This document shows, in pieces, positions 1-45,822 of a stretch of DNA of 45,822 bases (position 1 is its first letter; each line of letters begins with the position of its first letter). The stretch spans positions 1 through 45,822 of the forward strand of contig JAETRI010000020.1 in the NCBI GenBank assembly GCA_021770245.1, written 5' to 3'. The translations under genes were made by a program, and so were the position numbers. The notes beneath the pieces were generated by a model. That model was given only the letters and a program-made list of their open reading frames with translations, searched no databases and was not told where the DNA came from. The DNA is from Lachnospiraceae bacterium. GTDB taxonomy: Bacteria > Bacillota > Clostridia > Lachnospirales > Lachnospiraceae.

Positions 1-85
1 ATGGTTTCTTGACAACTCCATTATACCAAACGGATTGTATTTATGCCTTTTTTATTGGCTGAAATATTGAATTTTCAAGGTTCAA

Positions 86-102
86 CACACCTTAACGGTG
101 TG
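86..102 (-). terminator. Weak hairpin after the PHP gene
   Basis: CACACC-ttaac-GGTGTG forms a 6-bp stem just beyond the stop codon of the minus-strand PHP phosphatase gene. The following bases on that strand are only moderately T-rich, so this is at best a weak intrinsic terminator. The 85 bases before it show nothing I can name. Confidence 0.3.
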
Positions 103-116
103 GGAAGTCTTAGTAT

Positions 117-908
117 TTAAATTTCGGTACAGACCGGAATATTCCGTTTTGCCAGATTCGCATAAGCCATATCCATACAGGAATCATACAACACTGCAGG
201 TTCGTGACAGTCCGAACCCACATACACCGGGATATTGCTTCCTGACACCTTGTCCCAAAAATTTTTATGGGGATAGGGATATCTTTTTCCGTCCGAGTAG
301 ATTTTTTCTCCTCTTCTAAGGCCGTTTGCATTATATTCCAAAGCAAATCCATATTTTGATGCACCGTCGATCAGAATATCGCAGGCCCTGTCACAATGAA
401 TATCCCAGGGATGGTCGTTAAAGAAAATGAGATCCGGATGGGCCGCATAACGAAAATAGCCTGTACGCATGGCCCCAACCACATTTCTTGCATAGGATTC
501 ATAGAGGGAGGTATCCTTCAGCCTGTATACGTTATATAATTTTCTTTCCTCTGTCTCTAAAAGATGCTGTCCCAGAATCAGGTATTCACATGGTGTATTT
601 GAGAGCAGCCTTTCATAATAGCTCGTATACCTGGTTAAATATTCCGCTTCAAAACCGAGATAAATGCGGAGTTTTCCATGAAACTCCTTCTTAAGAGCCG
701 TTACCTCATTCATATAGTCTTCGATCTGCGCATAAGGCATGCGCAGATCGAAGCTGTCGTCGGGAAAAGGAATATGGTCCGAAAAACCAAGGGCCGTCAG
801 ACCTTGATGAACGGCTTCCAGCGCATACTGAGAAACGGTTCCTTTGGCATGCAGACAACGATAGCAATGGGTGTGAAAATTGACTTTTTTATACGTGGAT
901 GGTTCCAT
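117..908 (-). CDS. PHP-domain phosphatase, histidinol-phosphatase (HisK) type
   Basis: 263-aa protein with a complete PHP metal-site signature: HTH near residue 12, SDH near residue 44, an acidic GFEAE, AHPD in the middle and GSDCH near the end. This order and the length fit the histidinol-phosphate phosphatase branch of the PHP superfamily, which releases phosphate from L-histidinol phosphate using two or three metal ions. No his genes lie nearby, so the histidine role is a family assignment; other small phosphate esters are possible substrates. The ATG at 906-908 is preceded by GGCGGAG at good spacing. Cytosolic; no signal peptide. Confidence 0.75.
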   Translation of the reverse strand: MEPSTYKKVNFHTHCYRCLHAKGTVSQYALEAVHQGLTALGFSDHIPFPDDSFDLRMPYAQIEDYMNEVTALKKEFHGKLRIYLGFEAEYLTRYTSYYERLLSNTPCEYLILGQHLLETEERKLYNVYRLKDTSLYESYARNVVGAMRTGYFRYAAHPDLIFFNDHPWDIHCDRACDILIDGASKYGFALEYNANGLRRGEKIYSDGKRYPYPHKNFWDKVSGSNIPVYVGSDCHEPAVLYDSCMDMAYANLAKRNIPVCTEI

Positions 909-953
909 GGAAAAATCTCCGCCTTTTCTTATGTATCAATCAGGATATTTCGA

Positions 954-1622
954 TCAGCCTGCGAATAGCTGGACCCAATAGGGATAGCCGTTTTCATCCA
1001 CATAGTATCCTACGCCGATTTTCGTAAATCCTCCATTCATAATATTCGCCCTGTGGCCTTCGCTGTTCATCCAGGCTTCCGTAACCCTCTCAGCGGTAGG
1101 ATATCCGGCGGCGATATTCTCTCCCAGCATACGATATCTGTAATCGGAAGGAATGGCCGTAAAACAGGTAGAACCGTTCGGCCTGGTATGGGAGAACAGG
1201 ACAGCGGTTTCCGTTGCTCTCAGGTAAGCGGATTGTGCCAGCGTCTCGTCCCAGGAAAGCCCCGAAAGCCCGCCCGCCTGTCTGTACATGTTGGTCGCCT
1301 GCTGTACGGCAACAGGGGGATCCGGAAGTGCAGGAACCTCGGGAGTTACGGGAGCTGCGGGAGGCTCCTGCACTGCTTCGGGAGCCACGGCCATCCTTCC
1401 TTCCGCCCTGCCGAATAATGCATAATGCTGATAGAGCAGATTCGCGTCGTTTCCGTATACTGCCGCCACGTCAGGATAGGTCTGTGCGTAAAATGCAGCG
1501 TCAAATACCGTCCCGTCAGGCATAACCGCCGGCTCGGCACAGATTGTCATGCTCCAGCCAAAGGTCATAATCAGGATGGCAGCGGTAAGAAATAATGTTT
1601 TATTTCCGAACCTTTTTTTCAT
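954..1622 (-). CDS. Secreted CAP/SCP-domain protein with an N-terminal YPDVA-type module
   Basis: About 222 aa. The start is the ATG at 1620-1622 (MKKRFGNKT...), preceded by GAGAGGGGAC; an upstream in-frame ATG at 1734-1736 adds a non-signal-like extension and lies at the promoter -10. A positively charged stretch and a hydrophobic segment ending near ICAEP form an export signal. Next comes a FDAAFYAQTYPDVA...HYALFGRAEGR module, common in secreted Clostridia proteins, then a Pro-rich linker. The C-terminal CAP domain contains SHTRPNG, GENIAAGY, AWMNSEGHRANIMN and YWVQLF. This domain type is widespread in exported proteins; its molecular activity here is unknown. Confidence 0.85.
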   Translation of the reverse strand: MKKRFGNKTLFLTAAILIMTFGWSMTICAEPAVMPDGTVFDAAFYAQTYPDVAAVYGNDANLLYQHYALFGRAEGRMAVAPEAVQEPPAAPVTPEVPALPDPPVAVQQATNMYRQAGGLSGLSWDETLAQSAYLRATETAVLFSHTRPNGSTCFTAIPSDYRYRMLGENIAAGYPTAERVTEAWMNSEGHRANIMNGGFTKIGVGYYVDENGYPYWVQLFAG

Positions 1623-1637
1623 GTCCCCTCTCTTTCT

Positions 1638-1652
1638 GCCGCCTGCGGCGGC
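1638..1652 (-). promoter_or_regulatory. Hairpin directly upstream of the CAP gene ribosome binding site
   Basis: On the minus strand GCCGCC-GCA-GGCGGC forms a 6-bp G+C-only stem that ends 15 bases before the ATG, with the ribosome binding site GAGAGGGGAC between. The placement matches the hairpin-then-RBS leaders seen at several other genes of the window. It has no T tract, so it is not an intrinsic terminator. Confidence 0.55.
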
Positions 1653-1735
1653 GTTCACATCTTGGATAACAGCAAACGTCCGTGGTTTTGAACCTTGTTT
1701 GCCGGATGAAAAGATGAATTCTTTTCTTAATGACA

Positions 1736-1763
1736 ATTATATCACAGGTATTCGGAATTACAA
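1736..1763 (-). promoter_or_regulatory. Sigma-A promoter of the CAP gene
   Basis: On the minus strand TTGTAA (plus 1758-1763) and a perfect TATAAT (plus 1736-1741) are 16 bp apart. The predicted leader is about 105 nt and can fold GCAAAC/GTTTGC with an inner GGTT/AACC before the hairpin that precedes the ribosome binding site. Confidence 0.65.
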
Positions 1764-1800
1764 GTTGTTACTCATGTAGAATAGAACAAACACACACAAG

Positions 1801-1880
1801 GCCGGCTTTGTGACCGAACGGCGGACCGACCCGGCCCCTGCAAAGAGTGGTAGTCCATCGGGGATCCGATTTCGCTCATC
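1801..1880. repeat. Intergenic repeat with the CCATCGGGGA core
   Basis: Within the 385-base gap between the CAP gene and the small ORF at 2008, positions 1854-1878 match 45,737-45,761 at 23 of 25 positions (core CCATCGGGGA, then CCG, TTTCGCTCA). A G+C-rich flank at 1830-1840 (CCCGGCCCCTG) recalls the flanks of the copy at the window end and of the stretch at 10,445-10,470. The sequence is non-coding on both strands and looks like a dispersed intergenic repeat. Confidence 0.5.
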
Positions 1881-1917
1881 CTATCCCACACATCTTATCC
1901 CAAATAAATAAAAACAG

Positions 1918-1946
1918 TGGACAAAAGAAAAAAAACATATTATAAA
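1918..1946 (+). promoter_or_regulatory. Sigma-A promoter for the small ORF and SPL gene
   Basis: TGGACA at 1918-1923 and TATAAA at 1941-1946 are separated by 17 bp of almost pure A, a strong Gram-positive promoter layout. It lies about 60 bp before the ATG at 2008. Confidence 0.65.
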
Positions 1947-2007
1947 GGTAGTTGAGGAGAAATAACAGGCAGAGAGCATCGGTCTTTGCCGGGAGGAGAA
2001 TTTATCT

Positions 2008-2157
2008 ATGGAAAAGAGGGAACAAAGAAAGGCACTGCTGTGCGGCGGTGTTTTGGTAGCCTGCGCCGCTTTACTGGCCGCGGGTTTTATGGCTCTGGAT
2101 TTTAGCCCGTTTGAAAATGTGATGGTTTATTGTATGGATTATTTGGGAGTGGCATAA
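2008..2157 (+). CDS. Small single-pass membrane protein (49 aa)
   Basis: An ATG at 2008 follows a strong GGGAGGAG ribosome binding site and opens 49 codons ending TAA at 2155-2157. The product starts with a charged MEKREQRK, then a hydrophobic segment LLCGGVLVACAALLAAGFMAL that would cross the membrane once, then a short tail with FSPFENVMVYCMDYLGVA. The next gene begins with GTG on the very next base, so translation of the two is probably coupled. I do not recognise the family. Support comes from the RBS, the promoter at 1918-1946 and the exact junction with the next gene. Confidence 0.6.
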   Translation: MEKREQRKALLCGGVLVACAALLAAGFMALDFSPFENVMVYCMDYLGVA

Positions 2158-3048
2158 GTGGAATATATATCCGCCAAAACGATCGTGACGAAGACCAAAT
2201 CCCGGGAATGGTTCGGAACGGATTATAACATGAACATTTATAAGGGATGTTGTCACGGATGTATTTATTGCGACAGCCGTTCTTCCTGTTACGGAATCGA
2301 CGATTTTGACCGGGTAAGGGCAAAGGAAGACGCCCTGCGGATCATCCGGGATGATCTGCGGCGGAAGGTAAAGAAGGGAGTGGTGGGGACCGGAGCCATG
2401 AGTGATCCTTACAATCCCTATGAAAAGGAACTTGAGCTGACAAGGCATGCCCTGGAATTGGTGGATGCCTTTGGCTTCGGAGCGGCGATTGCCACAAAGA
2501 GCAGCCTGATTACCCGGGATATAGATGTCTTGAACGGGATAAAAGAACATTCTCCCGTGCTGTGTAAGATTACGATAACCGCAGCGCAGGATGCGCTGTG
2601 CCGAAAGGTGGAACCGAATGTGTGTCCCACGTCCGAAAGGCTGGATGCGGTGGAAAGGCTCGAAGAAGCGGGAATCTTTACGGGGATTCTGTTAATGCCG
2701 GTTTTACCGTTCCTGGAGGATACGCAGGAGAACGTGACTGCCATTGTAAGGAAGGCCCATGAAGCAGGAGCAAAATTTATCTATGCGGCCTTTGGGATGA
2801 CGCTGCGGGAAAATCAGAGAGCATGGTATTATGAGAAACTGAAAAAAAACTTTCCGGGACAGGGACTGGTGGAAAAATACAGGAAGTCCTATGGGAACCG
2901 ATATGAATGCCACAGCCCTCGGGCGAAGGAATTGTGGAAAGCTTTCAGAGAGGAATGCGAAAAATATGGGCTCCTGTATGATATGAAAAGTATTATCAGG
3001 GCATATAAAAGAGGATATGAATACAGCCAGCTCAGTCTGTTCGATTAA
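2158..3048 (+). CDS. Radical SAM protein of the SPL (spore photoproduct lyase-like) family
   Basis: 296 aa beginning with GTG directly after the stop codon of the preceding small gene. The 4Fe-4S-binding motif C31-x3-C35-x2-C38 (CCHGCIYC) and the motif GTGAMSDPYNPYE near residue 80 are typical of the SplB-related proteins common in Clostridia, often annotated only as SPL family radical SAM. Such enzymes cleave S-adenosylmethionine to start a radical reaction. DNA photoproduct repair is the activity of SplB itself, but this branch is shorter (SplB is about 340 aa) and its substrate is unproven. The C-terminus ends QLSLFD. Confidence 0.8.
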   Translation: MEYISAKTIVTKTKSREWFGTDYNMNIYKGCCHGCIYCDSRSSCYGIDDFDRVRAKEDALRIIRDDLRRKVKKGVVGTGAMSDPYNPYEKELELTRHALELVDAFGFGAAIATKSSLITRDIDVLNGIKEHSPVLCKITITAAQDALCRKVEPNVCPTSERLDAVERLEEAGIFTGILLMPVLPFLEDTQENVTAIVRKAHEAGAKFIYAAFGMTLRENQRAWYYEKLKKNFPGQGLVEKYRKSYGNRYECHSPRAKELWKAFREECEKYGLLYDMKSIIRAYKRGYEYSQLSLFD

Positions 3049-3075
3049 GAAGTGGAAGCGGGCAGAAAGGTGAAA

Positions 3076-3954
3076 ATGAAAATGGATATTTCGGCGATTG
3101 AAAAAAGAGCGGAGGAGATGCGCATCCTGAATCTGAGGGTATTAAAGGACGGAAATCTGATTCTGAAACGGGACTGGGACGATGAAATACGTAGAAATCA
3201 ATATTCTGTCAGCAAAAGCTTTACCAGCATTGCGGTGGGGATCGCGCAGAAAGAAGGGCTTTTGTCTTTGGACGAAAGATTGTGTGATGTGTTTTACAGG
3301 GAAATTCCGGATCATCCTTCCGCGTTTCTGCAAAAGGCAACGGTTAGAGATCTGCTCACCATGGGTCTTGGACAGGAAAAGCCTGAATTGATGGGAGAGC
3401 AGAGAATCTTTCTGGAGGAAAGAAACTGGGTGAAATACTGTCTTTCCCGTCCGTTTGTGAACGAGCCGGGAACAAAATTTCTGTATAGCAATGCGGGCCC
3501 TTATCTGGCAGGAATGCTCGTGCAGAGAAGGGCGGGCTGTGACCTGATCCATTATCTGATGCCGAGGCTTTTCGAGCCATTGGAAATCAGAAGGACGGTA
3601 TGGGAAACGGATGCGGACGGATTTACCTTCGGATCAGGCGGACTTTTCCTGTGCGTGACGGAACTTCTGAAATTTGGCCAGCTTCTTTTACAGGAAGGGA
3701 ATTGGAACGGAAGGCAGATCGTTCCTGCGGAATATATCCGGGAAGCTTCGGGAATTCGGATTGACAATCAGTCGGAGGGATATGGCTATCTTTTCTGGAG
3801 AGGACCATATGATTCCTACAGGGCGGATGGGAAGTATGGACAGTTTGCCATTATCCTGCCAAAGCGCCATGCAGTGATCGCCATGCAGGCAGAATCCAGG
3901 GATGCTTCGTCGATGATGGACTGCTGTATGGATACGATCGTCCCTCAGTTATAG
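3076..3954 (+). CDS. Serine hydrolase of the beta-lactamase/penicillin-binding fold (class C-like)
   Basis: About 292 aa. The SxxK catalytic motif is S44-V-S-K47 (SVSKSFTSIAVG), and the tyrosine motif is Y137-S-N139 (LYSNAGPYLAGML). A GGLFLC turn and a late GKYGQFAIILP segment fit the last part of the fold. There is no signal peptide, so the protein is probably cytosolic; such proteins are usually esterases or peptidases rather than true beta-lactamases. AGAAAGGTG precedes ATGs at 3076 and 3082; a GTG at 3052 has no ribosome binding site. It follows the SPL gene closely and is probably co-transcribed. Confidence 0.75.
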   Translation: MKMDISAIEKRAEEMRILNLRVLKDGNLILKRDWDDEIRRNQYSVSKSFTSIAVGIAQKEGLLSLDERLCDVFYREIPDHPSAFLQKATVRDLLTMGLGQEKPELMGEQRIFLEERNWVKYCLSRPFVNEPGTKFLYSNAGPYLAGMLVQRRAGCDLIHYLMPRLFEPLEIRRTVWETDADGFTFGSGGLFLCVTELLKFGQLLLQEGNWNGRQIVPAEYIREASGIRIDNQSEGYGYLFWRGPYDSYRADGKYGQFAIILPKRHAVIAMQAESRDASSMMDCCMDTIVPQL

Positions 3955-3973
3955 GCGGCAGAACAGAGTTTGA

Positions 3974-4071
3974 GTACGTGTTAGAACGTACAGATGGGAG
4001 GAAGGTTGAAAGAAGAACACTTTCAACTTCCTTGATTAGAGTGCGTGCTTTGCACGCAGATGGGAGGAAAG
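3974..4071 (+). repeat. Tandem hairpin-RBS cassette upstream of the GH32 gene
   Basis: Three stems in order: GTACGT/ACGTAC (3974-3991, loop GTTAGA), then the linker AGATGGGAGGAA, then GTTGAAAG/CTTTCAAC (4005-4027, loop AAGAACA), a spacer TTCCTTGATTAGAG, then TGCGTGC-TTT-GCACGCA (4042-4058). The last stem is followed by GATGGGAGGAAAG and the ATG at 4072, so the cassette supplies the ribosome binding site. The same order occurs before the NTP pyrophosphatase gene (12,482) and rpiB (36,047-36,207). The stem sequence differs between copies but pairing is kept. Confidence 0.8.
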
Positions 4072-5595
4072 ATGGAAAAACAGATTTTGATTACCAAAAA
4101 GTATCTGCTGATCCCGGTGTGTGTGGAAAAGGATGTGCGTCCGGTTTCTTTTTCCTGCGGGAGTGAAAAGGTTTATGAATTTAATATCCCTGTTAATGAG
4201 GAAAAGGCCGCGCATTATGCTTTCCATTATTTCGCTTCTATCCCGGTGGAAAAATACAAGGGGAAGAAGATGACGGTGGAGGGAGAAGTGCCCGGGGCTT
4301 TTCTGGACGAAATCTGCCTTTCCGACAGCATGCCGGAGACTGCGGAAAATCATCCGATGATCCATTTTACCACGAACACAGGGTGGACGAACGATCCCAA
4401 CGGGATGATTTATCAAAACGGGGTTTATCATCTTTTTTTCCAATACAATCCCTTTGACACCAAATGGGAAAATATGTGCTGGGGCCATGCGGTGAGTACG
4501 GATCTTCTCCACTGGGAGCAGAAGGAAACGGCCCTTTATCCGGATCAGGAAGGGACCATGTATTCCGGAAGCGGGATTATAAACGAAAAGGGGCTTTTGG
4601 GTCTGCCGACGGATGCGCAGATTTATTTTTATACCTGTGCCGGAGGACGGAGCGGATGGAGCCGCGGCAGGAAATTTACCCAGAAGATCGCCTACAGTAC
4701 GGACGGCGGCAGGACGCTTCAGAAGCTGGAAGGTTGCATTATAAAACATATCGTGGAAGAAAACAGGGATCCGAAGGTATATTGGCATGAAGAAAGCAAA
4801 GCCTATTATATGGTTCTCTACCTGGATAAAAACGACTTTGGTATCTTTCGTTCCAAGGATTTGAAAAACTGGAAGAAGAGCCAGACAATTACCCTTGAGA
4901 AAGGATTTGAATGCCCGGATTTGAGAAAAATACCCGTGGAAGGCGGCGGAGAAAAGTGGGTGTTCTGGAGCGCAGACGGTTACTATTATCTGGGAGATTT
5001 TGACGGATATGAATTTAAAACAGACGGGATCAGGCATGAAGCCTATAAAACGTCCATTCCCTATGCCGCTCAGACCTTTTGGGGAATAGAAGATGTAATC
5101 ACCATTCCCTGGCTTCGTACGGAAAATAAGGGGAAACTGTATCGAAGCGGAATGGGACTTCCCAGAAAGATGACCCTGTCGGAGACGAAGAACGGACTGC
5201 GTCTGCGCCTGTCGCATGTAGACGAATTCCTAAAGGCACGGGTCAATGTACACTCTTCTAACGGAGAGGGGAAGGTATTCCATATGATGCAGAAGGAATC
5301 CGCTCTTGAAGTGTGCATCCATATGGAAGATACGGGAGATTTTTCTCTGAATTTATGCGGAACCGTTATTATCTATACGGCATCCTGCGGGAAACTGAGC
5401 GTGGGCAGCGATACGGTGGAACTGGATCGGTCCGCCAATGATTTTTCGATTCTGGCGGATAGGGATATCATTGAAGTTACTGCACAAAACGGCCTGATCT
5501 ATGCCGTTTTTGAGACGGAAAAGGGAAAGAAGAACGGTACGGTTACGGTGGAGACATCGGGAAAAGCGGAAGTGGATATCTACCGGGTGGAGTAA
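4072..5595 (+). CDS. GH32 beta-fructosidase (sucrose/fructan hydrolase)
   Basis: 507 aa, intracellular (no signal peptide). The first roughly 95 residues form an extra domain often seen on Lachnospiraceae GH32 enzymes. The five-bladed propeller starts at HFTTNTGWTNDPNG, with the nucleophile D108 in NDPNG. The transition-state Asp is in RDP (R232-D233) and the acid/base Glu is in EC (E280-C281). A C-terminal beta-sandwich of about 150 residues completes the family length. It releases beta-linked fructose from sucrose or fructans; the fructokinase 0.7 kb downstream could take the product. An in-frame GTG at 4045 lies inside the leader hairpin and is rejected in favour of ATG 4072 after GGGAGGA. 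Confidence 0.9.
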   Translation: MEKQILITKKYLLIPVCVEKDVRPVSFSCGSEKVYEFNIPVNEEKAAHYAFHYFASIPVEKYKGKKMTVEGEVPGAFLDEICLSDSMPETAENHPMIHFTTNTGWTNDPNGMIYQNGVYHLFFQYNPFDTKWENMCWGHAVSTDLLHWEQKETALYPDQEGTMYSGSGIINEKGLLGLPTDAQIYFYTCAGGRSGWSRGRKFTQKIAYSTDGGRTLQKLEGCIIKHIVEENRDPKVYWHEESKAYYMVLYLDKNDFGIFRSKDLKNWKKSQTITLEKGFECPDLRKIPVEGGGEKWVFWSADGYYYLGDFDGYEFKTDGIRHEAYKTSIPYAAQTFWGIEDVITIPWLRTENKGKLYRSGMGLPRKMTLSETKNGLRLRLSHVDEFLKARVNVHSSNGEGKVFHMMQKESALEVCIHMEDTGDFSLNLCGTVIIYTASCGKLSVGSDTVELDRSANDFSILADRDIIEVTAQNGLIYAVFETEKGKKNGTVTVETSGKAEVDIYRVE

Positions 5596-5613
5596 ATCAG
5601 ATCAGGAAAGAGA

Positions 5614-5640
5614 GGGACGGCCCGTGAATCGGGCCGTCCC
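5614..5640 (+). terminator. 11-bp hairpin between convergent genes
   Basis: GGGACGGCCCG-TGAAT-CGGGCCGTCCC lies between the stops of the GH32 gene (plus) and the phasin-like gene (minus). The stem is perfect and very stable. The flank on the plus side (TGAAATAGAG) is not T-rich; on the minus side CTCTCTTTCC is somewhat pyrimidine-rich. It probably ends transcription from both sides. Confidence 0.6.
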
Positions 5641-5661
5641 TGAAATAGAGACCGGTTAGTT

Positions 5662-6039
5662 TTATTCCTTCTCTTCACAGCATCCGCAGCAGGTCTCTTC
5701 CGTCTCCTCGCAGGCACAGGATTCCTCAGCCGGTTCGTCGTCATCACAGGACATGGCCATATCCAGCCTGGCTTTGAGCTCCTCCAGTTCTTCCTTGGAC
5801 ATCTTATCCACAGCTGCAAAGACATCCTTGAATTCATTGACCACGTTAACGGTCACATGCTTGTTGATTTTTTCTTTTCTTTCTTTCTTGTATTCCTCAT
5901 TGAGGGCCTTTCCCTGCTCCACGGTGAGTTCGCCCTTTTCCACCAGATTATCGATCAGGTTTTTGGCGGCTTCCCCTGTGGTGGCGACTGCGCCCACGCC
6001 TGCCAGAAATACTTTTTTAATGCCTTCTGTAATATCCAT
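5662..6039 (-). CDS. Phasin-like coiled-coil protein with an acidic, Cys-rich tail
   Basis: 125 aa. The N-terminus (MDITEGIKKVFLAGVGAVATTGEAAKNLIDNLVEKGEL) matches the phasin/PhaF-like proteins of Firmicutes, which have an amphipathic start followed by a long helix; residues 45-95 are strongly charged and helical. The last 30 residues are mostly Glu/Asp with seven cysteines, including CACEE and CCGCCEEKE, which looks like a metal or thiol site rather than granule binding. No polyhydroxyalkanoate synthase is present here, so a granule role is unlikely; a stress or metal role is only inference. ATG 6037-6039 follows AAAGGGATG. It is an isolated gene on this strand. Confidence 0.65.
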   Translation of the reverse strand: MDITEGIKKVFLAGVGAVATTGEAAKNLIDNLVEKGELTVEQGKALNEEYKKERKEKINKHVTVNVVNEFKDVFAAVDKMSKEELEELKARLDMAMSCDDDEPAEESCACEETEETCCGCCEEKE

Positions 6040-6091
6040 GTGATCATCCCTTTCCTACGATAAAAACAGTTTATACGGTATCGATGGAACC

Positions 6092-6097
6092 AGTATA
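6092..6097 (-). promoter_or_regulatory. Extended -10 promoter of the phasin-like gene
   Basis: On the minus strand TGCTATACT provides an extended -10 (TGnTATACT) about 50 bp upstream of the start codon. No good -35 is visible at the usual distance. Confidence 0.4.
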
Positions 6098-6287
6098 GCA
6101 TAGTCCTTTAAAAATATCTTCCTTTTTACCGGTATTTAGAAAAATTTAAGGTTTCAATTTCAGCCGGATACTGTTAAAATAGGGAAAAGGCTTTGTTACG
6201 GGAGAAAACGGAGCGACAGTTGAAAAACGCAGTTTTTTGGCAAAAAAATGGGAAGCCGGCCTACGGCAGCGGAAAGGAATGAAGAAA

Positions 6288-7253
6288 ATGGGAAAAAAAT
6301 TCGATGTGATTGCGCTAGGTGAATTATTAATCGATTTTACGGATAACGGAAAGAGTGCCCAGGGGAATACGATTTTTGAAGCGAATCCCGGCGGCGCTCC
6401 CTGCAATGTTTTGGCCATGCTGAACCGATGCGGGAATCCCACCGCTTTTATCGGAAAGGTGGGGAAGGATATCTTCGGATTAAAGCTTAAGGCAACCCTG
6501 GAAGAAGTGGGAATCGATACGTCCAACCTGATTGTGGATGAAGAGGCCAGGACGACTCTGGCTTTTGTGGAAACCTTTGAAGACGGAGATCGGGATTTTT
6601 CCTTTTTCAGGAATCCGGGGGCCGATATGCTTCTTACCGCCGGCGAGGTGGATGAGGAAATGATCAGAGATTCCAGGATTTTCCATTTCGGAACGCTTTC
6701 CATGACCCACGAGGGAGTGAGAGAGGCCACGAAGAAGGGGATCCGTGTGGCAAAGGAAAGCGGTGCGATGGTTTCCTTTGATCCGAATCTGCGTCCCCCT
6801 CTTTGGAAATCCCTGGACGATGCCAGAGAACAGGTGGCCTACGGTTTGGGACAGTGCGATATCCTGAAAATATCCGATAACGAGATCCAGTGGTTCACCG
6901 GGGAAGAGGACTATGATGCGGGAATCGCAAAGCTGCGCGGGGAATATGATATCCCGCTGATCCTGCTTTCCATGGGCAGGGACGGGAGCCGCGCCTATTA
7001 TAAGGATCTGCGGGTAGAAGTACCTTCCTTCCTTCAGGACAATACCATCGAGACTACCGGCGCCGGAGATACCTTTGGGGGCTGCTGTCTGCACTATGTG
7101 CTGGAAAAGGGATTGGATAATCTGGATGAAGACAGCCTGAGGGAAATGCTTACTTTTGCCAACGCGGCGGCTTCCATCATCACCACCAGGAAAGGGGCTC
7201 TGCGCGTCATGCCCGAAGTGGAAGAGGTAGAGGAATTCATCAGGTCAAGATAA
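6288..7253 (+). CDS. PfkB-family sugar kinase, probable fructokinase
   Basis: 321 aa from ATG 6288 (MGKKFDVIALGELLIDF), with GGAAAGGA nine bases upstream; an ATG at 6279 is too close to that site. Ribokinase/PfkB signatures are present: the sugar-binding NPGGAPCNVLAMLNRCG near residue 33, GKVGKDIFG, and the ATP/anion-hole motif TTGAGDTF with the catalytic base D261. The pattern is that of bacterial fructokinases, phosphorylating fructose to fructose 6-phosphate in the cytosol. Its closeness to the GH32 gene supports the assignment although the phasin-like gene sits between them on the other strand. Confidence 0.85.
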   Translation: MGKKFDVIALGELLIDFTDNGKSAQGNTIFEANPGGAPCNVLAMLNRCGNPTAFIGKVGKDIFGLKLKATLEEVGIDTSNLIVDEEARTTLAFVETFEDGDRDFSFFRNPGADMLLTAGEVDEEMIRDSRIFHFGTLSMTHEGVREATKKGIRVAKESGAMVSFDPNLRPPLWKSLDDAREQVAYGLGQCDILKISDNEIQWFTGEEDYDAGIAKLRGEYDIPLILLSMGRDGSRAYYKDLRVEVPSFLQDNTIETTGAGDTFGGCCLHYVLEKGLDNLDEDSLREMLTFANAAASIITTRKGALRVMPEVEEVEEFIRSR

Positions 7254-7263
7254 AGAGGAAGCT

Positions 7264-8733
7264 ATGCTGTTTCATTCTTATTTGTTTCTGTTTCTGTTCC
7301 TGCCTCTGGCTTTGGCGGGATGGTATTTATTGAATCAATTGAAATTGAGGAAAGCGGCACAGGGATATCTGATCGGGATGTCCCTGTGGTTTTATGCTTA
7401 CTTTAATGTAGACTTTCTATGGGTAATGCTGGGAAGCTGTCTTTTTAATTATGGCCTGAGTTTCCATCTCGCCAGGAAGGACGTACCGGGAAGGAGAAAA
7501 TTCCTCCTTATAGCGGGCTGTCTGGGGAACGTGGGTGCGCTGGCGGTTTTCAAATACACCAATTTTGTGTTGGAAAATATCAATGCGGCCTTCTCCACGG
7601 ATTTTCAGATGAAAAAGATCCTGCTTCCTTTAGGGATCAGCTTTTTCACCTTTCAGCAGCTTTCCTTCCTCATTGACAGGTGCAGGGGAGAACTGGAACA
7701 CACAGGCATTTTGGATTACCTGAGCTTTGTCACTTTTTTCCCTTCTCTTGTTTCCGGTCCTATTGTGCTTCACGCATCCACGGTACCGCAGTTTCAGGAT
7801 GCGTCAAGAAGGCATTTTGACGTGGAAAGCTTTGCAAAAGGGGTGATGCGGTTTTCTCTGGGATTAGGAAAAAAGGTGCTCTTAGCGGACACCCTCGCCC
7901 TGGCCGTTAACTACGGATATTCCAATATCCCTTCCCTGGACAGTATTTCCGCGCTGACGGTGGCCGTTTTTTATACGCTGGAACTGTACTTTGATTTCAG
8001 CGGTTATTCCGATATGGCGGTCGGCGTGGGGAAGATGTTCCGGATAGAGATACCGGAGAATTTCTGCTCTCCTTACAGGGCCGTATCGGTGAAGGATTTC
8101 TGGAAACGGTGGCATATGACTTTGAGCGGGTTCCTTCAGAAATACGTTTATTTCCCGCTGGGGGGAAGCAGAAAAGGAAGGGGCAGGACATATGTCAATA
8201 CTATGGCCACATTTCTGGTAAGCGGGCTGTGGCACGGAGCCAACTGGACTTTTGTTTTCTGGGGATTCCTTCATGGCCTTGGAGTGATATTTTCCGGCAG
8301 AAAAAAGGACGGGGAGAAAAAAGGGGTTTATCGGAGGTTATGTCAGATCGGGACCTTTGCTTATGTGTGTATGGCATTCGTATTTTTCCGGGCCGACAGC
8401 ATAGGGGACGGTTTTGAACTGCTTTCCAGGATCTTTATCGGAGGGCGCAGCGGGAGTCTGGCTGCGGTGGCGGCAGCCATGGAGCCTTCGGAAATTTATA
8501 TCATTACCAAAGCCTTATCCCTGGCGGCCCCCGGTTTGGTCGGTACGGTTCAGATATCGGTGATGGCGCTTCTTGCGGTGTTTTGTTTTGCGGCGATCGC
8601 GGGAAAACGGACGGATGAGCTGGTGGAAAGAAATCAGATCGGACCGGGATTTACCTTTTTGCTGGCATTGGTGTTCGCCTGGTCCGTGATTTCCCTTTCC
8701 GGCGTGAGCACCTTTGTCTATTTTAGTTTTTAG
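7264..8733 (+). CDS. MBOAT-family membrane O-acyltransferase (AlgI/DltB type)
   Basis: 489 aa with about ten membrane segments. The family core is clear: DFSGYSDMAVG (244-254), WKRWHMTLSGFLQKYVYFPLGG (280-301) and LWHGANWTFVFWGFLHG (322-338) with the catalytic H324. Such proteins move acyl groups across or onto extracytoplasmic polymers such as teichoic acid or exopolysaccharide. It starts 10 bp after the kinase stop with GAGGAAGCT as ribosome binding site and is followed by an SGNH-type partner, the usual pairing for polymer acetylation. The acceptor polymer cannot be told from this window. Confidence 0.85.
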   Translation: MLFHSYLFLFLFLPLALAGWYLLNQLKLRKAAQGYLIGMSLWFYAYFNVDFLWVMLGSCLFNYGLSFHLARKDVPGRRKFLLIAGCLGNVGALAVFKYTNFVLENINAAFSTDFQMKKILLPLGISFFTFQQLSFLIDRCRGELEHTGILDYLSFVTFFPSLVSGPIVLHASTVPQFQDASRRHFDVESFAKGVMRFSLGLGKKVLLADTLALAVNYGYSNIPSLDSISALTVAVFYTLELYFDFSGYSDMAVGVGKMFRIEIPENFCSPYRAVSVKDFWKRWHMTLSGFLQKYVYFPLGGSRKGRGRTYVNTMATFLVSGLWHGANWTFVFWGFLHGLGVIFSGRKKDGEKKGVYRRLCQIGTFAYVCMAFVFFRADSIGDGFELLSRIFIGGRSGSLAAVAAAMEPSEIYIITKALSLAAPGLVGTVQISVMALLAVFCFAAIAGKRTDELVERNQIGPGFTFLLALVFAWSVISLSGVSTFVYFSF

Positions 8734-8804
8734 CGGGACGGGAAGACTGTGGAAATGCGAAATTATCTGTGGGAACTTCTTGGACGGACGGGAGGTGTTG
8801 GGAC

Positions 8805-9860
8805 ATGTACGAGAAATTTTTAAAACGTTTTTTTGGGATGACAGCAGCGCTTCTTGTGTTTGCAGCGGGTCTGGTGGTCCTGTTCGATCCGTTTTTCCAT
8901 TATCATGGCCCGTTTCCTCCCTTAAAAAAAGTATTGACCAAAAAAGAGTATCAATGCATTGGTTCCATCCGCAATTTCCAATATGACAGTATCATTGCGG
9001 GATCATCAACGGCCGAAAATTTCAACAACAGATGGTTTGACGAAACCTTCAAAGCGGTGAGCATCAAGGCCATCAAAAGCTCCGGAACCACGGCACAGCT
9101 GGACTATTATTTAAGGGAGGCTTTTCGGGGAAGGGATATCAGGAATGTGTTTTACAGCCTGGATTTGTTCGCTCTTTCAGGGGATCCAGGGGAAGAATTT
9201 CCTGATGAAAGCATGCCCCTTTATCTATATGACAGGAATCCGTTTACCGACGTGAGTTATGTGTTGAACAAGGATGTGATTTTTGAAGATATCCCTTATA
9301 TGCTTGCAGAAACGTTTCTGGATGACTATGATGAAGGGACGTCCTATGGATGGGCCCGGTATAAGGTATTTGCTAAGGAAGAGGCGCTTGGCCATTATGA
9401 ACGGCCGGAGAATGTGAAAGAGTCCGTGAGAGAAGAAGAATACAAGCCCCTGGTGGACGCAAACGTGGATATTTTGGAGGAAATGGTCGCTGCCAGTCCG
9501 GAAACGGTTTTTTATTTCTTTTATCCTCCCTATTCTATGCTTTGGTGGGATAATATGGACAAAAGCGGCATGCTGGAGCAGAGCATGTATGCGGCCAGGG
9601 CTTCCATGGAAAGGCTCCTTTGCTATGAAAATGTAAGGATGTATTATTTTCAGAACGATGAATCCATTATATTGGATTTGGATTTATATATGGATCCGGT
9701 TCATTTTTCGGATGAGATCAATCATTATATGGTGGAAGAGATGGGAAAAGACCACTATAGGGTTACTTTGGATAATTATCAGGATGAACTGGATAAAATG
9801 GACAGGCTTGTGGAACGAATCGAAGCGGATTATGATGTGCTGACGGAAGGGACGCCATAG
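8805..9860 (+). CDS. SGNH/GDSL-like membrane-anchored partner of the MBOAT protein
   Basis: 351 aa from ATG 8805 after GGAGGTG. One N-terminal membrane segment (residues 10-28) leaves the rest outside the cell. An SGNH-like active site is suggested by IIAGSSTAENF near residues 63-73 (nucleophile Ser) and the DxxH pair D297-H300 in MDPVHFSDEINHY. Together with the MBOAT gene 70 bp upstream it resembles AlgJ/AlgX- and DltD-like partners that complete O-acyl transfer to a surface polymer. The central region (100-280) is variable and acidic. A strong terminator follows, so this ends the transcription unit. Confidence 0.65.
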   Translation: MYEKFLKRFFGMTAALLVFAAGLVVLFDPFFHYHGPFPPLKKVLTKKEYQCIGSIRNFQYDSIIAGSSTAENFNNRWFDETFKAVSIKAIKSSGTTAQLDYYLREAFRGRDIRNVFYSLDLFALSGDPGEEFPDESMPLYLYDRNPFTDVSYVLNKDVIFEDIPYMLAETFLDDYDEGTSYGWARYKVFAKEEALGHYERPENVKESVREEEYKPLVDANVDILEEMVAASPETVFYFFYPPYSMLWWDNMDKSGMLEQSMYAARASMERLLCYENVRMYYFQNDESIILDLDLYMDPVHFSDEINHYMVEEMGKDHYRVTLDNYQDELDKMDRLVERIEADYDVLTEGTP

Positions 9861-9892
9861 GAAGAACTTTTTCTTTCCGGAGCATGCTTCCG

Positions 9893-9948
9893 GCAGGCAG
9901 CCTCATCATACCGAAGCAAAAGGAGGATGGGGCCGCCTGCTTTTTATT
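9893..9948 (+). terminator. Intrinsic terminator after the MBOAT/SGNH unit
   Basis: GCAGGC at 9893 pairs with GCCTGC ending at 9940, and the pairing continues inward for about eight more base pairs with one mismatch. TTTTTATT follows directly. It lies just before the stop of the convergent minus-strand darA gene. Confidence 0.75.
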
Positions 9949-9956
9949 CCTGTTAA

Positions 9957-10292
9957 TCAGACCTTCCTGTAGTCCTCGACAGGCAGGATGAATATGGTAG
10001 ATCCCCCTACCTCCACATTAACGGGAACGGAGGAGACGGAATTATATACGTTGCTGTTGGAAGGAGCCGGGGGCGTATACATGATCTGCTGACGTCTGCC
10101 TGAGTGCTGCTTGATGATTTCGCACACCCCTTCCACCTGATCGTCATCCAGACCGAGGAGAAGGGTAGTATTCCCTTTTTTCAGAAAGCCGCCTGTGGTG
10201 GCAAGCTTGGTCACATAATACTTTCTTTCATTCAGTTCGTTAATGAGTAAAGGTGCATCTTCATTATGCACGATTGCCAATAGCATTTTCAT
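9957..10292 (-). CDS. darA: PII-like cyclic-di-AMP receptor protein DarA
   Basis: 111 aa from the ATG at 10,290-10,292, preceded by AAAGGGAG; longer in-frame starts lie upstream of the promoter. The sequence MKMLLAIVHNEDAPLLINELNERKYYVTKLATTGGFLKKGNTTLLLGLDDDQVE is the hallmark of the DarA/PstA proteins of Firmicutes, which form PII-like trimers and bind c-di-AMP. The segment around residues 65-90 (YTPPAPSNSN) is the variable large loop, and VEVGGSTIFILPVEDYRKV is the final strand. It has its own promoter and is a single gene. The downstream target of DarA proteins is not established. Confidence 0.9.
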   Translation of the reverse strand: MKMLLAIVHNEDAPLLINELNERKYYVTKLATTGGFLKKGNTTLLLGLDDDQVEGVCEIIKQHSGRRQQIMYTPPAPSNSNVYNSVSSVPVNVEVGGSTIFILPVEDYRKV

Positions 10293-10338
10293 AGGGCACT
10301 CCCTTTCCGCCGTCTGGATACGGCAATGCTTTTCTTTT

Positions 10339-10367
10339 AGTATAAACATTTTCAACAGAAATGGCAA
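10339..10367 (-). promoter_or_regulatory. Sigma-A promoter of darA
   Basis: On the minus strand TTGCCA (plus 10,362-10,367) and TATACT (plus 10,339-10,344) are 17 bp apart, about 45 bp before the start codon. Confidence 0.65.
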
Positions 10368-10439
10368 ACTTTTTTTCTGTATTTTGTGTAAATTTTCTGT
10401 TACAGATTTTTCCGAGACCATGTAAGAACGGCCCGGCTC

Positions 10440-10518
10440 CCTTCCGCCACCCCTGTCCGGCCCCTGCCGCGTAAACGCGGTTTGGCATCTGGAAAAGAGA
10501 GGGGAGTTGTGTTATACT
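10440..10518 (+). promoter_or_regulatory. G+C-rich intergenic segment with hairpin and extended -10
   Basis: CCGCCACCCCTGTCCGGCCC (10,445 onward) resembles CGCCACCCCTGCCCG near 45,705 and may be a fragment of the same intergenic repeat. It is followed by the hairpin CCGCGT-AA-ACGCGG (10,467-10,480). TGTTATACT ending at 10,518 is an extended -10 likely to drive the gene at 10,577. No matching -35 is seen. Confidence 0.4.
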
Positions 10519-10576
10519 GGGCATGCAAAGGCCGTATCCCTCATTACCCGGGCCTTTGACAGAAAGCGGGAGATAA

Positions 10577-11314
10577 ATGGACAGGGAAGGTTTTATCCGG
10601 GCCAGGGACAAGGTCGTGAAAAGTTCCCGCAAGAGGAGCGGGATAGGGACTCTTTCGGAAAAGACGGTTCATGCAATACTGAAGAATTATTATGCGCCGG
10701 ATGAGAAAATGCATGAAATTCCCATCGAAGGAAGCGTGGCGGATATCTTTACGGGAAGCGAGATCGTAGAAATTCAGACGAGGAATTTTAACAAAATGCG
10801 CGGAAAGCTGGAAAAATTCCTGCCGTTATGCCCCGTAACGCTGGTTTATCCCATTCCTCATATAAAGTGGCTGATCTGGATCGACGAAGAAAGCGGAGAA
10901 TTGAGCAGTCCCAGGAAATCCCCGGTGAAGGGAAGCGCCTACATGGCGTTTCCGGAACTGTATAAAATCAAGAGTTTTTTATCGGATGAAAACCTGCGTC
11001 TGAAGCTGGTGCTCCTGGATGTGGAGGAATACCGGCTGTTGAATGGCTGGAGCCGGGACAGAAAAAGGGGATCGTGCAGGTATGACAGGATCCCGAAAGA
11101 TATGGTGGAGGAGATCTGTATCGACTGCCGGCAGGATTATCTGCAGCTGCTTCCCTATGAACTAAAGGAACCGTTTACGTTCCGGGAATTCGCATCCCAG
11201 GTACATATCCGGCCTTCCTTGGCGCAGACGGTGCTTCATGTTATGAATTATGTGGAAGCGGTGGAACGGGTCGGAAAAAAGGGAAACGCTTATTTATACC
11301 GGGTGGCGGAGTGA
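10577..11314 (+). CDS. Conserved protein of unknown function, PD-(D/E)xK nuclease-like N-terminus
   Basis: 245 aa. I do not recognise a named family. Residues 29-70 read as helix, then EIPIEGSVADIF, then SEIVEIQTRNF. The spacing of D56 and E65-x-Q67 on two predicted strands, followed by a helix (NKMRGKLEKFL), is the layout of PD-(D/E)xK nucleases with Gln in place of the last Lys. YPIPHIKWLIWID continues the strand core. The last 55 residues (FTFREFASQVHIRPSLAQTVLHVMNYVEAVERVGKKGNAYLYRV) look like a winged helix. A DNA-cleaving or DNA-binding role is inference from pattern only. ATG follows CGGGAGATAA. The lactonase gene begins 14 bp later. Confidence 0.55.
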   Translation: MDREGFIRARDKVVKSSRKRSGIGTLSEKTVHAILKNYYAPDEKMHEIPIEGSVADIFTGSEIVEIQTRNFNKMRGKLEKFLPLCPVTLVYPIPHIKWLIWIDEESGELSSPRKSPVKGSAYMAFPELYKIKSFLSDENLRLKLVLLDVEEYRLLNGWSRDRKRGSCRYDRIPKDMVEEICIDCRQDYLQLLPYELKEPFTFREFASQVHIRPSLAQTVLHVMNYVEAVERVGKKGNAYLYRVAE

Positions 11315-11328
11315 AGGGAGGAGATGAA

Positions 11329-12423
11329 ATGAATTATCAAAATAAAGTTAGATTATATACGGGGAGTTATAATTTCCCCATTCTCACCGGAGACGGAAGC
11401 ATTTATCACGGAAGCGGGGAGGGGATACGGGTTTTCCTGTTCGACGAGCAGGAAGGAACGCTGGAGGCGTTGGAAAGCTATTCGGATGTGGAAAACGCTT
11501 CCTGGATGACATTTTCCGCGGACAGAAGGACCCTTTATGCGGTAAATGAACTGGACGACTACGAGGGGACAAAAGGGGGCGCCCTTTCTTCCCTGGCGGT
11601 GGACGAAGAGGGAAGGCTTACGATGAGAAACCGCCTTCCGGTCATGGGTGCGGCTCCCTGCCATGTAAGCTGTGGGGAAGGGCATGTTTTCACCGCGAAT
11701 TACAACGGGGGAAGCCTGAGCTGTTTTGCCGTGAACGGGGACGGAAGTCTGAAAGATATGGACCTGCGCATGGTCCACAGGATGGAAGAAAGGCCGGAAG
11801 GAATCGACAGGCTCCGGCAGGAAAAACCGCATGTACACAGCGCGTCGGTTTTTGGAGGAAGTCTGTGGGTTACGGATCTTGGGACGGATGAGGTATCCTC
11901 CTATCGGCTGGACCGAAAGAAGGCGCTTTTGCAGGAAAGCTGCCGCAGGCTGAAGCTGCCGGCCGGAAGCGGACCGAGAAGCCTGGCCTTTGGGAAAGAC
12001 GGATATGTCTATGTGTCCTGCGAGCTCTCCAACCGGATCGGAATTTTGCGCGCGGAAAGGGAGGATATAAAATTGGAGGGATTTGTGTCCAGCCTGCCTG
12101 AGGGAGCGGACGGAAAGGATAATCTTCCGGGAGGCATCCTTCTGTCCGGGGACGGACGGGTTCTGTATGTGGGAAACAGGGGACATAACAGCATCGGGGT
12201 TTTTCGGATCGGACGATCCGGAAAGCCCGAGGGGATACAATGGGCTTCTTCCGGCGGGAAAAACCCCAGGGGATTTCAGTTATCCCCTTCGGGAAGGTGG
12301 ATGATTGCGGCGAACCAGAACAGCGATAATCTGGTGGTTTTCCGAAGGGACGAGGAGACCGGTCTGCTGACGGAGCACGGAAGGTACGACGCGGGAGCGG
12401 TGGTCTGTCTGGCTTTCCTGTGA
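11329..12423 (+). CDS. Lactonase-family seven-bladed beta-propeller (6-phosphogluconolactonase-like)
   Basis: 364 aa from ATG 11,329 after GGGAGGAGA. Repeated propeller strands are visible, with the family's conserved parts: RLYTGSYN at the start, APCHVSC, HVHSASV, VTDLGTDEVSSYRLD, SGPRSLAF, VGNRGHNSIGVFRI and NPRGFQLSPSGRWMIAANQNSDNLVVFRRDEETGLL. The Pgl family hydrolyses 6-phosphogluconolactone, but in Clostridia many members are annotated on similarity alone and may open other sugar lactones. No zwf or gnd gene lies nearby. Cytosolic. It may be translated with the preceding gene. Confidence 0.8.
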   Translation: MNYQNKVRLYTGSYNFPILTGDGSIYHGSGEGIRVFLFDEQEGTLEALESYSDVENASWMTFSADRRTLYAVNELDDYEGTKGGALSSLAVDEEGRLTMRNRLPVMGAAPCHVSCGEGHVFTANYNGGSLSCFAVNGDGSLKDMDLRMVHRMEERPEGIDRLRQEKPHVHSASVFGGSLWVTDLGTDEVSSYRLDRKKALLQESCRRLKLPAGSGPRSLAFGKDGYVYVSCELSNRIGILRAEREDIKLEGFVSSLPEGADGKDNLPGGILLSGDGRVLYVGNRGHNSIGVFRIGRSGKPEGIQWASSGGKNPRGFQLSPSGRWMIAANQNSDNLVVFRRDEETGLLTEHGRYDAGAVVCLAFL

Positions 12424-12427
12424 GGCG

Positions 12428-12444
12428 AACCGGCCCGGCCGGTT
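12428..12444 (+). terminator. Short hairpin after the lactonase gene
   Basis: AACCGGC-CCG-GCCGGTT forms a 7-bp stem four bases after the stop codon. Only TTT follows, so termination would be weak. Confidence 0.35.
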
Positions 12445-12481
12445 TAAGAAGCCCATGCAGGAAAAAAGGGACGGGAGGCAA

Positions 12482-12550
12482 GGTTGAAAGAAGAACGCTT
12501 TTCACCTTTCTGAGTTGAATGCGCGCTTTAGCGCACAGATGGGAGCAAAG
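12482..12550 (+). repeat. Hairpin-RBS cassette upstream of the NTP pyrophosphatase gene
   Basis: GGTTGAAAG-AAGAACG-CTTTTCACC (12,482-12,506, one mismatch) is followed by TTTCTGAGTTGAA, the stem TGCGC-GCTTTA-GCGCA (12,520-12,535), the linker CAGATGGGAGCAAAG and the ATG at 12,551. Order and linker are the same as at 4042-4071 and 36,140-36,207. GGGAGGCAAGG just before the first stem looks like a remnant of a preceding unit. Confidence 0.75.
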
Positions 12551-13156
12551 ATGAGACTCATATATGCGACCGGAAATCCGGGAAAATTTAGGATGATGGA
12601 AGAATTTCTGGATGGATTGGAAATCGGGCTCATAAGTCTCGCAAAGCTGGGAAAGAACCTGAGGGAGCCGGAGGAATGTGGAAAATTTCCATTAGAAAAC
12701 GCGAGGCAGAAGGCGGAATATTATTATAGTATCCTGCATCAGCCCGTTTTTTCCTGCGACAGCGGGCTGCTCATCGAAGGACTCTCTCCGGAGGAACAGC
12801 CCGGCGTACATGTACGAAACAGAAACGGCCGGCGCATGACGGATTCGGAAATGACGGAATATTATGCCGGAATAGCAAGGCGGTTTGGAGGAAAATGTGT
12901 TGCCCGGTATCAAAATGCTGTCTGTCTGATTCTGGACGGGAAGAAGAAATACGAGTATGACGGAGAGGACATCAGCGGAGGCAGATTCTATCTGGTGGAT
13001 GCCCCTGTGGAACAGAAAGAGGAGGGCTTTCCCCTGGATTGTATTTCCGTGGATATGGAATCCGGAATCTACTTCACGCAGAGAGAAGGGATCCCGGGCA
13101 TAGGGAAGGAAAGGGAGGGCTTTCGCCGTTTCTTTGAGGGAGTGATACATGGATAG
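12551..13156 (+). CDS. Non-canonical purine NTP pyrophosphatase (Ham1/RdgB-like)
   Basis: 201 aa starting MRLIYATGNPGKFRMMEEFL, the diagnostic Ham1 start, followed by SCDSGLLIEGL (usually DDSGLEVDAL) and PGVHVRN. The family hydrolyses dITP, ITP and XTP to monophosphates to keep them out of DNA and RNA. The acidic pair is CDSG rather than DDSG, and the C-terminal part (EGISVD, GIGKEREGFRRFFEG) is divergent, so this may be a paralogue with a shifted substrate range. The start ATG 12,551 is supplied with GGGAG by the hairpin cassette; a GTG-type start at 12,515 lies inside it. The last bases overlap the esterase start. Confidence 0.75.
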   Translation: MRLIYATGNPGKFRMMEEFLDGLEIGLISLAKLGKNLREPEECGKFPLENARQKAEYYYSILHQPVFSCDSGLLIEGLSPEEQPGVHVRNRNGRRMTDSEMTEYYAGIARRFGGKCVARYQNAVCLILDGKKKYEYDGEDISGGRFYLVDAPVEQKEEGFPLDCISVDMESGIYFTQREGIPGIGKEREGFRRFFEGVIHG

Positions 13157-14021
13157 AGATTTGATGCAGGAATTTGCGAGTTATCCGTCCCTGTTTTGGA
13201 AGCTGATGCGGGTAAAAAGCTCCATATGTCCGCAGAAGCTGTCCTATGGGGAGGAAAAGGATCAGTATCTCCTTCACTTTGCGCCCTTAGGAGGCGCAAG
13301 GGAAAAGGTGATATATTATATTCACGGCGGAGGATGGAACAGCGGTAATCCGCTTTTCTTCCGGTTCATCGGTGAGAAGTTTGCCAAGGAAGGTTATCAC
13401 ACCGTCATGGCGGGATACCGGAAGACGCCCGCATTCGCCTATCCGGCGCAGATAGAGGATGTCCGGTCGGGTTATGATAAAATGATCCGCTATCTGAAAA
13501 GGAGGAGAATACCCTCCGACAGGATCGTAGTGGTAGGTTCCTCCGCAGGGGCGCATTTGGGGGCGCTGCTGTGTTATGATACGATGATGCAGAAAAAAAC
13601 GGGAATGAATGCAGGAGCCTTACAGGGCTTTGCGGGACTCGGCGGCCCCTATTATTTCGGCGGGGAACATACTGCGGTATTACAGCGGCTGATGAGGGAT
13701 CTGTTCCCTGAGGAAGAAAACGGGCGGGAAGAAAATATGCGGCCGGGTTCCGAAAAAGCGGAAGGAGAGCCCTACACAAAGCTGCATCAGGGACAGAAGC
13801 TGCCTATGCTGATTATCCACGGCAGGCACGACGGGGTGGTGGGCTATGAGAACGCGGCCGTTTTCGCCGCTAAGGCATCGTCGCTGGGAATCCCCGTCGG
13901 ATTCCATACGGTTTCTGCCGGGAAGGACAGCCATTCCCTCTATACGGCGGGTTGTTTTCTGGAAGAAAGAGACGGCTGCGAAACGCTGGATGCATTGTTT
14001 CGCTGGATCGAGAAGCTTTAG
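13149..14021 (+). CDS. Alpha/beta hydrolase (HSL-type esterase/lipase)
   Basis: 290 aa, ATG 13,149 overlapping the end of the preceding gene by 8 bp. The oxyanion motif HGGG is at residues 59-62, the nucleophile elbow GSSAG at 130-134 (S132), and the remaining triad members are likely D228 (HGRHD) and H262 (GKDSHS). This is the hormone-sensitive-lipase-like esterase group, cytosolic, acting on short acyl esters. The natural substrate is unknown. Translational coupling with the NTP pyrophosphatase suggests co-expression rather than a shared pathway. Confidence 0.85.
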   Translation: MDRDLMQEFASYPSLFWKLMRVKSSICPQKLSYGEEKDQYLLHFAPLGGAREKVIYYIHGGGWNSGNPLFFRFIGEKFAKEGYHTVMAGYRKTPAFAYPAQIEDVRSGYDKMIRYLKRRRIPSDRIVVVGSSAGAHLGALLCYDTMMQKKTGMNAGALQGFAGLGGPYYFGGEHTAVLQRLMRDLFPEEENGREENMRPGSEKAEGEPYTKLHQGQKLPMLIIHGRHDGVVGYENAAVFAAKASSLGIPVGFHTVSAGKDSHSLYTAGCFLEERDGCETLDALFRWIEKL

Positions 14022-14041
14022 GAGAAGAAGAGGTAACGGAA

Positions 14042-15193
14042 ATGACGGACAGATTGTACGACAAAGATGCCTATTTGCAGGAATTTGATGCCGAAGTATT
14101 AAGCTGTGCGGAAGGTAAGAAAGGATATGAAATCGTTTTGGATCGGACCGCCTTTTTCCCCGAAGGAGGAGGGCAACCGGCGGACAGAGGCCGGCTGGAC
14201 GGGGCAGAGGTTTGGGATGTGAGGGATAAAAAGGAATATGTGGTTCATATCTGTGACAAACCTCTGGAACCGGGAAGCACGGTACACGGGAAAATCGACT
14301 GGAACCGCCGCTTCCTCCATATGCAGCAGCATTCCGGGGAACACATCCTTTCCGGAATCATCCACAGGCGTTTTGGCTATGACAACATAGGCTTCCATAT
14401 GGGAAAGGATTTCGTTACGGTGGATTTTAGCGGCCTTTTATCGGAGGAACAGATCGAAGAGGTGGAAAAGGAAGCGAACGAAACGGTATTCGCCAACCGG
14501 GAGATCCGGGCAGAATATCCCACCGGCCGGGAACTGGCGTCTTTGGAGTACAGGAGTAAGAAGGAAATCGAAGGGAATATTCGGATCGTTACCGTTCCTG
14601 GGGCGGATATATGTGCCTGCTGCGGCACCCATGTACGGCGTACCGGAGAAATCGGACCGATCAAGGTCATAGCCGACGAGCATTATAAATCGGGGATCCG
14701 CCTGATACTGGAAATCGGATGGAAGGCTTTGGAAGACTACGACCGTAAACACAGGAACGCGAAGGAAATATCCGCCATGCTTTCGGTTCCTCCCGAAACA
14801 ATTGCGGAGGCGGTGGAGAAACAGCAGGAACAGATTCAGACACTGAAAAACGCCAATATCGCGTTAAAACAGAAGCTTTTTATTAAGCTGGCGGAAGAAA
14901 TAGCGGAGGGAAGCAGGAAGGAAATCCTGTTCCAGGAAGATTTGAATTCGGTGGAGGTGCGCAGGCTGGCGGATCTGGTTTCCGAAAAGACGGAATTTGC
15001 CGCCGTATTTTCCGGCAGCGACGAAGAAGGCTACAAATATGTGATATGCAGCAATAAGGTGGATGTTTCCGTTTTGGGAAAGGATTTCAACCGGGCGTTG
15101 AACGGAAGGGGAGGCGGGAAGAATCCCATGATCCAGGGCTCCGTGCAGGCGTCTCGGGAGGAGATCCGGAAATATTTTGCGGATCGGCCGTAA
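14042..15193 (+). CDS. Alanyl-tRNA editing protein, AlaX-L type with DHHA1 domain
   Basis: 383 aa. Residues 1-90 carry TAFFPEGGGQPADRG, typical of the AlaRS editing domain. The zinc site is H97-x3-H101 (HSGEH) with C193-x3-H197 (CCGTH). A coiled coil (290-320, EKQQEQIQTLKNANIALKQKL) leads to a DHHA1 domain ending GRGGGKNPMIQGS. The protein would hydrolyse Ser or Gly wrongly attached to tRNA-Ala. The start at 14,042 (MTDRLYDKDA) is chosen because the longer frame lies within the esterase gene. GAAGAAGAGG gives a modest ribosome binding site. Confidence 0.9.
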   Translation: MTDRLYDKDAYLQEFDAEVLSCAEGKKGYEIVLDRTAFFPEGGGQPADRGRLDGAEVWDVRDKKEYVVHICDKPLEPGSTVHGKIDWNRRFLHMQQHSGEHILSGIIHRRFGYDNIGFHMGKDFVTVDFSGLLSEEQIEEVEKEANETVFANREIRAEYPTGRELASLEYRSKKEIEGNIRIVTVPGADICACCGTHVRRTGEIGPIKVIADEHYKSGIRLILEIGWKALEDYDRKHRNAKEISAMLSVPPETIAEAVEKQQEQIQTLKNANIALKQKLFIKLAEEIAEGSRKEILFQEDLNSVEVRRLADLVSEKTEFAAVFSGSDEEGYKYVICSNKVDVSVLGKDFNRALNGRGGGKNPMIQGSVQASREEIRKYFADRP

Positions 15194-15230
15194 CGGTTTG
15201 TGAAGATTATATAAAGGCAGTCCGCCGCAC

Positions 15231-15260
15231 TTGAAACCGGCACTGTTTATATAGTATACT
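15231..15260 (+). promoter_or_regulatory. Promoter of the SecB-like gene
   Basis: TTGAAA (15,231-15,236) and TATACT (15,255-15,260) are 18 bp apart, about 50 bp before the start codon at 15,311. Confidence 0.55.
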
Positions 15261-15310
15261 TAGGACATCAGAAGGAAGCGACTGCCTATATCACCATCAA
15301 AACGGAGGAA

Positions 15311-15682
15311 ATGAGCATGCAGACATTGAAACATGTCCTAAAGAAACTTACCCCCTTGGAGATCAGTATTATTAACAGCAAGACGCCATATGACGAACCT
15401 CTTCAAATCCAGTTTGACCGGGGATTCAGGCAGGAAGAGGACTGCCTTGTATGTACCGTCACCACGCTTGTATTCCGGGAATCGGAGCTGGATGAGAAAG
15501 AGAAGACGTTCTTAATCAGATATACTCTGGAGGCCGTATATGACTGTGATGATACCGACGTGCAGCCGGAGGAACTCCAGGAGACGATCACAAAGGAACT
15601 GTATCACTATATTCGTCTTGGCGTAACCTCTATCATAGGAGCCGCGGGGATCGATTCCATTTCTCTTCCGTATTCTTTATAA
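15311..15682 (+). CDS. Small protein with a SecB-like pattern
   Basis: 123 aa from ATG 15,311 (a second ATG is at 15,317), after CGGAGG. I do not recognise a named family. The alternation of polar strands (LQIQFDRGF, CLVCTVTTLVFRESELD, KTFLIRYTLEAVYDCDD) followed by a helix and the ending ELYHYIRLGVTSIIGAAGIDSISLPYSL resembles SecB-type chaperones, where a helix carrying a Gly precedes a final LP strand. True SecB is rare in Clostridia, but SecB-like antitoxin chaperones and phage-related proteins share the fold. No secretion or toxin partner adjoins. The gene has its own promoter and is followed by a 39-bp perfect inverted repeat. Confidence 0.5.
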   Translation: MSMQTLKHVLKKLTPLEISIINSKTPYDEPLQIQFDRGFRQEEDCLVCTVTTLVFRESELDEKEKTFLIRYTLEAVYDCDDTDVQPEELQETITKELYHYIRLGVTSIIGAAGIDSISLPYSL

Positions 15683-15695
15683 TTGAGATCCGTAA

Positions 15696-15784
15696 GCCAA
15701 AGGAAAGAACGCCCCCATGTCCTGCAGCGTCCGGCCAGGGTGGCTCCGGACGCTGCAGGACATGGGGGCGTTCTTTCCTTTGGC
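15696..15784. repeat. 39-bp perfect inverted repeat
   Basis: Arms 15,696-15,734 and 15,746-15,784 are exact reverse complements (GCCAAAGGAAAGAACGCCCC... through ...GCAGCGTCCGG), with an 11-base loop CCAGGGTGGCT. It lies 13 bp after the SecB-like gene and about 60 bp before the riboswitch. The outer end gives TTCTTTCCTTTGG on each strand, so it could terminate transcription both ways, but the arm is far longer than an ordinary terminator. Confidence 0.9.
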
Positions 15785-15843
15785 GTGGAGAATACAAAAT
15801 TTCGATTGACATATTTTTGGCAGGATGATATGATAAATTCCAC

Positions 15844-15961
15844 GATAAGGGAGTAGTCGGCACGCAGAAACGTGTAGTGAAGTCAACATACTGATATTAT
15901 TTATCTGGCTTTGGTTTAAATGATGAGACTTATCTGTCTGATGGGACAGATAGGTCTTTTT
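15844..15961 (+). promoter_or_regulatory. yybP-ykoY manganese riboswitch with intrinsic terminator
   Basis: P1 is GATAAG (15,844-15,849) with CTTATC (15,929-15,934). The conserved Mn-binding loop strands GGGAGTAG and TGATGAGA lie just inside the stem, as in the yybP-ykoY class. The 3' half of P1 overlaps the terminator stem TATCTGTC (15,931-15,938)/GACAGATA (15,945-15,952), which is followed by TCTTTTTG. P1 and terminator therefore exclude each other: Mn2+ binding that stabilises P1 would prevent termination and switch on mntP. Confidence 0.9.
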
Positions 15962-16001
15962 GTATGTTGACGGGAAATGAAAGAAACGGAGGAAAAAGGG
16001 A

Positions 16002-16568
16002 ATGAGCATCTGGGAGCTTCTGGCGATTGCTGTGGGATTGTCCATGGACGCCTTTGCGGTATCTATCTGCAAAGGCCTTTCCATGGAGAAAATGAATTGG
16101 AAAAATGCGATGATAACCGGACTGTATTTCGGAGGATTTCAGGCTGCCATGCCTTTTCTGGGTTATATTCTGGGGACGGGGTTCAGCGATATGATAACCA
16201 ATATCGATCATTGGATCGCCTTTGTTCTTCTTACACTTATCGGAGGAAATATGGTCAGGGAATCCCTTCAAAAAGAAGAGGAAAAAGAGCATGACGATTC
16301 CTTTACCTGGAAGACCATGATACCGTTGTCCATAGCTACCAGCATAGATGCCCTTGCAGTCGGCGTGACTTTCGCCTTCCTGAATGTGGATATCATTCCC
16401 GCGGTGGTTTTTATCGGTTTTATCACCTTTTTTTTCGGAGTGTTGGGGGTCAAAATCGGGAATGTGTTCGGATCCAAATATAAATCCGGAGCGGAGATGG
16501 CGGGAGGGATTATCCTGATCTTTATGGGAATCAAGATTTTGGTACAGCACCTGGGCCTTCTGGGGTGA
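16002..16568 (+). CDS. mntP: Manganese efflux pump MntP
   Basis: 188 aa with six membrane segments in two repeats of three. The family's buried acidic residues are in [10 protein letters not shown] near residue 16 and SIDALAVG near residue 113. [13 protein letters not shown] and [15 protein letters not shown] are also typical. It exports Mn2+ from the cytosol when the metal is in excess. The upstream yybP-ykoY riboswitch is the known control element for this family. ATG 16,002 follows CGGAGGAAAAAGGGA. A cytosolic loop with EEEKEHDD lies between the repeats. Confidence 0.95.
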
Positions 16569-16679
16569 TGGGGAAAATTTGGTGGATGAAGAGATCAAAA
16601 CGGGATGCCTTCTTTTTTCGGGGCATTCCGAACTGATACGGAAAGCCGTTTGTTTATCGCTAATATTCGGGAAAAGGTA

Positions 16680-16708
16680 GTGACAGAAAAAAAGGAAAGT
16701 GGTATAAT
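16680..16708 (+). promoter_or_regulatory. Promoter of the unknown gene at 16,797
   Basis: GTGACA (16,680-16,685) and TATAAT (16,703-16,708) are 17 bp apart. The predicted leader of about 80 nt contains two hairpins. Confidence 0.65.
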
Positions 16709-16735
16709 GGCCACGCTTTAAAAATTTATTGGTTT

Positions 16736-16796
16736 CCGGCACGAAAAGCCGGGTGGATTTTATGTACGCACAAAAGCGTATGGATGGGAGCCGAAT
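16736..16796 (+). repeat. Two leader hairpins and GGATGGGAG ribosome binding site
   Basis: CCGGC-acgaaaa-GCCGG (16,736-16,752) is followed by TACGC-acaaaa-GCGTA (16,765-16,780), then TGGATGGGAGCCGAAT and the ATG at 16,797. The linker is a variant of the AGATGGGAGCAAAG linker of the hairpin cassettes elsewhere in the window. Confidence 0.6.
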
Positions 16797-17462
16797 ATGA
16801 GACGTACGAGTTTACGATTTGACATTTGGATTTGCCTGGCCCTGGCTTACCTGATCAGTCTGCTGCCCGTCAAGGTGGTGGAGAAAATGATGCCGGCACA
16901 GTATGACAACTATGTGGAAGAGCATACCGTGTCCGCCGGGGAAATCGGCGGGGCCGCCGGAGAATCGGTTTTCCGGGCTCAGAGTGTGGCGGATTTGGAA
17001 GCCCATGAGACATTCACCATTGTATCCGACGGGATCGAATACAGGAACCGGGGAGGCGGCTATTATAAAAATTGGTATATGAATGCCGTAACACTGCCTT
17101 CCGGAGAGCTGGTGGCTGCTTGTATAAACGAGGATGCGGTGCAGCAGACGGGAGAGGATATCTTTACTGGGGATAATATCCTGCCGGTGGGACGCTTGGT
17201 ATATGAAGACCTTTCTGAAAACGAAACCTTTTTGGAGCAGATTGAATATAAAGAGCCTTTGAGCCGAACGGATTTTTACGTGGATATGCTGGGAAACGGA
17301 GGAAAGCTGAGCGAGGAGGATTATACACAGATACCCACCCTGATGATTCAGCTGGGAACGATATTCGTCTGTTTCCCTCTTTTACATATGCTGGGAGCGA
17401 GGTTGGGAATTTTTCCCTATTTCTTCCCGCCTAAAAATAAGAAAGAGGCGGAATGGAAGTAA
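16797..17462 (+). CDS. Unknown protein with two membrane segments
   Basis: 221 aa, not recognised. Residues 8-27 (FDIWICLALAYLISLLPVKV) form an N-terminal membrane anchor and residues 178-205 (IPTLMIQLGTIFVCFPLLHMLGARLGIF) a second one, leaving about 150 residues outside the cell. The outer part contains FTIVSDGIEYRNRGGGYYKNWYMNAVTLPSGELVAACINEDAVQQTG, a beta-rich stretch. Both ends face the cytosol and the tail is charged (KNKKEAEWK). A promoter and a hairpin-type leader precede it. The next gene, also membrane-bound, starts 100 bp on and may belong to the same unit. Confidence 0.6.
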   Translation: MRRTSLRFDIWICLALAYLISLLPVKVVEKMMPAQYDNYVEEHTVSAGEIGGAAGESVFRAQSVADLEAHETFTIVSDGIEYRNRGGGYYKNWYMNAVTLPSGELVAACINEDAVQQTGEDIFTGDNILPVGRLVYEDLSENETFLEQIEYKEPLSRTDFYVDMLGNGGKLSEEDYTQIPTLMIQLGTIFVCFPLLHMLGARLGIFPYFFPPKNKKEAEWK

Positions 17463-17469
17463 AGTCCGC

Positions 17470-17559
17470 GGATACCGTGGGTATAAGATTGAAAATTAAA
17501 ATTTGAAACTCTTTATTGGTAACAGTATCACGGGAAAGCTTGATATACAGGGGGTATCC
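17470..17559 (+). promoter_or_regulatory. Leader with alternative pairing and a decayed cassette copy
   Basis: GGATACC (17,470-17,476) can pair either with the nearby GGTAT (17,480-17,484) or with GGTATCC (17,553-17,559), which overlaps the ribosome binding site of the gene at 17,562 (CAGGGGGTATCCAT-ATG). Between them GGGTATAAGATTGAAAATTA followed by AAATTTGAAACTC matches the linker and second stem of the hairpin cassettes with mutations that weaken the stem. Confidence 0.45.
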
Positions 17560-17561
17560 AT

Positions 17562-18143
17562 ATGAAATCGGAAAAAATTAAAAAAATCAATGTACCATAT
17601 CTGTTAGGCTATATTTTTATTCCTATTCTTATCTGTGCGCTGTGCTTTCTGCTCAGTTATCTGTTTTTTCCAAAGGGAAACATGGCCGTGATCTTGCTTA
17701 TGCTTCCGCCTTTTCTCGCCGTGATATGGTGGATCTTCGGGGGGAAAATGATCTTTAAGAAGAATCAGAAGGAATTGGAAAAGGAGCTGGATGAAAGCGG
17801 ATTCAACCGGAATCATACGTTTTACGGCAGGGGCTGCATGGTGGTGGTGGATGCGGTGAACGGAAAGCTTGCTCTGTTGTTTTTCTGGAACCCGACGAAA
17901 AAGTATGTGCTGCCCGCAGGCCGGCTGAAACAGGCCTGGGTGGATGACGGGGAAACGGGAAGGGGATTTATGACCGGCAGCAGCCAGGTCAGTTTCCTGA
18001 TGAATGTGGACGGCGTGACGATCCGGGTTTATACCTTTACGTCCAACCGGCGCTGGGCCATGAACAGCGATTATATTCTGAAGGGGATTGCCAAAGCCGA
18101 TATGATGGCAAAGATTCTGATGGAAGCCAAGAACAGGGGATAA
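17562..18143 (+). CDS. Unknown membrane protein with a cytosolic PH-like region
   Basis: 193 aa, not recognised. Two adjacent membrane segments occupy residues 12-34 (YLLGYIFIPILICALCFLLSYLFF) and 40-62. A charged helix (KNQKELEKELDES) follows. Residues 85-185 are beta-rich and end with a helix (SDYILKGIAKADMMAKILMEAKN), a layout that recalls PH-like domains of small bacterial membrane proteins. Start ATG 17,562 with CAGGGGG upstream. It lies between two other unknown genes on the same strand. Confidence 0.55.
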   Translation: MKSEKIKKINVPYLLGYIFIPILICALCFLLSYLFFPKGNMAVILLMLPPFLAVIWWIFGGKMIFKKNQKELEKELDESGFNRNHTFYGRGCMVVVDAVNGKLALLFFWNPTKKYVLPAGRLKQAWVDDGETGRGFMTGSSQVSFLMNVDGVTIRVYTFTSNRRWAMNSDYILKGIAKADMMAKILMEAKNRG

Positions 18144-18170
18144 ACCGTTTCGGAAAGGCGAGGGATTGCT

Positions 18171-18518
18171 ATGGGATTCCTGCGGAAAATGAGGGCTGCA
18201 TTTCATGATGACTGGTGCGGTAAATGTCAGAGCCAGATGGCGGAGACAGGACGCCAGCTCTATATGCTGCCTGTAACGGTGGATCATTATACGCCGCACC
18301 GGGACGCGGATTTTTTCATCGGAAATATGAGAAAGGTGTCCGTTAAGGCAGAAATCCCCACAGGCTTCTATGCCTGTGGAGCCATATCCTACCGGTGCCC
18401 GGAATGCGGACATCGAATGGTGAAGCTGTCGGTTTTCCTCCCGGTACGCGATCAGGAGCTGCCGGAGGATGTGATCTGCTTTGAAAACGGGGAGATGGAT
18501 GCCTTTCTCTGGCAGTAA
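18171..18518 (+). CDS. Small zinc-ribbon-like protein
   Basis: 115 aa, not recognised as a named family. CGKC near residue 16 and CPEC near residue 76 (YRCPECGHRMVKL) could together bind one zinc ion; the two knuckles are separated by about 60 residues carrying HYTPHRDADFFIGNMRKVSVKAE. No membrane segment. GGCGAGGG precedes ATG 18,171. It is the last gene before a strong convergent terminator and is probably co-transcribed with the two membrane proteins upstream. Confidence 0.55.
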   Translation: MGFLRKMRAAFHDDWCGKCQSQMAETGRQLYMLPVTVDHYTPHRDADFFIGNMRKVSVKAEIPTGFYACGAISYRCPECGHRMVKLSVFLPVRDQELPEDVICFENGEMDAFLWQ

Positions 18519-18548
18519 TCTAACTCGTACTGAGGGCAGAAAAGACCG

Positions 18549-18599
18549 GAGAGGCCCCTTCGCGCCGGCTTGAAACAGCCCGCCGCGAAGGGGCTTCTC
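18549..18599. terminator. Convergent terminator hairpin
   Basis: GAGAGGCCCCTTCGCG pairs with CGCGAAGGGGCTTCTC (one mismatch position) around a loop that itself can pair. It sits between the stop of the zinc-ribbon gene (plus) and the stop of the MFS gene (minus), so it serves both directions. Confidence 0.65.
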
Positions 18600-18636
18600 A
18601 AACCTTTCCCATTTTCGGCATGAGGGGTAATCGGGA

Positions 18637-20046
18637 TCAGGATTGTCCGAGCTGCCTCTCCCTTTTCTGTACTCTGACCTTCAGGTAAAGGATCAGGAGG
18701 GTGAGGAAGAAGGCGCCCAATACATTGGTGAACTGCTGGGCATAGAGAGTGTGTCCCATAAAAGGAATTCTTGCCTTTTGGAGAAAATCCAGCAGTTCTC
18801 CCGCTACGAGAGAAACCACAAATCCATAAACACCGCTGAGCGAAGAGAGGATCGAGAGCTGGAGATCCCTCTTTTTTTCGTCCAGCAGCTCGAGCTGGAC
18901 GCCGAACAGTCCGATTCCCGCAAAACTCCACCCCAGAGCGGAGCATACCGTACCCACAATGACCATAGGGTAAGCATTGGAAGGAACCGCCAGGGCGAAG
19001 AATATGTAATACAGCAGAATCCCCATTAAAGTATATTTGTAAAGGAAAGCCATGCCGTAGCGATCTCCCATCTTTCCCATGAAGGGGGTAATGGCAATGC
19101 GGAGCATATTCCCCAAAAACCCGATGACCATGATAAAAGTAAAGGGAAGGCTCAGTTCCGTCAATTGGTAACTGGTATTAAAGGGAGCCGCGCAATAGAA
19201 GGAGGTCTGCCAGAGCAGGGTGGCGATAAAGGCGATACGAAAATCCGGACTGCGGAATGCTTCCTTCATTTCCGCAAGGAGGATGCCATGTCCCTTTGTA
19301 TCCTCTTCCTCCTGATATTTTTTTCGTAATTTTCCGTGGATCTCTTTACCCTGCGCATTCAGTCTGGCCGTACGGGGCTCTTTCATACAGCTGAAGGCCC
19401 AGAAGTTCAGCAGGACGAGGAAAAGGATCATTCCGCCGTTGATGAGAAAGCCCACATGCTGTTTTGGCCCCGCTGTGGCATCCATGAGGATACCGGAAAA
19501 CAGCATGACCGTAACGGTGATAAAGACGGCGATGGCGTCCTTTCTGGAAAAATAACTTCCTCTCAGGCGGGCAGGAACCAGGGTGGCAAGCCAGTCCTGG
19601 GTTGCCGGTGTGCCGATTTGGGCGCATATTTGCGCAAAAAAATAGCCTGCTACCAACAGAAGCCGTTTTAGGCCGTTCCCTGCGGGGAGCAGGGGGATGA
19701 AAAAAATCAGGGCCAGATACAGCTTTTGGAGCACCGTAAGGCAGACGAAAAGTTTCCTTTTTTTCAGGTGGTTGATCCTGCGCATGGTGAAGAGCTGAAA
19801 AAGGGCGGCCAGGGTGGCGACGGAGGTGAGTACGCCGGCCTGGGCATCCGAAAAGCCGACGGAGAGCATGAGGGATACGAGAAAAGTTCCCCCTGCCAGC
19901 TGGCCGACGGTCTGTGTGGCGGAATCTCCTGCGATATAGTACCGGCGGCTTTTTTCATAATCCGTCTCGTTCTCCGGCAGGGCCATAAAATAGATTTTGC
20001 GGAACCTTCCCAAAAGCCAGTTCATATCCAAAAGAAGTCTGTTCAT
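18637..20046 (-). CDS. MFS transporter
   Basis: 469 aa from ATG 20,044-20,046 (MNRLLLDMNWLLGRF); an in-frame ATG at 20,098-20,100 would add 18 residues. Twelve membrane segments are likely. After an N-terminal cytosolic stretch (NETDYEKSRRYYIAGDSATQTVGQ) come segments such as FLVSLMLSVGFSDAQAGVLTSVATL. The cytosolic link MRRINHLKKRKLF between segments 2 and 3 is in the MFS motif A position, and a long basic middle loop (KEPRTARLNAQGKEIHGKLRKKYQEE) separates the halves. The substrate is not evident. It is oriented with the second MFS gene but separated from it by a hairpin. Confidence 0.75.
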   Translation of the reverse strand: MNRLLLDMNWLLGRFRKIYFMALPENETDYEKSRRYYIAGDSATQTVGQLAGGTFLVSLMLSVGFSDAQAGVLTSVATLAALFQLFTMRRINHLKKRKLFVCLTVLQKLYLALIFFIPLLPAGNGLKRLLLVAGYFFAQICAQIGTPATQDWLATLVPARLRGSYFSRKDAIAVFITVTVMLFSGILMDATAGPKQHVGFLINGGMILFLVLLNFWAFSCMKEPRTARLNAQGKEIHGKLRKKYQEEEDTKGHGILLAEMKEAFRSPDFRIAFIATLLWQTSFYCAAPFNTSYQLTELSLPFTFIMVIGFLGNMLRIAITPFMGKMGDRYGMAFLYKYTLMGILLYYIFFALAVPSNAYPMVIVGTVCSALGWSFAGIGLFGVQLELLDEKKRDLQLSILSSLSGVYGFVVSLVAGELLDFLQKARIPFMGHTLYAQQFTNVLGAFFLTLLILYLKVRVQKRERQLGQS

Positions 20047-20115
20047 GACGATCTTACTGCTCCCTTTCCAAGGATAAAAGGATCTGATTTCTGGCAACAT
20101 ACTACAATAAGACCC

Positions 20116-20140
20116 GAAAGATAAGAATGTATTATCTTTC
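20116..20140 (-). promoter_or_regulatory. Leader hairpin upstream of the MFS gene
   Basis: GAAAGATAA-gaatgta-TTATCTTTC is a perfect 9-bp stem just before the longer possible start of the MFS gene at 20,100. It has no U tract in the direction of that gene and may be a leader structure or mRNA end. Confidence 0.4.
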
Positions 20141-20170
20141 TCTTCTTCATGTATTATTTTGGCCTGGCGG

Positions 20171-20206
20171 CCGGAGGCTGTGGCGTATTGCCGACTCAGC
20201 CTCCGG
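20171..20206 (-). terminator. Hairpin after the second MFS gene
   Basis: CCGGAGGCTG and CAGCCTCCGG form a perfect 10-bp stem with a 16-base loop, about 30 bp beyond the stop of the gene at 20,236 on the minus strand. The bases after it on that strand (CCGCCAGGCC) are not T-rich, so termination efficiency is uncertain. Confidence 0.5.
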
Positions 20207-20235
20207 ATTTGGTTTTGGTCCGTTTCAAAGAAAGG

Positions 20236-21525
20236 TCAGTCATCCACGTCAAAGGCCTCCAGCCGGCTTTTCTTGGGGAGAGGCCTGCTGTCTCCATGGT
20301 TGACGAAGAGCATGGTACAGAATGCGGCCGCTACGAACAGGGCGGCATAGGGGAACAGGGTATAGTATCCCACATGCTCCAACAGAAAGCCGGACAGGAT
20401 CGGGGTGACGATTTGGGCGGCCATGGAAAAGGTATAATAAAATCCGGTAAATTTGCCGATATCTCCTCCCTTACTCATCTCCACCACCATGGGATAGGAA
20501 TTCACATTGATGGCGGCCCAGGCCACACCCACGAGAGCGAACAGGCCGTTGATCCATACGTGATATTCCTTTACGAAAGCGCCCAATGTGAACATGGAGG
20601 CAAGGAGTACCACACCCCCCAGAATGGTTTTCTTGCGTCCGATACGGGACGCGACGGCGCCCACGGGGATATAGGAGCAGATGGCGGCGACGGTGGCCAC
20701 CAGGAGGCAGTTGGCAAACCCGCCGCCCTGTATGCCCCAGTAGATCTGGGCGTATTTGGAAAAGGCGGTAGTCACCGCATTATATCCCATAAACCAGCAG
20801 GACACGGAGATCAGGATGAGGATCAGGCTTCTTTTTACATCGCTGGCCATGGGGACCTTGGAGGAAGGCTCCCTGCGGGGTGCATCCTGCGGCCCGGCAT
20901 TCCTGCGGTCGATCTCTTCCCGCTCGGCCCGCAGAGGATTTTCTTTGATTTTCCACAAAAGCAGCAGAACGGAGACTGCCATGACCGCGGCTACGATGAG
21001 GAAAATGGGGAAATAATCGGGTTTTCCCGTTTTCGGAACCAGGGTGGAAATCAGGATCAGGGAGATGACGCCCCCCACGGCTCCCATCAGATTGATGATG
21101 GCGTTGGCCTTGGAACGCAGGGGAGCGGGCGTCACATCCGGCATGAGGGAAACGGCCGGAGAACGATAGCTTCCCATGGCGAGAAGGGTAACGAACAGGG
21201 CTCCCACAAACAGGGCGAGCGATCCCATATTATCGGAAATGGGCAAAAACAGCATGGAAACCACCGCTGCTGCGGTTCCGCAGAGGATAAACGGCATGCG
21301 CTTTCCGATTTTTGTATCCACGCGGTCGGACAGGCTGCCGAAAAAGGGCAAAAGGAACAGGGCCAGTACGTTATCGATTGCCATGATCCCTCCCGAAATC
21401 GTGTCGCTGATATGAAAAGTGTTCTTTAAAATCAGCGGTATGATGCTGTCATAGAGCTGCCAGAAGGCGCTGATGGAAAGAAAAGCAAGGCCGACAAGGA
21501 CGGTTCGTTTTGCATTCAGCTTCAT
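20236..21525 (-). CDS. MFS transporter of the SLC45/GPH sugar-cation type
   Basis: 429 aa, about twelve membrane segments. MKLNAKRTVLVGLAFLSISAFWQLYDSIIPLILKNTF is the usual start of this branch. GSLSDRVDTKIGKRMPFI fits motif A, and SYRSPAVSLMPDVTPAPLRSKANAIINLMGAVGG is the conserved segment of SLC45-like and GPH-type sugar transporters. A sugar or glycoside symporter is the likely role. ATG 21,523-21,525 follows GGGGGGAATC. It faces away from the hemerythrin gene and has its own promoter. Confidence 0.75.
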   Translation of the reverse strand: MKLNAKRTVLVGLAFLSISAFWQLYDSIIPLILKNTFHISDTISGGIMAIDNVLALFLLPFFGSLSDRVDTKIGKRMPFILCGTAAAVVSMLFLPISDNMGSLALFVGALFVTLLAMGSYRSPAVSLMPDVTPAPLRSKANAIINLMGAVGGVISLILISTLVPKTGKPDYFPIFLIVAAVMAVSVLLLLWKIKENPLRAEREEIDRRNAGPQDAPRREPSSKVPMASDVKRSLILILISVSCWFMGYNAVTTAFSKYAQIYWGIQGGGFANCLLVATVAAICSYIPVGAVASRIGRKKTILGGVVLLASMFTLGAFVKEYHVWINGLFALVGVAWAAINVNSYPMVVEMSKGGDIGKFTGFYYTFSMAAQIVTPILSGFLLEHVGYYTLFPYAALFVAAAFCTMLFVNHGDSRPLPKKSRLEAFDVDD

Positions 21526-21567
21526 GGATGATTCCCCCCCACTACTTTATTAAAGTTTTCTAATAAG

Positions 21568-21595
21568 ATAATAGCATAATTTTTGCACTTTGTAA
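21568..21595 (-). promoter_or_regulatory. Promoter of the SLC45-like gene
   Basis: On the minus strand TTACAA (plus 21,590-21,595) and TATTAT (plus 21,568-21,573) are 16 bp apart, about 40 bp before the start codon. It is back to back with the promoter at 21,617. Confidence 0.5.
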
Positions 21596-21616
21596 CTTTT
21601 TGTCAGTTTTTTATGT

Positions 21617-21644
21617 TTGAAAATTTAGAGTTATGTGTTATGAT
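21617..21644 (+). promoter_or_regulatory. Promoter of the hemerythrin-receiver gene
   Basis: TTGAAA (21,617-21,622) and TATGAT (21,639-21,644) are 16 bp apart, about 75 bp before the ATG at 21,720. Confidence 0.5.
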
Positions 21645-21719
21645 ACTGATAACAAACGTATTTTATCCCATGATTGCTTTATATATGGAATTAGATACAG
21701 GCCAAGGGAGGGCTTGGAT

Positions 21720-23069
21720 ATGGATCAACAGATAACGTGGAAAGAGGAGTTCAATATCGGAGTGGATGCGATCGACAAAGAGCATCAGAGGCTTTTTTCG
21801 ATTATCAACAGACTTTTCATGCTCCGAAACGAAGAACAAAAAAGCGGGAAGGCGTGCGAAGAGGGAATCAAATTTTTTTATGAGCATGCAATCAGGCATT
21901 TTACGGACGAAGAAAATTATATGGAGCTGATCTGCTATAAAGATCTGAAAATGCATAAGCGGATACATAAGGATTTTCGTGAAAGGACGCTTCCGGCGCT
22001 GGAAAATGAGCTTAAGAAGATGAATTATGCCCCGGTAGCGGTAGACCATTTTCTGGCGGTATGTGCAGGATGGCTGATCGGACATACTTTAACGGAAGAC
22101 CGCGCAATAACAGGGCAGAAACCGAGCAGATGGGAAAATCTTTTGCCGGCGCAGGAATTGAACGCCATGAAACATGTGATCATAGACTGCGTACATCACA
22201 TGTTTGGGCTGAATGCGCAGGTGATCAGTGAGACCTATGACGGAGAAAGATTCGGAAAAGGTATTTATTACCGTCTCGTCTATGGCAGGGAACAGGACAG
22301 GAAAAAATGGGAGATCATTATGGTCTTCGAGGAGAAAATCCTAATCAATACCATTGGAAAGCTGTTGGGAGTCCGCACGGATAAGCTGGATGTAATGCTG
22401 ATCAATGCGGCCAGATACAGTGCAAGCCAGTTTGTATGGCATGTGATGTCCCACTTCCCGTCTATGGAGTACTACGAGATGCAGGAGGAAAGCCTCTTAA
22501 CTTATGAGGAGTTTAGGCAGGTATTTGAGGAGGAAAAGCCCCAGGTCAGCCTGCTGTTTGGCACGGAGGAAGGGTATTTCTCCTATAGTATTTTTGCTCC
22601 TCATCTGCTTGAAACGGGGATCGGAACGCCTCTGGCTCCCGATAATGAGATAACGCAGGTGGAGAGATTCTTCGAAAATCAGAAGAAGAGCTCCAAGCCG
22701 AAGATCCTCCTGGTGGATGATTCCATGACCATACGGGAAGGAATCAAAAGGCTGCTGGTGAATGACTATGAGGTCTCTACGGTTCAGTCGGGAGTGGCGG
22801 CCATACGCGCCATCTCTCTGGACAGGCCGGATCTTGTGCTCCTGGATTATGACATGCCGGTCTGCGACGGAAGGCATGTACTGGAAATGCTCCGTTCTGA
22901 AAAGGAATTTAAAGATGTTTCGGTTATTTTCCTTACCAGCAGGGATGATCAGGGGAGCGTGAAAAAGGTGCTGGATCTGAAGCCGGATGGATATCTGCTC
23001 AAATACATGAAACCGACAGAAATTCGTAAGAGGGTGGATGGTTTTTTCAAAAAGAAAAAGAACGCATAA
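21720..23069 (+). CDS. Bacteriohemerythrin - CheX-like - receiver fusion protein
   Basis: 449 aa from ATG 21,720 after AAGGGAGGG. Residues 1-132 are a hemerythrin domain with every di-iron ligand visible: H22, H56, H60, E64, H79, H83, H122 and D127 (GHTLTED). Residues about 145-315 are alpha/beta and carry EEKILINTIGKLLG and LINAARYSASQFVWHV, reminiscent of CheX-type chemotaxis phosphatases, though the key EN pair is not obvious. Residues about 328-446 are a receiver domain with the acidic pair in LVDDS, the phospho-acceptor in LLDYDMP, the Thr in FLTS and the Lys in LLKYMKP. This suggests an O2- or redox-gated phospho-relay component. The Sel1 gene follows. Confidence 0.8.
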   Translation: MDQQITWKEEFNIGVDAIDKEHQRLFSIINRLFMLRNEEQKSGKACEEGIKFFYEHAIRHFTDEENYMELICYKDLKMHKRIHKDFRERTLPALENELKKMNYAPVAVDHFLAVCAGWLIGHTLTEDRAITGQKPSRWENLLPAQELNAMKHVIIDCVHHMFGLNAQVISETYDGERFGKGIYYRLVYGREQDRKKWEIIMVFEEKILINTIGKLLGVRTDKLDVMLINAARYSASQFVWHVMSHFPSMEYYEMQEESLLTYEEFRQVFEEEKPQVSLLFGTEEGYFSYSIFAPHLLETGIGTPLAPDNEITQVERFFENQKKSSKPKILLVDDSMTIREGIKRLLVNDYEVSTVQSGVAAIRAISLDRPDLVLLDYDMPVCDGRHVLEMLRSEKEFKDVSVIFLTSRDDQGSVKKVLDLKPDGYLLKYMKPTEIRKRVDGFFKKKKNA

Positions 23070-23141
23070 GATAGGCTGCCGGAAAAGGATTCGGATGCAG
23101 TATCCCGGATTATGCATACGATATATAAAAAGGGGTTAGGA

Positions 23142-24359
23142 ATGGGAATGGAAGGCGGTACGGTGGAAGAAGAGAGAGCAGGCTTTTCGGACAAAGAAAC
23201 CTCCCAGGGGCCTCAGATGTCTGTGGAAGAGGTCTATGCTCTGGCAAAACAATGCAGAGAAGAAAAAGACTATATGACAGAGGCATACTGGTATGAAATG
23301 CTCCTGATGTACCGGAACATAGATAAAGAATGGCTGGAAGCGACGCAGTACCGCTGCGGAAGGGCATATTTTGACGCGGGCAGGGAGAAGGACGCGCTGC
23401 ACTGGTTTGAGAAAGCCGCCTATCTGGGAAACGGGAAGGCGAAGCTCCAGTGCGGCCAGCTATATGTCCAGTCGAAGGATGCCAAGGATCAGGAGAAGGC
23501 GTTATATTGGCTGGAGCAGGTTGCTGAGGACGGAAATCCGGAGATCCAGCACTTGTGCGGAGATATGAACTGCCAGGGCAGAGGTACAAAGGTGAACTAT
23601 GCGCGGGCGTTATATTGGTATGAAAAGGCCGCTCCATGGGGGGATGCAAGCTCTCAGTATGCACGTGGGATGATGTATTATACGGGCGAGGGCATGGCGA
23701 TGGATTATGCCAAAGCATTTGACTGCTTCAAAAAGGCTGCCCGCTCAAATCATGCATCTTCGCAGTATCAGTGCGGATGGATGTATCAGCATGGTGAGGG
23801 AACAAGAAAGAGCATGGAAAAGGCTTTGAACAGTTACGGGGAAGCGGTTGAAAACGGGAGTATGGATGCCCTGTATCAGCTTGGACTGATGTATTATCGG
23901 GGGGAGGGCGTCAAAAGGGATCGGAAGAGAGCCCTGGCCTATTTACAGGAGGCCGCAGGGAAGGGGCAGGCGGAAGCACAGCTTCAATGCGGATGGATGT
24001 GTTACAAGGGCGAAGGAATGAAGAAGGATGCTCAGAAGGCGCTGCAGTGGTTTGAAAAGGCCGGTTACGGAGGCTGCAGGGATGCCTGGCTGACTTGCGG
24101 TAAAATGTATTATAAAGGAACAGGAACGGATCCCGACTATGCCAAAGCGTTGTTCTGGTGTGAAAAAGCGCTTCAGGAGGAGGGCTGCCCGGGAAATGCG
24201 GAAGCAAAATACCTATGCGGCATGATCTACTCTTCCGAAGACAGGACACAGGAGGAACAAAAAAAAGGGCTTCAATTCCTAAAGGAGGCTGCCAAACAGG
24301 GAAACGGACGGGCCCGGTTTGCATTAAGATTCAAATTCCGAAATCAAGAAAACGAATAA
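23142..24359 (+). CDS. Sel1-like repeat (SLR/TPR) protein
   Basis: About 405 aa; ATG 23,142 follows AAGGGGTTAGGA, whereas an ATG at 23,112 has no ribosome binding site. From residue 25 onward roughly nine Sel1 units of about 36 residues are seen, each with an A-x-x-W/Y-Y/F-EKAA core (for example ALHWFEKAAYLGNGKAKLQCGQLY and ALYWYEKAAPWGDASSQYARGMMYYTGEGM). Sel1 arrays are helical scaffolds for protein-protein contacts. No signal peptide. Its position 72 bp after the hemerythrin-receiver gene suggests that it could be the partner of that signalling protein. Confidence 0.85.
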   Translation: MGMEGGTVEEERAGFSDKETSQGPQMSVEEVYALAKQCREEKDYMTEAYWYEMLLMYRNIDKEWLEATQYRCGRAYFDAGREKDALHWFEKAAYLGNGKAKLQCGQLYVQSKDAKDQEKALYWLEQVAEDGNPEIQHLCGDMNCQGRGTKVNYARALYWYEKAAPWGDASSQYARGMMYYTGEGMAMDYAKAFDCFKKAARSNHASSQYQCGWMYQHGEGTRKSMEKALNSYGEAVENGSMDALYQLGLMYYRGEGVKRDRKRALAYLQEAAGKGQAEAQLQCGWMCYKGEGMKKDAQKALQWFEKAGYGGCRDAWLTCGKMYYKGTGTDPDYAKALFWCEKALQEEGCPGNAEAKYLCGMIYSSEDRTQEEQKKGLQFLKEAAKQGNGRARFALRFKFRNQENE

Positions 24360-24403
24360 TGTTCTCTTGAGAATATTCATAAATTAGCCGGTAACGAAAA
24401 AAG

Positions 24404-24439
24404 GCTGCTGCAAAAGATCATATTTGCAGCAGCTTTTTT
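24404..24439. terminator. Bidirectional intrinsic terminator
   Basis: GCTGCTGCAAA-agatcata-TTTGCAGCAGC with a following TTTTTT on the plus strand and AAAAAA before it, so a T tract exists on both strands. It lies between the Sel1 gene (plus) and the dehydratase gene (minus). Confidence 0.9.
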
Positions 24440-24459
24440 GACAGAGGAAACAGTAAGCT

Positions 24460-25923
24460 TCAGCGCCGATCGGAGGATTCCAGCCGGGCAATTCGCTCTG
24501 CCAGCTTTTTTTTCTCATCCAGATTGCTCTGCCTTGCGATCACGACCCGTTGGGCCTGCGGGCTTCCCGCTCCGTGGAGGGATTCCGTCAGATAGCCGAC
24601 GGCGGCTGTGCCCAATGTGAGGTTTTCAATGAGACGCAGCAGTTTCAGGCGGTCCTGAGCAGAGGCGCAGTCCGCAGCGGTTAAGTATTTTCGGATATAT
24701 TCCGCGGTATCGGGATTCTCCAGATCCTTCTGCGAAGGAGCAGTGACCATGAGCCCGCCTGCAATGTCCTGGGCAAGACGGGCCATTTCAAAGGGAAAAC
24801 GGGTAACGTTCTGCTTGCAGACATTGGCCAGCAGCAGATCGACGGAATAATTGCCAGCCGCGGTCGGACAGCCCTCACAGGAGCAGGCAATGCCACAGGA
24901 AAACATGGTTTCATTTAAATGGGTCATCTCGATGAGTTTGTCTTTGATATGGGATGTCTTTGCCGTGCCGTTTTGGTCGGCCGCCAGGGCTGCGGCGCCG
25001 ATCAGGACATCTCCCACCCCTGTTTTGCACCCTCCGTAGCTCTGACGGTGGTAGGCCGCAAAACGTTCCACGAGGGAACCCGCGAATTCCGTCTCCCCGT
25101 TCATAAATATCCGGTCATTCGGAACGAATACATGATCAAAAATGACCAACGCTTCCACGCCGCCGAACCTCTGGTTTCCGGTATCTATAGGAGCCGATTC
25201 CCGTTTGCGTGTGTCGCAGCTCTGTCTGCCGATGATCATAAGGAGCCCGGGCGTATCGATGGGGACGGAGAAAGAAACGGCATAATCTTCACAGCCGGAG
25301 CCCAGGGAAACGGTGGGCATGACGAGGATTTCATGGGAGTTGCAGGCGCCGGTCTGATGGCATTTTGCCCCGCTGACGACGATACCGTCCTCTCGTCGTT
25401 CGACTACACGCAGATAGGCTTCCGGGTTCGTCTGCCTGTCTGCGGGAAGATGACGGTCACCCTTAGGATCGGTCATGGCCCCGTCTATCACCAGATCCTG
25501 TTCCTGGCACTTCTCCAGATATCGGAGAAAACGGTTGTGGTAAGCGGTTTTGTATTTCCGGTCGATCTCATAGGTGACGGAAAATACGGCGTTTATCGCA
25601 TCCATACCCACACAGCGCTGAAAACAGGAAGCCGTTTTCTGACCCAAAAGACGCTGCATTTTTACTTTGGCAATCAGATCCTCTCTGTTTTGGTGGATAT
25701 GGGTAAAGCGGTTGATGACATGACCCGTAAGATGGGAACATGCCGTCAAAAGGGGACGGTATTTTTCATCCTGGGCCAAATCGTAGGTCATTTTAACGGC
25801 GTTCAGAGAGGGCGCCAGGATCGGATTTCCCACCGGGCCGATTATTTTCTCACCGAGCAGATAGATCTGCATTTTTTTTCTGCGGATACTTTCAACATAT
25901 TCGTCTCCGGTCATGAGAGGCAT
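24460..25923 (-). CDS. 4-hydroxybutyryl-CoA dehydratase-type enzyme (AbfD family)
   Basis: 487 aa of the 4-hydroxyphenylacetate 3-hydroxylase/AbfD superfamily. Monooxygenase members lack an Fe-S cluster; here all four ligands of the dehydratase cluster are present: C100 and C104 (SCFQRC), H292 and C299 (YHRQSYGGC), with the same spacing as in the clostridial AbfD (C99, C103, H292, C299). The family converts 4-hydroxybutyryl-CoA to crotonyl-CoA and isomerises vinylacetyl-CoA using FAD and a 4Fe-4S cluster. No 4-hydroxybutyrate dehydrogenase or CoA-transferase gene is nearby, so the real acyl-CoA may differ. ATG 25,921-25,923 follows AAAGGAG. It forms an operon with the PPC gene. Confidence 0.85.
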   Translation of the reverse strand: MPLMTGDEYVESIRRKKMQIYLLGEKIIGPVGNPILAPSLNAVKMTYDLAQDEKYRPLLTACSHLTGHVINRFTHIHQNREDLIAKVKMQRLLGQKTASCFQRCVGMDAINAVFSVTYEIDRKYKTAYHNRFLRYLEKCQEQDLVIDGAMTDPKGDRHLPADRQTNPEAYLRVVERREDGIVVSGAKCHQTGACNSHEILVMPTVSLGSGCEDYAVSFSVPIDTPGLLMIIGRQSCDTRKRESAPIDTGNQRFGGVEALVIFDHVFVPNDRIFMNGETEFAGSLVERFAAYHRQSYGGCKTGVGDVLIGAAALAADQNGTAKTSHIKDKLIEMTHLNETMFSCGIACSCEGCPTAAGNYSVDLLLANVCKQNVTRFPFEMARLAQDIAGGLMVTAPSQKDLENPDTAEYIRKYLTAADCASAQDRLKLLRLIENLTLGTAAVGYLTESLHGAGSPQAQRVVIARQSNLDEKKKLAERIARLESSDRR

Positions 25924-25939
25924 GGAAAATTCTCCTTTC

Positions 25940-26368
25940 TCAGAGCGTATCGATATAGGAAATCCCGTGTTCGTCCAATTTCCTGGTTAACGGAAGCTCT
26001 TTTAATTCCAAAATGGCGAGTTCTGCGAGATACTGCACTTCGCAGCCGGGCTCCATATGGCCCGCATACATCCCGTTCGGCTCCGAGATCGTGAGATGAA
26101 AATGGGGTACCCCGTCGATGATCAGACCCTGGGCCGAGGAAAGCTCAATGGGCCGTTCTATGGTCGAAAACTCATTGACGGCCTGATCGTCCGTATTTGT
26201 GATGAAATGAAGGCACGCTTTGCGCAGGGAACCGATGGCGGAGAGAAGGATGCCGTTTTTGATTTGAAGGCGGGAGATTTCAGCCTCCACACTTTCCAGT
26301 ATCGGTTCGCCCTTGCCCAAATGGATAACGACGACGCGTCCTAAATTTTCTGTGGTATAAGTTCTCAT
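25940..26368 (-). CDS. PPC-domain (DUF296) protein
   Basis: 142 aa single-domain PPC protein. The fold's metal/ligand motif GVPHFHLTIS (near residue 85) followed by GHMEPGCEVQYLAELAI is present. In plants this domain sits beside AT-hooks; stand-alone bacterial proteins form trimers and their role is unknown, though many are found beside CoA- or aldehyde-related genes. There is no AT-hook, so DNA binding should not be assumed. First gene of a two-gene operon with the AbfD-type dehydratase (16-bp gap) and controlled by a promoter with a LacI-type operator. Confidence 0.8.
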   Translation of the reverse strand: MRTYTTENLGRVVVIHLGKGEPILESVEAEISRLQIKNGILLSAIGSLRKACLHFITNTDDQAVNEFSTIERPIELSSAQGLIIDGVPHFHLTISEPNGMYAGHMEPGCEVQYLAELAILELKELPLTRKLDEHGISYIDTL

Positions 26369-26406
26369 GTGCGATTACCCCCTTTATTCCTCGCAATCTG
26401 CATAAA

Positions 26407-26426
26407 ATGTGAAAACGTTTACATAT
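26407..26426. promoter_or_regulatory. LacI-type operator upstream of the PPC/dehydratase operon
   Basis: ATGTGAAAACGTTTACATAT is a near-palindrome centred on CG at 26,416-26,417. It shares the half-site TTTACATAT with the operators at 27,716-27,735 and 27,745-27,764. It lies just downstream of the -10 of the minus-strand promoter, over the likely transcription start, where a repressor would block initiation. Confidence 0.7.
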
Positions 26427-26455
26427 ACCATAACAGAAAAAACGCCGCTTGGCAA
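26427..26455 (-). promoter_or_regulatory. Promoter of the PPC/dehydratase operon
   Basis: On the minus strand TTGCCA (plus 26,450-26,455) and TATGGT (plus 26,427-26,432) are 17 bp apart. The operator at 26,407-26,426 abuts the -10. Confidence 0.6.
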
Positions 26456-26511
26456 GACAAAAATATCTGAAAGCCAAGATAGAGACATGAAAAGCCCTGC
26501 GGCACACGAGG

Positions 26512-27540
26512 TTAAATGATCCTGGGAGAGGAGGTGGCATTGCCGGGAATCATATCGGGTTCAAAGATGGCTTCCCTGTTCTTCAGGGAATTATCCCTGA
26601 TCCGGTCTAAGACAAATTGTCCGGCCGCAGTGCCGATTTCATAGGGATTGTAGTTTGCCACGGTCGGCCGTGTCGTCATGAGCTCGAGATTGTCGATTCC
26701 GTTAAAGCCGACCACGGAGAGCTGTTCCGGTACGGAGATGTGGTAGGTATGTAGGGCCTTGAGAGTTCCGATGGTCATGGCGTTGTTCGTACTGAGTATG
26801 GCGGTGGGGACCTGATCGAAGTGGTTCAGCATATGTACGATCCCGTTAAAGCCGGACTGTTCCGAGAAGTCTCCCTCGTAACGGTAGGGATAGTCATGCT
26901 GCGTGTCGATCCCTGCTTCGGCCATGGCTTTCCGGAAACCCTCATAGCGTTCGCGGGCATTGCTGAATTTATAGCTGCCTTCCAGGAGATAGATCCGTCT
27001 GTGGCCGTGCTTCAGCAGATCCTTGGTGAGCAGGTAGGTGCCCGTCACATTGTTGCCGTCGGCAAAGTCACCGTGGAAATTCGGGACGCTTAAGCGGCGG
27101 TTTACCAGTACGGTGGGAAGCTTCTGGCTGATGGAAGCGATGAATTCGTCGTTTTCACAGGTGGTATTGATGACGAGGGCGTCGATATTCCGCCCCAAAA
27201 GCAGCTTCAGATACTGTTCTTCGGCAACCTGGCTGTTGCGGGTGCTGCAGACGATCAGGTTATAGTTGCTGGGCCGAATGATATCTTCAATGGCTTTGGC
27301 GACGGTAATATGGTATTGGTTGGATATGTCGGAGGTAATATATCCGATGATGCCGGTTGAATTGATTTTCAGGCTTCTGGCCGTGGAATTGGGGATATAT
27401 CCCAGTTCGTTACAGGTATCCAGGATCAGGGCTTTGAGCTCTTTTGAGACGTACCCGTTGTTATTGATGGCCCTGGAGACCGTGGCGGTGGACACCCCGC
27501 ACTTATTCGCCACATCTTTAATCGTCATCTTTCCCCACAT
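26512..27540 (-). CDS. LacI/GalR-family transcriptional regulator
   Basis: 342 aa. Residues 5-50 are a complete LacI headpiece: TIKDVANKCGVSTATVSRAINNNGYVSKE, then the hinge helix NSTARSLK. The rest is a periplasmic-binding-protein-like effector domain (GIIGYITSDISNQYHITVAKAIEDI, VLVNRR, GFRKAMAEAGI, VVGFNGIDNLELMTTRPTVANY). It most likely represses both flanking operons through the CG-centred operators and is released by a sugar or sugar-derived ligand. Starts at 27,540 (MWGKM) or 27,528 (MTIKDV) are both possible; GGGGAAAG favours the second and AAAGGGCAGG the first. Confidence 0.9.
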   Translation of the reverse strand: MWGKMTIKDVANKCGVSTATVSRAINNNGYVSKELKALILDTCNELGYIPNSTARSLKINSTGIIGYITSDISNQYHITVAKAIEDIIRPSNYNLIVCSTRNSQVAEEQYLKLLLGRNIDALVINTTCENDEFIASISQKLPTVLVNRRLSVPNFHGDFADGNNVTGTYLLTKDLLKHGHRRIYLLEGSYKFSNARERYEGFRKAMAEAGIDTQHDYPYRYEGDFSEQSGFNGIVHMLNHFDQVPTAILSTNNAMTIGTLKALHTYHISVPEQLSVVGFNGIDNLELMTTRPTVANYNPYEIGTAAGQFVLDRIRDNSLKNREAIFEPDMIPGNATSSPRII

Positions 27541-27572
27541 TTTCGATTACCTGCCCTTTCATGTTATAAATA

Positions 27573-27592
27573 GCAAAAATAGTTATTTTTGC
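27573..27592. promoter_or_regulatory. Perfect inverted repeat in the regulator gene leader
   Basis: GCAAAAATA-GT-TATTTTTGC has 9-bp perfect arms. It lies between the regulator's promoter and its start codon, and its sequence is unlike the TTTACATAT half-sites. It could be an operator for autoregulation or for another factor. Confidence 0.5.
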
Positions 27593-27610
27593 AGGACATT
27601 TTGCAACTTG

Positions 27611-27640
27611 ATAATAAATGATTTCCAGGGTTTTTGTCAA
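27611..27640 (-). promoter_or_regulatory. Promoter of the LacI-type regulator gene
   Basis: On the minus strand a perfect TTGACA (plus 27,635-27,640) and TATTAT (plus 27,611-27,616) are 18 bp apart. Confidence 0.6.
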
Positions 27641-27705
27641 TCATAGAAAAGAAAGCATGGATATTGCCGGGAAAAAAGGGGAATTATAAATTAAAATTAT
27701 GCCTA

Positions 27706-27764
27706 TTGACAAATTGTGTGAGAACGATTACAATAGACAAAACGATATGTAAACGATTACATAT
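27706..27764 (+). promoter_or_regulatory. Promoter with two LacI-type operators, sugar-uptake operon
   Basis: TTGACA (27,706-27,711) and TACAAT (27,729-27,734) with a 17-bp spacer. Operator 1 (27,716-27,735, GTGTGAGAACGATTACAATA) overlaps the spacer and -10. Operator 2 (27,745-27,764, ATATGTAAACGATTACATAT) is an almost perfect palindrome just after the start site. Their CG centres are 29 bp apart. The same half-site is upstream of the PPC/dehydratase operon, which places both units in one regulon. Confidence 0.8.
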
Positions 27765-27802
27765 TTCAGGGCGGTAAAATCGAATGAAAAGGGGGATGAG
27801 TA

Positions 27803-28735
27803 GTGAAGAAAGACAAGGGAGCAAAAACACAGCTTACCGTAGGGCGTGCAGTCAGGAAGTATCACAATTATTATCTGATGCTCCTGCCGGGGCTGATCTT
27901 TGTCATACTGTTTCTTTATTTGCCGATATTTTTCAATTTCATCGCATTTAAGGACTACAAGATCTTTATGGGCCCTTTTGGAAGCCCATGGTGCGGTCTG
28001 GACAACTTCGCGAAGCTGTTCCGTACGCCGGACTTCATCAGGATTATGAAGAACACGTTTGCATTGTGCTTTTGGAAAATATTGGTCGGTTTTCCCATTC
28101 CCATCCTTCTTGCACTTCTGATCAACGAGGTGGGGAATCGGTTTTTTCAAAGGACCGTACAGACAGTGGTATATCTGCCCCACTTTATCTCCTGGGTCAT
28201 TATTGCCACCTTGGCCAGCAACCTGTTATCGCCGGCGGACGGGGCCGTCAATCTGTTCCTGAACAAACTGGGGATAGAATCCATTTTCTTTATGGGAGAT
28301 TCCGAGTATTTCAGAGGCGTTTTAGTGGCGACGGACATCTGGAAGGAGATGGGATGGTCGGCGATCATTTATCTGGCGGCCCTGGCGGGGGTGCCCACGG
28401 ATTTATATGAGGCGGCTACGGTAGACGGGGCGAGTAAACTTCAGAAAATGCGTTACGTGACGCTGCCGTGTATCATGCCTACCGTTATTATCATGCTGCT
28501 GCTTCGGATCGGCGGAATCCTCAACAGCAATTTCGAACAGGTATTTACAATGTACAATTCCTCGGTATACGATGTGGCGGATATTATAGATACCTATGTA
28601 TATCGGGTCGGCATCATTCAGACACAGTATGGTTTTTCGGCAGCGGCGGGTCTGTTTAAATCGATTATTTCGTTTATTATGGTGGTGACCTGTAACTGGC
28701 TGTCGTCCAAGGCAGGGCAGGAAACCCTGTTTTAA
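27803..28735 (+). CDS. Sugar ABC transporter permease, LplB type
   Basis: 310 aa starting with GTG 27,803 after AAGGGGGATGA. Six membrane segments: YYLMLLPGLIFVILFLYLPIFF near residue 25 opens the protein. The EAA loop that contacts the ATPase is AALAGVPTDLYEAATVDGASKLQKMRYVTLPCIMP near residue 195. The N-terminal pattern fits the LplB-like permeases of oligosaccharide importers in Firmicutes. First gene of the long plus-strand operon. As usual for this group, no ATPase gene is in the operon; a shared MsmX-type ATPase elsewhere would be needed. Confidence 0.85.
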   Translation: MKKDKGAKTQLTVGRAVRKYHNYYLMLLPGLIFVILFLYLPIFFNFIAFKDYKIFMGPFGSPWCGLDNFAKLFRTPDFIRIMKNTFALCFWKILVGFPIPILLALLINEVGNRFFQRTVQTVVYLPHFISWVIIATLASNLLSPADGAVNLFLNKLGIESIFFMGDSEYFRGVLVATDIWKEMGWSAIIYLAALAGVPTDLYEAATVDGASKLQKMRYVTLPCIMPTVIIMLLLRIGGILNSNFEQVFTMYNSSVYDVADIIDTYVYRVGIIQTQYGFSAAAGLFKSIISFIMVVTCNWLSSKAGQETLF

Positions 28736-28828
28736 AAGGCGCCGGATGCCTGCAGAATGCGGGAGGAAGGCATACGGAAGGCCGGCAGGGGAAGTTATAA
28801 GGCTGTGGAAAGGAATGGGTAGGAATTA

Positions 28829-29737
28829 ATGGGAATGAAAATAGGCAGACGTAGACATAGGGTAAAACAATCCATGGGGGATTCCATATTTACGATCCTG
28901 ATTTATGTCATCCTGATCATCATCGGGCTGATCACGCTCTTTCCCTTCCTGGATGTGGTTTTTAATTCCCTGACCACATCAAAGGAATTGGTGGAAAATG
29001 CGAAATCGGTCATTGCGATTCCTAAGAATCCCACATTGGAGAATTATAAGTATGTGCTGAGCGGGAACAGTATTTTCAGGGCGTATGGAGTGACCATATT
29101 CCGGACGGTTGTGGGAACTATATTAAATATGACAATAACCGTAATGACGGCGTATCCGCTGTCAAAAAAGTTCCTGCCGGGAAGAGGCGTGCTGATGCAG
29201 GTCTTTTTCTTCACAATGATTTTCAGCGGAGGGATGATCCCCACCTATCTGGTGGTCAAAACCTTTAAGCTGACCAATACCATATGGGCATTGATCGTTC
29301 CGTCTCTTTTGAATGTATATAACATGATCATCATGCGGACCTCTTTTGAAGGAATACCGGAAGAACTGGAGGATGCGGCGAAGATAGACGGCTGCTCCGA
29401 ATGGACGACGCTTATCAGGATTGTTCTTCCGGTATCCAAACCCACGCTGGCGTCCATCAGCCTGTTCTACGCGGTGTGGCATTGGAATGCATTCTTTGAT
29501 GTGGTGCTTTACATCACGGACCGGAAGCTGTGGCCCCTGCAGACTCTGCTGCGGGAGGTGGTGCTGACCATGAGTATGGCAGAACTCAACGCACAGCTGG
29601 CGGATGTGGCGACTCCGCCGTCTTCCTCTGTGATCGCGGCAACGGTGATGGTTTCCACGCTCCCGATTTTGGTGGTTTATCCGTTTTTACAGAAATATTT
29701 TGTAAAAGGCGTTATGGTGGGAGCCGTAAAAGGATAA
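28829..29737 (+). CDS. Sugar ABC transporter permease, YtcP type
   Basis: 302 aa, six membrane segments. TLFPFLDVVFNSLTTSKELVE after the first segment and the EAA loop EGIPEELEDAAKIDGCSEWTTLIRIVLPVSKPTLA near residue 175 identify the second permease of an LplB/YtcP pair. The C-terminal KYFVKGVMVGAVKG is the family's usual ending. It is 93 bp after the first permease, with no terminator between. It pairs with the lipoprotein at 29,947 to form the importer. Confidence 0.85.
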   Translation: MGMKIGRRRHRVKQSMGDSIFTILIYVILIIIGLITLFPFLDVVFNSLTTSKELVENAKSVIAIPKNPTLENYKYVLSGNSIFRAYGVTIFRTVVGTILNMTITVMTAYPLSKKFLPGRGVLMQVFFFTMIFSGGMIPTYLVVKTFKLTNTIWALIVPSLLNVYNMIIMRTSFEGIPEELEDAAKIDGCSEWTTLIRIVLPVSKPTLASISLFYAVWHWNAFFDVVLYITDRKLWPLQTLLREVVLTMSMAELNAQLADVATPPSSSVIAATVMVSTLPILVVYPFLQKYFVKGVMVGAVKG

Positions 29738-29850
29738 TCGGGGCGGCTATGAATCTAAGCAGCGACGGAAGAAAAGAAAGGAGGAAAACGCTGTCAGAGC
29801 CGGTAAGAAGGGATAGATTTGAGAAAATCTTGAGAAAAGATTGTGAAAAG

Positions 29851-29946
29851 CGCCGCCTTGTGCGGCGGAAAGCGGAGGCTGAAGGAAAAGGATCTACAGC
29901 CTGCCCGGTTTACAAGCCCGTCAAAACGGGCGGATGGGAGGAAAGA
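29851..29946 (+). repeat. Two hairpins and GGATGGGAGGAAAG before the solute-binding protein
   Basis: CGCCGC-CTTGT-GCGGCG (29,851-29,867) and GCCCGT-CAAA-ACGGGC (29,916-29,931) are followed by GGATGGGAGGAAAGA and the ATG at 29,947. The second stem plus linker is the same arrangement as the hairpin-RBS cassettes at 4042, 12,520 and 36,179, with a completely different stem sequence. The upstream stem may protect the downstream mRNA or limit read-through. Confidence 0.7.
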
Positions 29947-31536
29947 ATGAAGAAAAAAGTGTTGGCAATGTTTTTATGCTGCGGACTGGTCATGTCAGGA
30001 CTGACCGGATGCGGAGGAAGTTCAGGGGGAGGTGAGGGCGCACAGAATACGCAGACAGAAAACGAACAGCCCGCCCAGGCAGAGGAGAATACGCAGGAGG
30101 AAGCTTCGGAATCCGCCGATGCGGGCGGAAGCGGGGACAGGCCGACGGTCAGCTTCGTATTTACCAAAGGCGGATTTGAGGGATACCCGGATAACGATGT
30201 GATCCTTCAGAAGATAGAAGAGGCGGCCAACGTTACGCTGGATCATATCGCGCCTCCTTCCGCAAACTATGCGGAACAGGTAAATCTGATCCTGTCAGGG
30301 GACAAATCGGAGCTGCCGGATCTGGTGAGGCTCAATGCGGCCATGTTCAATGACCTGTATGATTATGTGGATCAGGGAGCCCTGATGGATATGACCGAGC
30401 TGGTAAAGGACTGTCCGAATATCCTGAAAAACGTACCTCAGGAGGCATTGGATCGTTGTACCGTAGACGGAAAACTGTATGCGATACCGATGTTCTGCAG
30501 CCCTAACCGTTACAATGTGGTGATCAGGCAGGACTGGCTGGACAATCTGGGTCTGGAAACGCCGGTGACGCTGGAGGATTATCATGAGGTGATGAGGGCG
30601 TTTACCTTCGACGATCCGGACGGAAACGGACAAAACGACACCTACGGATTTTCAGGGATCAGCATGGAGGCCCTTGACTTCCTCTATGGCGCTTTCGGAG
30701 CCATGGCGCCCATTCCCACTTATAATGCGGTCAACACATACTGGTATCTGGAGGACGGCGAGTTAAAGCCTCAGGTTACGAATCCTAAGGTAAAAGAAGC
30801 GCTTGAGACCATCAGCGCATGGTATAAGGAAGGCCTGATCGATCCGGAATTCATCACCTGTACCACGGACGACGATCTGAACAACAAAGCGATGAAGAAC
30901 CAGTTCGGCATCAGCTATCACTGGTGGACATGGGAACCTAAGATCGAAGCGCAGCTGCAGGAGGTTGACCCTAACATTTCCTTCAGCAGAATTGCACCTC
31001 CGGTCGGACCGAACGGGGATTCCGGCGTGCGCGGGGTTAATCTGTGCAACGGCTGCGTTATGATGCTGCAGGGCGCGGACAATCCGGAAGCATGTATGAG
31101 GCTTATGGACTGGATGTATTCCGAAGAAGGTATGATGACCACCTATACGGGCGTGGAAGGAATCCATTGGGAGCAGAAGGAAGACGGGACCTATGTAACC
31201 CTGCCGCAGTTTGACGAGGATGCGTCCTGGATCCAGTGGTATTCCGTGTTTGAAGCGGAATGGCCCCTGCTGCAGGTGGAAACGCCCCTGGTACAGTCCA
31301 GGCGTGATTCCTTCCAGTGGAAGACCATTAACAATGACGGGGACGGCTTAACCACCAAGGCGGAGGTTGAGTACGGAGCCGACCTGCAGGCGTTCTCCAT
31401 GGAAAGCTATACGAATTTCATTACGGGAAAAACTTCCCTGGATGAGTGGGATAAGTTCGTGGAAGAGTGGAACAGCCGCGGCGGCGCACAGTGGACGGAA
31501 GAAATCAACGCAGAGTACAAGGACAAGAGAGGCTGA
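29947..31536 (+). CDS. Extracellular solute-binding lipoprotein of the sugar ABC importer
   Basis: 529 aa. Signal peptide MKKKVLAMFLCCGLVMSGLTGC with lipobox LTGC (lipid-attached C22), then a Gly/Ser/Glu-rich linker (residues 23-62) and the binding domain from TVSFVFTKGGFEGYPDNDVILQKIEEAANV. The large size and motifs such as DGKLYAIPMF, DWLDNLGLETPVTLEDYHEVMRAFTFDDPDGNGQNDTYGFSG and WYKEGLIDPEF match the oligosaccharide-binding proteins paired with LplB/YtcP permeases. An in-frame ATG at 29,749 would hide the signal peptide and is rejected. The DPDGNGQNDTYG stretch resembles a calcium-binding loop common in this family. Confidence 0.9.
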   Translation: MKKKVLAMFLCCGLVMSGLTGCGGSSGGGEGAQNTQTENEQPAQAEENTQEEASESADAGGSGDRPTVSFVFTKGGFEGYPDNDVILQKIEEAANVTLDHIAPPSANYAEQVNLILSGDKSELPDLVRLNAAMFNDLYDYVDQGALMDMTELVKDCPNILKNVPQEALDRCTVDGKLYAIPMFCSPNRYNVVIRQDWLDNLGLETPVTLEDYHEVMRAFTFDDPDGNGQNDTYGFSGISMEALDFLYGAFGAMAPIPTYNAVNTYWYLEDGELKPQVTNPKVKEALETISAWYKEGLIDPEFITCTTDDDLNNKAMKNQFGISYHWWTWEPKIEAQLQEVDPNISFSRIAPPVGPNGDSGVRGVNLCNGCVMMLQGADNPEACMRLMDWMYSEEGMMTTYTGVEGIHWEQKEDGTYVTLPQFDEDASWIQWYSVFEAEWPLLQVETPLVQSRRDSFQWKTINNDGDGLTTKAEVEYGADLQAFSMESYTNFITGKTSLDEWDKFVEEWNSRGGAQWTEEINAEYKDKRG

Positions 31537-31575
31537 CAAAAAGCGAAAGCCGCAGGAGAGCGGCAGAATGTGAGG

Positions 31576-31664
31576 AAGATTGAAAATTAAAATTTTCAAT
31601 CTTACGGATTTGGGCCTATTCCCGTTTTGGGAGGGCCCAAAACGGGAAAGGCATGGGTATAAGT
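31576..31664 (+). repeat. Hairpin-RBS cassette before the ADP-ribosylglycohydrolase gene
   Basis: A 12-bp stem AAGATTGAAAAT/ATTTTCAATCTT (31,576-31,603, loop TAAA) is followed by ACGGATTTGG and a 17-bp stem with one bulged base (31,614-31,631 with 31,636-31,652; inner part CCCGTTTTGGG/CCCAAAACGGG). ATGGGTATAAGT and the ATG at 31,665 come next. The order (second-type stem, GATTTG spacer, first-type stem, ATGGG linker, ATG) is the same as at rpiB although the distal stem is unrelated in sequence. Confidence 0.75.
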
Positions 31665-32726
31665 ATGAGCGTTACGTTAAGGGATAAATTTTTCGGCTGC
31701 ATCTGCGGCTGTCATATCGGCTCCTCCATGGGAGCGGCGGTGGAAGGCATGACCTGGCCGGAGATCGAAGAGAAATACGGGTTCGTGGAAGACTACCTGC
31801 CCTATGAGCATTACGGAAACGGTTGGAAAAGAGAACCCGGAACCACAGAGGACGGCGTGGAACGCCAGAAGCTGATGATAACCGCCATTATGGAAAAGGG
31901 CGGCCGTGTGACGGCGGAGGATGTGCGCGCCGCATGGGTTAAATATGCGAATCCCAATGCGGGCGGATGGGTATCGGAGCCCTTTGAGGGAACTTTGCTG
32001 AATATGGCCAAAACCGGCATCCCGGCGACGGATTTGGGACGTTACTGCGATTACGCGGGACTGAACAGCTTTTCCAGGGCTTGCCATGCGATCGGCCTGA
32101 TCAACGCGGGGAATATCGAGACTGCGAAGGAAGATATCCTGCAGGTCGGACAGCTCTATCAGACCGCCAACAGCAGAGGCCTGAAATGGGCCTGCGTAAC
32201 GGGCGTGGCGATCGCCGCGGGCACCGTTCCCGGGGCCAGCGTGGATTCCGTAATCGGAGCGGTCTATGACAACTGCGACGCGGATCTGGTAGTAGGGGAA
32301 ATAGATAAACAGCTTAAGAAAACCGCCGGGTGTAAGGACATTATCGAGCTGCGCAGTTACTTTGACGGCGTATATAACGGCTTCGGGATGCCCTATCCCT
32401 TCAGTTATGCCAATGAGGTGGTGACAAAGGGAATTACCATTTTTAAGATGGTAAACGGAAACACGAAGGATGCAATCCTGGCAGGCGTAAACATGGGACG
32501 GGATACGGACTGCGTGGCGGCGGTTGCGGGAGGCATTGCAGGGGCTCTCAGCGGTTCCGCCAGCGTGCCGGAGAAATGGATCACCCAGCTGGACTATGCC
32601 ACCAGTGTGAACCCTCACACCAACAGCAGGCGTACGCTGCGGGAGAATGCGGACGGACTCTATGAGGCATTCCAAAACCGCCTGAAAAAAGAGAAGGCTT
32701 ATGTGGAACTGATGGACGTGGAATGA
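31665..32726 (+). CDS. ADP-ribosylglycohydrolase family protein
   Basis: 353 aa from ATG 31,665 (MSVTLRDKFFGCICGCHIGSSMGAAVEG); an ATG at 31,653 adds four residues and abuts the leader hairpin. The family's metal-site motif GVNMGRDTDCVAAVAGGIAGAL is near residue 280. The helical bundle hydrolyses ADP-ribosyl or related N-/O-glycosidic bonds with two Mg2+. In sugar operons such proteins are often better seen as nucleoside- or glycoside-cleaving enzymes than as regulators of protein ADP-ribosylation. The usual early acidic T-D-D motif is not clear (TTEDGVERQKL), so substrate and activity are open. Confidence 0.8.
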   Translation: MSVTLRDKFFGCICGCHIGSSMGAAVEGMTWPEIEEKYGFVEDYLPYEHYGNGWKREPGTTEDGVERQKLMITAIMEKGGRVTAEDVRAAWVKYANPNAGGWVSEPFEGTLLNMAKTGIPATDLGRYCDYAGLNSFSRACHAIGLINAGNIETAKEDILQVGQLYQTANSRGLKWACVTGVAIAAGTVPGASVDSVIGAVYDNCDADLVVGEIDKQLKKTAGCKDIIELRSYFDGVYNGFGMPYPFSYANEVVTKGITIFKMVNGNTKDAILAGVNMGRDTDCVAAVAGGIAGALSGSASVPEKWITQLDYATSVNPHTNSRRTLRENADGLYEAFQNRLKKEKAYVELMDVE

Positions 32727-32773
32727 AGAAAGTCCCATAAACCGACCTGAACAATGTTTTTGCCGGCCTGCCG

Positions 32774-32820
32774 GCCGCAGATACATGGAGCCGGGATTAT
32801 GACTTTCATGTATCTGCGGC
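32774..32820 (+). promoter_or_regulatory. 14-bp inverted repeat before the TIM-barrel gene
   Basis: GCCGCAGATACATG (32,774-32,787) and CATGTATCTGCGGC (32,807-32,820) are exact reverse complements with a 19-base loop. It lies between the ADP-ribosylglycohydrolase stop and the likely start at 32,865. It has no T tract and may be a processing or translation-control hairpin. Confidence 0.6.
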
Positions 32821-32864
32821 GGCGGGCCATTCGCATGTTAAGGAGAATAAGAAGGGACGGAAAA

Positions 32865-33647
32865 GTGGAAGCGGGATGCAGTATTTTGCACATTTCGGAG
32901 CTGGAGACAGTGAAAGCGGCAGGATATGACTATCTGGAAATGATGGGGAAATATCTGGTAGGGATGGATGAGCGGGACTTTTATCTGGCGGAGAGGACAT
33001 TCTATGAAAATGACTTCCCGTGCAAGGGGTTGAATGCCTACTGCCCGGAAAGCCTTATTATTGCAGGTCCCGGTTTTGACCGGAAAAGGGCGGGGGAATA
33101 TGCATCCTTTTGCGCCGAAAGGGCAGGAGCCATCGGCGTGAAATGTGTGGGCATCGGTTCTCCACGTTCGAGGCGGCTGCCCGAAGGGTACGAAAGGCGG
33201 CTGGCGGACCGGCAGCTGACGGAGTTCCTCAAGGAGACGGCGGAGGCGTTCGGAAAGAAAGGGATCCGGGTCTGCCTGGAACCGCTTGCGCCCTGCTACT
33301 GCAACTATGTGAACAGCATGGCGGAAGCCGCGGAGCTGGTGGATCGGATCGGCTGGGAAAATATCGGTTTGGTCGCGGACTTCTATAATATGGAACAAAC
33401 GGGGGAAGCGGACGGGGATCTCGGCGGCTTTGCAAAGCTTTACCACGTACATATTTCGGACGACGACGGAGGGCCCCTGTGCCGCAGTTATTTAAAGAAG
33501 GAACGAAAGGCGCTGCATCAAAGCCGCCTGAGCCGGTTGTATCAGGGCGGATATACGGGCGCGGTGAGCCTGGAAATCGATGTACCTGCACAGCCGGAGC
33601 GGGCGAAATGCTCTCTTGCGATTATGAAAGCAGAAAGGGGAATGTGA
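32865..33647 (+). CDS. TIM-barrel sugar phosphate isomerase/epimerase (xylose isomerase-like)
   Basis: 260 aa from GTG 32,865 (VEAGCSILHISELETVKAAGYDYLEMMGKYL) after AAGGGACGG. Upstream in-frame starts at 32,754 and 32,835 would place a basic, non-homologous stretch and the inverted repeat inside the gene. The AP-endonuclease-2-type barrel is seen in GYDYLEM, VKCVGIGSPRSRRLPEG, GIRVCLEPLAPCYCNYVNS (Glu metal ligand), IGLVADFYNME and KLYHVHISDDDG (His ligands), then GYTGAVSLEID. It would isomerise or epimerise a keto-sugar. It is 1 bp from the BKACE gene, so translation is coupled. Confidence 0.8.
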   Translation: MEAGCSILHISELETVKAAGYDYLEMMGKYLVGMDERDFYLAERTFYENDFPCKGLNAYCPESLIIAGPGFDRKRAGEYASFCAERAGAIGVKCVGIGSPRSRRLPEGYERRLADRQLTEFLKETAEAFGKKGIRVCLEPLAPCYCNYVNSMAEAAELVDRIGWENIGLVADFYNMEQTGEADGDLGGFAKLYHVHISDDDGGPLCRSYLKKERKALHQSRLSRLYQGGYTGAVSLEIDVPAQPERAKCSLAIMKAERGM

Positions 33648-33648
33648 G

Positions 33649-34581
33649 ATGGCCGGAGCGAAGAAAATCATCATATCGGCGGCGATTACGGGGGCAATTC
33701 ATACGCCCGGGATGTCGCCCTACCTTCCAGCCGGGCCGGATGAGATCATACGGCAGGCCGTGGATGCCCATCGGGCCGGAGCGGCGGTTGTCCATATCCA
33801 TGCGCGGGACAGGGAGGGAAAACCCACTACGGATCACTCCATTTTTGAATATATTTTGTCCGGCATCAAGTCGGAATGCGATGCGGTAATCGGAATTACC
33901 ACCGGAGGTGCGGCAGGGATGTCCGTGGAGGAACGCTTTTCCGTTATAGAACGGTTTCGCCCGGAAATGGCTTCGGCGAACGGAGGCTCCATGAATTTCT
34001 GCTTCAGCCGCTTAACCGGGCTGCTGGATAAGCCCGTATATGACTGGGAGCTTCCCTTCGTGGAAAAAACCTATGACAATGTATTTAAAAATACATTTAA
34101 AGATATACAATATTGCATTGAAACAATGAACCGCTGCGGCACGCTTCCGGAATATGAAGTATTCGATTACGGGCAGCTGGCCAATCTGGCTTTTTTTAAA
34201 AAGAACGGCACCATAACCCAGCCGATCTATATCCAGTTCGTGCCGGGAGTGATGGGCGCCATGCCCATGAGCGCTGAATCCATGCTTTTTATGATCGACC
34301 AGGCGAAAAAACTGCTGGGAGACGATATTCGCTACAGTACCGTGGGCGGAGGCAGAAGAATGTTCCGCTACGAAACGATGATGGCAATCTGCGGCGGGAA
34401 TGTAAGGGTCGGAATGGAAGACGGGCTGTACATAAAACCGGACGGGACGCTCACCCGTGACAATGCGCAGCAGGTGGCCAAGCTCAAAAGCATTCTGGAG
34501 CTTCTGGATTACGAAACGGCGGATTCCGAGGAAGCCAGGAAGATGCTTCATTTAAAAGGAAAAGATAAGGTGGGTTTCTGA
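33649..34581 (+). CDS. Beta-keto acid cleavage enzyme (BKACE, DUF849)
   Basis: 310 aa. IISAAITGAIHTPGMSPYLPAGPDEIIRQAVDAHRAGAAVVHIHARDREGKPTTD is the family start, with zinc ligands H49 and H51. MASANGGSMNF and TVGGGRRMFRYETMMAICGGNVRVGMEDGLY are the other conserved segments. BKACE enzymes react a beta-keto acid with acetyl-CoA to give acetoacetate and a new acyl-CoA; the founding member Kce acts on 3-keto-5-aminohexanoate. Here no lysine-fermentation genes are present, and the neighbours are sugar genes, MaoC and a 3-hydroxyacyl-CoA dehydrogenase homologue, so the substrate is probably different. Confidence 0.9.
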   Translation: MAGAKKIIISAAITGAIHTPGMSPYLPAGPDEIIRQAVDAHRAGAAVVHIHARDREGKPTTDHSIFEYILSGIKSECDAVIGITTGGAAGMSVEERFSVIERFRPEMASANGGSMNFCFSRLTGLLDKPVYDWELPFVEKTYDNVFKNTFKDIQYCIETMNRCGTLPEYEVFDYGQLANLAFFKKNGTITQPIYIQFVPGVMGAMPMSAESMLFMIDQAKKLLGDDIRYSTVGGGRRMFRYETMMAICGGNVRVGMEDGLYIKPDGTLTRDNAQQVAKLKSILELLDYETADSEEARKMLHLKGKDKVGF

Positions 34582-34645
34582 GAACCGAAGAAACACTTTG
34601 TAAAATATGTGTATTCAACATAAAAACGAAAGAAAAGGAGCGAAC

Positions 34646-35044
34646 ATGGCGTATCAGGAAGGACAGAGCGCAAGTTTCTCTAAGACGATAACGGAAACGG
34701 ACGTATACGGGTTTGCCGGAATTACGGGGGATTTTAATCCGCTTCATGTAAATGCAAAGGAGGCGCAGGCGGGCAGGTTCGGTGAGCGCATCGCCCACGG
34801 CATGTTGAGCGCGTCTTTCATATCCACCGTGATTGCCACCAGTCTTCCCGGTCCGGGTACGATCTATCTGAGCCAGGAAGTGAAGTTTTTAAAACCCGTG
34901 AAATTCGGGGATACGATAACGGCTACGGTGGTGATTCAAAAGCTGCTGGAACGGGGAAAAGTATGTCTGCATACGTTTGTGGAAAATCAGGACGGCGAAC
35001 TGGTGGTGGACGGCTCTGCGCTGGTAAAGCTGCCGTCCGCATAA
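34646..35044 (+). CDS. MaoC-like (R)-specific enoyl-CoA hydratase
   Basis: 132 aa single hot-dog protein from ATG 34,646 after AAAGGAG; an in-frame ATG at 34,607 lacks a ribosome binding site. The hydratase motif is complete: D29-F-N31-P-L-H34 in FAGITGDFNPLH, followed by RIAHGMLSASFIS, as in PhaJ. It adds water to trans-2-enoyl-CoA to give (R)-3-hydroxyacyl-CoA. It lies between BKACE and the dehydrogenase. If AbfD-type dehydratase makes crotonyl-CoA, this enzyme would be the next step. Confidence 0.85.
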   Translation: MAYQEGQSASFSKTITETDVYGFAGITGDFNPLHVNAKEAQAGRFGERIAHGMLSASFISTVIATSLPGPGTIYLSQEVKFLKPVKFGDTITATVVIQKLLERGKVCLHTFVENQDGELVVDGSALVKLPSA

Positions 35045-35057
35045 GTGGGAATTGAGA

Positions 35058-35085
35058 GCCGCCTTGCGGCATGAAAGGGGTTAAG
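35058..35085 (+). repeat. Hairpin leader, second type, before the dehydrogenase
   Basis: GCCGC-CTT-GCGGC (35,058-35,070) is followed by ATGAAAGGGGTTAAG and the ATG at 35,086. The same stem ends and the same 15-base tail precede nth (43,604-43,635), and a truncated copy lies at 39,977-40,000. Confidence 0.65.
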
Positions 35086-35988
35086 ATGCAGATAGAAAGG
35101 ATTCACAGAATCGTGATCGCAGGAGCCGGGGTGATGGGAGGCTCCATGGCCCTGCTTTTTGTGCGGCACGGGTTTGAGGTGACGGTGTACGATATCAGCC
35201 AGGAGGGATTGGAGCAATGCAAAAAGAGGCTGGAGGAGGAGGCCGGTGCGTATGAGATCACGTTTACCCGGGAAAAGGAATGCTTCCTGCAGGCGGATTT
35301 TGTGATCGAAGCGATTGTGGAGAACATGGAAGTGAAGCATCGATTCTGGCGGGAGATATCCGCTATGGTACCCGAAGAGGCGATCCTGACCACCAATACA
35401 TCGGGCCTGTCCATAAGCCGGATAGCGGAGGCAGTAACACTCCCCGAACGCTTTTGCGGTATGCATTGGCTCAACCCGCCCCATATCTGTCCCCTCATCG
35501 AAGTGATAAAGGGAGAAAAGACCGGGGCCGGGACGGCCGAGCTGGTGCGCCGGACGGGAATCCGCGTGGGAAGGGTTCCGGTGATGCTGGAGAAGGAGGT
35601 TCCCGGATTTTTGATTAACCGGTTCCAGTTCGCCGTTCTGAGGGAAGCTATGAGCCTGGTGGAGGCGGGAGTGGCAGGGAAGGAAGATATCGACCGGGTG
35701 TTCAAGTACGGCTTGGGGCTGCGATACGCGTGTCTGGGTCCCTTTGAGATTGCCGATCTGGGAGGTCTGGATACTTTTTATCGGATCGCTTCCTATCTAT
35801 TTCCGGATCTTTGCAATGCCACAGAAGTCCCCTCCATGCTGTCCGAACCGGCGGAGAACGGGGACTACGGCGTGAAAACAGGGAAGGGCTTTTATGAGTA
35901 TCCCGGAGACCGGGCGCAGCAGGTGATCGAAAAAAGGGATGCCGATTTCAGGAAAGTGGCAGACTGCCTGTATGCTGACCTTATTTAA
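35086..35988 (+). CDS. 3-hydroxyacyl-CoA dehydrogenase family protein
   Basis: 300 aa from ATG 35,086 with AAAGGGG upstream; the ATG at 35,071 belongs to the leader. The Rossmann motif is GAGVMGGS (13-20). TTNTSGLSIS is the conserved nucleotide-proximal Ser/Asn segment. The catalytic His is in GMHWLNPPHICPLIEVIKGEKT; the HWxNPPxxxPLxEV form differs from the HFFNPxxxMxLVE form of classic CoA-type enzymes and is closer to relatives that oxidise free 3-hydroxy acids (gulonate- or carnitine-dehydrogenase-like). The helical C-terminal domain (LINRFQFAVLREAMSLVEAG...) is complete. It probably makes the beta-keto acid used by BKACE. Confidence 0.8.
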   Translation: MQIERIHRIVIAGAGVMGGSMALLFVRHGFEVTVYDISQEGLEQCKKRLEEEAGAYEITFTREKECFLQADFVIEAIVENMEVKHRFWREISAMVPEEAILTTNTSGLSISRIAEAVTLPERFCGMHWLNPPHICPLIEVIKGEKTGAGTAELVRRTGIRVGRVPVMLEKEVPGFLINRFQFAVLREAMSLVEAGVAGKEDIDRVFKYGLGLRYACLGPFEIADLGGLDTFYRIASYLFPDLCNATEVPSMLSEPAENGDYGVKTGKGFYEYPGDRAQQVIEKRDADFRKVADCLYADLI

Positions 35989-36013
35989 AGCTTACATATG
36001 GCGGCGGCCTGAA

Positions 36014-36207
36014 AGAAAAAGTATTTTCCGATTCCCTGATTGGAAGGCGTGCATTGCACGCAGATAGGAGCAAGATTGAAAATTAACATTTTCAATCTCC
36101 TTGATTTGTATGCGCGCCAAAGCGCGCAGATGGGAGCAAGGTTGAAAGAAGAATGCTTTCAACCTCCCTGATTTGAGTGCGTGCTTTGCACGCAGATGGG
36201 AGCAAAG
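36014..36207 (+). repeat. Three-unit hairpin-RBS cassette array upstream of rpiB
   Basis: In order: a decayed unit (36,010-36,046, ending TCCCTGATTGG); GCGTGC-ATT-GCACGC (36,047-36,061), AGATAGGAGCAA, GATTGAAAAT-TAAC-ATTTTCAATC (36,074-36,097), TCCTTGATTTG; TGCGCGC-CAAA-GCGCGCA (36,111-36,128), GATGGGAGCAA, GGTTGAAAG-AAGAATG-CTTTCAACC (36,140-36,164), TCCCTGATTTGAG; TGCGTGC-TTT-GCACGCA (36,178-36,194), GATGGGAGCAAAG and the ATG at 36,208. All stems are perfect. This is the clearest copy of the family. Confidence 0.9.
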
Positions 36208-36657
36208 ATGATTATAGCGATGGGATGTGACCATGCGGGTTTCCCGCTAAAGGCGAAAGTGACCGCAATGCTGCGGGATCGGGGCGTGGAGGTGATTGAC
36301 CACGGATGTTATAACGGAGAGGTGGTTGATTTCCCGGACGTGGCAAAAAAAGTATGTGCGAGCGTGACGGGAAAAAAGGCGGATAGGGGAATCATGCTCT
36401 GCGGTTCAGGCGTGGGAGCGGCGATTGCGTGCAATAAGATCGCGGGCATCCGGGCCGCCTGCTGCCATGATATCTATACGGCACGCCAGTGCGTGGAGCA
36501 CGACGACGTAAATGTGATTGCCCTGGGAGCGGACGTGGTGGGAATGCAGGCGGCCTGCGATCTGATCGAACGGTATCTGGATTCCAGGTTCAGCGGCGGA
36601 GAGGACTTCGCGCGAAGGATCCGTAAACTCGCGGAAATGGACTGCAGCGTGCGATAG
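36208..36657 (+). CDS. rpiB: RpiB/LacA/LacB-type sugar-phosphate isomerase
   Basis: 149 aa from ATG 36,208 after GGGAGCAAAG; a GTG at 36,181 lies in the hairpin. MIIAMGCDHAGFPLKAKV is the RpiB start, GIMLCGSGVGAAIACNKIAGIRAACCHD contains the active-site Cys/Ser region, and ARQCVEHDDVNVIALGADVVG is the other conserved block. The enzyme interconverts ribose 5-phosphate and ribulose 5-phosphate, or, in LacAB-like members, aldose 6-phosphates such as allose or galactose 6-phosphate. The sugar operon context favours a role on the imported sugar rather than housekeeping. Confidence 0.9.
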   Translation: MIIAMGCDHAGFPLKAKVTAMLRDRGVEVIDHGCYNGEVVDFPDVAKKVCASVTGKKADRGIMLCGSGVGAAIACNKIAGIRAACCHDIYTARQCVEHDDVNVIALGADVVGMQAACDLIERYLDSRFSGGEDFARRIRKLAEMDCSVR

Positions 36658-36711
36658 CAAGTCCTGTATCGGGATAAATGCATGAATGTCGTGGCGCCCG
36701 AACAATGCCCC

Positions 36712-36740
36712 TTGCGTTCTGTTCCGAAAAGCCTTACAAT
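36712..36740 (+). promoter_or_regulatory. Possible internal promoter before the mannosidase gene
   Basis: TTGCGT (36,712-36,717) and TACAAT (36,735-36,740) are 17 bp apart, about 40 bp before the ATG at 36,778. The -35 matches the consensus at four of six positions. Confidence 0.4.
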
Positions 36741-36777
36741 CGAGGTAGTAACAGCGTATAGAAAGGGGGAGCGTGCC

Positions 36778-39700
36778 ATGATACAGATTCAGGAACGGGT
36801 GAGGAAGCTCACCGATGATCTGCAGGCGCTGATCTACAAAGCAGAGCGTCCGGTCGCCAGCTACAGGATGCATCAGGGAAAGGAACGGTTTGAGGATATA
36901 GAAAACCTTTCCACCCGCGACTGGCAGGAGATTTCCCATGGACAGATATGGGGAGGGCACAGGGAGTATTTCTGGTTCGATACCACGGTGGAAATCCCGG
37001 AGGATTTTGCCGGGGAATGTGTGGTCTATGAGATGCTCACCGGCCGGGAGGGCGAGTGGGACGCCACCAATCCCCAGTTTACGGTGTATATAAACGGTAA
37101 ACTGCGCCAGGGCTTTGACGTGAATCACAGGGAAATCGTCTTAACGAAGGAAGCCCGGGCCGGGGAACGGTTCCGTATCGTGCTTTCCGCCTTCACGGGA
37201 GATCAGAATTTCAGCCTGTTTTTGAACTCCAGAATCCGCGTTTTGGATCAGCGGACGGAGAAATATTTTTACGATATCAGCGTGCCCTTCCATGTGGCAA
37301 AGCTGCTGGACCAGGGGGACGGGAACCATATCCGGATCCTTACCTGCCTGAACGAGTCCCTGAACCTGATGGATTTCAGGAAGCCCTATTCCGAGGCCTA
37401 TTATAAATCCCTGGAAGAGGCACAGCGATATATCACGGAAAACTTTTATGACAGATACTGCGGCGGGAGCGAGGAAAGCGTCTATTGTGTGGGCCACACC
37501 CATATTGACTGCGCCTGGCTGTGGACGCTGGCGGTGACGCAGGATAAGGCGGTGCGGAGCTTTTCCACCGTCCTGGAGCTGATGCGGGAATATCCGGAGT
37601 ATATTTTTATGTCCAGCCAGCCTCAGCTGTACCAATATGTGAAGAAAAATGCGCCCGAGGTCTATGAGGAGATCAAACAGAGGGTGAAAGAAGGCCGTTG
37701 GGAAACCGACGGCGGCATGTGGGTTGAGGCGGACTGTAATATTTCCTCCGGGGAAGCGCTGGTGCGTCAGTTTTTGTATGGCCAGAGGTTTTTCAGGGAA
37801 GAATTCGGCAAGGACAACTGTATGCTGTGGCTGCCGGATGTGTTCGGATATTCCGCAGCCCTTCCGCAAATCATGCGAAAGTGTGGGCTGCCCTATTTCA
37901 TGACCACCAAGATCAACTGGAACGAATTCAATCAGATGCCCTATGATACCTTCCTGTGGGAGGGCATAGACGGGAGCCGGGTCCTGACCCACTTCATCCC
38001 CACAAAAGATTATAAAGAGGCCCCCAGGTGGGAGGGGACGAACTTTTTCACCACCTATAACGGCTCCATCAATCCTTCCCAGATCATGGGCGGGTGGGAG
38101 CGCTACAGTCAGAAGTATCTGAACGGGGAGGTGCTCAATTCCTTCGGTTATGGGGACGGCGGAGGAGGTCCCACCAAGGAAATGCTGGAAAACGAACGCC
38201 GTCTTTCTAAGGGGATTCCGGGCTGTCCCAAGACGGTGATAAGCACCGCCCGGAATTTCTTTGAAACCCTGGAACGCCACGTGAAGGACAGTAAATATCT
38301 TCCCTCCTGGGTGGGAGAACTGTACCTGGAGTATCACAGGGGTACTTATACCTCCATGGCCCGGAATAAAAAATATAACCGGAAATCGGAGTATGCATAC
38401 GGAAATCTGGAAGGCTACAGCTGCATGAATATGCTGTGGAACGGGGGTTGTTATCCTCAGGAGATGTTAAAGGAAGGCTGGGAGGTGATTCTGCGGAACC
38501 AGTTCCACGATATCCTTCCCGGTTCCTCCATACGCGAGGTATACGAGGACTCCAGGGAGGAATACGAAGCCATCCTAAAGGAGAGCGCAGAACAAACCGC
38601 GGATACTTTGGCTCAGATCGCAGGAGAAGTGGATACGAAGGAAGGAAACCTGGTGGTATTCTGGCCCAACAGCACGGGCGGTACGGCGACCGTATATTTC
38701 ACACAGAATGAAAAGGTTCCCGTGTCCGTAAGCGCCGGAGGGAAGAGCAGCCCGGTGCAGAAGGCCGAAGACGGACGCTTCCTTTTCCGCACCGGTGATC
38801 TGCCCTCCAGAGGATACTGCAGCTATGCAGTCCATTATGGGGAGGAAGTTCCTTCCGGGGAAGAAAAGCAGGATGAGGACGGCGTATGGCACATCGGTAC
38901 GGACGTGATGGAAAACGGCTATATCCGTCTGGAACTGAACGAAAAAGGGCAGTTTTCGAGAATTTACGATAAAAAGCAGGACAGACAGGTGCTGAAAGAG
39001 GGCTGTACGGGTAATGTGATTATGACCTACGAGGATCGGCCCCATAACTATGACGCCTGGGATGTGAATCATTATTATACGGAAAAATCCTGGGAAGCGG
39101 ACGACGTACAATCCATACAGGTGGTGGAGGACGGCCCGGTGAGGGGATGTGTCCGCGTCGTCAGGAAATACCTGGATTCGACGATCTGCCAGGAGATTTT
39201 CCTCTACAGAGATTCCGTCAGGGTGGATATCAGGAATGTCATCGACTGGAAAGAAGATCATATTTTCATGAAAGCCCTGTTCCCGGTGGATGTCCATACC
39301 AACGAAGCCGTATACGATATTCAGTACGGAAACGTGAAACGGCCCACCCATTCCAATACCTCCTGGGATATGGCCAAGTTTGAGGTATGCATGCACAAAT
39401 GGGTGGACGTATCGGAGGACGGCTACGGTGTGGCCCTGCTCAACGACTGCAAGTACGGCTGCAGCGTACAAAACGGTGTGATCGGCCTGTCCATGCTGAA
39501 ATGTGCCACCTATCCCAATCCCGATGCGGATAAGGAAAGACATGAATTCACCTATTCCATCCTGCCCCATAAGGGAGACTTCCGGGAAGGAAATGTGGTG
39601 GCGCAGGCCGCAGAGCTCAATAATCCCGCCGTGGCCGTGGAAAAGAAGGGGGCAGGCGGCAGCCTTCCCGCAAAAGCGTCCCTCGCATCGACGGATCGGC

Positions 39701-39942
39701 CCAATGTGGTGATCGAAGCGGTGAAAAAGGCGGAGGACGACGACTCCATGATCGTTCGCCTCTACGAGTGCTATAACAGACGCAGCCATACCGCTCTCAC
39801 CCTGGGTGGAAGGATTCGGGAAGCTTTCCTGTGCAACATGATGGAGGAAGAAGAGACACCGGCCTCCTTTGAAGGAAACCGGATTTCCTTCACCATCAGG
39901 CCCTACGAAATCCTGACCTTTAAGATCCGTTTTGAAAAGTAA
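36778..39942 (+). CDS. GH38 alpha-mannosidase
   Basis: 1054 aa, no signal peptide, so intracellular. The start ATG 36,778 follows AAAGGGGGA; an upstream frame from 36,682 covers promoter sequence. An N-terminal beta domain (1-225) precedes the catalytic barrel, where [12 protein letters not shown] holds zinc ligands H242 and D244, and WLPDVFGYS holds the nucleophile D354. [29 protein letters not shown] is also typical. C-terminal beta domains from about residue 640 complete the usual length. It removes alpha-mannosyl units from oligosaccharides, presumably those taken up by the ABC importer. Last gene of the operon. Confidence 0.92.
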   Translation: [1054 protein letters not shown]

Positions 39943-39950
39943 CGTGAAAT

Positions 39951-40000
39951 CGCGTTCGTGAATTTCGCATCGCACAGCCGCGCAGGACGCGGCATGAAAA
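39951..40000 (+). repeat. Orphan hairpin-leader copy after the mannosidase gene
   Basis: GCCGC-gcaggac-GCGGC (39,977-39,993) followed by ATGAAAAGATCC shares the 15 bases GGACGCGGCATGAAA with the leader of nth (from 43,614). Before it, GAAATCGC...AATTTCGC recalls the GAGAAATCGC/GCGATTTCTC stem at nth. No gene starts here, so it looks like a decayed or stranded copy. Confidence 0.5.
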
Positions 40001-40012
40001 GATCCATATAGC

Positions 40013-40057
40013 GAACCGAAAGAAAACCGGCCCTTGCGGCCGGTTTTCTTTCGGTTC
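40013..40057. terminator. 20-bp perfect terminator hairpin
   Basis: GAACCGAAAGAAAACCGGCC (40,013-40,032) and its exact complement (40,038-40,057) flank the loop CTTGC. TTTTCTTTCGG in the descending arm supplies T-rich sequence. It ends the mannosidase operon. Confidence 0.8.
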
Positions 40058-40144
40058 GGGCTGCTATCCGCCCGGTCTGTCCGTCCCCTTTCGGGCCACC
40101 GTTCATCCTGCTTATGGGTTTCTTCACGCCTCTCCCGAATTTTA

Positions 40145-40194
40145 TCGAAAATCAATAAAAAAATATTGACTTTCGATTTGTTCGGTGGTATCTT
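40145..40194 (+). promoter_or_regulatory. Promoter with overlapping inverted repeat, YozG/DUF2975 operon
   Basis: TTGACT (40,166-40,171) and TATCTT (40,189-40,194) are 17 bp apart. TCGAAAATCAATA (40,145-40,157) and TATTGACTTTCGA (40,164-40,176) are reverse complements at 12 of 13 positions and cover the -35. This is a likely binding site for the HTH protein encoded two genes downstream. The rest of the 349-base gap before 40,292 holds the orphan hairpin copy and the terminator; nothing else is visible. Confidence 0.65.
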
Positions 40195-40291
40195 ATGAGA
40201 AAGAATTGAATCGAAAGGGGAAGGGCAGCTCAAAAATCCGAATGAAATTCGCAGGGACGCGGGCTGCTCCATGGTAAACGGAGGTATGGAG

Positions 40292-40741
40292 ATGAAAGCG
40301 GATAAACTGACACGTTTTACCAAACTGCTGCTGGATTTCATGTTTTATGCGGGTATTCTGGTAATAGTGACGCTGCCGGTTACGATACGGCTGTACGGGC
40401 GGATCAATTCTTATTTTGCCAGATACTGGATCCAGCTGACGATCCTTCTCGCCTTGTCCGGCGTGCTGGCCGAACTGATCCTGTACGAGCTGAGGCATAT
40501 GTTCCGCACGGTATTGGACAATGACTGTTTTGTGGAGGCAAATGTGGCAAGCCTGAAAAGAATGGGGAACTACAGCTTCTTAATCGCCCTCGTAACGGCT
40601 TGCAGGATCTCTCTTTATCTTACTCCGGCGGTGATGGTCGTCATACTGGTTTTCGTGATCGCAGGGCTTTTCAGCAAGGTGCTGAGCCGGGTCTTTGACC
40701 GGGCGGTCGCCTATAAGCTGGAAAACGACCTGACAATTTAG
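40292..40741 (+). CDS. DUF2975 membrane protein
   Basis: 149 aa from ATG 40,292 (MKADKLTRFTKLLLDFMFYAG), eight bases after GGAGG; ATGs at 40,271 and 40,286 are badly spaced. Four membrane segments: residues 12-32, 45-65, 92-112 and 115-135. The motif VLDNDCFVEANVASLKRMGNYSF in the cytosolic loop is the DUF2975 signature. In Firmicutes this family is almost always coupled to a YozG-type HTH protein, as here (14-bp gap). Function unknown; the pair resembles a membrane-sensor and repressor unit. Confidence 0.85.
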   Translation: MKADKLTRFTKLLLDFMFYAGILVIVTLPVTIRLYGRINSYFARYWIQLTILLALSGVLAELILYELRHMFRTVLDNDCFVEANVASLKRMGNYSFLIALVTACRISLYLTPAVMVVILVFVIAGLFSKVLSRVFDRAVAYKLENDLTI

Positions 40742-40755
40742 CGGGAGGTAGTGGT

Positions 40756-40998
40756 ATGTCGATTGTGATTAACCTGGATGTATGTATGGCAAAACGGAAA
40801 AAAAGCTTAACCGAGCTGGCCGGAGAAGTGGATATCACGTTGGCAAATCTTTCCATATTAAAGAATAACCGGGCAAAGGCCGTCCGATTGTCCACCCTGA
40901 ACGCGATCTGCAAGGCTTTGGACTGCCAGCCGGGGGATATTCTGGAATATGTGGCGGATGATGACGAGGATGGGAAGCCGTCTGAGGCGGCAGAATGA
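40756..40998 (+). CDS. YozG-type HTH (Cro/C1) regulator
   Basis: 80 aa XRE-like domain without further modules: MSIVINLDVCMAKRKKSLTELAGEVDITLANLSILKNNRAKAVRLSTLNAICKALDCQPGDILEYV. The recognition helix is in TLANLSILKNNRAKA. The C-terminus is a short acidic tail (ADDDEDGKPSEAAE). It probably controls its own operon through the inverted repeat at 40,145-40,176. GGGAGGTAGTGGT precedes the ATG. Its stop overlaps the start of the next gene (ATGA). Confidence 0.9.
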   Translation: MSIVINLDVCMAKRKKSLTELAGEVDITLANLSILKNNRAKAVRLSTLNAICKALDCQPGDILEYVADDDEDGKPSEAAE

Positions 40999-42548
40999 GA
41001 GGGAATATGATACAGGGAAAATTTACGGGCACGGATTATGCCATAGAAAATAGGCCGGTACAGGAAAGGGCAGAGGTTCCTGTGGATGAACACAGAGCCT
41101 TTATGAGAAGCAATTTTTCGTTCTTCGGGGGAATCAGCGCGCTCTACGCCCTGTTCCTTACCTTCTGCCTTTACCGGAACACGTCGGGGATCACCTTCCC
41201 TTTTTTCGTCGTCGGAACCCTCGGCTGTTTTTCCTTATGTATAAAAAGGTCAGGGGTTCCATGGAAAAGAGGAAGCGGCTTTTATCTGGGGAGTATCCTG
41301 CTTCTGGGGATCTCGGTATTTTTAACTGACAACGGCGCCATCCTGCTCATGACCCAGGCGGGCATCGCGCTTTTGTTCCTGTGTCTGGCGCTGCATCAAT
41401 ACCTGAATGATGAAAAGTGGGATTTGCCCAAGTTTCTGAGCATCATCGCCCAGAGCCTGCTGGAGACGATTGCCAGCATGGGTTATCCGGTAAGCGACGG
41501 GAATGCCTGGCTTCTGGATCGGGAGAAGGGCGGAAAATCGGGCAAGGGACGCTATGTCCTTCTGGGGATCCTGTGCCTGATCCCTCTGCTCTGCGTGATC
41601 CTGGCACTTCTGATCAGCGCCGACCGCGTTTTTCGATATCTGGCTGGGCAGATTTTGAAATATATGGATATCTGGAAAGCGGGCGAGGTCCTGTGCCTTG
41701 TGACAGCGGCTTTCTGGTGCTTCTACAGCTTTATCGCCATGCTGAACAGGAGAGTGCTTCGGGAGGAGTGCGGGGAAAGGAAGAAGCAGGAGCCTGTCCT
41801 TGCGGTGACGGTTACCGGCGTGCTGGCCGTGATATACGTGATTTTCTGCAGCATTCAGGTGGGCTGCCTGTTCCTGGGACAGGTAAAGGGATCCCTGCCG
41901 GACGGTTATACCTATGCATCCTATGCGCGGGAGGGATTCTTTCAGCTTCTGTGGGTGTGCATCATCAATCTGGTTATCGTTTTAACCTGCCTTTCCTTCT
42001 TTGGGGAGAGCAGGGTACTGAAAGGGCTCCTGGCCCTGATCTCGGTATGTACCTGTATTCTGGCAGCATCCAGTGCCTATCGCATGATTCTGTATATCAG
42101 CGTTTATAAGCTGACATTCCTGCGGATTCTCGTGCTGTGGGCCCTGGCGGTTATCGGGATGCTTCTGGCAGGGATTTTGCTTCGGATCTTCCGGCCCGCC
42201 TTCCCGCTGCTGCGCTACGCGACGGCGGTGGTAACGGTATGTTATATTTTCCTGGCTTTTGCGAAACCGGATTATTGGATTGCCGTCTATAATTGCAGCC
42301 GGCCGGCAAACCTGGAGGAAAGCGGGGAGGACTGCCGACGTCCGGAAGATTACCGATACCTGGCGGGCCTGTCTGCGGACGCTGCTCCCGTGCTTCTCGC
42401 AGAAGAAAATGAAGCCGTTTTGTCAGGAGATCTGGAAAGCTACTGCTTCAGGATGGAAACGAAGGCGGATTCCTGTGGGATCAGGAGCTTTAACCTGTCG
42501 AGATACCTGGCCGGGAAGGCGCTGGAACGCAGAGGATGGGACGGATGA
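40995..42548 (+). CDS. DUF4173 (DUF4153-like) multi-pass membrane protein
   Basis: 517 aa, ATG overlapping the HTH stop by four bases, so translation is coupled. Ten or more membrane segments are likely after a 35-residue cytosolic start. Conserved-looking parts are FLSIIAQSLLETIASMGYPVSDG, ISADRVFRYLAGQILKYMD and SYAREGFFQLLWVCIINLVIVL, which fit DUF4173. The last 100 residues (RPEDYRYLAGLSADAAPVLLAEENEAVL...) lie after the final membrane segment. Function unknown. With the upstream DUF2975 and YozG genes it forms a three-gene operon found in other Firmicutes. Confidence 0.8.
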   Translation: MRGNMIQGKFTGTDYAIENRPVQERAEVPVDEHRAFMRSNFSFFGGISALYALFLTFCLYRNTSGITFPFFVVGTLGCFSLCIKRSGVPWKRGSGFYLGSILLLGISVFLTDNGAILLMTQAGIALLFLCLALHQYLNDEKWDLPKFLSIIAQSLLETIASMGYPVSDGNAWLLDREKGGKSGKGRYVLLGILCLIPLLCVILALLISADRVFRYLAGQILKYMDIWKAGEVLCLVTAAFWCFYSFIAMLNRRVLREECGERKKQEPVLAVTVTGVLAVIYVIFCSIQVGCLFLGQVKGSLPDGYTYASYAREGFFQLLWVCIINLVIVLTCLSFFGESRVLKGLLALISVCTCILAASSAYRMILYISVYKLTFLRILVLWALAVIGMLLAGILLRIFRPAFPLLRYATAVVTVCYIFLAFAKPDYWIAVYNCSRPANLEESGEDCRRPEDYRYLAGLSADAAPVLLAEENEAVLSGDLESYCFRMETKADSCGIRSFNLSRYLAGKALERRGWDG

Positions 42549-42721
42549 CCCTCATACCCAGCCTTCTGCATATCGCAGGAGGAGCATGCGGTATTGCCGT
42601 AAAGAAAGAATTTAAAACGCAGTTTTAGACTTTTATATCGGGTGGAGAAAAAGGAAGATTGGAAGGAAGAAAAAGTCGGTATTTTGACCTATTTTCTGGT
42701 ATTTTTCACAAAAATATGTGA

Positions 42722-42750
42722 TTGACAGAGAGCAGTGAATGGCGTATGAT
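42722..42750 (+). promoter_or_regulatory. Strong sigma-A promoter of the lipoprotein gene
   Basis: Consensus TTGACA (42,722-42,727) and TATGAT (42,745-42,750) with a 17-bp spacer, about 55 bp before the ATG at 42,808. The preceding 170 bases show no hairpin I would call a terminator. Confidence 0.75.
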
Positions 42751-42807
42751 AGGTGTAGACACAAAATGTTCACATTTTAATAATAATTTATAAGGCAGGG
42801 TTTACAC

Positions 42808-43440
42808 ATGAAAAAGAAAATTGCAGCAGCAACAGCGGTGCTCATGGCTCTCGTCCTCACAGCCTGTTCCGGCGGTTTTGACGCCACCAAATACGTGAAC
42901 GGCGTACTGAAGAATATTTATTTGGGAGATTCCACAGATTACAGGGATCTCGTGGAGATCAGTGAAGAGGAAGCCTATCAGGAGTATGAACAGGGAATTG
43001 AGGTGGAAGCGGATTTCTTCCTCCAGTATTACGGCCTGGACTCCGTGTCTGACGGCGTTTATCAGCAGATTACCGATATGTACAAGGAAATCTATTCTCA
43101 CTCCAAATTTGAAGTGAAAGAGGCCGTTAAGAACGAAGACGACTATAATGTGGAAGTGCTGATTAGCCCTATCGATATCATTGTGAACAGCGAGGATGAT
43201 ATCACGGATGCGGTTAACGAGTTCATCGAGACGGCCAACCCGGACGATTATGCGGATGAAGCGGCGGTAAACGATGCGCTGGCTCAGCTGGTGATCGACG
43301 TGATTAAGGGGAACATGTCCAATCTGGGATATCAGGACCAGAAGTCCATCATTGTCAAGGTGGAAAAGGATTCCTCCGGATATTACGGACTGGCAGACAA
43401 TGCGGTAAGCCTTTTGGATCAGGATATGATCGCATATTAA
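42808..43440 (+). CDS. Unknown lipoprotein
   Basis: 210 aa. Signal peptide MKKKIAAATAVLMALVLTAC with lipobox VLTAC (lipid-attached C20). The mature protein is highly acidic and mostly helical (EEEAYQEYEQGIEVEADFFLQYYGLD, TDAVNEFIETANPDDYADEAAVND) with a strand block in the middle (FEVKEAVKNEDDYNVEVLISPIDIIV). The start FDATKYVNGVLKNIYLGDSTDYRDLVEIS is common to a group of Clostridia lipoproteins of unknown role. It is a single gene with a strong promoter and its own terminator, so probably well expressed. Confidence 0.75.
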   Translation: MKKKIAAATAVLMALVLTACSGGFDATKYVNGVLKNIYLGDSTDYRDLVEISEEEAYQEYEQGIEVEADFFLQYYGLDSVSDGVYQQITDMYKEIYSHSKFEVKEAVKNEDDYNVEVLISPIDIIVNSEDDITDAVNEFIETANPDDYADEAAVNDALAQLVIDVIKGNMSNLGYQDQKSIIVKVEKDSSGYYGLADNAVSLLDQDMIAY

Positions 43441-43480
43441 GACCGCGCTAAGATTTTCGGTAATTACATAAAGGAAAGCA

Positions 43481-43517
43481 GGGAGAGATCGACCGGAAAC
43501 GGCTGTCTCTCCCTTTT
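43481..43517 (+). terminator. Intrinsic terminator of the lipoprotein gene
   Basis: GGGAGAGA (43,481-43,488) pairs with TCTCTCCC (43,506-43,513); an inner CCG-gaaa-CGG extends the stem and TTTTA follows. Confidence 0.85.
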
Positions 43518-43560
43518 ACTATGGAAGTTTCGGATGGCGGCGGCAGGATGGAATCGCAGA

Positions 43561-43635
43561 TGAGAAATCGCACGCGCGATTTCTCAGACATGAATCGAAG
43601 ATCTGCCGCAAAGGACGCGGCATGAAAGGGTTAAG
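43561..43635 (+). repeat. Two hairpins and second-type leader before nth
   Basis: TGAGAAATCGC-ACGC-GCGATTTCTCA (43,561-43,586, 11-bp perfect stem) is followed by GACATGAATCGAAGATC, TGCCGC-aaaggac-GCGGCA (43,604-43,622), TGAAAGGGTTAAG and the ATG at 43,636. The last stem and tail match those before the dehydrogenase gene (35,058-35,085) and the orphan copy at 39,977. Confidence 0.7.
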
Positions 43636-44301
43636 ATGACAAAGGAAGAGCGGACGAAGCGGATATTGGAGAAGCTGGACGCCAGATACGGAACCACAAA
43701 GGAGGGTTTCTTCCATCGGCAGGACTGGCAGCTGCTGGTGGCGATTATGCTGAGTGCTCAGAGTACGGACAAGCAGGTGGATGAAACGCTTCCGGCCCTG
43801 TTCGAGCGGTTCCAAACCGCCCGGGACGTGGCGGACGCTCCGGTGGAGGAGATCGAACGTTATATCCGGTCAGTGGGGTTATATAAGATAAAAGCCAGGA
43901 ATATGAAGAAATGCTGTACCCAGATTATGGAAGAGTATGGGGGACGGGTTCCGGACCGCCTGGAAGAGGTATTGAAGCTGGCAGGGGTGGGAAGAAAGAC
44001 CGGAACGTTGTTTCTGGCGGATGCCTACGGGATTCCCGGGGTAACGGTGGATACCCATGTGTTCCGCGTTTCCAAACGATTGGGCTGGGCCGTGGGAAAG
44101 AACCCGCAGGAAGTGGAACAGGAGCTGATGGAAGTGCTTCCTGTGGATCATTGGAACCGGATCAATTTTCAGCTGATCTATCTGGGACGGGAAATCTGTA
44201 CGGCGCGGAAGGCATACTGCGTGAAATGCCCTCTGCGGATATGGTGTAAAACCGGCGGGCAGGAAGAGGAAGCGCATCCCTCCGGGAGCATCCCCCTGTA
44301 A
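43636..44301 (+). CDS. nth: Endonuclease III
   Basis: 221 aa. The helix-hairpin-helix is LKLAGVGRKT (114-122) with catalytic K121, and the second catalytic residue D139 is in VTVDTHVFRV. The 4Fe-4S ligands C188-x6-C195-x2-C198-x5-C204 have canonical spacing. It removes oxidised pyrimidines from DNA and cuts at the abasic site (base excision repair). LLVAIMLSAQSTDKQV is the usual start of the fold. The start is fixed by the AAAGGG site in the hairpin leader. It converges on the RelA/SpoT-domain gene with only 30 bp between stops. Confidence 0.95.
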   Translation: MTKEERTKRILEKLDARYGTTKEGFFHRQDWQLLVAIMLSAQSTDKQVDETLPALFERFQTARDVADAPVEEIERYIRSVGLYKIKARNMKKCCTQIMEEYGGRVPDRLEEVLKLAGVGRKTGTLFLADAYGIPGVTVDTHVFRVSKRLGWAVGKNPQEVEQELMEVLPVDHWNRINFQLIYLGREICTARKAYCVKCPLRIWCKTGGQEEEAHPSGSIPL

Positions 44302-44331
44302 GAGTAAAACTTCGGCAGCAGGCTTCGGCCC

Positions 44332-45561
44332 TTAATTGTCCGCCAGCTCCGAAAGAATATGCCGCACATCGGCGCCCATCCGGATGAGTGCGGCGGAGGA
44401 AGGCATTTCCGTACCATGGATCAGGCCGTTCCTGGCATTGCGAAGGGAGGCAAGCCTTTCGAGGTTTTCCCTGCCGAGTATTTTCATACGTTTCAGGCTG
44501 TTGATATTAAAGGGGCCGCGCGCCTTGGGGTTGTTCTTCGAAAGGAGCCTGCCCAGCACGGTTTCCAGGCTGATCCAGGGCTTGAGGAAGTAGTCGCAGG
44601 CCTGCTGCTGTTCTTCGGACTGTGTGCGCAGGGGAGACAATTCCAGGTACAGCAGGTATCGTTTTTCGTTTCCGTATATGATCTGGTCGATGAGCTGCTC
44701 CGAAACGGTACGTTTATCGCCGGAGATACGGGCCGCTTTCAGAATGGGATCCAATTCTCTGGCGTTGGCGGCTTTCAGGCGGGTGAGGAGACGGAGCAGC
44801 AGTTCCACATTGCCCATTCGGGGTTCCAGATCCTGCTTTCCGTAACGGGTGTGCAGATAGTTGTACAGATAGGCAGCCAGGTCATACTGATTTTGGAAAG
44901 AGGCATTTTTACTCTGCAGCCTGGCATCGCCCGCCTTTTGCAGGCGTTCCAGGGCAATTTCGCCCGTCAGGACGAGACCGTTGAGCTCATCCAGGATGGA
45001 AAGTTCCTCTTCCGAGATGGCTCCCTGCAGGGGTTTATATACCAGGTCATGCTCCACTTCGCTCCATGCATGCATCAGGACAGAGGCTACCTGGATTTCG
45101 ATACGTACGGGCGAATATTTTTTCTGCCCTTTTTCCAAGCGTTCCTCTGGGATACCGATGCGGTAATGGGTGGCCCAATAGCCGGAAAACCGTTTATGGA
45201 AGGAGGGCTGCCGGGACTGGGCCGGGAATTTACGGGTATCGTATACCGAAAACAGATTATTGATGACCTGTTCCGCCTTGGCGCGGTCGCCGGGAAAGTA
45301 AAGAGAGACGCGCACGCCGGAGAGATCGGCGATATCCGCATAGATTTCACTCATATTTTTATAGGGAGACTCCCGTTCATCATTTCTCTGGGAAACCTTG
45401 GCCTTTAAGCGGGCGGGGCTTTTGGCCCGGGAGGTGACCATAGCCCGGATACCGGAAGAGCGCAGCGCATCGCCCAGCAGATCTTCCGCAATGCGTGCGG
45501 CGGTCTCATAAAAGTTGATTTTCTTTTTATAATTTTCTATAAACTGATTAATCAGATCCAT
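44332..45561 (-). CDS. RelA/SpoT-domain (p)ppGpp synthetase with an HEPN-like C-terminus
   Basis: 409 aa. Residues 45-175 form a synthetase domain: SRAKSPARLKAK, DIADLSGVRVSLYFPGD, FSGYWATHYRI and VRIEIQVASVLMHAWSEVEHDLVYK, with the catalytic E155 kept. The usual EIQVRT is EIQVAS, losing an Arg that helps bind nucleotide. No HD hydrolase domain precedes it. Residues 200-340 are helical. The last 80 residues end in LASLRNARNGLIHG, where R377-N378-x3-H382 is the RNxxxH motif of HEPN ribonucleases. At 409 aa it is nearly twice the size of housekeeping small synthetases. It may be a toxin or anti-phage effector; that is inference. AGAAAGGAC precedes the ATG. Confidence 0.75.
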   Translation of the reverse strand: MDLINQFIENYKKKINFYETAARIAEDLLGDALRSSGIRAMVTSRAKSPARLKAKVSQRNDERESPYKNMSEIYADIADLSGVRVSLYFPGDRAKAEQVINNLFSVYDTRKFPAQSRQPSFHKRFSGYWATHYRIGIPEERLEKGQKKYSPVRIEIQVASVLMHAWSEVEHDLVYKPLQGAISEEELSILDELNGLVLTGEIALERLQKAGDARLQSKNASFQNQYDLAAYLYNYLHTRYGKQDLEPRMGNVELLLRLLTRLKAANARELDPILKAARISGDKRTVSEQLIDQIIYGNEKRYLLYLELSPLRTQSEEQQQACDYFLKPWISLETVLGRLLSKNNPKARGPFNINSLKRMKILGRENLERLASLRNARNGLIHGTEMPSSAALIRMGADVRHILSELADN

Positions 45562-45689
45562 TTCTGTCCTTTCTCGATCCTGATTTGAAAACGGATAGGT
45601 ATGTAAGCTGGCAATTAGTCAGTATAACATATAGAGAAGGTGGGAACAAGTGGAGGGTTACCCTTGAACAGGACAAACGCGTGAATGGC

Positions 45690-45822
45690 CCTGCGGCCCC
45701 TGCGCCACCCCTGCCCGTCCCCGCGGCGTGTGATGATCCATCGGGGACCCGCTTTCGCTCAGCCAAAAACGCAGCGGTACTAAGCTCGCAAGGGGCGTGC
45801 TCGCTAAGTGCCGGCGTTTTTG
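45690..45822. repeat. Intergenic repeat with terminal hairpin at the window end
   Basis: Positions 45,737-45,761 repeat the motif at 1854-1878 (23 of 25 identical). The G+C-rich part before it (CGCCACCCCTGCCCG, then CCCCGCGG) resembles 10,445-10,470. From 45,764 to the end an imperfect hairpin forms: CAAAAACGC pairs with GCGTTTTTG, then CGGTACT with AGTGCCG, then AGC with GCT. The T and A runs at its ends make it terminator-like, possibly for a gene to the right. The remainder of the 261-base gap after 45,561 shows only a weak possible promoter for the RelA/SpoT gene. Confidence 0.55.

Follow-up and report, generated by a model that had tools for sequence, protein, structure and literature searches.

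Small dispersed repeats of bacterial genomes are usually thought to sit where little harm results. Elements of the IS200/IS605 and REP/RAYT kinds have terminal hairpins, internal guide pairing and a short target motif, of which a further copy forms the right end. Translational riboswitches, RNA thermometers and structured standby sites hold the SD and an anti-SD in competing helices upstream of the AUG. The nearest described systems that we found, as far as the relevant parts of their published accounts go, are the BOX, RUP and SPRITE repeats of S. pneumoniae and the TAACTGA repeats of Beggiatoaceae. In the sections used here the former are judged mobile and over-represented between convergent genes, and the BOX-encoded ORFs are said to be without good candidate SDs (PMC3049150). 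The latter, in the portion of the account that concerns them, are tandem repeats of unknown function, mostly forward and mostly just 5' of start codons, with 169 sets in one genome and an SD in ~10% of the repeat-bearing intergenic regions (PMC4679880).

Here we describe a family of cassettes noticed in a window of 45,822 nt (the whole stretch of DNA analysed) from a Lachnospiraceae bacterium. We found no description of this family in the literature searched (open-licence PMC papers, partly covered). The original prediction had reported hairpin cassettes that carry the RBS of unrelated genes; this observation is confirmed, and the family proves larger than first noted. We consider it probable, at roughly 70%, that these are small, non-coding, mobile cassettes, copied and inserted into the spacer between SD and start codon and bringing an RBS with them.

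Cassettes upstream of start codons in the window

Copies were scored with R1, a covariance model built from 22 copies. Each was trimmed upstream of the start codon to keep position out of the model; the copies themselves came from loci found by an ATG-containing pattern (its first 24 genome places). Alternating A and B hairpins had been described before rpiB (LacAB_rpiB by Pfam, PF02502; 36208..36657, + strand, like all the window features in this section whose coordinates are joined by two dots). The array there indeed reads A-B-A-B-A and ends 3 nt before the ATG at 36208. Its first unit (36010..36072, R1 43.1 bits) has a weak B part, the A hairpin GCGTGC/GCACGC and the SD GATAGGAG; the second (36069..36138, 88.7 bits) is made of B GATTGAAAATTAACATTTTCAATC, linker TCCTTGATTTG, A TGCGCGC/GCGCGCA and SD GATGGGAG; the third (36135..36204, 94.3 bits, also folded) has B GGTTGAAAG/CTTTCAACC, then TCCCTGATTTGAG, A TGCGTGC/GCACGCA and again GATGGGAG. 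The same unit is found, as had been claimed, at two further start codons. Before the GH32 gene (PF00251), an upstream A hairpin GTACGT/ACGTAC with its own SD (3974..4001, from the sequence) is followed by a B-A unit (3999..4068, 84.9 bits) ending 3 nt before the ATG at 4072, and a single B-A unit (12477..12547, 78 bits) lies 3 nt before the ATG at 12551 of a Ham1-like NTP pyrophosphatase gene (PF01725).

The remaining copies are less regular. Of the shorter forms reported before 16,797 and 29,947, the latter is a divergent unit (29872..29942, 36.1 bits; B GGCTG../CAGCC, A GCCCGT/ACGGGC, SD GATGGGAG) preceding a solute-binding protein gene (PF01547) with its ATG at 29947. The former, which precedes the ORF at 16797, consists of GATGGGAG and an A hairpin that has become degenerate (16763..16796, read by eye); R1 gives no match there at E≤5. 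The copy before the ADP-ribosylglycohydrolase ATG at 31665 had been counted as the same unit, but it belongs to a sister class, class D (31573..31664; from the sequence, fold z −6.45): the B hairpin is as in the main unit (GATTGAAAATTAAAATTTTCAATC), a long hairpin CCCGTTTTGGGAGGGCCCAAAACGGG and another SD, GGGTATAAG, follow, and the R1 match is weak (29 bits at 31573-31635).

Searched with up to 3 mismatches, GCAGATGGGAGCAAAGATG gave 4 matches against a mean of 0.01 in dinucleotide shuffles; shorter pieces alone were less striking (11 against 5.4 and 5 against 1.4 in shuffles). Rfam 15 (cmscan), used with gathering and with permissive thresholds, returned no match over the window, where the best E was 3.1 at 3900-4100, and none at E≤0.5 in the loci of four relatives.

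Two other features of the window were seen along the way. Direct repeats with a 108-nt spacing lie at 23655-24018, inside the ORF 23112-24359, and are presumably of the Sel1/TPR type. Two near-identical 23-nt copies of GCCGC..GGACGCGGCATGAAA, each a short hairpin ending in ATGAAA, stand at 39977-39999 and 43605-43627 and perhaps represent another leader type.

Anatomy, pairing and translation

A unit of the main family is ~66-75 bp long. It opens at the 5' end with the B hairpin, from which the linker CUCCC-UGAUUUG leads to the A hairpin; GAUGGGAG comes next, and the AUG follows after 5-6 nt. In DNA letters, the B hairpin is mostly G-N-N-TGAAAG ... CTTTCA-N-N-C, the linker after it is CTCCC then TGATTTG(A/T)(A/G), and the A hairpin (stem of 6-7 bp, loop of 3-4 nt) is followed by GAT, GGGAG, mostly 5-6 nt and ATG. 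The hairpins had been held not to be terminators, and by eye the A hairpin indeed leads into GATGGGAGCAA and the start codon with no T run. The SD GGGAG has its complement, CTCCC, in the 5' part of the linker, a point absent from the earlier description. A further SD-like GGGAG or GGAGG often occurs upstream of B, and the linker CTCCC can pair either with the downstream SD, around A, or with the upstream one, around B.

The stems had been described as each having its exact complement. This is nearly right: in alignment A3 (22 copies), fitted to the structure as were A6 and A7, 98.6% of cells form standard pairs, but the copy at 12482-12550 folds no better than its shuffles (z −0.02), whereas the other three folded copies do. 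Over 69 copies from five genomes (A6), 94.2% of cells are paired, 17 of 20 pairs show changes on both sides, and such cells number 123 against a mean of 29.9 after shuffling; when the two sides are offset by one to three columns, the pairing falls to 35-54%. Copies from other genera (A7) are 93.3% paired, with 102 both-side-changed cells against 31.9 in shuffles, and among their 34 distinct copies one pair of the A stem occurs 16 times as C-G and 16 times as G-C. A sequence-only alignment of 42 copies from outside the source genome and its sister species, folded de novo, recovered the A hairpin, in which 5 of 6 pairs are changed on both sides; B and the outer CUCC/GGGA helix were not recovered from it, a loss that we think is due to MAFFT shifting the B arms. 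The statement that pairing is selected while sequence is not is supported for the stems, but not for the linker CUGAUUUG and GAUGGGAG, which are conserved in sequence across genera. The pairing of the stems could equally serve as single-stranded DNA during mobility.

A cis-regulatory RNA family would also place an SD and its complement in this way. The linker CUCCC would pair with the upstream SD or with the gene's own, under the control of a protein, a metabolite or temperature, and the family would have spread into a large regulon. We hold this to be a possible but rather unlikely account. Linker UGAUUUG and GAUGGGAG are conserved in copies from 13 genera, the own genus included, as one would expect of a switch, and the outer CUCC/GGGA helix is 87.7-98.9% paired, its C-to-U changes keeping G-U pairs. 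Yet A6, A7 and A8 all show it as the weakest of the three helices, with one pair that is non-standard in 29 sequences of the sister species. Further in favour of a switch, a 4-mer fully complementary to the anti-SD is found upstream of B more often than in shuffles, in 68 of 108 copies in A4 (43.7 in shuffles), 43 of 60 in A6 (23.6), 29 of 53 in A8 (14.5) and 9 of 18 in A7 (4.3), where shuffles reach the observed 9; arrays and SD-like sequence also inflate all these counts.

The downstream genes argue against such a switch. They had been said to share no pathway, and Pfam bears this out for 30 proteins (28 directly after a main-family unit plus those at 16797, which has no Pfam match, and at 31665), which belong to unrelated processes with sugar, nucleotide, isoprenoid, cofactor, lipid, tRNA, replication, transport and regulatory functions. 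Housekeeping genes that bear a cassette are, by names given in part by Pfam, coaD, dxr, uppS, ispH, ispD, cdsA, holA, rpiB and others. Nor does the predicted accessibility of the SD set these genes apart: it is 0.42 for 39 genes of the sister species and 0.48 for 68 of the source genome, against 0.44 for 150 other genes of the sister species (Mann-Whitney p = 0.59 against ordinary genes). Sequestration of the SD as a general repressive device was rejected on this equality, and the idea that the elements act on translation start stands for their position alone. The equal predicted accessibility would fit a translation-neutral passenger and would also be compatible with a switch.

Two other readings of the unit were discarded. 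A kink-turn in the linker finds no consistent GA pairs (by eye). The linker holds UGA stop codons, and a leader peptide running from NTG AAA in the B arm to the UGA of the linker was considered and rejected because the frame is not conserved: NTGAA is present in the B arm of 100/122 (A4), 55/69 (A6), 32/36 (A7) and 65/90 (A8) rows, and its frame ends in the linker in 55/100, 26/55, 11/32 and 32/65 of these, respectively.

Other cassette classes were seen besides class D. Class C, which likewise bears an SD, is made of the hairpin GTTTGAAAC-TACG-GTTTCAAAC, a TCTTTATTGGTGGCAGTATCG hairpin and AGGGGGTATAAG. It occurs on the minus strand of L024, 5' of the unit at 1507-1576, at L069 492-575 and, in part, at 17481-17560 of the window; it too precedes start codons and is arrayed together with the main cassette. 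Class E consists of a GGACTTTGTGAC...GTCCCAAAGT hairpin, a GCCGC/GCGGC hairpin, GGAATGAGAGGAAAA and ATG, and was seen in the sister species at L218 5973 (minus), L235 3127 (minus) and L238 14809.

Copy number, range and position

The source genome (G000, 4.3 Mb) and that of a sister species (G011), both assemblies being 96-97% complete, carry the family in high copy. The SD-plus-start pattern occurs 24 times in the whole source genome and never when read backwards. R1 gives 158 matches there at E≤1 (150 of 2325 candidates scored) and 90 in 722 kb of the sister species, on contigs chosen mostly for having matches. R2, a second model built from diverse copies, gives 159 and 163 matches, respectively, at E≤0.01, the E-values of both models being rough. 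It finds 15, 17, 14 and 8 matches in four relatives (G001, G002, G010 and G012) and none in seven further members of the genus. A survey of the family at E≤1e-4, with 12 candidates scored per genome and stricter filters, found divergent copies in 18 of 397 genomes and 16 of 334 genera, the own genus included; in an order-wide draw, the 10 matching genomes of 392 all belong to that bacterial family.

Neither an exact-pattern search of viral contigs nor a plasmid search with the GH32 leader gave any match, and the rpiB leader gave one 55-nt match of 80.7% in an UNVERIFIED phage record from faeces. The stretch concerned, positions 16739-16794 of the unannotated record MT836618.1 (L278), holds a related B hairpin leader, another hairpin and GAGGAGAAAAGCATG before an ATG, and may be mis-assigned bacterial DNA.

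The covariance model search proposed earlier returned many matches directly 5' of start codons, besides the both-side stem changes above shuffles reported above. Among the hand-picked array ends of the source genome with enough sequence, 62 of 89 lie within −3..8 nt of the start of an ORF of at least 100 codons, against 11% for random positions and 2/87 on the opposite strand; this is not the random spread relative to start codons and strand that would have spoken against the original prediction. The 25 of 92 ends that do not abut an ORF were read one by one. In 11 of them a further unit follows and in 4 a sister cassette; 2 are truncated, and 1 lies close to an ATG that opens a short frame. 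This leaves 7 true exceptions, away from a start codon (L005, L037, L085, L094, L107, L110, L121). In the sister species, on contigs chosen mostly because of matches, 48 of 68 arrays abut an ORF start and 20 do not, several of these running on.

Position was also read in sequences selected by other means. A pattern free of the start codon found 10 stretches in genome contigs (seven from CANSTU01, apparently the sister species' own, and one each from three other assemblies), all with an ATG 5-6 nt after GGGAG; the frames that follow have at least 244 codons in nine and 48 in one. Of 56 matches in four low-copy relatives, 30 copies were retrieved, and 29 of these have an ATG within ~10 nt (by eye). 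For other genera, 26 distinct copies read by eye comprise 21 at an ATG, 1 at a GTG, 2 that run on and 2 unclear. In 86 of 114 element genes the SD stands 5-6 nt from the AUG. The same spacing was found at 70 of 244 control starts, which are simple ORF calls including wrong ones, with a slightly different definition of the SD motif.

Mobility and the relation to known systems

The suggestion of a mobile or amplifying element is well supported by the copy number, by near-identical units at unlinked loci and by orthologous sites that are occupied in one species and empty in the other. We compared 96 units of the source genome, omitting one locus present twice and four at contig ends; 36 pairs of units from different loci, involving 21 units, are at least 95% alike. 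Such units are 95-100% alike over ~65 nt and have unrelated flanks: over 80 nt these are 0.50-0.69 alike, bar three, all upstream, in which another cassette lies (0.80, 0.95, 0.97). By eye, eight of the 11 members of a young 75-nt subfamily end 4 nt before an ATG, two run into a hairpin beginning GTATGAAAG and one has no nearby ATG. An SD-like GAGAGG, GGGTAT, GGGAGCC or GGGGGAT stands at the left joint of nine (by eye; L107 and L110 lack it), and the distance from this old SD to the joint varies from 2 to 5 nt.

Occupied and empty sites were compared in one species pair and a few outgroups, as opposed to strains, and two of six aligned loci, ispH and L098, are clean. At ispH, 101 nt (A-B-A) lie between the native SD and the ATG in the source genome and are absent in the sister species, where the two genes apparently share one base; the flanks are alike at 105/118 and 112/120 positions. 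At L098, 226 nt with three cassettes separate GAGAAG from the ATG in the source genome, against 4 nt in the sister species. The loci of trkA, GDPD, cdsA and coaD also point towards empty sites, but their alignments are gapped and were read by eye. The coaD leader of the source genome has an A hairpin and three B-A units; by eye, no such unit was seen in the coaD leaders of seven other genus members, nor any cassette in the cdsA leaders of the seven genus members read. That sister species differ in cassette presence at orthologous genes is a further point against a switch.

Orthologues with at least 75% identity were found in the sister-species sequence (722 kb and five loci) for 17 of 90 element genes of the source genome, and several of these pairs bear cassettes in both species, with different stems or unit numbers. 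The likeness of orthologous units, measured at four loci, is 0.69, 0.74, 0.75 and 0.79, close to that of random pairs; the corresponding medians for other loci of the source genome are 0.73, 0.77, 0.72 and 0.72. Only the uppS units are somewhat above background, 13 of 101 other loci being closer. Such low likeness alone proves no replacement, as neutral divergence may be high. Homogenisation within a genome was looked for and not seen between the sister species (medians of 0.73 and 0.71 within, 0.71 between).

Passive recombination would require no dedicated mobility. Gene conversion over short homologies between SD-like repeats, or replication slippage, would produce copies, and selection would keep just those restoring an SD at the start codon. 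We regard this as quite improbable, since unlinked units are so nearly identical within unrelated flanks and cassettes occur at sites empty in the sister species. Some observations do fit it. The Y1 transposase family PF01797 has no match in either high-copy genome (matches are present in G001, G002, G007, G009, G010 and G012), and reverse transcriptase, PF00078, has none in the sister species and 3 in the source genome. Moreover, units are more alike within a locus (medians 0.84 and 0.79) than between loci (0.73 and 0.71), hence local duplication also happens. It also speaks against mobile cassettes that units nearer the ATG look younger in just 15 of 22 arrays, a weak trend, and that no clear target-site duplication was found; none is visible by eye at the ispH or L098 joints.

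For the mobile cassettes that we favour, we infer that the copies arise by active transposition and that the SD-AUG spacer is a target of insertion, as opposed to a place where insertion is merely tolerated. A cassette would enter the short spacer between a gene's SD and its start codon, the GGGAG of its 3' end would serve as the new SD, in most cases 5-6 nt from the AUG, and the UGA stops of its linker could end translation of the upstream gene; with this new SD and these stops, an insertion would tend to leave the gene translatable. The displaced native SD would turn into the upstream SD, and repeated insertion together with local duplication of units would build (A-B)n-A arrays. Several cassette classes coexist, with the B hairpin in common and a different second hairpin and SD.

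One might speculate further, though we think it unlikely, that the element is directed by a guide: the internal CUCCC would pair with the target SD in single-stranded DNA (or RNA) and the element would insert just 3' of it, the GGGAG of the right end acting both as cleavage motif and as new SD, so that leaders would be rewired genome-wide with the genes unbroken. As neither Y1 transposase nor reverse transcriptase tracks the copies, such an element would use another enzyme.

The cassettes lie in a particularly sensitive part of a gene, the few bases from SD to start, and supply the RBS of housekeeping genes. If our reading is true, translation signals in these bacteria would be portable, with differences even from one close relative to the next. 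The family would then be a test bed for how insertion picks SD sequences, and its natural leader swaps would allow the effect of SD-flanking hairpins on initiation to be tested.

How, then, do these cassettes relate to known systems? Like translational riboswitches, thermometers and standby sites, they have an SD and an anti-SD in competing helices before the AUG; unlike these, they are tied to no single pathway, are often in tandem and are gained or lost at orthologous genes. With IS200/IS605 and REP/RAYT they share hairpins and an internal CUCCC able to pair with the right-end GGGAG, a conserved pairing that would be expected equally of an SD switch, whereas PF01797 is missing from both high-copy genomes. 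Since the layout of hairpin, guide and target resembles IS200/IS605 and the defining enzyme was not found, we class the family among small interspersed mobile repeats. It differs from a MITE in that its ends are two different hairpins, with no target-site duplication visible by eye. Within the parts of the accounts cited above, the cassettes are dispersed, structured, small and in high copy like BOX-type repeats. Unlike BOX, RUP and SPRITE as described there, they lie at start codons, have a single orientation and provide an SD, and the abutment of array ends on start codons, nearly all on one strand, contrasts with the enrichment between convergent genes noted for BOX. The TAACTGA repeats, on the same partial basis, likewise sit at gene starts, in tandem and mostly forward; they are heptamers with little SD character, whereas the cassette is a two-hairpin element of 66-75 nt that carries its own SD.
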